The notes under the pieces were generated by a model. It did not search any database, was not told the DNA's origin, and was given only the letters and a program-made list of their open reading frames with translations. From Candidatus Nitrosomaritimum khambatensis (GTDB taxonomy: Archaea; Thermoproteota; Nitrososphaeria; Nitrososphaerales; Nitrosopumilaceae): DNA of 44,056 bases. Shown here piece after piece: positions 1 through 44,056 of this stretch; position 1 is the stretch's first letter, and the number at the start of each line of letters is the position of its first letter. The position numbers and the translations under genes were made by a program. Location: the NCBI GenBank assembly GCA_011773785.1, contig WVWY01000027.1:9965-54020 (forward strand), in the 5' to 3' direction.

Positions 1-47
1 CAACCGGATTAAAAGTCCGGTGCGCTACCTGGCTGCGCCATAGACCC
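1..47 (-). tRNA. tRNA-Lys(TTT), truncated by window start
   Basis: Reverse complement GGGTCTATGGCGCAGCCAGGTAGCGCACCGGACTTTTAATCCGGTTG: D-arm, anticodon stem CCGGA/TCCGG and loop CTTTTAA (anticodon TTT). 3' half lies outside the window. Confidence 0.85.
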
Positions 48-144
48 ACAAAGAATTTTGCTAAGAGTGTATAATTTAGTCTTTTACAAAATTTTTTTCA
101 TTGACAGAAACTTTTAATCTAGGATTTTGTTGAAAAAAAATTGT

Positions 145-222
145 GCCCTTGTAGTATAGCCCGGTCTAGAATTCGGCCCTGTCACGGCTGAGACGCGTGT
201 TCAAATCCCGCCGAGGGCGCCA
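145..222 (+). tRNA. tRNA-Asp(GTC), encoded CCA at 220-222
   Basis: Acceptor GCCCTTG/CGAGGGC, anticodon stem CGGCC/GGCTG with loop CTGTCAC (GTC), T-loop TTCAAAT, then G-CCA. Confidence 0.9.
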
Positions 223-1020
223 TTATTTTACTTCTGCAAATATATCGTCAAGAATTTTCTGATTTGCAGCTGCAATAAAGGAAACACGTGTTTGATAACT
301 AAGATCTGCATCTAATGACTCAAAATTCTCATCCAACAGTAAACCACCTGCCTCTTTGACTATCAAATAACCTGCTGCAATGTCTTGAATTCTAATTTTT
401 TTTCTCAAATCTATGTAAATATCCATTAATCCTCTAGCAAACATTGCCATTTCCAGCGCATTTGCACCAAAATGTCTTGTATGATTATGTTGTTCAAAAA
501 TTGGATGAAGCTTTTGCATTAGCTCTGGTGTTGCACCTGAAGTGTTTATCCCTACAATTTTGTAGATAGGATCTTTATCGTGAACTTGGATTTTGTTGTC
601 ATTCCAAAATGCACCCTTGTTTTTTGATGCCCGATACATTTCGCCTGATGACAAGTCTGTAATCACTCCATCTGTAATTGAACTGAGCCTATTTTCAGTA
701 GCAAAAGCAAGAGAGCTGCAAAAGAATGGTACTCCCCTAACAGAGTTAGCAGAACCATCTATAGCATCCATTATTACAAAACCTTTAGGATTTTGGGACA
801 ATTCTACTCTTCCACATTCTTCTCCCAGTACCACACAATCAAATTTTATTTCCTTAAGGTAATCTAAGACGGTGTTTTCAGCTATAATGTCAATGTTACG
901 TGAAATATCTCCTCCTGCTCCTCTACCAAAGTCTCCAGCAGCATCCTCAGTTCCTGCCAAATGTTTTACATTTTGGTAAATTCGTTTTGAAACTTCTTGG
1001 AGTATTTCGATGACTTCCAT
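223..1020 (-). CDS. Inositol monophosphatase / fructose-1,6-bisphosphatase family protein
   Basis: 265 aa; motifs VLGEECG, DAIDGSANSVRGVPFFCSSLAFA and IQDIAAGYLIVKEAGG typical of the IMPase/FBPase superfamily. Confidence 0.85.
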   Translation of the reverse strand: MEVIEILQEVSKRIYQNVKHLAGTEDAAGDFGRGAGGDISRNIDIIAENTVLDYLKEIKFDCVVLGEECGRVELSQNPKGFVIMDAIDGSANSVRGVPFFCSSLAFATENRLSSITDGVITDLSSGEMYRASKNKGAFWNDNKIQVHDKDPIYKIVGINTSGATPELMQKLHPIFEQHNHTRHFGANALEMAMFARGLMDIYIDLRKKIRIQDIAAGYLIVKEAGGLLLDENFESLDADLSYQTRVSFIAAANQKILDDIFAEVK

Positions 1021-1102
1021 ACTCTTGATTTTGTTTCTGGTAATTTAAGTGAAGGAAATTTTTTTCTTGAAAGCATAAATAACAATATGGGAGCTGACCG
1101 TT

Positions 1103-2218
1103 GTGAGTGGTAAAGATCAATCTGTAATTAGCAAAGAAGCTTTGATGAGTACAAAACCAGGAAAACAAATTATGAAACAAGCCTTGTTTAAATCAAAAGG
1201 TTACAAACTCTTCAACAAATACAAAGAAGATACTGAAAAAGAATTTCCAAACTTTGCTGAGAGATTTGCACAAGGGTTACATCAAGCAATTACCTCTGAC
1301 CCTTCTCCAAATTCAACACAACAAGCTTTTGCTGATGAAGTAGGTTCGACGGAAATTATTCTTCAGGCATCTGAGATTGATCAAATTAAATCAAAACTTG
1401 AGGATATTGAAGTTATTCGTGATAGAGTTGCCCGAATTCTAAACTCTAATTTTGTAAAGATGACATTTCCTGTTTTTAATGCGCTATTTGATGGAGCTGC
1501 TGAATATTTAGGAAATAAAGATTCACAACTGAAACAAGATATGGTTGAAGGGCATATTCTTGCCATTGACCTGAGTGAACCCATGGATAGAATTGTAGAC
1601 AAGGATGAAGATTTGGACTATCTTGATGACTACAAATTGATGAATCCTTACATCTTGAAATTAGCAAGAGAAAAGATTTCAAAAGGAGGTGAAACAGTGC
1701 TCAAAGAATTTGAAGAGGGATTCAAAGAAGCAAGAATAGGACAATATCTAGATGAGAAACTAAAATCAAAACCCACTCAAATTACGGAAGAAGAGATGCA
1801 TTTGTCTTACAAAAAATACAGATCAGTAATGGGAACTGCAGGAAAAAACATGGCTTTAGCTGAACGACCTCTAGGAGAAATTTTCTATTTAGGTATGGCC
1901 AAAGCAGCTGAGGGAGTAGGTTGTGGAAATGAAATTGAGGATTCTATAAAAAATGGATTTGTAAAAATCCCTTCATGGCCTTTGTATTATTCACTATTAT
2001 CCCAAGATGTTCGAAAAGGATTTGATATTACGCTTGAAAAAAGTAATTTGTATCTAACAGAAGCTAGATTAGCAATTGAATTGTTACCAGATAATTTTTC
2101 TCACAAAGAATTTTTAGAATTTTTATTTTTGACAGTAGAACATTACAACCAATATTGGTACAACAAGTTACAAAAAGCAAACAAATGGTCTGAGTTTGAA
2201 GCAAAACTTCCTAGGTGA
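1103..2218 (+). CDS. Conserved-type hypothetical protein (371 aa)
   Basis: Long ORF ending 6 bp before the RFC large subunit ORF; no family recognised. Confidence 0.75.
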   Translation: MSGKDQSVISKEALMSTKPGKQIMKQALFKSKGYKLFNKYKEDTEKEFPNFAERFAQGLHQAITSDPSPNSTQQAFADEVGSTEIILQASEIDQIKSKLEDIEVIRDRVARILNSNFVKMTFPVFNALFDGAAEYLGNKDSQLKQDMVEGHILAIDLSEPMDRIVDKDEDLDYLDDYKLMNPYILKLAREKISKGGETVLKEFEEGFKEARIGQYLDEKLKSKPTQITEEEMHLSYKKYRSVMGTAGKNMALAERPLGEIFYLGMAKAAEGVGCGNEIEDSIKNGFVKIPSWPLYYSLLSQDVRKGFDITLEKSNLYLTEARLAIELLPDNFSHKEFLEFLFLTVEHYNQYWYNKLQKANKWSEFEAKLPR

Positions 2219-2224
2219 TAAAAA

Positions 2225-3385
2225 TTGATGTGGTCTGAAAAACATAGGCCTCAGAGTATCTCTGACATGGTCGGTAATGAAGAATCAAGATCTGCAATAG
2301 TTGAATGGTTCACAAAATGGAAAAAAGGAACAAAACCACTCTTGTTGGTTGGTCCTCCTGGAATAGGTAAAACAACCATTGCGTATTTGTGCGCAAAACA
2401 ATTTGGTTATGATCTGATTGGACTCAATGCAAGTGATGTTAGGAGTAAATCAAGAATTAATGAAATTCTTTCACCTGTTTTAGGCAACGTTTCACTTCTT
2501 GGAGCCCCTATGATTTTTGTCGATGAGGTTGATGGTATTCATGGAAGAGGAGATTATGGTGGTGCAGAAGCATTAATCCAGATTTTGAAAGAACCAACAG
2601 TACCTATTCTTTTGGCAGCAAATAGCGACACTTCGGATAAAATGAAAAGCATCAAAAAAGTTGTCAAAACAATTGTTTTCAAACCAATTCCCCCCAGACT
2701 CCTACGAATTTACCTTGAAAATATTTTGAAAAAGGAAGCAGCAAAACTTAGCCCTGGCTCTGTGATCAAAGTCATTGACAAATCTAAGGGTGATGTTCGT
2801 TCAATGATTAACCTTGTTCAATCGTTGGTAACGGGATTTAATCCTCAAACAGAGAAATCTTTTGAGACCATAAATATCGAAGATGGAATAAATGCATTTT
2901 TCAAAGCTCAATCGATTGATGAAGCAAGAGGTGTTTTGTATGCCTTACAAATTGAACCTCGACAAAAAATTGATGCATTTTATTCAAGTATTCTTACAAG
3001 TAGCCTTGACGCTAAAACTCTTGCAAGATATTTGGAAATAATTTCTAGAGCAGATACACTATATGGAAAAATTATGAAAAATCAAAACTGGAGGTTACTT
3101 AGATATCTAAATGAAATTTTAATCGAGCTATATCAAAAAGATGAAAGAATTCGATACTCACAATACAATTTGTCCTGGCCATTGTTAAACAGAATTCGTT
3201 GGGATGGAAAAAAAATAAAATCTCTTTCTTCAATAATGGCACAAAAATTACATCTTTCCACAAGTTCGTTCGCAACTATAGGATTACCTTATGTTCTATT
3301 CTGCATTAAAAATAAAAAGTTAGAACTTGACTTACAAGAAACATTTGGAGACATTATTGATAAAGAAATGGAGTTAATACAATGA
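2225..3385 (+). CDS. rfcL: Replication factor C large subunit
   Basis: MWSEKHRPQSISDMVGNEESR, Walker A GPPGIGKTT, Walker B MIFVDEVDGI, AANSDTSDKMKS. Confidence 0.93.
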   Translation: MMWSEKHRPQSISDMVGNEESRSAIVEWFTKWKKGTKPLLLVGPPGIGKTTIAYLCAKQFGYDLIGLNASDVRSKSRINEILSPVLGNVSLLGAPMIFVDEVDGIHGRGDYGGAEALIQILKEPTVPILLAANSDTSDKMKSIKKVVKTIVFKPIPPRLLRIYLENILKKEAAKLSPGSVIKVIDKSKGDVRSMINLVQSLVTGFNPQTEKSFETINIEDGINAFFKAQSIDEARGVLYALQIEPRQKIDAFYSSILTSSLDAKTLARYLEIISRADTLYGKIMKNQNWRLLRYLNEILIELYQKDERIRYSQYNLSWPLLNRIRWDGKKIKSLSSIMAQKLHLSTSSFATIGLPYVLFCIKNKKLELDLQETFGDIIDKEMELIQ

Positions 3386-3699
3386 GCTGGCGTCGCATCC
3401 CAATGAAGTTTCCTGGAACCTGTATTGTATGTAATGAAAAAATTGAAGTTAATGAAATAGGATTATGGGCCAAAGGTCTTGGAGTTAAGCACGAAAAATG
3501 TGCGGAGGTTAAAGAGTTAAAATGCTCAGTATGTGGGGGACCTGCAGGATGTCAAAGTTGTGAATTCCAGGAAAACTGTGACATTGAACATGTATCACAG
3601 CTATGTATCTGCAAAAAATGTAGCGAGGAAAAAAATCCATATGACTCCTATCAAAAATCCATCAAAAAGAAACTTCCTTTGTTAAATCTAAAGTCCTAG
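3382..3699 (+). CDS. Cys-rich putative zinc-binding protein
   Basis: 105 aa with CIVC, CSVCGGPAGCQSC and CICKKC clusters; ATGA overlap with rfcL. Confidence 0.75.
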   Translation: MSWRRIPMKFPGTCIVCNEKIEVNEIGLWAKGLGVKHEKCAEVKELKCSVCGGPAGCQSCEFQENCDIEHVSQLCICKKCSEEKNPYDSYQKSIKKKLPLLNLKS

Positions 3700-3784
3700 A
3701 TGAATAGCAAATTACCTAAAGATTCAATATAGATCCAAAAAACATCTAAAACCTTAAAATTCTACTCAATTATTCTTTTTTTTG

Positions 3785-4516
3785 ATGTCTGAGGAGAAAA
3801 AAGAAGAAACTACTGAGGCAACTGAAAAAACTGAAGAGATAGCTGAAACCACCGAAACTGAGACAAAAGTCGAAAAAACTGAATCTAAGACAAAAAAACC
3901 AAAGACCTCAAAATCAAAAGAAAAAACTCCTAAAAAAACAAAAAAAGGCATGACTGCATCTGAATTAGCTGCAGTAGCCGAGGCAGAAGCAACTGCTGCA
4001 GCTGCAAGATCAAAAGCTGCTAAGGAAGCTGCGGAAAAGGCATTAGAAGAAGAATATCAAGCAGCAGCAAAAGAAATTGTTGTTGCAAAAGTAAGTGATG
4101 ATTTTACAAATAAACGATTTCAAGAACAAATTTTTCGACGTGAGATGGGGGAGCCAGAATTTTTCCTAAGAAAAAATGAACTTGCACCACCCAGACCAAT
4201 TCTTTCCCAAGAAGAAATGGATGAGATTTCAAGGAATGTTGAAATTCCTACAGATCAAACACCAAAATTTGAACCCAAGCTTATGCTAAGCCCAGAATTT
4301 CAAGGAACTTCGAATTACGAAAGTGGAGTAGCTAACTTTAGAGATGAAATTGAAGAAAAACTGGCAAGGTTGCAAAGTGATCCTAGTGCAAGCCAACAAG
4401 AAATCCATCAAGCAGAAGAGGATCTTAAAACAATCGATTATCTTTATGAAAATTACAATTTAGGAATGAATGTTTTTAGAACAGCAAAAGGTGGAAGGGA
4501 CAAACTTGCGAAATAA
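3785..4516 (+). CDS. Hypothetical protein with Lys/Glu/Thr/Ala-rich low-complexity N-terminus
   Basis: ORF with charged repeat-like N-terminal ~100 aa and a more ordinary C-terminal region; the second Met may be the start. Confidence 0.7.
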   Translation: MSEEKKEETTEATEKTEEIAETTETETKVEKTESKTKKPKTSKSKEKTPKKTKKGMTASELAAVAEAEATAAAARSKAAKEAAEKALEEEYQAAAKEIVVAKVSDDFTNKRFQEQIFRREMGEPEFFLRKNELAPPRPILSQEEMDEISRNVEIPTDQTPKFEPKLMLSPEFQGTSNYESGVANFRDEIEEKLARLQSDPSASQQEIHQAEEDLKTIDYLYENYNLGMNVFRTAKGGRDKLAK

Positions 4517-4527
4517 GGTGATTTTGC

Positions 4528-5784
4528 TTGGCTGAAGGTAATTTCAAAATAATAAATGCTAAATTTACACACAAGAACATTCCAATTCATAAATTAGAAA
4601 AATTCCAATTCCAAGATGTTCAAGCTGCAGCAGAACAATTCAAAACAATCTCTGACGTTTCAGAATGTATAGTAATTCAAACTGCAAGTAGAGTAGAAAT
4701 TTTTCTGGTTATTAATTTGGAAACAGGTGATACTCCTGACGCAAGACGACCAGAGGGTAAAGGTTTAGTTGTAAACCAAATTCAAGAAAAATGGATAGAA
4801 CTTACAGAACTAGACCAATATGATCTTGATCACTTTGATCAAACTTTGGAATTATATTCTGATAAACAAGTCTATCATAACCTGCTTAGTCTAGCTTGTG
4901 GTTTGGATTCCGTAGTAATTGGTAAGAATGAAATTCTAACACAATTAAAATCAGCAATTTCAACAGCTAAAGAAAATAAAACATCTGGAACAGTTTTGAA
5001 TAAATTATTTGATACTTGCATCCGTGTTGCAACACAAATAAGAGAAACAACAGGAATAGGAGAGAATGTATCTTCCTTAGGTGATATTGCCGTAAAAATT
5101 GCAGAAGAAAATGCAGGCATTGATAAAAAGAAACATATTTTGTTGATAGGAACTGGAACTTCAGCTGCAAGAGTTGCAAAAGCACTTAACAGAAAAGGTT
5201 ACGCATTTGACGTTGTAAGCCTAACGATTGATCGTGCAACAGGATTTTCTAAAATTTTAGGAGGAACTCCAATAGAATGGAAAGATGTTTTCCCTGGATT
5301 TGACAAATTTGATATTGTTTTTGTTGCCACTACTGCAGATTATTTCCTTATTCAACCAGAACACATCAAACGAGTTGTAGAAAACAAAAAGTCAGGTATT
5401 TTAATTTTGGATGTTTCAGATCCAAGAGCAGTAGCTGATAAGGTATCTATCATCCCTAAGGTAAAACTCATGTCAAGAGATCAAATTCTTGAATTGGTTG
5501 AAGAAAATGAAACCATTCGCATGAATAAAGTTCCTGACGTTGAAAAATTGATTGCAAAAGAAGTCCCTGTAATCGAGGCCACCATGAAGAGAGTAAATGC
5601 TGAGCCAATTGTCGGTGAAGTTCTTGAAACAGTTGACACCATTAGAAAACAAGAATTAGAAAAAGCCCTAGAACAACTAGGCGATTTAGATGAGAATAAG
5701 AAGAAGATTATTGAAGAATTAACAAAGTCTGTAGCTCAAAGTATTGTATCGGTCCCAAAAAAAACCGAAGAAAAATCTGAGTAG
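4528..5784 (+). CDS. hemA: Glutamyl-tRNA reductase
   Basis: TASRVEIFLV, LACGLDSVVIGKNEILTQLKSA, LLIGTGTSAARVAKAL; TTG start. Confidence 0.92.
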   Translation: MAEGNFKIINAKFTHKNIPIHKLEKFQFQDVQAAAEQFKTISDVSECIVIQTASRVEIFLVINLETGDTPDARRPEGKGLVVNQIQEKWIELTELDQYDLDHFDQTLELYSDKQVYHNLLSLACGLDSVVIGKNEILTQLKSAISTAKENKTSGTVLNKLFDTCIRVATQIRETTGIGENVSSLGDIAVKIAEENAGIDKKKHILLIGTGTSAARVAKALNRKGYAFDVVSLTIDRATGFSKILGGTPIEWKDVFPGFDKFDIVFVATTADYFLIQPEHIKRVVENKKSGILILDVSDPRAVADKVSIIPKVKLMSRDQILELVEENETIRMNKVPDVEKLIAKEVPVIEATMKRVNAEPIVGEVLETVDTIRKQELEKALEQLGDLDENKKKIIEELTKSVAQSIVSVPKKTEEKSE

Positions 5785-5901
5785 ATTTCTTATTACCAAA
5801 AAACCCACTTTTTCATCCATTTATGTTGAAAATTTTTCATCCTCTATGTTTTATTAAAAAAAACATCTTAGTTTTTATTGTACAACCTTAACACCCAAAA
5901 T

Positions 5902-6066
5902 ATGGCAAGACTGAGGTGCTCAGATTATGGTTTTGAATGTGATTTCGTTAGTGAAGGCGAGATCGAGGCAGTAATTGAGGAATTTGGCAAGCACACAGAT
6001 GAAGAGCATGGTATTGACTATTCTAAAGAAGCACTAATGCAATTTATTCTTCGCCAGAAATACTAG
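5902..6066 (+). CDS. DUF1059-like small protein
   Basis: MARLRCSDYGFECDFVSEGEIEAVIEEFGKHTDEEHGID resembles the DUF1059 pattern; internal ATG at 5902 preferred. Confidence 0.75.
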   Translation: MARLRCSDYGFECDFVSEGEIEAVIEEFGKHTDEEHGIDYSKEALMQFILRQKY

Positions 6067-6119
6067 AATTTTTGCTTTATCTAAAATTGAATAAATGGTT
6101 CATTTTTGAGATTTAGATC

Positions 6120-6959
6120 TTATCCATAAGATTCGTATCTTATCTCATAACTTCCATCTTCACGTTTATTGTCTGATGTAACAAAACCACGTGCTGTAGT
6201 ATTTTCAATAACACCATCAATAGTTCCTTGATAGCCACAAATGTAGATGTAAGTATTTTCAGGAGTACATTTCTCTCCTACTAATTCATCCAAAGGAGAC
6301 ATTCCACTTTTATCTTCTTTGAAAAATGACTCTACTCTTCCGACGTGCCCACTCCATGATCTATTGAAAAATTCCTTTGGTCTACTTATGGCGGCTCTAT
6401 ATTTGAAATTCCATTCACCTTCTCTTTTTTTACTCTCATCTTCTAAATCCGTCAATAGTCTTCTATAACTTAACTCGTCGACATAACTAGCTCCATGCAA
6501 GACAATAACCTCTCGTTTATCTCCAACATCATGAAGATGATTGGCAAATGCGATAAAAGGAGCAAGTCCAGTTCCTCCTCCGACACAAACAATTCTTCTC
6601 ATGTCCTTCTCGCCGTTTGGAAGAGTTTCATTAATCTGTAAAGCATTTCCCGTTGGATATCCTAACTTTACTTTGTCTCCTACACTTGCATAAAACAACA
6701 TGGTAGTTACCCTTCCGGGCAGAGGGTTTCTTACCCATCTAATAACAAATTCAAAATAATCTCGGTTTTCGGGATGAGATGCAATAGAGTATGCTCTTCG
6801 AACTAGCTTATAGTTTTCTGCAGGAACATTTACTCCAATTGTAAGAAATTGCCCTGTCTTATATTCCGGCATTCCCTCGTCAGGAAGAATCCTAATAATA
6901 ACAAGGTCCTCTTTTAACAAATGAGTATAAATCACTGTTGCTTCCATCTCTTGAACCAT
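6120..6959 (-). CDS. Ferredoxin-NADP reductase-like FAD/NAD(P)-binding oxidoreductase
   Basis: RRAYSIAS (FAD), VCVGGGTGLAPFIAFA (NAD(P)), C-terminal YICGYQGTIDGV. Confidence 0.88.
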   Translation of the reverse strand: MVQEMEATVIYTHLLKEDLVIIRILPDEGMPEYKTGQFLTIGVNVPAENYKLVRRAYSIASHPENRDYFEFVIRWVRNPLPGRVTTMLFYASVGDKVKLGYPTGNALQINETLPNGEKDMRRIVCVGGGTGLAPFIAFANHLHDVGDKREVIVLHGASYVDELSYRRLLTDLEDESKKREGEWNFKYRAAISRPKEFFNRSWSGHVGRVESFFKEDKSGMSPLDELVGEKCTPENTYIYICGYQGTIDGVIENTTARGFVTSDNKREDGSYEIRYESYG

Positions 6960-7102
6960 ATACGATATTTCGCCTTTACTTTAGTTAAATGTATTTCGTA
7001 AAGTGGCTTGAAAATCTTTTAAAAAATTTGTAAAATTTTCAAAAAATAATTAAGTTTCAAAAAAAAATTCTCCGCGGTTTTTTCAACTAAATTAATAAGT
7101 AG

Positions 7103-8671
7103 ATGTATTTCTTAGATAGCAAGATGCACGCGGAAAAAATTGAAGATCTTTCTAAGAAGGAAAAATTATCCGCACAAGGAGGAGGACAAGATCGCATAAA
7201 GGCCCAACACGATAAAGGAAAACTTACTGCCCGAGAAAGAATTGACCTCCTATTAGACGAAGGAACTTTCACGGAAGTCGATCCTTTGGTTACTCATCAT
7301 TACCATGAATATGACATGCAGAAAAAGAAATTCTATACTGACGGAGTTGTTGGAGGTTATGGATTAGTTAATGGAAGACAAATCTTTGTCTTTGCTTATG
7401 ACTTTACAGTGCTTGGTGGAACGCTAAGCCAAATGGGAGCTAAAAAAATTACAAAATTAATGGATCATGCAGTAAGAACTGGCTGTCCAATTGTTGGAAT
7501 AATGGATTCAGGTGGAGCAAGAATTCAAGAAGGGATTATGAGTCTTGATGGATTTGCAGACATCTTTTATCATAATCAACTTGCATCAGGTGTTATACCA
7601 CAAATCACCGCAAGTATTGGTCCATCTGCAGGTGGCTCTGTTTACTCCCCAGCAATGACTGACTTTGTAATCATGGTTGAAAAAGCTGGTACCATGTTTG
7701 TAACCGGCCCAGATGTTGTAAAGACTGTTTTAGGTGAAGATATTTCGTTTGATGATTTAGGTGGAGCAATGACACATGGAACAAAAAGTGGTGTTGCTCA
7801 TTTTGTAGCGCAAAATGAATACGAATGTATAGATTACATTAAAAAATTAATCTCATTTCTTCCCCAAAATAATTCAGAACAATCTCCAAAACAAGCCACA
7901 GATGATGATCCTAACAGACTTGATCATAACCTCATTAACATAATTCCTGATAATCCTCTTCAACCATATGATATGAAAGAAATCATAAATTCAATTGTAG
8001 ACAACAACGAATTTTTCGAAGTTCATGAATTGTTTGCACCAAATATTGTAGTGGGATATGCTAGGATGAATGGAACAGCGGTTGGAATTGTTGCCAATCA
8101 GCCAATGCATTTGGCAGGAGCACTAGATATTGACTCATCAAATAAAGCTGCAAGATTCATTAGGTTTTGTGATGCATTTAACATCCCTATAGTTACTCTG
8201 GTAGATACTCCAGGATACATGCCTGGTTCCAACCAAGAACATAATGGTATCATTAGGCACGGAAGCAAATTGCTTTATGCTTACTGTGAAGCAACAGTTC
8301 CAAGAATTACCTTAGTTATTGGCAAGGCTTATGGAGGAGCATACATTGCAATGGGTAGCAAAAATCTAAGAACCGATATCAATTACGCTTGGCCAACTGC
8401 CAGATGTGCCGTATTGGGTGCTGAAGCTGCAGTGAAAATTATGAGTAGAAAAGAAATTGCAGAGGCCAAAGATCCTGAAGCTCATAAAAAACAACTAATA
8501 GATGAATTTGCCGAAAAATTTGACAATCCGTATGTTGCAGCATCTCACGGTACCGTTGATAATGTTATTGATCCCGCAGAGACACGACCTATGATCATTA
8601 AAGCACTTGAAATGCTTGCAAACAAACGAGAAAAACAACTTCCAAGAAAACATGGAAATATCAATTTGTGA
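7103..8671 (+). CDS. Acetyl-/propionyl-CoA carboxylase carboxyltransferase subunit
   Basis: AQGGGQDRIKAQHDKGKLTARERIDLLLD, GGSVYSPAMTDF, VDTPGYMPGSNQEHNGIIRHG. Confidence 0.93.
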   Translation: MYFLDSKMHAEKIEDLSKKEKLSAQGGGQDRIKAQHDKGKLTARERIDLLLDEGTFTEVDPLVTHHYHEYDMQKKKFYTDGVVGGYGLVNGRQIFVFAYDFTVLGGTLSQMGAKKITKLMDHAVRTGCPIVGIMDSGGARIQEGIMSLDGFADIFYHNQLASGVIPQITASIGPSAGGSVYSPAMTDFVIMVEKAGTMFVTGPDVVKTVLGEDISFDDLGGAMTHGTKSGVAHFVAQNEYECIDYIKKLISFLPQNNSEQSPKQATDDDPNRLDHNLINIIPDNPLQPYDMKEIINSIVDNNEFFEVHELFAPNIVVGYARMNGTAVGIVANQPMHLAGALDIDSSNKAARFIRFCDAFNIPIVTLVDTPGYMPGSNQEHNGIIRHGSKLLYAYCEATVPRITLVIGKAYGGAYIAMGSKNLRTDINYAWPTARCAVLGAEAAVKIMSRKEIAEAKDPEAHKKQLIDEFAEKFDNPYVAASHGTVDNVIDPAETRPMIIKALEMLANKREKQLPRKHGNINL

Positions 8672-8676
8672 TTAAA

Positions 8677-10164
8677 ATGATTGAGAAAGTACTTATTGCA
8701 AACAGAGGAGAAATTGCTTTACGTGTAATTAGAACTTGTAAGGCACTTGGAATCAAAACGGTTGCAGTTTATTCCGATGAAGACTACAACTCACTACATG
8801 TAAAAAAAGCAGATGAATCTTACCATATTGGCGAAGCAGCTCCTGCAAAATCCTATCTTAACCAAGAAAAAATTCTGGATGTAATGTTATCTTCTGGATC
8901 AGATGCAGTTCATCCTGGATATGGTTTCTTATCTGAAAATGATGATTTTGCAAATTTATGTGAAAAAAATAAAATCAATTTCATTGGCCCAACAGCAAAA
9001 TCTATGAATCTTTGTGGAGATAAAATGGAATGTAAAGCTGCAATGTTAAAAGCAGAAGTTCCAACAGTTCCAGGAAGTCCTGGACTCGTAAAAGATGTAG
9101 AAGAGGCAACAAAAATTGCAAATGATATTGGCTATCCTGTATTACTAAAATCCGTTTACGGAGGTGGTGGAAGAGGAATACGATTAGTTAACACTGATGA
9201 CGAACTAAAAACCGGTTTTGAATCTGTAACAGGTGAATCCATAGCTGCAGTAGGAAAATCCGCAATAATTGTAGAAAAATTCCTACAAAAAACCCGTCAT
9301 ATTGAATATCAGATGTGTCGAGACAAACATGGCAATGCAGTACACCTATTTGAAAGAGAGTGCTCAATTCAGAGACGTAATCAAAAATTAATCGAACAAA
9401 CTCCCTCTCCTGTAGTTGATCAAGAAACCAGAGAAAGAATAGGTGAACTGGTAGTCAAAGCAGCCGAGGCAGTGGACTATACAAATCTCGGTACTGCCGA
9501 ATTTCTTCGTGCAGATTCTGGCGATTTCTACTTTATCGAAATTAACGCAAGACTTCAAGTAGAACATCCAATCAGTGAAATGGTTTCGGGATTAGATTTT
9601 GTAAAATTACAAATTGATATTGCAAATGGTGAACCACTCCCATTCAAACAATCTGATCTTAAAATGAATGGATATGCAATTGAATGTAGAATAAATGCTG
9701 AAGATACATTTTTGGACTTTGCACCATCAACAGGACCTGTCCCTGATGTTACAATTCCATCAGGACCAAGTGTAAGATGTGATACTTACCTTTATCCTGG
9801 ATGTACTGTATCCCCATTTTACGACTCTTTGATGGCAAAATTATGTACATGGGGTAACACCTTTGAAGAATCAAGAACACGAATGTTAAATGCCTTAAAT
9901 GATTTCTACATTCAAGGAGTAGAAACTTCAATTCCTTTGTACAAAACCATTTTGGAAAGTGAAGAATACAAAAAAGGAGAACTTTCAACTGATTTCTTAC
10001 AACGGTACAATATGATTGAAAAATTAAAAGAAGACTTGAAGAAAGAAAAAGAAGACAAAAGTGAGGCTGCGCTAGCCGCAGCAATCATGCATTCTGAATA
10101 CTTCAAAAGCCGAGTTCAAAGTTCAACATCAAATAGTTCCAATTGGAAGAATAAACTGGATTGA
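8677..10164 (+). CDS. Acetyl-/propionyl-CoA carboxylase biotin carboxylase subunit
   Basis: IEKVLIANRGEIALRVIRTCKALGI, HPGYGFLSEN, GGGGRGIRLV, EINARLQVEHPISEM. ATG at 8677 preferred over GTG 8668. Confidence 0.93.
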   Translation: MIEKVLIANRGEIALRVIRTCKALGIKTVAVYSDEDYNSLHVKKADESYHIGEAAPAKSYLNQEKILDVMLSSGSDAVHPGYGFLSENDDFANLCEKNKINFIGPTAKSMNLCGDKMECKAAMLKAEVPTVPGSPGLVKDVEEATKIANDIGYPVLLKSVYGGGGRGIRLVNTDDELKTGFESVTGESIAAVGKSAIIVEKFLQKTRHIEYQMCRDKHGNAVHLFERECSIQRRNQKLIEQTPSPVVDQETRERIGELVVKAAEAVDYTNLGTAEFLRADSGDFYFIEINARLQVEHPISEMVSGLDFVKLQIDIANGEPLPFKQSDLKMNGYAIECRINAEDTFLDFAPSTGPVPDVTIPSGPSVRCDTYLYPGCTVSPFYDSLMAKLCTWGNTFEESRTRMLNALNDFYIQGVETSIPLYKTILESEEYKKGELSTDFLQRYNMIEKLKEDLKKEKEDKSEAALAAAIMHSEYFKSRVQSSTSNSSNWKNKLD

Positions 10165-10170
10165 TGAAAT

Positions 10171-10683
10171 ATGGACTATAAAGTACAAGATGTTGAAACC
10201 GCATTTGATGGTGAAATAACAGAAAATCTTGGAAACAATGAATATTTAATTAAAATCAACAACAATGATCATCAAATCAAAATTTTAAACATGGATGCAA
10301 AAGGAATTGAATTTTTACTAAACCAAAAATATCACAAAGCAAAATATCTTGAAAATAATACCAATGAAATGAATTTAGTCATTGACAATGTTCCAATCAC
10401 AATAAACATGCACACTAATCTTGATGAAATTGTTTACAAAAACTCTGGAGGTGGTGGTGAAGGCGCAGCTCAATTAGCATTGAAGAGTCAAATTCCAGGC
10501 AAAGTTGTTTCAATCGCAGTTAACGAAGGTGATTCTATTAACAACGGAGATGTTGTATGTACATTAGAATCCATGAAAATGCAAGTCGCCGTAAAAGCTC
10601 ATAAATCTGGTTCAATAAAGTCAATCAAAATTAAAGAAGGAAGTTCCGTCGCTAAAGGCGACTTGATTGCAGAAATAGAATAA
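10171..10683 (+). CDS. Biotin carboxyl carrier protein subunit
   Basis: C-terminal biotinyl domain with LESMKMQ biotinylation motif. Confidence 0.9.
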   Translation: MDYKVQDVETAFDGEITENLGNNEYLIKINNNDHQIKILNMDAKGIEFLLNQKYHKAKYLENNTNEMNLVIDNVPITINMHTNLDEIVYKNSGGGGEGAAQLALKSQIPGKVVSIAVNEGDSINNGDVVCTLESMKMQVAVKAHKSGSIKSIKIKEGSSVAKGDLIAEIE

Positions 10684-10697
10684 AAAATTAAGATTCC

Positions 10698-11162
10698 TTA
10701 TTTGAGGAATTCTTTAATTTCGTCATAGTTTGGTTCCTTTAACGGATCTTCTGATACCCATTTGTAACCTATCTTACCATCTTCATTAATTACAAATACA
10801 GAACGCTTAGCTGCATTGTAATCTTTGATATGCAACAAGTCTTTCATCAGTATATCATAATCACGGATGGTTTTACTGTTGTAATCTCCTAACAATGGAA
10901 AATTGAAATTGTGTTTTTCTGCAAATGCTTTATTTGCAAATGGTCCATCATTACTTACTGCTATTACTTGTGCATTAAGATTTGACAACTCTTGCCAAGA
11001 GTCTCTAAATGTACACAATTCATTTTCACATACTGGAGAACTTGCTGCTACAAAAAAAGACAGTACTATTTTTTTCCCTTTGAATTCATCCAAAGTCCTC
11101 ATTTTTAATTCTGTGTCAGGAAGTTCAAAGTTAGGAGCTACATCTCCAACATTCAATGACAT
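10698..11162 (-). CDS. Peroxiredoxin (AhpC/TSA family)
   Basis: VGDVAPNFELPDTE, SSPVCENELCTFRDSW, RSVFVINEDGKIGYKW. Confidence 0.88.
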   Translation of the reverse strand: MSLNVGDVAPNFELPDTELKMRTLDEFKGKKIVLSFFVAASSPVCENELCTFRDSWQELSNLNAQVIAVSNDGPFANKAFAEKHNFNFPLLGDYNSKTIRDYDILMKDLLHIKDYNAAKRSVFVINEDGKIGYKWVSEDPLKEPNYDEIKEFLK

Positions 11163-11277
11163 GATCGCTCCTAGTCGTTATCCTATAAAGTACTTTACAA
11201 AAAATTGATTTTTTCAAAAAATATGACAAAAAAAATGTGCATAGATTTTTATACAAAAACCTGGGTTCAAAGCTAAA

Positions 11278-11652
11278 TTGGTCGGGGAATTAGCGGGCAG
11301 TTATAGTACCGTGGTATTGATGTTTGGCTTTGCTGTTGCAGCAATGGCACCCGCATTACTGATCTCTAGAATGGTTTACCCTCGAAAAAGGAGTAATCCA
11401 GTAAAATTTCTGCCAATGGAGTGTGGACAGGTTCCGTCAGGTGAAGGACGAACTCACTTTATGATGCAGTATTATGCGTACATTTTGATGTTTGTAATAT
11501 TTGATGTAGTTGCAATTTTCCTTTATGCTTGGGGTAGTACAATCCTGTATCTTCCCAAGGAAGCCACTCTTCCAATCATCGGATTTTTGGCAATAATATT
11601 TGGAGCAATGGCGTTTGCTTTACAACAATCAGGGAGGAGAAATATTTGGTAG
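11278..11652 (+). CDS. nuoA: NADH-quinone oxidoreductase subunit A-like
   Basis: Membrane protein with PVKFLPMECGQVPSGEGRTHFMMQYY; first gene of the complex I cluster; TTG start. Confidence 0.88.
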   Translation: MVGELAGSYSTVVLMFGFAVAAMAPALLISRMVYPRKRSNPVKFLPMECGQVPSGEGRTHFMMQYYAYILMFVIFDVVAIFLYAWGSTILYLPKEATLPIIGFLAIIFGAMAFALQQSGRRNIW

Positions 11653-11692
11653 TTATTTATACAAATCAAAATTACAATTGGGAGGGACTAAT

Positions 11693-12217
11693 TTGATCAA
11701 AGATCTAGTTACGCCACAAAATGCCAATGTCTTTGTCGGAAAACTTGGTGATATTTTAGAAAAAGCCATTGACAAACCATTAGGTTATGCAATCAATTGG
11801 GGTAGAATTTGGTCCCTATGGCCTGTACACATTGAAACAGCTTGTTGTAGTGTTGAATTTGGAGCAGCATCCAGTCCAAGATACGACGTCGAACGATTTG
11901 GAATCATTGAAGCCTTTGGATCACTTAGACAATGTGATCTTGTTGTAGTTCAAGGAACTATTACCAGAAAAATGGCACCACGTTTACGTTTAGTTTATGA
12001 TCAAATGCCAGAACCAAAATACGTTATTGCAATGGGAGCTTGTGCCATCACAGGAGGATTGTATTTTGATTCATACAATGTACTTCCAGGAATTGATGGT
12101 GTACTTCCAGTAGATGTGTATGTACCAGGTTGTCCACCTAGACCTGAAACTCTTATTCAAGGATGTATGTTGTTGCAAGAAAAAATCAAGAGGATGAAGG
12201 CTAGGAAGTTTGTATAA
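11693..12217 (+). CDS. nuoB: NADH-quinone oxidoreductase subunit B-like
   Basis: HIETACCSVEFGA, GTITRKMAPRLRLVYDQMPEPKYVIAMGACAITGG, VPGCPPRPE; TTG start with GGGAGGG upstream preferred over the 11600 start. Confidence 0.92.
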   Translation: MIKDLVTPQNANVFVGKLGDILEKAIDKPLGYAINWGRIWSLWPVHIETACCSVEFGAASSPRYDVERFGIIEAFGSLRQCDLVVVQGTITRKMAPRLRLVYDQMPEPKYVIAMGACAITGGLYFDSYNVLPGIDGVLPVDVYVPGCPPRPETLIQGCMLLQEKIKRMKARKFV

Positions 12218-12849
12218 TGAGTTCAGATCCAGAAAAAGAGCCAATTGAAAAAAAATCAGAGGAACAAAAATCCTCTGAAGATAAACCCGCTGCTGCAAAG
12301 CCAACTCCCAAACCCGCTGCTACAAAGCCAGCTGCTAAAAAAGAGGAGCCTGAATTACCTGCCTTTGAGAAGGGACTAGCAGATAAAATCACAGAAAAAT
12401 TTGGGGAAAAGACAACAGTCTCGTATGTAAAACCAGATAGAATTGGAATTAAAGTCGGAAAAGATGATCTTCATGATGTGGCAGAGTTTGCAAGAGATGT
12501 TCTAAATTATGATCATGTGGAGTCAGTTGCAGGAGTCGATTATCCATCCGATAAAGAAATTGAAGTCGTATACCATCTGAGTTCCTACACAGATCCTACT
12601 TTATCCAGACAAGTTCTTGAATTAGCAACAAGGGCTCAACGAGAAGAGGATCCAATTCCAGGTAATGATGCAACCAAACTAAAGAGTCTTAGAGATGTAT
12701 TTTACAGTGTAGAATTTCATGAAAGAGAAGTTTTTGAAATGTTAGGTGTTTACTTTGAAGGTCATCCAGATAACAGAAGATTACTTTTGCCCGAAGATTG
12801 GGCAGACTTGCCACCTCTAAGAAAAGACTTTAGGATTAAGGGTAGATAA
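12217..12849 (+). CDS. nuoC: NADH-quinone oxidoreductase subunit C-like
   Basis: EREVFEMLGVYFEGHPDNRRLLLPEDW; Pro/Ala/Lys-rich N-terminal extension. Confidence 0.9.
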   Translation: MSSDPEKEPIEKKSEEQKSSEDKPAAAKPTPKPAATKPAAKKEEPELPAFEKGLADKITEKFGEKTTVSYVKPDRIGIKVGKDDLHDVAEFARDVLNYDHVESVAGVDYPSDKEIEVVYHLSSYTDPTLSRQVLELATRAQREEDPIPGNDATKLKSLRDVFYSVEFHEREVFEMLGVYFEGHPDNRRLLLPEDWADLPPLRKDFRIKGR

Positions 12850-12851
12850 AA

Positions 12852-13988
12852 ATGAGTTCTCCGACATTACCACCAGGATTAGCAATTCAAAAAGCCGATG
12901 AGAGAATTATGACTCTCAATGTAGGACCACAACATCCCGGTTCTGGTCATATGAGAATTGTTGTCCAAATCGATGGTGATCAAATTGTTGCATGTGATCC
13001 TGACCCAGGATATGTTCATCGCGGTGAAGAAAAAATGGCAGAATATAGAAACTATACTCTAAACGTTCCACATCTTGAAAGACCTGTTATACATGACTCT
13101 TGTAATATTTTGTATCCTTATGTTTTAGCATCAGAAGAATTGTTGGGACTCGAAATTCCAGAACGAGCTAAATACATTCGAGTTATTGCATCAGAACTAA
13201 ACAGATGTATTTACATTCAATATTGGCTTGCCATTTATGGAATCTTTTTGGGTCATTCTACAATGTTCATGTGGCCTGCAGGTGACCGTGAACTCTTAAT
13301 CGATCTTATGGAAAAAATGACCGGGGCAAGAGTAACCCACTCTTATTTTATTCCAGGAGGAATCAGAAACGACTTACCTGCCAACTTTGAAGATGTTTGT
13401 CTAAGACAAGTGAATTATTTTGAAAAAAGAATTAAAGAATATGCTGATGTCTTTTATGAAAACCCTATTCTAATTTCAAGGACAGCAAATACCGGTGTTC
13501 TTACCAGAGAAAATGCGATTAGACTTGGAACAACAGGTTCTGTTCTTCGTGCAAGTGGAATTGATTATGATGTAAGAAAGAAAGAGCCCTATGACGTCTA
13601 TGATGAATTAGATTTTGAAACTCCTGTATTGAAGGATGGAGATTCTTATGCAAGATCCAGAATTCCATGGCTTGACATGATGGAAAGTTGCAGGATTATC
13701 AGAGATGCATTACAAAAAATGCCAAAGTCCGGCTCTGTAAGAGTCAAACTAAAACCAAATCCAAAAGGAGAACTTGGTTCGGTTTACAAACGTATTGAAT
13801 CTGGAAGAGGTGCTCTTGGTTGTTACATTGTATCAGACAAAAAACCAGAACCTTACAGAGTAAAGCTTAGTGTACCTTCATTTAGAAATCTTATTGCAAT
13901 GCCACATCTTCTAATTGGAGAAAAACTTGGTAACATGCCATCAATTTATTGGAGTCTAAATTACTGGCCAGTGGAGGCGGATCGATAA
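12852..13988 (+). CDS. nuoD: NADH-quinone oxidoreductase subunit D-like
   Basis: LNVGPQHPGSGHMRIVVQIDGDQI, DPGYVHRGEEKMAE, SFRNLIAMPHLLIGEKLGNMPSIYWSLNYWPVEADR. Confidence 0.94.
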   Translation: MSSPTLPPGLAIQKADERIMTLNVGPQHPGSGHMRIVVQIDGDQIVACDPDPGYVHRGEEKMAEYRNYTLNVPHLERPVIHDSCNILYPYVLASEELLGLEIPERAKYIRVIASELNRCIYIQYWLAIYGIFLGHSTMFMWPAGDRELLIDLMEKMTGARVTHSYFIPGGIRNDLPANFEDVCLRQVNYFEKRIKEYADVFYENPILISRTANTGVLTRENAIRLGTTGSVLRASGIDYDVRKKEPYDVYDELDFETPVLKDGDSYARSRIPWLDMMESCRIIRDALQKMPKSGSVRVKLKPNPKGELGSVYKRIESGRGALGCYIVSDKKPEPYRVKLSVPSFRNLIAMPHLLIGEKLGNMPSIYWSLNYWPVEADR

Positions 13989-15287
13989 ATGTCAATTATT
14001 GCACCAAAATTCAAGTTAAGTGAATTTATCAAATCGATTCTTGATAATATATTTTGGATTCTCTTAATCCTAACTTTAATTGGTCTTCCAGCAATCCAAT
14101 TTATTCTATTTTACATAGAGATGCCAGTAATTAATGGCGAGCTACTCACACCATTTTTGGCATTGACTTGGTTGGCCGACCCATCCAGATCAATACCAAT
14201 TATCAAGGCGTTTATGACAACTGATTTGTTCAGAATCGCCGCGTTTCCTGGATTTGGTTTTGCCGCTTTGATTGCAGCCGGAACAATTTTTGTTGAAAGA
14301 AAGATGTTAGCCAAGCTTCAACTAAGAGTAGGGCCATTTTATTGTGGAAAGGTAGAAGGAATTTTACAATTAATGGGAGATGGATTAAAATTAATTTCAA
14401 AAGAAATTATTATTCCTGCAAAAGCCGACAAACCTTTGTTTTGGGCAGCACCGGTCTTGTTTGTAGCAACAGCTGCAGCATTTGTAGCATTGATTCCAGT
14501 TGCACCAGGTTGGGTTGTTGCTGATATAGATGTAGGATTATTAGCGGTATTTGCTGTAATTGGATTCTTCCCAGTTATCACAATTCTTTCTGCATGGTCG
14601 GCAAACAGTAAATTCCCATTCATTGGAGGAATTAGAGCACTTTACCAAATGGTATCCTTTGAAATTCCATTAATTCTTTCATTACTTGGCGTTGTAATTC
14701 TTACAGGAACTTTGAATTTATCAGAGATTGCCGCAAGTCAATCAAGCTTCCCATGGATAATTTTCCTTCCAGTAGGAGCTATTGTATTTTTCATTACAAT
14801 GTTGGCTGAGCTTGAAAGAATCCCATTTGACTTGCCTGAAGCAGAAAGTGAGATCGTTGCAGGATGGTTGACTGAATTTTCTGGTATGATGTATGGTCTT
14901 GTGCAATTAGGAACTTATTTGAAATTGTATGCATTTGCAGCACTCTTTGTTGTGTTATTCTTAGGAGGTTGGAACGGACCAATGCTTTGGCCTCCATTCC
15001 CTGAGGAAATTATTACTGAAGGAATTGAGTTAGGTCCAGTAACCGCGCAATTCCCAGGACTTCCAATACTAACTCAAGAGATGATTAATGGAACTCTTTG
15101 GTTTGTTCTAAAAACTGTTGGAGTTATCTTCTTCATACTTTTGCCAAGAGGTGTATTCCCAAGAATTAGAGTTGACTTGTTACTTGACTTGGGTTGGAAG
15201 AAATTAATCGGCCTAGCATTCGTTAACATCTTTATAGCACTGGGCTTGCTTTATGCTGGAATCTTGGGACCAGGAGGTATTTTCTAA
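13989..15287 (+). CDS. nuoH: NADH-quinone oxidoreductase subunit H-like
   Basis: ERKMLAKLQLRVGP, LQLMGDGLKLISKE, ELERIPFDLPEAESEIVAGWLTEFSGM. Confidence 0.94.
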   Translation: MSIIAPKFKLSEFIKSILDNIFWILLILTLIGLPAIQFILFYIEMPVINGELLTPFLALTWLADPSRSIPIIKAFMTTDLFRIAAFPGFGFAALIAAGTIFVERKMLAKLQLRVGPFYCGKVEGILQLMGDGLKLISKEIIIPAKADKPLFWAAPVLFVATAAAFVALIPVAPGWVVADIDVGLLAVFAVIGFFPVITILSAWSANSKFPFIGGIRALYQMVSFEIPLILSLLGVVILTGTLNLSEIAASQSSFPWIIFLPVGAIVFFITMLAELERIPFDLPEAESEIVAGWLTEFSGMMYGLVQLGTYLKLYAFAALFVVLFLGGWNGPMLWPPFPEEIITEGIELGPVTAQFPGLPILTQEMINGTLWFVLKTVGVIFFILLPRGVFPRIRVDLLLDLGWKKLIGLAFVNIFIALGLLYAGILGPGGIF

Positions 15288-15784
15288 TGGGAACAGCTAC
15301 TGGAATTATCAAGGCATTAAATTCTGGAATTAAGCACATTGCTCTAAAACGATTTACACTAAGATATCCTGAAGAGAAATTAAAATTCGTAGGAGATGGT
15401 TATCAATTTGATCCATCCACTGGAGTAGGAATTGCAGGTCTAAAGGGGCGACACATGCTATTCCATGATCATTGTACAGGATGCCAACTATGTTCAATTG
15501 CATGTGAAGGAGTTGCAGAAGCCATCGGAATGGTAAAGGTTCCAGAAGAATGGAAACAAAATAAAAAATCTATCATGCCTCAGATTGATTACGGTAAATG
15601 TGTTTTTTGTGGACTTTGTGTTGATGCATGTCCATTTTATGCATTGTACATGACAAACGACTACGAACTTTCTTCTTTTAGTAAAGAGGGATTAATCTAC
15701 ACTCCTGCTCAATTGGCAGTAAAACCAAGTCTAGATCAAGATGTTGAGATACAAATTTCTTCACGAGGTGCGACTCATGGCTGA
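15287..15784 (+). CDS. nuoI: NADH-quinone oxidoreductase subunit I-like (2x 4Fe-4S)
   Basis: CTGCQLCSIAC and CVFCGLCVDACP motifs. Confidence 0.92.
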   Translation: MGTATGIIKALNSGIKHIALKRFTLRYPEEKLKFVGDGYQFDPSTGVGIAGLKGRHMLFHDHCTGCQLCSIACEGVAEAIGMVKVPEEWKQNKKSIMPQIDYGKCVFCGLCVDACPFYALYMTNDYELSSFSKEGLIYTPAQLAVKPSLDQDVEIQISSRGATHG

Positions 15785-16289
15785 TGCTGTTTTTCTTGCT
15801 CTAAGTGTAATTACAATTGGCAGTGCAATAGCTGCTCTTGAATTAAGATCATTAGTTTATGGTTCTATTGCCTTAATGGGGACTTTGGGTGGAGTTGCAG
15901 GCTTTTTCTTACTTTTGGATTCACCTTTTGTTGCAATGTTTCAGGTTGCAGTCTATATCGGCTCAATAGCGGTTTTAATTTTGTTTACAGTCATGTTGGT
16001 AAAAAGAGAACTTATTTTCAAAAAAATTGAAGACAAGAGACGAAAATTTGCAGGAATTGGATTAATGCTAGTATTAATGGTAGGGTTGGGAGCAGTTGTA
16101 TTAGATTCAGGAATTAAAGAAATCACAACTGATGAACCACCAGTTGACTTTAGAGAAATTGGTACTGACTTTTTGACATATTATTGGCCTGCTTTGATTT
16201 TGATGGCCCTGATTTTATCAGGAGCTGTAACAGGCGCCTTAGTTTTAGCTAGACGGGTAGATGAGGAGAATGGTCAACGAGTTAAGTGA
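15777..16289 (+). CDS. nuoJ: NADH-quinone oxidoreductase subunit J-like
   Basis: Hydrophobic; FVAMFQVAVYIGSIAVLILFTVMLVKRE; ATG at 15777 overlaps the nuoI end. Confidence 0.9.
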   Translation: MADAVFLALSVITIGSAIAALELRSLVYGSIALMGTLGGVAGFFLLLDSPFVAMFQVAVYIGSIAVLILFTVMLVKRELIFKKIEDKRRKFAGIGLMLVLMVGLGAVVLDSGIKEITTDEPPVDFREIGTDFLTYYWPALILMALILSGAVTGALVLARRVDEENGQRVK

Positions 16290-16575
16290 GTTTGTACTAG
16301 TATCTGTTGCCCTTTTGGGTATTGGGATTTACGGCCTTGCTGTAAAACGAAATTTTATTCGAATGTTATTTGCCGTTGAAATTGTAATCAATGCTGCTAA
16401 CCTTAACATGGTTGCCTTTGGCCGTTTCTTACCTCATAGTGGAGGTCAAACATTGGCATTGTTTTCAATAGCCATTGCTGCTGCAGAGGTTGCTGTAGGA
16501 CTTGCTTTGATTATTGTTGCATATAGAATGTATCATAATATCGATATTGCTGACTTTAGGAGCCTGAAAGGATAA
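16270..16575 (+). CDS. nuoK: NADH-quinone oxidoreductase subunit K-like
   Basis: LLGIGIYGLAVKRNFIRMLFAVEIVINAANLN; ATG 16261 or 16270. Confidence 0.9.
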   Translation: MVNELSEFVLVSVALLGIGIYGLAVKRNFIRMLFAVEIVINAANLNMVAFGRFLPHSGGQTLALFSIAIAAAEVAVGLALIIVAYRMYHNIDIADFRSLKG

Positions 16576-18128
16576 TGGAATACGCACTCTTACAGGCAGT
16601 TTTCATTCCTCTACTGTTATCTCCTGTGGCCTATATTCTTGGAAGAAAAATGGGTCCAAACGCTGCTATGTGGTTTACTTTTGCAGTTTTACTTTACACA
16701 ACAGTTTTGGTAATTCAAGCTGCAATGGGTGGAACAACAGAGGAACACTATCCATGGACTGACTTGTTTGGTGAATTTGGTTTCTTGATGGATGGTCTAG
16801 CATCTCCATTTGCAATCATGATTTACGTTCTAAGTCTGATTCTTGTTCTTTATTCAAAACCATACATGATTCACAGATTCCATGAACAATTTGAAGAAGA
16901 ACAAAAAGAACTTCAAGCAGCTGGCGGACAATCAACTGTTGTAGAATCAAGATCACTTACTGACTATGTGAATGCCAAATCTGGACTTTACTTTGCCCTT
17001 TACCTTGTATTTGCAATGGGAATGCTTGGAACAGTTCTTGCAACAAACCTGATTGAATTTTACATCTTCTTTGAGGTTATGTTGATTCCAGGTTTCTTCT
17101 TAGTAGCAATATGGGGTGATGGCCCAAGAAGAAAGATTGGTTTGATGTTCTTGTTCTGGACACATGCTGGAGCAGTAGTTTTGTTATTGGGATTTTTAAT
17201 GATTGGTCTTACAATTGGAAGCTTTGATTTTGCAGATATTCGAGAATCTGAAATCCCACAAGACATTGTTTTGATTTCAGCAATAGCAATCGCAATTGGT
17301 CTTGGTGTCAAACTTGCAGTCTTTATTTTCCATATTTGGCTACCTTATGTTCACGGTTCGGCACCTACTCCAATTAGTGCCCTTTTGTCACCTGCTATGA
17401 TCGGTATTGGTGCATACGGTATTTTCAGATTAATCGTTGAATTTTTACCGGCAACTTTTGCTGAACTCTCTATTTGGTTCCACATTTGGGGCCTTGTCAC
17501 TATGATTTATGGTGGTGCAATGGCTCTAATGCAAGATGATATCAAACGACTCTTAGCATATTCTAGTATCAGCCAAATGGGTTACATCCTATTTGGAATT
17601 GGTTCCATGTCTGTTCTTGGCCTCGCTGGTGCAGAGATGATGTATGTAACTCACGCTCTTGGAAAAGGCATTCTCTTCATGATGGCTGGAATTATTATTG
17701 TTAAAGTTGGTACACGAAGCATTTCCAAATTAGGTGGTCTTGCAGGGAAAATGCCAATAACTGCCGTTTGTGCTGTTATTGGTGCCTTAACAATAATGGG
17801 CGTTCCACCAACAAGTGGATTCATGGGAGAATGGATTCTATTTTACGGTGCTCTGGAAACTGCTATTGAAGAAGGTTCCACAGTTAGAGCAGTTACATTT
17901 GGATTAGGATTGGTGGCCACTGCCCTAACAATGTCATATATGCTTTGGATGTTAAAGAGAGTCTTCTTTGGTAAGACCCCAGAGCATCTTGAGAATGTGA
18001 AGGAAGGTAGTTGGTACATGACCGCACCAATGATGGTTCTTGCAGGCTTTACCGTTGTAGTTGGAATTTATCCTGATATTTTCTTACAAACAATCATTCC
18101 ATACATGCAGGGAGTGTTAGGAGTATAG
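16575..18128 (+). CDS. nuoM: NADH-quinone oxidoreductase subunit M-like
   Basis: Antiporter-like membrane subunit; FHIWLPYVHGSAPTPISALLS, LLAYSSISQMGYILFG. Confidence 0.92.
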   Translation: MEYALLQAVFIPLLLSPVAYILGRKMGPNAAMWFTFAVLLYTTVLVIQAAMGGTTEEHYPWTDLFGEFGFLMDGLASPFAIMIYVLSLILVLYSKPYMIHRFHEQFEEEQKELQAAGGQSTVVESRSLTDYVNAKSGLYFALYLVFAMGMLGTVLATNLIEFYIFFEVMLIPGFFLVAIWGDGPRRKIGLMFLFWTHAGAVVLLLGFLMIGLTIGSFDFADIRESEIPQDIVLISAIAIAIGLGVKLAVFIFHIWLPYVHGSAPTPISALLSPAMIGIGAYGIFRLIVEFLPATFAELSIWFHIWGLVTMIYGGAMALMQDDIKRLLAYSSISQMGYILFGIGSMSVLGLAGAEMMYVTHALGKGILFMMAGIIIVKVGTRSISKLGGLAGKMPITAVCAVIGALTIMGVPPTSGFMGEWILFYGALETAIEEGSTVRAVTFGLGLVATALTMSYMLWMLKRVFFGKTPEHLENVKEGSWYMTAPMMVLAGFTVVVGIYPDIFLQTIIPYMQGVLGV

Positions 18129-18131
18129 ACT

Positions 18132-20210
18132 ATGGCGACAGAGACTATGGGTCTACCATTTGAAGCAACATCTGCAGCAGCTTGGTTAGTTTGGATTTTA
18201 CCATTTGTTGCGGCTTTAATTATGCCAGCTGTGGGAAAGGCATCTAAAAAATTCACTGGATACGTTGCAGTTGGATTTGCATTAATGAGTGCTGTATCGG
18301 CAGCATCACTTTTACCAGTAACTCTAGATGCAAGTGAGATTCATCATCAAATTACTTGGATTGAAGCTATTGGATTGAAGGGAGGAGTTCTTGCAGATCC
18401 ACTATCTGTAATTATGGCAAATGTTGTTGGTTGGATTTCCTTCTTGATTATGATTTACAGTACTGGATACATGAAAGGAGACAAAGACATTACTAGATTC
18501 TGGTTCTGGATGATGTTCTTTATTGGTTCAATGCAAATTATTGTTTTATCAGACAACTTACTTCAAGTCTTCTTTGGATGGGAAGGTGTTGGTCTTGCTT
18601 CATATGCCCTTATCAGTTTCTGGTATAGAGACAAAAAGAAAGATCATGTTGGTACTGAAGGCAGAACAGTTTTAGGTCTTCTAGATTATTATGCACCTAC
18701 ACATGCTGGTATGAAGGCTTTCATCATGACAAAGGTCGGAGATGTTATGATGATAGCAGGTATGTTATTGATCTTTTTGTTTGCAGGTACTTTTGGATTT
18801 AAAGAATTAATGGGCGACTTGGGATGGGCCGAAGCCATGAGTGCTCAAGGATTGTTGGTTCCTGCATTTGTGTTAATTTTCGGTGGGGCTGTAGGAAAAT
18901 CTGCTCAATTCCCACTAAATGAATGGCTCTTGGAGGCTATGACAGGTCCAACGGCAGTTTCTGCATTGATTCACGCAGCAACTATGGTTAAAGCAGGTGT
19001 ATTCCTTGTTGCCAGAATCGGACCAATCGTTTTTGCTTTGGCTGCAGCCGGAATCATGGCAGAACAATTCTTTGAAATAGTTGCATGGGTCGGCGCAATA
19101 ACGGCATTATTGCTTGCTACTCAAGGCATGGTAAATCAAGAAATTAAAAAAGTCCTTGCATATTCTACAGGTTCTCAGATAGGTTACATGATGATGGCCC
19201 TTGGAGTTGCAGGATTATCACATCAATATGTAGATGGTTATACCGCTGGATTCTTCCATTTGATTTCTCACGCAATGTTCAAAGCATCTCTCTTTATGGC
19301 GGCCGGTTCGCTTTTGCATGTTGTAGGTTCTAGATTCATGTCAGATATGGGTGGACTTAGAAAACATATGAAAAAGACATATGCCTTCATGTGGGCAGCA
19401 GGTCTTGGATTAATGGGAGCTCCATTTATTACAACAGGATTCTGGAGTAAAGATGCAATCTTTGCAGCTGTTTATGAATCTGGAAGTGAATGGGCATTAC
19501 CACTTTATGGAATTGCTATTTTGACTGCAATCATCACTGCGTTTTACACAACAAGAATGATGGGACTAGTCTTCTTTGGAAACAAGAGCAAACATATCGA
19601 AAAGATGGAAGAAGAAGGACACCATGTTCATGAAGCCACTTTGTCAATGTGGGTTCCATATGGAATTCTTGCAGTTCTAACAATTGGAATTGGATTAATC
19701 GGACTATCTGCTGAAGAAAATATTCATCATTTATTCGATGAATATCTTGATCATTCATTTGGCATTCACTCTGAACATTATGAGAATGGAGAATCAATCT
19801 TACCTGCTCCATTACAGGGACTCAACCCTGTTGCCTTAGGCTCATCGTTAGTTGCCTTTGCAATTGGAATTGGATTAGGGTATATCTTCTATATTGGACG
19901 TTGGGTTGATGCTACTAAATTTGTAAACTCTAACATTTTCTTTTATGCAATTCACAAAGTTATTCTAAACAGATGGTATCTAAACGCAATAATCTACTGG
20001 TGCTTCGTTGTAGCCCCTCTTTGGCTTGCAAGAGCAGTTTACAGGTACTTTGAGAAGACAGCAATTGACTATGGAATGAATGATGGATTCCAAAAGGCTG
20101 CTGGATGGGGTGCCAAAGTAGTACAGGGAACACAGACTGGTGTGACACAATCATACCTATTCGTATTTGGAGCAGGATTACTATTCATAATTCTGATTTT
20201 ACTGATATAG
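18132..20210 (+). CDS. nuoL: NADH-quinone oxidoreductase subunit L-like
   Basis: FFGWEGVGLASYALISFWY, FPLNEWLLEAMTGPTAVSALIHAATMVKAGVFLVAR, 692 aa. Confidence 0.92.
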   Translation: MATETMGLPFEATSAAAWLVWILPFVAALIMPAVGKASKKFTGYVAVGFALMSAVSAASLLPVTLDASEIHHQITWIEAIGLKGGVLADPLSVIMANVVGWISFLIMIYSTGYMKGDKDITRFWFWMMFFIGSMQIIVLSDNLLQVFFGWEGVGLASYALISFWYRDKKKDHVGTEGRTVLGLLDYYAPTHAGMKAFIMTKVGDVMMIAGMLLIFLFAGTFGFKELMGDLGWAEAMSAQGLLVPAFVLIFGGAVGKSAQFPLNEWLLEAMTGPTAVSALIHAATMVKAGVFLVARIGPIVFALAAAGIMAEQFFEIVAWVGAITALLLATQGMVNQEIKKVLAYSTGSQIGYMMMALGVAGLSHQYVDGYTAGFFHLISHAMFKASLFMAAGSLLHVVGSRFMSDMGGLRKHMKKTYAFMWAAGLGLMGAPFITTGFWSKDAIFAAVYESGSEWALPLYGIAILTAIITAFYTTRMMGLVFFGNKSKHIEKMEEEGHHVHEATLSMWVPYGILAVLTIGIGLIGLSAEENIHHLFDEYLDHSFGIHSEHYENGESILPAPLQGLNPVALGSSLVAFAIGIGLGYIFYIGRWVDATKFVNSNIFFYAIHKVILNRWYLNAIIYWCFVVAPLWLARAVYRYFEKTAIDYGMNDGFQKAAGWGAKVVQGTQTGVTQSYLFVFGAGLLFIILILLI

Positions 20211-20223
20211 GAGGAAAAATGAG

Positions 20224-21708
20224 ATGATCGAAATAAGCGCTACCCCATTGATAATAATTGCAATCCTAGGTGTAGTAGGAGTACTTCTTCCAGTAATTAA
20301 CGTCATAAGAAAAGAAAAAGGCTCAAACTCATTTTATGCGGTAATCACATTTGCCGCATTAATTGCCTCCATTGGATACGTCGGTTATCAATTCATTAAC
20401 GAAAATGTTGCACCATCTGCACTATTCTCCGAAGATGTAATTGTCGATGATGCATTTGGTGGATTCTTTGCTATTGCAATGTTAATTGTAGCAATCTTCA
20501 CAACAGTTGGTTCCTTCAACTATATGAGAAAACAAAACTATCCTGCAATTTACTATTCGTTAATTTTACTTTCGACAATCGGTATGGTACTAGTTGCTTA
20601 TTCGACTGACTTGATTATGTTATTTGTTGCATGGGAATTGATGAGTATTCCAACTTATGCTCTTGTCGGATTTATCAAACGTAACCCACAATCAAATGAA
20701 GCAGCACTAAAGTACTTCTTATTTGGAGCATTATCTTCTGCAATAATCGTTTATGGTATTTCTATAACATACGGAATTACTGGTTCTACCAATATTGGCG
20801 AAGTAATACATGGATATGCAAACCTAGATCCAGAACTTCTTCCACTTGCCTTACTATCAATTGGTATGTTTATTGCAGGATTCGGTTTCAAAATGGGTTT
20901 GGTTCCTTTCCATCAATGGCTACCAGATACCTATGAGGGCTCTCCACCAACAATCACCACATTACTTGCAGCAGGAACCAAGAAAGCTGGATTTGCAGCA
21001 ACAATAAGAATAGTAGTTTTGGGAATGGTTGTGCTCAACCTTGATTGGACACTTGCATTAGGAATCTTGGCAATTATGACAATGACAGTTGGAAACGTTG
21101 CAGCCATCATGCAAAAGAATCTTTCAAGAATGCTTGCATATTCAAGTATAGCACATGCTGGCTACATTCTCATTGGATTGGCAGTAGCTCCACACAGTAA
21201 TCTTGGATTACAAGGTTCATTGTACCAAATTTTGAATCATGCCGTGATGAAAGGAATGGCATTTATCGCAGTTGCTGGAATTGTTACAACTCTTGCTGTC
21301 ACTAATCTAGACAAACTAAAAGGACTTGGACGAAGAATGCCAATTACATCTCTTGGCTTGGTAATATCATTACTTGCTCTTGCTGGTGTTCCACCACTAG
21401 CAGGATTCTGGAGTAAATTGATGTTATTTGGAGGGGCACTTGATGCTTCAACCGCTTTATGGTGGGCTCCTTGGTTAGCAATTGCCGGCGTTTTGAATAG
21501 TGCATTATCACTAGCATACTATGGTTGGATTATGAGACGAATGTACTTTGAAGGCGAGACTGAAAAGAGAGTTTCAGAACCAAAATCAGTTATTGCAGTA
21601 ATGGTATTTTCAATTATATTCCTAGTAGGATTTGGAGTTTATCCAGACCCAATAATCAAGTTTGTAGAATTTGCAACTCCAATAGTTAGTTTAGGTATTA
21701 TGCCTTAA
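20224..21708 (+). CDS. nuoN: NADH-quinone oxidoreductase subunit N-like
   Basis: WELMSIPTYALVGF, VPFHQWLPDTYEGSPPTITTLLAAGTKKAGFAA. Confidence 0.92.
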   Translation: MIEISATPLIIIAILGVVGVLLPVINVIRKEKGSNSFYAVITFAALIASIGYVGYQFINENVAPSALFSEDVIVDDAFGGFFAIAMLIVAIFTTVGSFNYMRKQNYPAIYYSLILLSTIGMVLVAYSTDLIMLFVAWELMSIPTYALVGFIKRNPQSNEAALKYFLFGALSSAIIVYGISITYGITGSTNIGEVIHGYANLDPELLPLALLSIGMFIAGFGFKMGLVPFHQWLPDTYEGSPPTITTLLAAGTKKAGFAATIRIVVLGMVVLNLDWTLALGILAIMTMTVGNVAAIMQKNLSRMLAYSSIAHAGYILIGLAVAPHSNLGLQGSLYQILNHAVMKGMAFIAVAGIVTTLAVTNLDKLKGLGRRMPITSLGLVISLLALAGVPPLAGFWSKLMLFGGALDASTALWWAPWLAIAGVLNSALSLAYYGWIMRRMYFEGETEKRVSEPKSVIAVMVFSIIFLVGFGVYPDPIIKFVEFATPIVSLGIMP

Positions 21709-22549
21709 ACATTGTAAATTTAATCAAGTTATCAAGATTATTTTTTGCATTACTTTCAGGAATTTTTCGTAATCCTTTTCTTGCTTTTTCTGAATATTCT
21801 TTTAGAAGTTCTTCCATCTTATCAAAGACAACTCTTGGATCAGAACTTTTTTTGATTAGTAAATTAAACAATTTGTCTTCATTTTTCCAATCAAACAAAT
21901 CGTCTCTAATCTGATATGCGATTCCAATATTTTTACCATATTCAGTTAATGACTCTATTTCTTCTTCCGTTCCTTTCCCAATAATGGCTCCAATTCTAGA
22001 TGCCGCCTGAAATGCCACAGCAGTTTTGTATTCGATTACCTTGAGATAGTCATCAAAGGTAACATCTTCACTTGTTTCCAACCTACTTTCCACCATTTCT
22101 CCTTCACTCATTAGCATTGCAGTGCTTGCCAATTCTTTTGTGATTCTGGCATTATCAAGTCTTGAAGAAATACCAAGAATTAGTCCTAAAACAAAATCTC
22201 CAGTTAATACACTTGTATTGTATCCATATTTGATGTGAAATGGATCTTTTTGTCTTCGCAAAGTTTCATTGTCAATGATATCGTCATGTATGATTGACTC
22301 CATGTGTAGAAATTCAACAGCACATGCAGCTGCAAGAGTATTATCATCAACCTCGCCCACACTCTCTGCTGCTAGTACCAAAATTATTGGCCTGATTCGC
22401 TTTCCACCTTCCAAGGAATACTTGAGAGGTCCAATGAATTCTGATTCAGAGTAAAGATCTAACTCTCTGTCTAAAGAATTGTCAATCTTATCGATATACT
22501 TTCCATAGGTTTCAAGTAAAGGATTAATCTCTAAATTTTTCCTGTCCAA
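21698..22549 (-). CDS. Polyprenyl (geranylgeranyl) diphosphate synthase
   Basis: LEGGKRIRP, HDDIIDNETLRR (first Asp-rich motif), YQIRDDLFDW (second). Confidence 0.92.
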   Translation of the reverse strand: MDRKNLEINPLLETYGKYIDKIDNSLDRELDLYSESEFIGPLKYSLEGGKRIRPIILVLAAESVGEVDDNTLAAACAVEFLHMESIIHDDIIDNETLRRQKDPFHIKYGYNTSVLTGDFVLGLILGISSRLDNARITKELASTAMLMSEGEMVESRLETSEDVTFDDYLKVIEYKTAVAFQAASRIGAIIGKGTEEEIESLTEYGKNIGIAYQIRDDLFDWKNEDKLFNLLIKKSSDPRVVFDKMEELLKEYSEKARKGLRKIPESNAKNNLDNLIKFTMFKA

Positions 22550-22590
22550 GACGGCCTAAACTCAGACCTTCCTAATTACTAAATAAATCT

Positions 22591-22684
22591 TGGTGCTCCA
22601 GCCGGGATTTTCATCGGAAGATTTTGAACCCGGGATCACTGCCTTGAAAGGGCAGTATGCTTGACCGGTCTACACCACTGGAAC
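22591..22684 (-). tRNA. tRNA-Glu(TTC) with a 15-nt noncanonical intron in the T-loop; CCA encoded (22591-22593)
   Basis: Reverse complement: acceptor GTTCCAG/CTGGAGC, anticodon arm ACTGCC-CTTTCAA-GGCAGT (TTC). T-arm CCGGG-TTCAAA-[ATCTTCCGATGAAAA]-T-CCCGG; removing the bracketed 15 nt (22608-22622) restores loop TTCAAAT. Confidence 0.92.
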
Positions 22685-22764
22685 CCAATCAAATTTCATA
22701 TTTTATCCATAAAATCTTTTGTAAACCACAAAGATTTTTTTACGGGATATTAGGGATATGTCGT

Positions 22765-23397
22765 ATGAATTTGATAAAAAGAATAGATGAAATGATTGAA
22801 GAGAGAAGCTTGCTTAAACACCCATTTTACCAGATGTGGTCTGATGGAAAACTAACAGTAGATATGTTGGCTGGATATTCCAAAGAATACTTTCAACTAG
22901 TAAAAGCAGTTCCAGGATACATGAGTCCAATTATTGAAAAAGCACCAGAAAACCTGAAAGGAGAATTAATTGAAAATCAGCGTGAAGAATCTGACCACAT
23001 TGGACCTTGGATTAAATTTGCAGGCCAACTTGGAATCTCCGAGAAAGAATTAACAAATTATGAGGGACTAGGAAAGACCAAAAAAGCAGTCTCTGAACTA
23101 TCTGATTTAATGAATACCTATGAAGGTGGCTCATGTGCCATGTATGCATTTGAAAAAGAGATTCCAAAAATTAGCCAAACAAAACTTGATGGTATGGCCG
23201 AATTTTATGGAATGACAAACGAAGATGCAACTGAATATTTCAAACTACACACAGAGGCTGACATTAGACACGCAGCTGCTTGGAGAAATATCCTTGAAAC
23301 AGCAACAACAAACACTGAAGATTTGATTCAGATTGCAGACAAATCAATATCTGCTCAAAACTTGCTACTAGACAGTTGCTATGAAGCATACTGCTAG
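22765..23397 (+). CDS. TenA/PqqC-like (heme oxygenase-fold) protein
   Basis: LLKHPFYQMWSDGKLTVDMLAGYSKEYFQLVKAVP ... EESDHIGPWIKFA ... YAFEKEIPKIS. ATG 22765 preferred because the 22657 start lies inside tRNA-Glu. Confidence 0.8.
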   Translation: MNLIKRIDEMIEERSLLKHPFYQMWSDGKLTVDMLAGYSKEYFQLVKAVPGYMSPIIEKAPENLKGELIENQREESDHIGPWIKFAGQLGISEKELTNYEGLGKTKKAVSELSDLMNTYEGGSCAMYAFEKEIPKISQTKLDGMAEFYGMTNEDATEYFKLHTEADIRHAAAWRNILETATTNTEDLIQIADKSISAQNLLLDSCYEAYC

Positions 23398-23434
23398 CCT
23401 AACATTTTAAACTGAAGATATTTTCAAAATTTTG

Positions 23435-23508
23435 GGGCCCGTAACTCAGCTTGGTAGAGTAACCGACTCATAATCGGTGAGCCAAGGGATCGAAGCCCTT
23501 CGGGCCCA
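23435..23508 (+). tRNA. tRNA with CAT anticodon (elongator Met or Ile2)
   Basis: Acceptor GGGCCCG/CGGGCCC, D-stem ACTC/GAGT, anticodon arm ACCGA-CTCATAA-TCGGT, T-arm AAGGG-ATCGAAG-CCCTT; no encoded CCA. Confidence 0.9.
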
Positions 23509-23633
23509 CGGTACTTTTTTTTGAAATAAAACTAGTCAAAGCTTTACAAATTCTAGCCTGAATCCACCTAGTTTCCAAAAATGGATTTTGAAATCTAAGA
23601 TATCCTTAAGTTATTACTAACAAAAAAGATCTT

Positions 23634-24572
23634 GTGAAAAAAGAAATTGTTATTTTTTCTTTAATTATTGTCGGAGGTAGTTTTGGTTTTACTGCATTAG
23701 CACAAGAGAATTTGATACCAGATTGGATAAAAAATAATGCGGGATGGTGGGCAGATGGTCAACTTCCCGATAGTGAATTCCTAAAAGGAATACAATACCT
23801 GATAAATGAAAAAATAATTACCATCGAAGCAACCTCAAAAGAAACATCTAATCAACAATCTGTGCCACAGTGGGTTAAAGATACCGCAGGCTGGTGGGCA
23901 TCAGGAATACTTCCAGATAAAGACTTTGTAAATGGATTAACATGGTTAATTGAAAATGGAATAATTGTCGTTGAACAAACAGTCAATGAGATTGAAACTG
24001 AAGAAAAAATTTCTGATGTAAATTGTTTAGGCAATGCAAGATGTATTTCTGGAACTGTAGTCAAAATTGTCGATGGAGATACAATCCAGGTTGATGATGT
24101 AGCTGTTAGGTTTGCATTGGCATCTGCTCCAGAACTTCGAGGATATGGGGGAGTTGAATCAAGAGACTTTATCCAAACTCTTTGTCCTGCTGGTTCTCAA
24201 GTTATAGTTGATGAAGATGACTCTCAAACAAAGGGCAGTTATGGCAGATTGGTTGGAGTAGTTTACTGTAACGAAATTAATCTAAACAAAGAGTTATTGG
24301 ATATAGGGTTGGGGCATCTATCTGTGCAGTTTTGTGATTCAAGTGAATTCAGATATACCGATTGGGCACAAAAACATGGATGTGAATCTTACACAGAACC
24401 AGAACCAACATCTACACAAAGTCAATGTGACCCATCTTATCCAGACTTTTGTATTCCTCAACCTCCACCTGATTTAGATTGTGGAGATATTCCTCAGAAA
24501 AATTTCACTGTACTACAACCTGATCCTCATAGATTTGATGTAGATAAGGATGGAATCGGTTGTGAAAGTTAA
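23634..24572 (+). CDS. Predicted secreted thermonuclease-like protein with Trp-rich repeats and excalibur-like Ca-binding tail
   Basis: N-terminal signal-like segment; two repeats IPDWIKNNAGWWADGQLPDSEFLKGIQYLINEKII / VPQWVKDTAGWWASGILPDKDFVNGLTWLIENGII; SNase motifs GTVVKIVDGDTI, VRFALASAPE, YGRLVGVVYC; C-terminal DVDKDGIGCES. Confidence 0.85.
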   Translation: MKKEIVIFSLIIVGGSFGFTALAQENLIPDWIKNNAGWWADGQLPDSEFLKGIQYLINEKIITIEATSKETSNQQSVPQWVKDTAGWWASGILPDKDFVNGLTWLIENGIIVVEQTVNEIETEEKISDVNCLGNARCISGTVVKIVDGDTIQVDDVAVRFALASAPELRGYGGVESRDFIQTLCPAGSQVIVDEDDSQTKGSYGRLVGVVYCNEINLNKELLDIGLGHLSVQFCDSSEFRYTDWAQKHGCESYTEPEPTSTQSQCDPSYPDFCIPQPPPDLDCGDIPQKNFTVLQPDPHRFDVDKDGIGCES

Positions 24573-24604
24573 TCATTATCTAATTTTTACACACAAAAAG
24601 TATA

Positions 24605-24642
24605 ACCAAGATTAAATTTTTATCCTAATTTGGTATCTTGGT
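24605..24642. repeat. 8-bp perfect inverted repeat (ACCAAGAT ... ATCTTGGT) in a convergent intergenic region
   Basis: 24605-24612 and 24635-24642 are exact reverse complements separated by 22 nt. Confidence 0.5.
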
Positions 24643-24658
24643 CCAAGAAGATTCAAGT

Positions 24659-24832
24659 TTAACTAATACATAATTCACAGGATTTGTATCCTTTTGACTT
24701 TGCATTCTCTATAGTATCAGGGGTAAAATATTCACGATCTTTCATCTCAATGTGATAAATGTCACATTCAGGTCTCATGTTTGCTAGATGATGTACAGTC
24801 TTCTTTGATTTGTCTCCTAGAAATCCACTCAT
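24659..24832 (-). CDS. Small putative metal-binding protein (Ada Zn-domain-like pattern)
   Basis: ATG at 24832 gives MSGFLGDKSKKTVHHLANMRPECDIYHIEMKDREYFTPDTIENAKSKGYKSCELCIS; spaced HH, C and CELC resembling Ada-type Zn sites. Confidence 0.55.
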   Translation of the reverse strand: MSGFLGDKSKKTVHHLANMRPECDIYHIEMKDREYFTPDTIENAKSKGYKSCELCIS

Positions 24833-24957
24833 TATCTCAAATCCTTTTTGTTGTAAAACTTTCTTTTTGTACATGATGCAATAAATTCACATTGATAAGA
24901 ACAATAAATTCCAGAACCGTCGTAAAATTTCCTACCACAAGCCAGACAACTGCCCAA
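24832..24957 (-). CDS. 41-aa Cys-rich mini-ORF
   Basis: TTG start; MGSCLACGRKFYDGSGIYCSYQCEFIASCTKRKFYNKKDLR; stop TAA overlaps the ATG of the next ORF (TAATG). Confidence 0.5.
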   Translation of the reverse strand: MGSCLACGRKFYDGSGIYCSYQCEFIASCTKRKFYNKKDLR

Positions 24958-24972
24958 TCTCTCGCCTCATTT

Positions 24973-25098
24973 TCAACATTTAGTGTGTCTACAATTTTCA
25001 CATAGTAGCAAGTCAGCCACTCCTATCTCACTAAGTAAAACTGGAGTTTTCAATAACTCTATTCCAGAACAATGGCATTTTTGACAAACACCTATCAC
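24973..25098 (-). CDS. 41-aa Cys-rich mini-ORF
   Basis: GTG start; VIGVCQKCHCSGIELLKTPVLLSEIGVADLLLCENCRHTKC, paired CxxC motifs. Confidence 0.45.
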   Translation of the reverse strand: MIGVCQKCHCSGIELLKTPVLLSEIGVADLLLCENCRHTKC

Positions 25099-25286
25099 AA
25101 AAAATCAGGGAGTAATTCTAGTAAATTAACTTTGTGAACAAATTGACTGATCTAATTAGATCCATCAAAACAGACCTTTTCAAAAAATCAGGTCAAAAAA
25201 AGAAGAAAAAGATTGGATTAATCTCTGAAATCTTCATTTTCTAGATAATGACTACATGAGAATTCTAGAATAGGATTGAATATCAT

Positions 25287-25517
25287 TTATCGTTTCTTTC
25301 CTTTTGATTTAGTTGCAGTCTTTCGTTTAGGAGCACTGCGTTTTGAAACACTTGACTTTTTTGAAGCACTGGATGCTGCTCGTTTTTTGGCAGCTGCTGC
25401 TCTCTTTCTCTTAGCAGCAGTTTTTGCTGCAGCCTCTTCTTTTAGCTTGGCATTTCTTTTACGAGTCCTCGCAGCTTTTTTGGCTGCAGCACTTCTTTGA
25501 GCTTTGGTTTGAACCAT
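25287..25517 (-). CDS. Ala/Lys/Arg/Ser-rich histone H1-like basic protein
   Basis: 76 aa, e.g. AAKRKRAAAAKKRAASSASKKSSVSKRSAPKRKTATKSKGKKR. Confidence 0.75.
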   Translation of the reverse strand: MVQTKAQRSAAAKKAARTRKRNAKLKEEAAAKTAAKRKRAAAAKKRAASSASKKSSVSKRSAPKRKTATKSKGKKR

Positions 25518-25639
25518 GCTGAATTCTCAAATCTGAACTTGCTCTTATAGAGAAAATGTTAACAGTTTTTACTCAAATGAGTAGCTCTTGATTCATCATT
25601 TTTTGCAATGAGTTTTTTTAGTACATTCCATCTATAGGA

Positions 25640-27829
25640 TTGTTGAAAGTAGCAATTGTCTATAACAAAAAAACAATTGATGAAAATGATGTTATCAATA
25701 TTTTTGGAACAACCACAAAAGAACACTATAGTCTTAAGACAGTAGAGAAAGTTGCAAAAGCCCTTGAAAAAGCAGGACATTCTGTGAAAATTATCGAGGG
25801 AGGAATGGGCTTTATTGACGAGATGAAGGATTTTATGCCAAAAGTAGTTTCAGGGGATACGCCAGGGATGGTCTTTAATATGGCATATGGAATTCAAGGA
25901 AAAAATAGGTATACTCATGTCCCTGCAATGCTTGAAATGCTTGGGTTGCCATATGTAGGCTCAGGACCTGAAGCCCACTCTGTTGTTCAAGACAAGGTAA
26001 TGACCAAAATTGTTCTACAGAAAAACCACATACCAACTCCTGGTTTTTGGGTTTTTTCATCATCTGAAGACAAATTTGATGATGTTATTTTTCCAGTTAT
26101 CGTAAAGCCGTCTATGGAATCAACATCGATGGGAATGAAAATTGTGGATAACTGGGAGGATTTAAAAAAAACAGTTCAAGAACAATTAGAAAAATACTCT
26201 CAAGATATTTTAGCAGAGCAGTTTATCCCAGGAAGAGAATTTGCAGTTGGTCTAATTGGGAATGGCTCCAACATAGAGGTTTTCCCTATAGTTGAAATTG
26301 ATCTTAAAGGAGATCCCAATAAAATCCAAACAAAGTCAGACAAAATGAAAACACCACTTGATAAAATATGTCCCGCCAAATTAACAAAAGAACAAGAAAC
26401 AGAAATTAAAAAAATTTGTTTACAATCTTTTAGAAAACTTGGACTAAACGATTATGCAAGAGTTGATTTGCGTATGGATGAAAAAGGAAACGTCTACATT
26501 TTGGAACTTAACTCTATGGCAAGTCTTGGATTAACAGGTTCATATGTTCATGCAGCAATAACAGCAGGGTATTCCTTTGATTCCCTAATTAACAAAATTC
26601 TTGATGTTTCTGCTTTAAGATATTTTGGAGAATCTCATCTTCATCCTCATGAGGCCAGTCCAGAAACAATAGAATCACAACCATTAAGATCTGTTATTAG
26701 AAGTCACCTTAGAAGTCATCTCACATCCAATGAACGGTTGCTTGAGCAATTGGTAAATGTCAACTCAAGTGTTCATAACATCGATAATGTAAATCGATTA
26801 GGAGACACAATCATTAAGCGTTTAGAAAATTTAGGATTCCACTCACAAGATTTTCACGAATTTGATGTAGGAAATATAGTTTATCTAAAAAACCATGATT
26901 CAGAAAACAACGAAGTGTTACTCCTAAGCCATCTCGATACGTGGTACGAAAATCGTGATTTTACACCTTATTACAAGGTTGGAAACAAGCTATATGGTTC
27001 TGGAATCGCAGAAAGCAAAGGAGGAATTTTGTTGATGATTTCTGCTCTTCAAGCTTTGAGATTTGCAAGAAAACTTAAAAAAATAAAGTGTGGAATTTTA
27101 TTAATTTCTGATGACTCTTTAGGTGGGAAATATAGCAAAAAACTTGTACACGATATTTCTAATATTTCTAATTACGTCATTGACCTAAAATGGGGCACAA
27201 AAGAAGGAAGCATCGCAACCTCTTGTTCTGGCATTACCAAATACCATATAGATATGGTTCATGTAAGACGACCAAATGAAACTATCAAAGAAGTTATCCC
27301 AGATATGTGCCATAAGGTAATTTTGTGGAAGAAAATCTCACAAGGAATTCCAGATGCCAGAATTACAATCTCTGATTTTTCTGGACAGACTTCTTATGGA
27401 AAAGCTCCAGATTATGGCAAGCTTTCTTTAGAATCAAGATATGTAAATATAGAACAAGGTAAAAAATTTGATGCTGAAATCAGAAAGATTGCAAAAAAGA
27501 AAACAAACTCAAATCTTGATATTCACGTAGCCAAAACTGTTACAAGGCAGCCCTTTATCAAAACAGAAAAAATTGAAAACTTCTATGAAATAATTCAAAA
27601 ACTAGCTAAACTAGCTGAGATAAAGATTAAACCTGAACATAGATTTGCACCATCCAGTCTTTGTGATGTTTTAGCAGACATACCTATGATTGGTTCTATG
27701 GGGCCTCTTGGAAGTGATCATCGAACTGCTAATGAGCATATCTTCCGTGACAGTCTTATTGATAGGGGAGTTTTATTATCACTTACCATAAACAAATGCT
27801 CAGCTCTTTCCAGAGAGGCTAAAAAATGA
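25640..27829 (+). CDS. Fusion: D-Ala-D-Ala ligase-like ATP-grasp domain + M20 peptidase-like domain
   Basis: N-term: MLEMLGLPYVGSGPEAHSVVQDKVMTKIVLQKNHIPTPGF, DYARVDLRMDEKGNVYILELNSMASLGLTGSY (ATP-grasp). C-term: VLLLSHLDTWYENRDFTPYYKVGNKLYGSGIAESKGGILLMISALQALR and GSDHRTANEH (M20-like). Confidence 0.85.
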   Translation: MLKVAIVYNKKTIDENDVINIFGTTTKEHYSLKTVEKVAKALEKAGHSVKIIEGGMGFIDEMKDFMPKVVSGDTPGMVFNMAYGIQGKNRYTHVPAMLEMLGLPYVGSGPEAHSVVQDKVMTKIVLQKNHIPTPGFWVFSSSEDKFDDVIFPVIVKPSMESTSMGMKIVDNWEDLKKTVQEQLEKYSQDILAEQFIPGREFAVGLIGNGSNIEVFPIVEIDLKGDPNKIQTKSDKMKTPLDKICPAKLTKEQETEIKKICLQSFRKLGLNDYARVDLRMDEKGNVYILELNSMASLGLTGSYVHAAITAGYSFDSLINKILDVSALRYFGESHLHPHEASPETIESQPLRSVIRSHLRSHLTSNERLLEQLVNVNSSVHNIDNVNRLGDTIIKRLENLGFHSQDFHEFDVGNIVYLKNHDSENNEVLLLSHLDTWYENRDFTPYYKVGNKLYGSGIAESKGGILLMISALQALRFARKLKKIKCGILLISDDSLGGKYSKKLVHDISNISNYVIDLKWGTKEGSIATSCSGITKYHIDMVHVRRPNETIKEVIPDMCHKVILWKKISQGIPDARITISDFSGQTSYGKAPDYGKLSLESRYVNIEQGKKFDAEIRKIAKKKTNSNLDIHVAKTVTRQPFIKTEKIENFYEIIQKLAKLAEIKIKPEHRFAPSSLCDVLADIPMIGSMGPLGSDHRTANEHIFRDSLIDRGVLLSLTINKCSALSREAKK

Positions 27830-29454
27830 ATATAGAATTAGTGGAAAATTCCTTCAAAACAACCACTGACAAAAAGTGTTCTATTTCAAAACAAGGAATG
27901 GTATCAAGCGCTTTTCCACAAGCCACCAAGGCAGGAGTGGAGATGCTCAAAAAAGGAGGAAATGCAGTAGATGCAGCATGTGCTACTGCTTTAGCCCTGG
28001 GCGTTTGTGAGCCTCAAGCGTCAGGAATAGGTGGTCAATCTCTGGCAATACTTCACTTTGAGGGCAAAACAATAGCAGTTGATGGTTCTAGCAGAGCCCC
28101 TTCTCTGGCACATAATTCATTTTTTGAAAAACGTTCTCATCGTTTTATTGGATACAAGGCAACAACTGTTCCAAGCACCATAGCCACACTTGGATACCTT
28201 AATGAAAAATATGGAAGATTGGATTGGTCAACAATTGTAAAACCATCAATTCGTATCGCAAAACGTGGATACAGAATTACCAAACTCCAAAACAGATTAC
28301 AAGAAGAAAATCTTTCAAATTTTTTTAAAGTAAAATCACGATCAGGGGCAAAATATTTTCTCAAAGACGGAGAGGTTCCTTATGATGTTGGGGATTTATT
28401 TGTACAAGAAGATTTATCAGATTTGCTTCAACATCTTTCAAAGTATGGACATGTGTCATTTTACCAAGGAATGATTGCAAAACTAATTGACAAAGACATG
28501 AGAATAAACAAAGGGTTTTTGCGAAATGAGGATTTAGCATTTATCCCTGAACCAATTGAAAGAAAACCCATTAGTAGAAGATATCGAGGAATTAGGGTTT
28601 ACACAATGCCTCCTCCAACCGCAGGAGATACAATGTTACTTGTATTAATGATGTTAGGAAATTTGAAAAAATCTTTTCTAAGGAAAAGAACATCAAAATC
28701 GTATCACTTTGTAGCTGAAACCTTTCGCAAAGCCTTACTTTACCGAACTCAAAGAAAATTTAATCCTGAAACTTATCACCAGATTGATGAGAAAACACAT
28801 CTTAGCCGAAGCTTTTCAAAATCTCTTTCTGAATCCATAAGAGATTCAATTGATCCTAATTTACCCCTCAAGGAATCTTCTGACATCGAAGATACAACAC
28901 ATCTTTCAGTCATGGATGGTGAGGGAAATGCCGTAGGAATCACTCAATCAATTGAACTTGTTTATGGGTCCAAAGCAGCAGCTGACGGTTTAGGATTTTT
29001 GTATAACAACTACATGTCTGCCTACGAACTGGAAAATCCTAGTCATCCATTTTATCTGAGACCAAATTCAATTCCATGGACTTCTGTTTCTCCTTCGATT
29101 ATCTTCTATAACCATAAGCCTTGGATTGTGCTTGGTAGCCCGGGTAGTGCCAGAATCTTCTCAGTAGTAAGCCATTTTATTTCCAGGGTAATTGATGGGG
29201 ACAATCCCATAGATATTGCTATGACAAGACCTAGGATTCATTGTTCACTTGATGGGAAAATTAGTCTTGAGGCAGATGATTCAGGTATAGAAATAATCAA
29301 ACATCTAAAGAAAATGGGTTACAAGATTGATATCAAAGAAAGATTTTCTTTTTATCTTGGAGCTATTCACGCCGTTCTAAAACGCCAGACGGGGGATGGT
29401 TTTCAGGGAGTTGCTGAGATCCGAAGAGATGGAACAGCTGAAGGTTTGAATTGA
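27826..29454 (+). CDS. Gamma-glutamyltranspeptidase-like Ntn hydrolase
   Basis: GMVSSAFPQATKAGVEMLKKGGNAVDAACATALALGVCEPQASGIGG; catalytic Thr context DTTHLSVMDGEGNAVGITQS; VLGSPGSARI. Confidence 0.92.
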   Translation: MNIELVENSFKTTTDKKCSISKQGMVSSAFPQATKAGVEMLKKGGNAVDAACATALALGVCEPQASGIGGQSLAILHFEGKTIAVDGSSRAPSLAHNSFFEKRSHRFIGYKATTVPSTIATLGYLNEKYGRLDWSTIVKPSIRIAKRGYRITKLQNRLQEENLSNFFKVKSRSGAKYFLKDGEVPYDVGDLFVQEDLSDLLQHLSKYGHVSFYQGMIAKLIDKDMRINKGFLRNEDLAFIPEPIERKPISRRYRGIRVYTMPPPTAGDTMLLVLMMLGNLKKSFLRKRTSKSYHFVAETFRKALLYRTQRKFNPETYHQIDEKTHLSRSFSKSLSESIRDSIDPNLPLKESSDIEDTTHLSVMDGEGNAVGITQSIELVYGSKAAADGLGFLYNNYMSAYELENPSHPFYLRPNSIPWTSVSPSIIFYNHKPWIVLGSPGSARIFSVVSHFISRVIDGDNPIDIAMTRPRIHCSLDGKISLEADDSGIEIIKHLKKMGYKIDIKERFSFYLGAIHAVLKRQTGDGFQGVAEIRRDGTAEGLN

Positions 29455-30245
29455 GTAAACTTCCAGTGTTATTATCTATACCACATGGAGGAACACAGAG
29501 GCCTCCAGAACTTGATAATCTGTTATCAATAACTGATGCTGATTTGTTTGATGACTCTGATCCTTTTGTAATTGAAATTTATGATTTGGGAGAAAAAGTT
29601 GAAAGTGTAGTTAAAACCAACATTGCTCGAGCATTTGTCGATCTTAACAGGTCATTGAAGGATCTCCCACCTCAAAATCCTGATGGATTGATAAAAAATT
29701 CAACATGTTATCAAAAACCCATTTACAAAAAAGGTCGAGAACCAGATGAATCTCTAAGAAAGGTGTTAATTGAAATGTATTACAAACCATATCATAGGTC
29801 TATCCAAAAGAAAATCCATGAGCTTGATTTGCAGCTTTGTTTGGATTGTCATTCAATGGCACCTGTTGCGCCCAATATCTCTCCTGATGGCAGGGAAAAG
29901 AAACGTCCATTATTTTGCTTGTCAAATCAAGATGGAAAAACATCAACTAATCAAATGATTGAATTGCTTGCCTCATGCATATCCGAATCATTTGATATTG
30001 AAAAAAGTAAGATTTCCTTAAACGATCCTTTCCATGGAGGATATATTACCAGAACTTACGGCAACAATCCATATCCCTGGATTCAAGTTGAGATGAATAG
30101 AGACTTGTATTTGGGAGAATCTTGGTTTGATAGGAACTCTTTGTCTATTGATTCTTCCCGTCTTAGACAATTAAACATGCAATTTGAAAATTGTTTAAAC
30201 CTCCTTTTTTCAAAGATAAACAGAACTGGAATAGAAAGCCAATGA
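29451..30245 (+). CDS. N-formylglutamate amidohydrolase family protein
   Basis: LLSIPHGGTQRPPEL, AFVDLNRSLKDLPPQNPDGLIK, LCLDCHSM, IQVEMNRDLYLGE. Confidence 0.88.
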   Translation: MSKLPVLLSIPHGGTQRPPELDNLLSITDADLFDDSDPFVIEIYDLGEKVESVVKTNIARAFVDLNRSLKDLPPQNPDGLIKNSTCYQKPIYKKGREPDESLRKVLIEMYYKPYHRSIQKKIHELDLQLCLDCHSMAPVAPNISPDGREKKRPLFCLSNQDGKTSTNQMIELLASCISESFDIEKSKISLNDPFHGGYITRTYGNNPYPWIQVEMNRDLYLGESWFDRNSLSIDSSRLRQLNMQFENCLNLLFSKINRTGIESQ

Positions 30246-30340
30246 ATGTAAAATGTAAAAACTGCAAAAAAGATTTTTAACTTGACGTTAGTGAAATTTG
30301 CTGAAAAGAGTGCCCTTTGGGCCCATTAAAATTCTATTAG

Positions 30341-30348
30341 TTTTAAAA
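30341..30348 (+). promoter_or_regulatory. Candidate TATA box (TTTTAAAA) for the C/D sRNA
   Basis: About 22-28 nt upstream of the predicted sRNA 5' end (~30369), the expected archaeal BRE/TATA spacing. Confidence 0.4.
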
Positions 30349-30368
30349 TGACTAGAGGTAAAGCTCAC

Positions 30369-30433
30369 TGGCTGCAATGAAGAATCAGAGTTATTTCTGA
30401 ATGGTGATTTGAAGGCATTTGTCTGAGCTGCCA
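30369..30433 (+). ncRNA. Candidate C/D-box sRNA
   Basis: C box ATGAAGA (30377-30383, one mismatch), D' CTGA (30397-30400), 3-nt spacer, C'-like GTGATTT (30404-30410), 12-nt guide, D CTGA (30423-30426), terminal stem TGGC/GCCA. Confidence 0.55.
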
Positions 30434-30437
30434 CTAG

Positions 30438-31046
30438 TTATTCTATTGCTGTTTGCTGCTGGACTTTTTGTAGGATTTCATCCCCAATGAGATTTTGTTC
30501 ATGAAGAGCCTTTGTAATTTCTAAAACATTGAGCAGTGAATGCAATGTTACTCCTTGTTCTTTTAGGGCCTCATCAGCTCCTTCCATCCGGTTTACAATG
30601 ACGTATGCATCTTCAATATTGATGTTAGATTCTTTTAGCGATTTAATTCCATTAAGTACTGACCCTCCAGTTGTGGCAACATCATCGACCATTACAACTT
30701 TCATTCCCTCTTGAACTTTGCCTTCCACAGATTTTGACGTGCCATACTCTTTTGGTTTGCTCCTGACATAGATTAGTGGTTTTACTGTCTCAATTGCAAG
30801 TGCAGAAGCAATGACTAAACCACCTGTGGGAACAGAGACTAGTGAATCAAAATTATCTAAACCCACATCATTAGTGATTTCATTTTGAAGGTGTTTTACC
30901 ATTCTTCGAAAATCATGAGGATAACTGGGAACCAGTCTAAGGTCTACATAGTAAGAGCTTTTTTTACCGCTGGCAAGGGTAAAATCACCAAATTGTATAA
31001 TCTTATTTTCAAACAAAAAAGTTGAAAACTCTTTCACAAAATCCAT
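30438..31046 (-). CDS. pyrE: Orotate phosphoribosyltransferase
   Basis: FGDFTLASGKKSSYYVDLR, VSVPTGGLVIA, KVVMVDDVATTGGSVLNGI. Confidence 0.93.
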   Translation of the reverse strand: MDFVKEFSTFLFENKIIQFGDFTLASGKKSSYYVDLRLVPSYPHDFRRMVKHLQNEITNDVGLDNFDSLVSVPTGGLVIASALAIETVKPLIYVRSKPKEYGTSKSVEGKVQEGMKVVMVDDVATTGGSVLNGIKSLKESNINIEDAYVIVNRMEGADEALKEQGVTLHSLLNVLEITKALHEQNLIGDEILQKVQQQTAIE

Positions 31047-31097
31047 ACCAAAATTAGCTAAACTGGATTTATTTTGGTTTGTATTTGCTTCATTATT

Positions 31098-32180
31098 ATG
31101 CCTGAGATCTGGTTGAATTATGGAATAACGGACGTAGTTTTAGACATAAGAGCTGAAAATTTACAGCAAAAAATTGATTCAGATGGAGCTATTCTAGAAG
31201 ACTCGGCAATTAATGAAAAACTAAACTCGATGGATCTTTCCAAATCCATGGATTTGATGGTTTTACACAATTCAAAATCTATTCAAAAAATAATTTCTTC
31301 TTTGTTTACCATTTGTGAGCAAAAATCCTTACCATTTCCTAATGTTTTAGCTGAAAAACGAATTATGAATCAAATCAAAGCCGGAATGCCTGAGGGTAGC
31401 TCAATCAATGAATTTGAGAAAAATGAACTCTCTAACCCTAACTTGGTATTTCTAGCTGAAATGGAGTTTGATGGATTATTTGGATATGAAACTATAGCAA
31501 CTAGGTTGATAAGAAAATTTGGCCAAGAATCGATGCTTACAGCTTATGCAAAAAGAAAGGGAAATCTTCCTTCTCCTGGGCAACCAACTGAAAGCCTTGA
31601 GGAAGCAAAGAATTTTTCTAATAATTTTGAAATTCAAGGAATTGAAGTTGTAGCAAATTCCAAAGGAATAGTTGATTTTTCAATAGGCCATCCATCAAAA
31701 ACTCTAGAAATTTCTAAAACCTTGGAATCATTTGCCATTCAGGATATTGGAAAACAAAAATCAATGATAATTAGCACTGGAAAAGATTCGAGTAATGACA
31801 CTTTAAGCAAATCTTTAGGCTCAATTTGGAATTGCACAAATGCAATGCAAAATGGAGGGTTGGCAATACTAGTTGCTGAATGTAAAGGGGGACTAGGTTC
31901 TGATGCCTTACAGCAATTCACAGAAGACAGATTCCCATTAGAAAAACTCCAAAATCCCACCCAATACATCACTGGAATGGAAGATTTGCTTTTCTTGAAA
32001 GAAGTGCAAAAAAATTTCCAAATAGGTTTGGTATCCATACTTCCAGAATTTTACGCAAAGAAATTGAATCTTGTCACTTTATCTGGAATTAAAGATTCAA
32101 TGGATTATATTCTAAAAACACAAGGAGCAAGACAAAAGGTTGCAGTAGTTTCAGATGGTGCCAGAGTTTTACCACGGTAA
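31098..32180 (+). CDS. LarA/DUF2088-like protein, apparently divergent
   Basis: EIWLNYGITDVVLDI start, GGLAILVAECKGGLG and KVAVVSDGARVLPR resemble positions in LarA-family proteins; His/Lys cofactor motifs not seen. Confidence 0.5.
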   Translation: MPEIWLNYGITDVVLDIRAENLQQKIDSDGAILEDSAINEKLNSMDLSKSMDLMVLHNSKSIQKIISSLFTICEQKSLPFPNVLAEKRIMNQIKAGMPEGSSINEFEKNELSNPNLVFLAEMEFDGLFGYETIATRLIRKFGQESMLTAYAKRKGNLPSPGQPTESLEEAKNFSNNFEIQGIEVVANSKGIVDFSIGHPSKTLEISKTLESFAIQDIGKQKSMIISTGKDSSNDTLSKSLGSIWNCTNAMQNGGLAILVAECKGGLGSDALQQFTEDRFPLEKLQNPTQYITGMEDLLFLKEVQKNFQIGLVSILPEFYAKKLNLVTLSGIKDSMDYILKTQGARQKVAVVSDGARVLPR

Positions 32181-33263
32181 CAAACCCGTTGGTAATGGAG
32201 CACACAAGAAAGCTAAAACTACTACACCTGCATAAGCAAGTTTTCTCTTTTGTGTTAAAGGAGAAATGTCATCCAAAGGATTTGCACTAGGATTTCGCAT
32301 ACTCAAAAACAAAATGAATATTGCCATTAACCAGAAATCTAACAGAACTAAAACTGCCATACTTCCATAGGTAGCATATCTGTGTATTTTTGCTCCCAAA
32401 AGAGTTCTAGCTAAATGACCTCCATCTAATTGCCAAGCCGGTAGCAAATTCAAGAAAGTTATCAAGAATCCAACCCAAGCCGCAAACAACAAAGGCGTCA
32501 TCAAAACTTCACCACCTTCTCCTCCTTTTCCAAACATAGCTAAACTAGCTGACATCAAGATGGGTTCACCAAGCTCCCACTCTATTAAACGAGATTCTTC
32601 AAAGAGACCCTGTGCTACGCTTTCTTCCAATACTGGCGCAGTATATGCTCCATACATTGAAACCATTATAGCAATTATCAGTCCAGCTATTGGACCTGCA
32701 ATTGCAACATCAAATAGTATCTCTCGATTGATTGTAAGACCGCGTGATTGAATAAATGCTCCAAAGGTTGGAATTCCTATTACTGGCAATCCTGGAATAA
32801 AAAAGGGCCATGTTGTCTTGAGTCTATGCATTCTTGCAGCAATAAGATGGCCAGATTCATGAATCCCTAAAATTCCAAGTAAGGAAAGAGTATAGATTCC
32901 TGCCATTTCATATGGGTCACCCAACTCTACAATACTATTAGCTAAATCTGTTCGATAATACCCATCAATCATAACAAAAGATACAACAACGGCAAACAAA
33001 ATTCTCGGAGTCCATGAAGCATTAAGCCATTTTCTTTGTTTAATTGCAAATTTCTGAATTATAATGTATTTTCCATCTTCCATTTTCTCTAATTTACATA
33101 CATAATCCAAATCCTCCAATCTCCTTGCAAGCTCTTCAAATTTGGATTTAAAATCCAAATCTGCAATTTTGAATTCTAAGGAATACAATGTTTTGGTGAA
33201 TTTCTCTACCTCAAATAATGAATTTACTATGGATACTATTTCCTCTTGATTGGCATCACTCAT
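32169..33263 (-). CDS. Site-2 protease (M50) family membrane metalloprotease
   Basis: HESGH in LLGILGIHESGHLIAARM and second motif NLLPAWQLDGGHLARTLLG; multiple TM segments. Confidence 0.92.
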   Translation of the reverse strand: MSDANQEEIVSIVNSLFEVEKFTKTLYSLEFKIADLDFKSKFEELARRLEDLDYVCKLEKMEDGKYIIIQKFAIKQRKWLNASWTPRILFAVVVSFVMIDGYYRTDLANSIVELGDPYEMAGIYTLSLLGILGIHESGHLIAARMHRLKTTWPFFIPGLPVIGIPTFGAFIQSRGLTINREILFDVAIAGPIAGLIIAIMVSMYGAYTAPVLEESVAQGLFEESRLIEWELGEPILMSASLAMFGKGGEGGEVLMTPLLFAAWVGFLITFLNLLPAWQLDGGHLARTLLGAKIHRYATYGSMAVLVLLDFWLMAIFILFLSMRNPSANPLDDISPLTQKRKLAYAGVVVLAFLCAPLPTGLLPW

Positions 33264-33384
33264 TAAAGATACTCAATATTTTTCGGATAAATGGCTTTGG
33301 TGTCAAAGCCCTGAGGCTCAAATTAATTGTAATATCAGACAGAACTATCATAAAATTAAATATCAATATCAAACAAGAGAAACC

Positions 33385-33885
33385 ATGCAGGTAATTCTAA
33401 GACAATTAGGAGACGCAATTATCAGAAGGGCTGAACCTAGCGATCTCATACCTGTTATGGAAATCAATCTAAAAACACTTCCAGAACATTATTCAGATTA
33501 TTTTTACGAGAGTTTACTTGCCGAAGTACCAGAGGCCTTTGTGATAGCTGAAATTCAAGGAAGACATGTAGGCTACATTATGTGCAAAACAGAGTATGGA
33601 TTTTCAAATTTTAAAAAATTAGGATTCGTAAAAAAAGGTCATGTCGTTTCAGTAGCAGTTCTTGAAGAATTTCGCGGAAAAGGAATTGGAAAGGCTCTTG
33701 TTGAGGAATCTGTCAAGGGTGTAAAACTCAAAAAATGTGATGAATTTTATCTTGAAGTAAGATGCAGTAATACTGAGGCTGTGAGATTATACGAAAAACT
33801 TGGTTTTGTAATAAAACAACAACTTAATGCATACTATCGAGATGGCGAAGACGCGTTTCTCATGGCAATTGAATTAGAAAAATAG
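33385..33885 (+). CDS. GNAT N-acetyltransferase (RimI/Ard1-like)
   Basis: IIRRAEPSDLIPVMEIN, VSVAVLEEFRGKGIGKALVEES, LEVRCSNTEAVRLYEKLGF; ATG 33385 preferred. Confidence 0.9.
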   Translation: MQVILRQLGDAIIRRAEPSDLIPVMEINLKTLPEHYSDYFYESLLAEVPEAFVIAEIQGRHVGYIMCKTEYGFSNFKKLGFVKKGHVVSVAVLEEFRGKGIGKALVEESVKGVKLKKCDEFYLEVRCSNTEAVRLYEKLGFVIKQQLNAYYRDGEDAFLMAIELEK

Positions 33886-33918
33886 TTCAAACCAATAAAT
33901 ATATCACCACAAAATTTT

Positions 33919-34143
33919 ATGCCGATGGACAAGCGTAAAGGGACAGGAATTGGAATTTTTCTTCTATGTATTGTAGCATTTTTCGTGTATGCCTATCTTT
34001 TGATGCTATCTGAATGGAGTCCCATTGTTTTACAATTATCTATCCTAATGATTACTGGTGGGATTTTGGGAGTAATTGCTTGGATTGGATATACTATGGC
34101 CACAACAAAACCCTCTTCGGCTACAATCTCTTCTGATGAATAA
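33919..34143 (+). CDS. Small membrane protein (two predicted TM helices)
   Basis: GIFLLCIVAFFVYAYLLML and VLQLSILMITGGILGVIAWIGYTM. Confidence 0.75.
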   Translation: MPMDKRKGTGIGIFLLCIVAFFVYAYLLMLSEWSPIVLQLSILMITGGILGVIAWIGYTMATTKPSSATISSDE

Positions 34144-34980
34144 TTATTTTGAAATTTTTACATCAACAACTGTTTGGTAATATCTAGGACCAATTGGCCT
34201 AACAATTTTTGAAGAAAGAATCTTACATTTTATTGGACACACTTCTAGGAAATGTTCTTCAGATAATTTACCAGCATCTTGTTTTTTGTCTGCGTGCATA
34301 TGACAATAATAATGGATTATTCCACCATTTTTTGTAGCTTTAATTGCTGAATCCAAAAACTCATCAGATCTTTCTGGAAGAAGCATTAGTGTTCTATCTG
34401 CTTCATCAACCAATTGATTTTCTACCACTTCAGAAGCTTCACCATTAATCGAAATTACCTTTCCAGTTAGTTTATTCAACGCTATATTTTTTTCACATAA
34501 TTTTGAAGCAATAGGATTAATGTCAATACTATAAACAGTACATTTTTTCTGTTTGGCAGCCATAATCGAAAACATTCCTACTCCTGCAAACATGTTAACG
34601 ACTATCTCTCCTTCTTGGATTAGATTTGCAATCCTCTCTCTTTCAGTAGATAACCTAGGTGAGAAAAAGGCGTTGGCTACATCTACTTTGAATCTACACC
34701 CAAATTCACGGTATTCTGTTTCAGTTTTATCTTCACCTGCTAAAATTTCGAGATTCCTGGTACGAAAATCCCCTTCAACAGGCGATGCTTGATAAAAAAC
34801 GCTTTTGACTATTTTGACTTCCTTTAGCAAGGTTTCTCCAATAATTTTTTTCCTGTCCAACAAAGAATCAGGTATTCTAACAATTATGATATCTCCAATC
34901 TGATCAAATGCTGAGATTAATTCTTCAATTTCTTGAGGAGAAAGAATACTTTCCAATGCTTTTTTTAGCATTCGTGTCAA
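34144..34980 (-). CDS. tRNA (guanine37-N1)-methyltransferase Trm5 / class I SAM methyltransferase
   Basis: FRTRNLEILAGEDKTETEYREFGCRFKVDVANAFFSPRLSTERERIA, VVNMFAGVGMFSI, IDINPIASKLCEKNIALN, LLPERSDEFLDSA. Confidence 0.9.
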   Translation of the reverse strand: MTRMLKKALESILSPQEIEELISAFDQIGDIIIVRIPDSLLDRKKIIGETLLKEVKIVKSVFYQASPVEGDFRTRNLEILAGEDKTETEYREFGCRFKVDVANAFFSPRLSTERERIANLIQEGEIVVNMFAGVGMFSIMAAKQKKCTVYSIDINPIASKLCEKNIALNKLTGKVISINGEASEVVENQLVDEADRTLMLLPERSDEFLDSAIKATKNGGIIHYYCHMHADKKQDAGKLSEEHFLEVCPIKCKILSSKIVRPIGPRYYQTVVDVKISK

Positions 34981-36764
34981 TTCTTGTAGTAAAAATTACC
35001 AGAACCCTTTTGTTCCTTGTCTAATCTGCTTTCAAGTTTGTTTACTCTTGGTCTAAGACTTTTTTCGTCTCTTCTAAATGTCATATCAAGTGATCTTAGA
35101 AATTGATTCATCGCCTTGGATTTTGGCATTGGAGATGTAGCATGCCCCCTTAATCCAGACTCTCCTTCAAAGATTACCATAGTATCTGAAATAAGGTCCA
35201 TCAATTGAATGTCATGATCTATTACTATAGCTGATTTACCAAAAGATCTTACAAATTTTTGCAAGAATTTTGCAACTGCTATTCTATCTTCAACATCTAA
35301 AAATGCAGATGGTTCATCTAAGGCATAAAGGTCAACTTTTTGTAAAAGGCAAGATGCCACAGCTACCTTTTGTAATTCTCCTCCAGACAGATTCTTTACT
35401 GATTTATTGTATAGTTTTTTTATTTTGAGAGGATCAACAATTTGTTCTTCTTCAAGACTTCCCTCAATTGGGGATTCATTTGCTTTATCAAGAACTGAAA
35501 CAACTTCTACATCATAATCATTTTGCAAGTATTGTGGTTTGTAGGCAATCTTTACTTTTTTATCGACTTCCCCAGAATCAGGCTTCTCTACGCCTGCAAT
35601 CATTTTCATCATGGTTGTCTTACCTAGAGCGTTTGCTCCCATAATTCCCAAAACTTCACCTTTACGCACTGTTCCAGGCTCAACTGAAACTGAAAAAGAT
35701 GGATATTTTTTCTCAAGTTTTGGATATGTAATTACCTCACTGCCTTCTTGAAACTCCTCAGTAGCAGAAGTTGATACATCAAAAGAAAATTTCTTGTCTC
35801 TGAATCTAACATTTTCTGTGGGAAGATATCCATCCAAAAATACATTGATTCCAACTTTAGTCGATAGTACATTGGAAACAATTCCATATGCAGCTGGTTC
35901 TCCATAAAGCACTTCAATAAAATCACTGAGAAAATCTAATAATGTCAAATCATGTTCCACTACCATCACGCTTTTTCCTAACTTTGCCAAATTTTGTATC
36001 ACCCTTGCAACACTTGTTCTTTGAAATACATCATTGTAAGATGATGGTTCATCAAAAAAGTAAAAGTCTGTATCTTTTGATGCTACTGTTGCAATAGCTA
36101 ATCTCTGTAATTCTCCACCACTAAGCTCCTTTAGATTCTGTTCAATGGAGTTTTCCAATCCTAATTCTTTGATTAATTGTTGAGAAACCCCTCTTTCGTC
36201 GTATTTTTCGATTAATTCTTTTCCTGTTCCATCAAAGGCTTGTGCTAATTGATGGATTTGTTGTGGTTTAATTGAAGCACGAATTTGTTTATCTTTAATT
36301 TTCTCAAAATGAGATTTTAATTCAGTTCCACTGTAATACTTTAAAATTTCATCCCATTCAGGAGGTTCTTCATATCTTCCCAAATTTGGTTTAAGATTTC
36401 CTGACAAAATGTTTACAACAGTACTTTTTCCCATTCCATTTCTTCCTAAAAGACCAACAACTTCTCCTTTTTTTGGAGTTGGTAATCGGTAAAGTCTAAA
36501 GGAATTAGGACCATACTGATGGATCTTATCAGTTGCAAGCTCACTAGCTAAATTCACAATTGTGATTGCATCAAAAGGGCAAACCTTTACACAAATTCCA
36601 CAACCATTGCAAATGTTCTCATCAATTTGTGCCTTTTTTGTCTCATCATTCAAAACTATACAGTCTGCACCAGACTTGTTTACTGGGCAGTACTTTATGC
36701 ACTCCAATCCACATTTTTTGGGCTGGCAGAGTTCCATGTCTAGAACCCCAACTCTATGTGTCAT
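34977..36764 (-). CDS. Ribosome recycling ATPase ABCE1/RLI
   Basis: N-terminal 4Fe-4S (CGLECIKYCPVNKSGADC; CNGCGICVKVCPFDAI), two ABC cassettes with LSGGELQR / LSGGELQK. Confidence 0.95.
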   Translation of the reverse strand: MTHRVGVLDMELCQPKKCGLECIKYCPVNKSGADCIVLNDETKKAQIDENICNGCGICVKVCPFDAITIVNLASELATDKIHQYGPNSFRLYRLPTPKKGEVVGLLGRNGMGKSTVVNILSGNLKPNLGRYEEPPEWDEILKYYSGTELKSHFEKIKDKQIRASIKPQQIHQLAQAFDGTGKELIEKYDERGVSQQLIKELGLENSIEQNLKELSGGELQRLAIATVASKDTDFYFFDEPSSYNDVFQRTSVARVIQNLAKLGKSVMVVEHDLTLLDFLSDFIEVLYGEPAAYGIVSNVLSTKVGINVFLDGYLPTENVRFRDKKFSFDVSTSATEEFQEGSEVITYPKLEKKYPSFSVSVEPGTVRKGEVLGIMGANALGKTTMMKMIAGVEKPDSGEVDKKVKIAYKPQYLQNDYDVEVVSVLDKANESPIEGSLEEEQIVDPLKIKKLYNKSVKNLSGGELQKVAVASCLLQKVDLYALDEPSAFLDVEDRIAVAKFLQKFVRSFGKSAIVIDHDIQLMDLISDTMVIFEGESGLRGHATSPMPKSKAMNQFLRSLDMTFRRDEKSLRPRVNKLESRLDKEQKGSGNFYYKN

Positions 36765-36857
36765 GAGGTATTTCGGTAACTTCTCGCTTTATACCTCTTT
36801 TGAACCCCTCTTAAGGTCGGCGTTACGTTAATAGATAAGAATTTGTCATCAACTCAC

Positions 36858-36974
36858 AAGCCGGCCATAGCGTTAGGGTGCGACCCAATCCCTTTCCGAA
36901 CTTGGAAGTCAAACCTAACGTCGCTGTTGTGCTACTAAGATGCGAGAGCTCTTGGGAAGCAACAGTGCTGGCAT
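36858..36974 (+). rRNA. rrf: 5S rRNA (standalone)
   Basis: AAGCCGGCCATAGCGTTAGGGTGCGACCCAATCCCTTTCCGAACTTGGAAGTCAAACCTAACG...GCGAGAGCTCTTGGGAAGCAACAGTGCTGGCA; helix I GCCGG/CTGGC. Confidence 0.92.
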
Positions 36975-37022
36975 TTTTAATTTAATCAATGTATTAATAA
37001 TAAAACCTTCAAAATTAATCAA

Positions 37023-37151
37023 ATGCCCAATTGTAGTGTTTGCGGAGAACAATTTTCTGATGAAATTAGGTTTTTGAATCATATGATGGAAAAACATGGA
37101 TTTAGAAATCCCAACATTGACAAACCTGATAGAAACAGCAGGGGCTACTAG
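37023..37151 (+). CDS. 42-aa C2H2 zinc-finger mini-protein
   Basis: MPNCSVCGEQFSDEIRFLNHMMEKHGFRNPNIDKPDRNSRGY: C-x2-C-x12-H-x4-H. Confidence 0.65.
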   Translation: MPNCSVCGEQFSDEIRFLNHMMEKHGFRNPNIDKPDRNSRGY

Positions 37152-37336
37152 TCTAACTCTTTCAAAATTTCCTTAAGGGTGGCTATTTCATCGTTTAAAA
37201 AATCAACTGTGGCAATCACACTTGTTTTTGCCGAATCAGAAATTTCATAATTCATTTCTTTTGAAATTAGTTTTGATAACTCCTCTCTTTCCATAATCAA
37301 ATCATTTAATCGCATAATTGCATTTTCAACTGTCAT
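37148..37336 (-). CDS. Small hypothetical protein (62 aa, helical)
   Basis: ORF; convergent stop-codon overlap with the C2H2 mini-ORF. Confidence 0.6.
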   Translation of the reverse strand: MTVENAIMRLNDLIMEREELSKLISKEMNYEISDSAKTSVIATVDFLNDEIATLKEILKELD

Positions 37337-37386
37337 TACCTTTCACCACTAGCAAATTTTACTCCTTGATTTTGATCAAACCAATT

Positions 37387-37406
37387 TTTGTATAATAATA
37401 TACAAA
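37387..37406. promoter_or_regulatory. Palindromic AT-rich element TTTGTATA-ATAA-TATACAAA
   Basis: 8-bp perfect inverted repeat with 4-nt centre, upstream of the 37148-37336 ORF. Confidence 0.4.
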
Positions 37407-37436
37407 TTAATTTTCAGATTTGATAACAGATCCAAG

Positions 37437-38915
37437 TTAGATTTTTTGAAGATAATCCAAAATTAGCCTAACTCCAAAACCTGTGGCTCCTTTTGGGTTA
37501 TAGGGTTTAGATTTTGTTGCTATTTGGGTCCAGGCTACTCCTGCAATATCAAAATGTACCCATGGTGTATTTTCTATAGCATTTCTCAAAAACGCTGCAG
37601 CAGTAATTGTTCCTGCAGCCCTTCCAATTCCAATATTTTTCATGTCTGCAACATCAGATTTTATCATGTCCATATAGTCATCATTTAGAGGCAATTCCCA
37701 AACTTCTTCAGTAGTAAAATTAGAGGACTGAATAATTTTCTGTTTTAATTGGTCATCATTGGAAACTATTGCCGCAACATTAGTTCCTAACGCAATAATA
37801 CAAGCGCCAGTCAATGTGGCAAAATCGATTATTGCCTTTGGAGAATAATGTTTTTCACCATATGCTAATGCATCTGCAAGAATCAATCTTCCCTCCGCAT
37901 CAGTGTTTAAGATTTCGGCAGTTTTTCCATTATACAATTTGATAATGTCTCCTGGTCTGTAAGATTCACCACCTGGCATGTTTTCAACTGAAGGAACTAT
38001 GCCGATTACATTTTTCTTTAATTTTAATTCTGAAATGGATTTCATAATTCCCAAAACAGTGCAACCTCCACATTTATCAAATTTCATCTCGTCCATCTTC
38101 TCCCCAGGTTTTAATGAAATTCCACCAGTATCAAAAGTCACAGCTTTTCCAACAAGAACAATTGGTTTTTCGCTCTTTGGCCCACCATTGTGTTCCAAAA
38201 TAATCAGTTTTGGTTCATTCTTACTTCCTTGACCAACTGCAGTAATTCCTCCAAACCCCTTTTTTTTAAGTTCGGTCTTTGAAATAACGGTACATTTCAT
38301 TCTGTTCTTTTTTGCAATGTCTTTTGCAAAATCAGACAAAGTTGTAGGAGTACATTCGTTTGGTGGTAAATTAGCAATACTTTTTGTAAAAATAACCCCA
38401 TCTGAAATTATCTCTGATGATTTTATTGCTTTTGAAATTTTATTTGATTTTGAAACTAGTATTGACAAATCTGGAGTAGAACCTTCTTTTTTTGCCTTGA
38501 ATTTTTCAAATTTGTAAAGAGACATTTTACATCCTTCAGTTATCTGAGAATTGACCAAAACAGGCTCTGAAACAAAACTTGGAGGAGAAATTATTGAAAA
38601 TTCCTTTATTTTTAACTCACTTGCCTTTTGGGCAATTTTTCCTGCCACAAATCTAAAAGTATCATTTGTTATCTTCTCCTTTTTACCTATTCCTGCTAGT
38701 AGTATTCTTTTTGCAGAAACTTTGTTGTTTGTAGGAAAGACAGTAATTTTTCCTAATTCTCCATTATTATCCTTCAAAGAAAGTTTTACAGAGTCTTTAA
38801 TTTTTGAATTAATTTTGTTTAGTCCCAATATTTTATCAGAAGATTCTAAAACAAATCCACAAAGCATCTCAGTTTTTTTTCTGACAGGATTGGAATTTTC
38901 AATTTTTATTTTCAT
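37437..38915 (-). CDS. pepA: Leucyl aminopeptidase (M17)
   Basis: VLVGKAVTFDTGGISLKPGEKMDEMKFDKCGG, NTDAEGRLILADALAYGE. Confidence 0.95.
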   Translation of the reverse strand: MKIKIENSNPVRKKTEMLCGFVLESSDKILGLNKINSKIKDSVKLSLKDNNGELGKITVFPTNNKVSAKRILLAGIGKKEKITNDTFRFVAGKIAQKASELKIKEFSIISPPSFVSEPVLVNSQITEGCKMSLYKFEKFKAKKEGSTPDLSILVSKSNKISKAIKSSEIISDGVIFTKSIANLPPNECTPTTLSDFAKDIAKKNRMKCTVISKTELKKKGFGGITAVGQGSKNEPKLIILEHNGGPKSEKPIVLVGKAVTFDTGGISLKPGEKMDEMKFDKCGGCTVLGIMKSISELKLKKNVIGIVPSVENMPGGESYRPGDIIKLYNGKTAEILNTDAEGRLILADALAYGEKHYSPKAIIDFATLTGACIIALGTNVAAIVSNDDQLKQKIIQSSNFTTEEVWELPLNDDYMDMIKSDVADMKNIGIGRAAGTITAAAFLRNAIENTPWVHFDIAGVAWTQIATKSKPYNPKGATGFGVRLILDYLQKI

Positions 38916-38948
38916 TTAAAACTGTAATTTTGCAAGTATTATTTAGAT

Positions 38949-39329
38949 TTATTTTAATTTGATTTTCTTACTAGACGAAAGAATACTTGCAGATCTAATA
39001 AAAACAGATTTTACATTTTTACATTCTTGCTCACAATCCACTTCTAGATCTATGTGGTTTGATCTTTTCTTTTTTGAGCTTAGAATAGCCCGAATTAATG
39101 GAATAATTCCTGTCCTTCCACCATTGGCATACTTTTCATCAATTAACCAAAACATGTCTAACGCTGACTCGTCTAAAATTTTCTTTCGAATCTCTTCCCC
39201 TTTAGTAGAGTAATGTCCAATAATTGTAATTTTTCCTTTAGCCAGGGAATTTACTATTTTTGCAAATTTTGTGCATAGGTAACATTTGTCATCATACAAC
39301 ATTATGGGAATGCTTTCGTTCAAGTCCAT
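38949..39329 (-). CDS. DCC/DUF393-family thiol-disulfide oxidoreductase-like protein
   Basis: IMLYDDKCYLCTKFAKIV (DxxCxLC) typical of the DCC family. Confidence 0.8.
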   Translation of the reverse strand: MDLNESIPIMLYDDKCYLCTKFAKIVNSLAKGKITIIGHYSTKGEEIRKKILDESALDMFWLIDEKYANGGRTGIIPLIRAILSSKKKRSNHIDLEVDCEQECKNVKSVFIRSASILSSSKKIKLK

Positions 39330-39453
39330 ACTATAGGTTATCTTCGATCAGATTAAAATTTTACAGAAGGAATGTTGACAAAGAGTAATACTTTACCCTC
39401 AAAATTCTCTTTTTTTAGGCTCAAAATTTTGCCTGAATATATCAAAAAAATGA

Positions 39454-39696
39454 TTATGGAAAAATCTTTCGTACTTGGTCCAAAAAGTTCCAGCGAGAAG
39501 ATTCTTCATGCTGAGGTGCGCCAATAGTCTGCTCCAAAACTGGCTGAATTATCTCAATTTTTCCAATTCTGAACATTTTAGTTTCACAAGCAGAACAAGT
39601 TCCCTCTATTGCCGATGCTCCATTTTTTAACACCGTAGATTGAGCCCCCGAGATCTCTCTTTTAGCTCTACATTTTACACAATATCCTATTGTCAT
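39454..39696 (-). CDS. DUF5679-like zinc-ribbon protein
   Basis: GYCVKCRAKREISGAQSTVLKNGASAIEGTCSACETKMFRIG; paired CxxC. Confidence 0.75.
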   Translation of the reverse strand: MTIGYCVKCRAKREISGAQSTVLKNGASAIEGTCSACETKMFRIGKIEIIQPVLEQTIGAPQHEESSRWNFLDQVRKIFP

Positions 39697-39862
39697 TGTA
39701 CCTATTGGTGAAATTTTGTATTATTGTCTATAGTAAAAATTATTTTACTTTAAACCCAATTTCAAAATTTTTTAAAAAATAAAAGAAATTATACAGTTTT
39801 TCGTTTAACATTCTAACAACAGAAGTAGATTTTTATTAAATTTCCAAAAAATCCACTCATTC

Positions 39863-41530
39863 ATGGGCCTAAATTATTACCACATAAAGAAGAATATTTT
39901 ACGAGCAAGAAAATTGGTTATTAAATCAACTAGTATTGCTGGGTCTGGCCACCCAGGAGGCTCATTTTCAATGGCAGAGATTTTAGGTTGTATATTTTAC
40001 AAATATCTCAAATTTGACCCTAAAAACCCCACTTGGGAAGACCGGGATCGTTTAGTTCTCTCAAAGGGCCATGCTGCCCCTGGACTTTTCTCCAATATGG
40101 CAGTAGCAGGTTATTTTCCAGAATCAGAACTTGAAACCCTGAGAAAATTTGGAAGTAAATTACAAGGACATCCTGATTTGAAATGTCCAGGAGTTGAATT
40201 TTGTGGAGGATCTCTTGGTACAGGACTTTCTTATTCTATTGGAGTTGCACTTGCAGCAAAAATTGACAATAAAGATCATCATGTCTATACCATTATTGGT
40301 GATGGCGAATCAGACGAAGGACAAATCTGGGAAGCTTCAATGACTGCTTCAAAATACAAATTAGATAATCTTACCGTGTTTTTAGATAGAAATTTCATTC
40401 AACAAGATTCTTACACTGAAAAAGTCATGCCACTTGATGAAGTACTAAATGGAGATAATATTTCAGAAATGTGGAAAGATGCTTCACGATGGAAGACCGG
40501 AGATAAATGGAGATCCTTTGGATGGAATGTAATTGAAATAGATGGCCACCGAATTGAACAAATTGATTCGGCAATCTCTAAAGCACTTGCAACCAAAGGG
40601 CTTCCCACAATTATCATTTCCAGAACAATAAAAGGAAAATCTGTAGAACATATGGAAGACAATCCTGCTTGGCATGGAAAAGCTCCTGATAAAGACGTGG
40701 TACCTCTCATTAATTTAGAACTTGACTCACAATTTATGATTGCGCCATCAATCATTGCTGGGGATATGACAAATTTGGAAAATGAAGTAAAGAGATGTGT
40801 AAATGGAAGAGCAGATTACATTCATCTTGATGTTATGGACGGCCAGTTTGTACCAGCTAAAACATTTGATCACACAAAAATTAAAGAATTAAGACCATTA
40901 ACCGTAATTCCTTTTGATTCTCATCTGATGATAGATGAACCTGTAAAACATGTACGGAATTATGTTGAAGCAGGTAGTGACATTATTACAGTCCACACTG
41001 AAGTGTGTGATGAATCTAGTTTTGGCGAAATTCATGATCTACTAAAACAAAATCAAGTGGGCGTAGGTTTAGCAATAAATCCCGACACCAACCTCCCAGA
41101 ATGGTCCTACAAATTCTTGCCCACATTAGACCAACTAATTGTTATGTCAGTTGTGCCTGGAAAATCAGGTCAAAAGTATATCCCTGAGACTCATGATAAA
41201 ATGAAACAACTAGGCCCTATCCTAAAAAATCATAATTTTAGAGGATATATTGAAGCAGACGGAGGAGTCAATCTTGAAAACATTGGTTCCTGCTTTGAAG
41301 ATGGTGCAAGAGCCTTTGTCGGCGGGAGTGCAATTATTGGCCAATCTGATGTCCGCCAAACAATACGAGATTTTAGAGACCAAGTTCTAAAAGCACGAAG
41401 AAAAGTTTTGATTGAGCAAGCTCATCAATTAGGAGGACCTGATCTTGTAAACAAATGGATTGGTTTGCATGTAGTGGGAGAAAAGAAAGATCAAATTACA
41501 AAAATCGCAAAGGAGGAGAATTTGATTTGA
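39863..41530 (+). CDS. Fusion: transketolase N-terminal (TPP-binding) subunit + ribulose-5-phosphate 3-epimerase
   Basis: TK: SGHPGGSFSMAEILG, LSKGHAAPGLFS, GSLGTGLSYSIG, GDGESDEGQIWEA. RPE: MIAPSIIAGDMTNLENEV, YIHLDVMDGQFVP, PFDSHLMI, GYIEADGGVNLENI, FVGGSAI. Confidence 0.92.
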   Translation: MGLNYYHIKKNILRARKLVIKSTSIAGSGHPGGSFSMAEILGCIFYKYLKFDPKNPTWEDRDRLVLSKGHAAPGLFSNMAVAGYFPESELETLRKFGSKLQGHPDLKCPGVEFCGGSLGTGLSYSIGVALAAKIDNKDHHVYTIIGDGESDEGQIWEASMTASKYKLDNLTVFLDRNFIQQDSYTEKVMPLDEVLNGDNISEMWKDASRWKTGDKWRSFGWNVIEIDGHRIEQIDSAISKALATKGLPTIIISRTIKGKSVEHMEDNPAWHGKAPDKDVVPLINLELDSQFMIAPSIIAGDMTNLENEVKRCVNGRADYIHLDVMDGQFVPAKTFDHTKIKELRPLTVIPFDSHLMIDEPVKHVRNYVEAGSDIITVHTEVCDESSFGEIHDLLKQNQVGVGLAINPDTNLPEWSYKFLPTLDQLIVMSVVPGKSGQKYIPETHDKMKQLGPILKNHNFRGYIEADGGVNLENIGSCFEDGARAFVGGSAIIGQSDVRQTIRDFRDQVLKARRKVLIEQAHQLGGPDLVNKWIGLHVVGEKKDQITKIAKEENLI

Positions 41531-42501
41531 ATCCACCTGAAATGAGTGACATGAGATCAGAGTACTCAAAAACTCTTATACAAATTGGAAAGGAAAACCC
41601 TAACGTTGTTGTTTTAGGAGCAGATACTACTGATTCTCTAAAAACATCAGGATTTGGAAAAGAATTTCCAAATAGATTTTTCAATGTAGGAATTGCCGAG
41701 GGAAATTTAGTTTCAGTTTCAGCGGGATTGGCCGCATCTGGAAAAATTTCTTTTGCAAGCACATATGCAATCTTTCTTCCTGGAAGAGCTGTAGACCAAA
41801 TTAGAAACGGAATTGCATATCCTTCTCCCCCAGGAAAAAAAGGTCTTAATGTAAAGTTAGTATCCTCTCACGGAGGTCTTTCTGTTGGACCTGATGGGGG
41901 GTCTCATCAACAAATTGAAGACATTGCCATAATGAGAGCAATTCCCAATTTCCGAGTGTTTATTCCTGCCGATACTTTTGCAGTTTCAAAACTTGTTAGA
42001 TTGATGGCAAACGAATATGGACCATTTTACATGAGAATGGCCAGATCCAAAACTCCAATAGTCCATTCTGAAAACACTGAATTTCAAACTGGTAAAGGAA
42101 TTACACTTAGAGATGGGTCTGATTGTACTATAGCGGCTTGTGGTATTACTGTAAGGATGGCTCTAGAGGCTGCTGAAACATTACAACAGGAAGGAATCTC
42201 TTGTAGAGTACTTGACATATTCTCTGTGAAACCCATTGATGGCGACCTTTTAGAAAAAGCAGCACGGGAGACAGGATGTATTGTTACTGCCGAGGAACAC
42301 AATATTTTTGGTGGAATGGGTTCTGCAGTTACAGAGTCTGTTGCAGAAAGATATCCAGTGCCAATACATAGAATTGGTGCCCAAGATATGTTTGGAGAAT
42401 CTGCTCGTGAGGATGAAGTTTCATTGTTGTTAGAAAAACACGGAATAACATCTTTTAATATGGTAAAACAAGTCAAGGAGATAAGAGGTAAAAAACTATG
42501 A
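41527..42501 (+). CDS. Transketolase C-terminal subunit
   Basis: [52 protein letters not shown] start overlapping TGA of the upstream gene, AGGAGGAG upstream. Confidence 0.92.
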
Positions 42502-43163
42502 AGATATTTCTTGATACGGCCAATTTAGAATCTATTAGAAAATTTAACGACATGGGATTGCTGGATGGAATTACAACTAATCCTTCGTTGATGTCAAAAG
42601 AGGGAGGAAACCCAAAAGATGGAATGGCAGAGATTACAAAAATAATCAAAGGCGATGTAAGCCTTGAAGTTTTGAGTACTGAATACTCAGGAATGGTTGA
42701 GGAGGGAAGAACTCTGCGAAATTATGGTGACAATGTTGTAGTTAAAGTCCCAATGACTCCTGATGGACTAAAGGCATGCAAAGCTCTTTCTGCAGAAGGA
42801 ATTCCAGTTAATGTGACATTGGTATTTTCACCAAATCAAGCAGTTCTTGCTGCAAAGGCAGGTGCAAAATATGTTAGTCCATTTATCGGAAGATTAGATG
42901 ATATTGGACAAGATGGAATGAGTTTGATAAAAGAAATCAAAACAATTTTTTCAAACTATGATTTTAAAACTCAAATTCTTGTTGCTAGTGTCAGACACCC
43001 AATGCATGTTGTAGAGGCTGCAAAAATTGGTGCAGATGTTGTAACGTTACCTCCAGCAGTACTTGATAAAATGCTCAAACACCCACTTACAGACATTGGT
43101 CTTAAAAACTTCCTAGCAGACTGGGAAAAACTAAAGACAGAAAATCCAGACATTAGAATTTAA
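42498..43163 (+). CDS. Transaldolase (TalC/MipB type)
   Basis: [54 protein letters not shown] overlap with the upstream gene. Confidence 0.93.
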
Positions 43164-43210
43164 TCAAAAATTACAACAAACTTTTTCAAAAATCAAAAAA
43201 GGGGATTTTA

Positions 43211-43480
43211 TTATCCGCCCTTGTTCTTACTCTTTCTGCTACTGGTTCCTCTTCCAGTAACTCTAGTCATACCTTCTGTGGAAGGCCTTGGTTTTGGATC
43301 TGGTATATCTCCATATCTCTTCGAACCTGTTCCTCTGCCAGTGTGAACCATTCGGTTTGCTGCAGCCTTTTTCTTTTCGGCCTGTTTCTTTCTGTAGGCA
43401 TCTCCTGCCCACTTTTTGCCTTCATCTTCAACATCGACAGTTCCTGTGCCCCTACCGGATCTGACTCTAATTTTTCCCAT
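43211..43480 (-). CDS. Basic hypothetical protein with three GRGT(G/S) repeats
   Basis: SGRGTGT, TGRGTGS and TGRGTSS in an 89-aa K/R/G-rich ORF. Confidence 0.65.
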   Translation of the reverse strand: MGKIRVRSGRGTGTVDVEDEGKKWAGDAYRKKQAEKKKAAANRMVHTGRGTGSKRYGDIPDPKPRPSTEGMTRVTGRGTSSRKSKNKGG

Positions 43481-43607
43481 AGTTTCAATCCATCATCCTA
43501 ATATTTAATTAAGCTCATTTTTCTGGCATATTTCCTAACCTAGAATAGATACAATTTTTTGTAATGAAATATTTACCTCCTTTTGAAAACTCAAAAAAGG
43601 TGTTTTA

Positions 43608-44056
43608 ATGCGTACAATTTTTTATGCTATTTTCCCGGCATTGGCTTTCTCTTTAATTTTACTAAATATGTTATTTGGCCATTTGTTATACAATTCACCT
43701 TACGACCAGGACATTAACAAGTATTCTATCTATGTTCATTTGGAATCAAACTGGGAAAGCTATCCGGGTAATGTTCTTTATGAAATAACCAATGTTTGGT
43801 CAAACCCTGATCCTGAAACAAGCTTAAACACATTCAACTATGATCCATCCATACAAACATCCTTGGTCACTGATCACAATTACAACCAATTACAATTTCA
43901 AAATCAAAAATCATATGTTGAACTAAAACATGAATTTAGTAATTGTGAGTCAAGCTGGAAACCAATTTTATACAGATACGCAATAGATACCGTAAGAAAT
44001 AACATTGAATACATGCAGGGAAATACATTAAACAAGGATCCTTATGTGCAAATCTT
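43608..44056 (+). CDS. Predicted secreted/membrane-anchored hypothetical protein, truncated by window end
   Basis: Open frame to the window edge: MRTIFYAIFPALAFSLILLNMLFGHLLYNSPYDQDINKYSIYVHLESNWESYPGNVLYEITNVWSNPDPETSLN... Confidence 0.7.
   Translation, partial: MRTIFYAIFPALAFSLILLNMLFGHLLYNSPYDQDINKYSIYVHLESNWESYPGNVLYEITNVWSNPDPETSLNTFNYDPSIQTSLVTDHNYNQLQFQNQKSYVELKHEFSNCESSWKPILYRYAIDTVRNNIEYMQGNTLNKDPYVQI

Follow-up and report, generated by a model that had tools for sequence, protein, structure and literature searches.

What is a 15-nt insert doing in the T-loop of an archaeal glutamate tRNA gene: is it an intron that is removed by splicing, a lasting part of the mature tRNA, or the mark of a gene in decay? 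We met this question at positions 22591-22684 (minus strand) of a 44,056-nucleotide stretch of DNA, the whole of which is called the window below, from an assembly of 1.37 Mb (89% complete) of an ammonia-oxidising archaeon whose close relatives are Nitrosopumilaceae, e.g., Nitrosopumilus, Nitrosarchaeum and Nitrosotalea. With a probability of about 97%, we consider the locus to be a functional, single-copy tRNA-Glu(UUC) gene with a short noncanonical archaeal intron of the bulge-helix-bulge (BHB) type in its T-loop, predicted to be spliced by EndA and RtcB; this intron would have been present early in Nitrosopumilaceae and later cleanly lost several times. The preliminary description had called an archaeal tRNA-Glu(TTC) gene here, which both direct reading and ARAGORN bear out. 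From 22684 to 22591 the minus strand reads GTTCCAG TG GTGT AGACCGGTCAA GCAT A CTGCC CTTTCAA GGCAG TGATC CCGGG TTCA AA/A TC TTCC GA TGAA AA/T CCCGG CTGGAGC A CCA, with slashes at the predicted cuts, and comprises the following features, given together with the neighboring gene.

22591-22684, minus strand: tRNA-Glu(TTC) gene with encoded CCA, by direct sequence reading
22623..22684, minus strand: 5' exon, from the acceptor 5' strand to T-loop position 59, placed by the cloverleaf of the spliced form (ARAGORN)
22608..22622, minus strand: intron of 15 nt, ATCTTCCGATGAAAA, between positions 59 and 60, placed by its exact difference from intron-free orthologs, with the register set by relatives
22591..22607, minus strand: 3' exon, with T60, T-stem 3' strand, acceptor 3' strand, discriminator A and encoded CCA
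22646..22648, minus strand: anticodon TTC (Glu, GAA codons)
22629..22633, minus strand: T-stem 5' strand CCGGG, outer helix of the BHB
22602..22606, minus strand: T-stem 3' strand CCCGG, outer helix of the BHB
22625..22628, minus strand: exon strand TTCA of the central 4-bp helix, paired in all family copies, with compensatory change of TTCA/TGAA to TCCA/TGGA
22610..22613, minus strand: intron strand TGAA of the central 4-bp helix
22622..22624, minus strand: 5' bulge AAA, predicted cut after the second A; exon AA invariant in 44/44, intron base A, T or C
22607..22609, minus strand: 3' bulge AAT, predicted cut after the second A; exon T invariant in 44/44, preceding intron base A, G, T or C
22614..22621, minus strand: inner hairpin TC-TTCC-GA, a 2-bp intron helix with a 4-nt loop
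21698..22549, minus strand: putative prenyl (GGPP-type) synthase gene, directly downstream and outside the intron; a conserved neighbor, used as tree marker

Read directly, the T-arm forms a BHB of the strict 3-4-3 type whose hairpin is very short. Cuts placed behind the second base in both bulges take out exactly ATCTTCCGATGAAAA, as had been proposed. Considering the source genome alone, the runs of A allow several 15-nt cut registers that yield identical mature RNA. The register is fixed at 59/60 (i.e., a position other than 37/38) because it is unambiguous in 19 distinct relatives, one of which (L179) belongs to another family, and 59/60 is the sole register that gives the mature sequence in them; the position assigned in the preliminary description thus stands.

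Two plain gene callers handled the locus poorly with the insert in place. On the unspliced gene, ARAGORN called tRNA-Glu(ttc) with wrong bounds (22608-22683) and with a false T-arm and acceptor stem, while without ATCTTCCGATGAAAA it drew a normal cloverleaf, CCA end included, whose acceptor stem has 7 bp; this restores the canonical TTCAAAT T-loop that had been anticipated and that several intron-free orthologs carry identically. The Rfam tRNA model scored the intron-bearing gene at 18.9 bits, under its cut-off of 29, versus 58.7 and 59.7 bits for intron-free orthologs. The expectation that standard callers would miss or mis-score the gene therefore holds for ARAGORN and the plain Rfam model; tRNAscan-SE 2.0 was built for such introns (PMC8450103). 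Elsewhere in the source assembly, eight loci (L026, L027, L031, L032, L034, L035, L037 and L038) hold further tRNA genes, missed by ARAGORN, that by eye appear to carry inserts in the D-loop or around the anticodon, and a tRNA at the window edge (1-47, G000:C37:9931-10011; anticodon TTT by eye) is broken by an NN assembly gap.

The motif is conserved among relatives. The 94-nt gene was matched in 195 of 200 family genomes, most of the matches listed being full-length at 84-99% identity, and the same BHB could be parsed in all 65 of the intron-bearing copies that were fetched. Upon collecting 62 distinct intron strings, we found a perfect central helix (4/4 pairs) in 60 of the 61 tested, the exception being L179 of the outgroup family f2 with 3/4 pairs, so that the perfect motif claimed from a single sequence extends across the family. 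The bulge bases on the exon side (AA and T) were the same in all 44 distinct copies, their intron-side neighbors varied (A/T/C and A/G/T/C, respectively), and the hairpin loop took 37 different forms. Intron length ranged from 14 to 22 nt within the family and reached 26 nt in an outgroup copy; with few exceptions the inner helix was TC/GA, G387 having CC/GG instead and two members of genus g11 GCC/GGC.

In a 30-row alignment, all 810 pair cells were standard, and the covariation score was 0.219, compared to 0.080 for shuffled and at most 0.091 for slid partners. One pair of the central helix changed jointly from UA to CG (TCCA/TGGA) in 6 of the 30 rows, spanning three genera; only this pair covaries because the exon half of the helix is the near-universal TTCA, which keeps most pairs invariant. 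A 4-bp Watson-Crick central helix arose in 0.31% of random 15-mers of similar composition, and this together with a 2-bp inner helix in 0.026%; conservation and covariation among relatives remove a chance origin of the motif altogether. Thermodynamic folding of the single sequence favored an internal loop and a 3-bp hairpin (AUC/GAU) over the BHB; hence, the case for the BHB rests on comparison and on the known preference of EndA, and not on free energy.

Some observations from these comparisons stand apart. The mature tRNA-Glu(TTC) of L070, L083, L084, L092, L093 and L121 (genera g2, g18 and g22) has C at T-loop position 55 (TCCAAAT), not the near-universal U/pseudouridine, and in these genes the partner base in the intron changes along with it; C55 also occurs in two intron-free genomes (L137 and L167). 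A copy of this thaumarchaeal tRNA gene on a contig of a Chitinophagaceae-labelled metagenome-assembled genome (L287, JAGXRG010000055.1) probably reflects a binning error. A TGATGA-like string in some copies suggested a C/D-box guide, a reading that we rejected, as 15 nt are too short and the base preceding GATGA varies.

The comparison of orthologs for presence and absence of the intron, proposed in the preliminary description, yielded a family-wide intron with several intron-free relatives: tRNA-Glu(TTC) lacks it in a set of genomes of the Nitrosopumilus group, in genus g5, and in two genomes of g18. In the Nitrosopumilus group, the intron-free T-arm is GGGTTCAAATCCCGG, exactly the predicted spliced product, and that of the g18 pair reads GGGTCCAAATCCCGG. 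The gene that directly follows the tRNA in all 70 loci examined, which putatively encodes a GGPP-type synthase, served as the marker for a tree on which the intron state changes at least 5 times (bootstrap range 5-6), indicating that precise loss occurred repeatedly. One intron-bearing genome, G108 (L335), is nested among intron-free relatives on this tree, possibly through regain, transfer or parallel losses.

The check for a splicing endonuclease that had been suggested found two EndA genes in the genome (L125 and L126). For the product of 178 aa, phmmer gives an alignment to the catalytic alpha subunit of Aeropyrum pernix EndA (E 1.3e-41) in which the active-site Tyr, His and Lys are shared and K35 stands, without a gap, opposite A. 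pernix K44; this Lys of the Crenarchaea-specific loop confers broad specificity on the Aeropyrum enzyme (PMC6379350). The product of 187 aa is a weaker EndA match without the aligned His, as would be expected for a beta subunit, and the pair represents a catalytic alpha and a separate structural beta subunit, with a predicted alpha2beta2 assembly. RtcB ligase homologs are present as well; this one small genome has three RtcB-family genes (G000:C11:97743-99047, C3:62680-63987 and C8:596-1786).

We suggest that the precursor folds with the T-stem, the 4-bp TTCA/TGAA helix and the 2-bp hairpin forming the bulge-helix-bulge, upon which an EndA of the alpha2beta2 type would cut each 3-nt bulge after its second base, and RtcB would join positions 59 and 60 into a normal TTCAAAT T-loop. 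The released 15-nt intron would be discarded or circularised, presumably having no further role. As the normal T-loop fold is impossible before splicing, splicing should precede T-loop modification.

If the 15 nt were instead never spliced out, leaving the mature tRNA with an enlarged T-loop, the fold favored for the single sequence, a hairpin within that enlarged loop, would be accounted for. Retention gives no reason, however, for the exact intron-free orthologs, the restored cloverleaf, the confinement of variation to the intron side, or the compensatory changes in the helix, and the genome encodes EndA; we give it next to no credence. A decayed or disrupted gene, with tRNA-Glu(TTC) supplied from elsewhere, would fit the scores of plain tRNA models below cut-off and the 89% completeness of the assembly. 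Such a second intact gene, which the preliminary description had named as evidence against its own proposal, was found neither in the source genome nor in eight near-complete family genomes, which are mostly single-contig chromosomes: each genome holds one TTC and one CTC gene. The cells thus appear dependent on the intron-bearing gene, whose exons are conserved with compensatory stem changes and whose insert is kept throughout the family. Decay is therefore largely refuted, and we judge it exceedingly improbable.

Why the intron should be kept at this site is a separate matter. Following the shield idea of Randau and Soll, as cited in PMC3218864 and PMC4033280, the intron might split the T-loop and 3' half, the attachment site of integrating elements. 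With a single exception, the tRNA-targeting elements of Thaumarchaeota indeed lie in the 3' portion of the gene (PMC6563490), which is where this intron sits, and in the 70 loci the downstream gene directly adjoins the tRNA, with no integrated element found between the two. The 20 intron-free loci among these are equally free of elements, however, of the 39 thaumarchaeal tRNA integrations known, 10 lie in tRNA genes with introns (PMC6563490), and the several independent losses argue against strong selection for keeping the intron. We therefore regard protection from integration as an unlikely reason for its persistence. At one intron-free locus, L322 (G194), AGCACCA recurs ~28 bases downstream of the tRNA, possibly left behind by an old insertion at the 3' end of the tRNA.

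The tRNA-Glu intron has counterparts beyond the family. A strict intron pattern matched only in f1; a looser pattern, some matches of which were plainly not tRNAs, and direct reading of outgroup genes revealed same-site introns elsewhere, and a restriction of the intron to one family was dropped. Both tRNA-Glu genes of family f2 (L152 and L179; G200) have same-site introns with an imperfect central helix (relaxed BHB), tRNA-Glu(CTC) of f3 (L178; G201) likewise has an intron at this site, and further families of the order carry longer ones there. Similarly shaped mini-introns at 59/60 were also seen in non-Glu tRNAs of DPANN archaea (Micrarchaeota, Woesearchaeota and Nanoarchaeota) and one Marsarchaeota-labelled metagenome-assembled genome (L220, L232, L246, L257, L258, L260, L261, L267, L274, L278 and L303). 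It is conceivable, at rather long odds, that 59/60 is a recurrent landing site for tRNA introns common to thaumarchaea and DPANN, occupied by nearly the same mini-intron (NTC..GATGAANN), which either moved from one lineage to another, perhaps through reverse splicing, or was repeatedly rebuilt because EndA favors it, with U55 turning into C55 together with its intron partner in some genera.

The novelty implied in the preliminary description is correspondingly weaker, given that the intron is family-wide, that versions of 14 nt exist, that introns at this site are widespread among other archaea, and that noncanonical thaumarchaeal introns, which it had rightly treated as established, are described (PMC8450103). 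None of the papers searched names this exact T-loop intron of tRNA-Glu(TTC); GtRNAdb may already list it for cultured Nitrosopumilus. Overall, the intron is conserved across Nitrosopumilaceae, but it is an ordinary one of an already known type. Its interest lies in being a very small tRNA intron with boundaries fixed to the base by comparison alone and with several independent precise losses, which makes the introns of this family a good test set for the size limits of EndA (14-22 nt) and for tRNA intron loss. In practical terms, annotation of this archaeal family with ARAGORN or the plain Rfam tRNA model gives wrong bounds for an essential tRNA or overlooks it.

Among known systems, the closest are the noncanonical BHB introns of Thaumarchaeota and Crenarchaeota (PMC8450103; PMC3218864), which are likewise short, at noncanonical positions, and of the 3-4-3 type, and are associated with alpha2beta2 EndA; the covariance model of tRNAscan-SE 2.0 was trained on the thaumarchaeal ones, finding 107 in its Thaumarchaeota set (PMC8450103). 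There is no difference in kind from these, the tRNA-Glu intron being distinguished by its 14-22 nt, its family-wide presence and its single isoacceptor. Caldiarchaeum subterraneum, of a related lineage, also has introns in its tRNAs (PMC3293823), a likeness at the level of the T-arm. The permuted tRNAs of Thermofilum pendens and Cyanidioschyzon (PMC3218864) share the identical 59/60 junction, but their gene halves are swapped, whereas the tRNA-Glu gene has a plain intron in normal order. The tRNAs of Micrarchaeota, Woesearchaeota and Nanoarchaeota share the site, the TTCA/TGAA helix and even the TC/GA hairpin, a TC..GA likeness that is partly one of selection since the search pattern demanded it, and they carry the intron in other tRNAs (e.g., Arg and Asp) rather than in tRNA-Glu.
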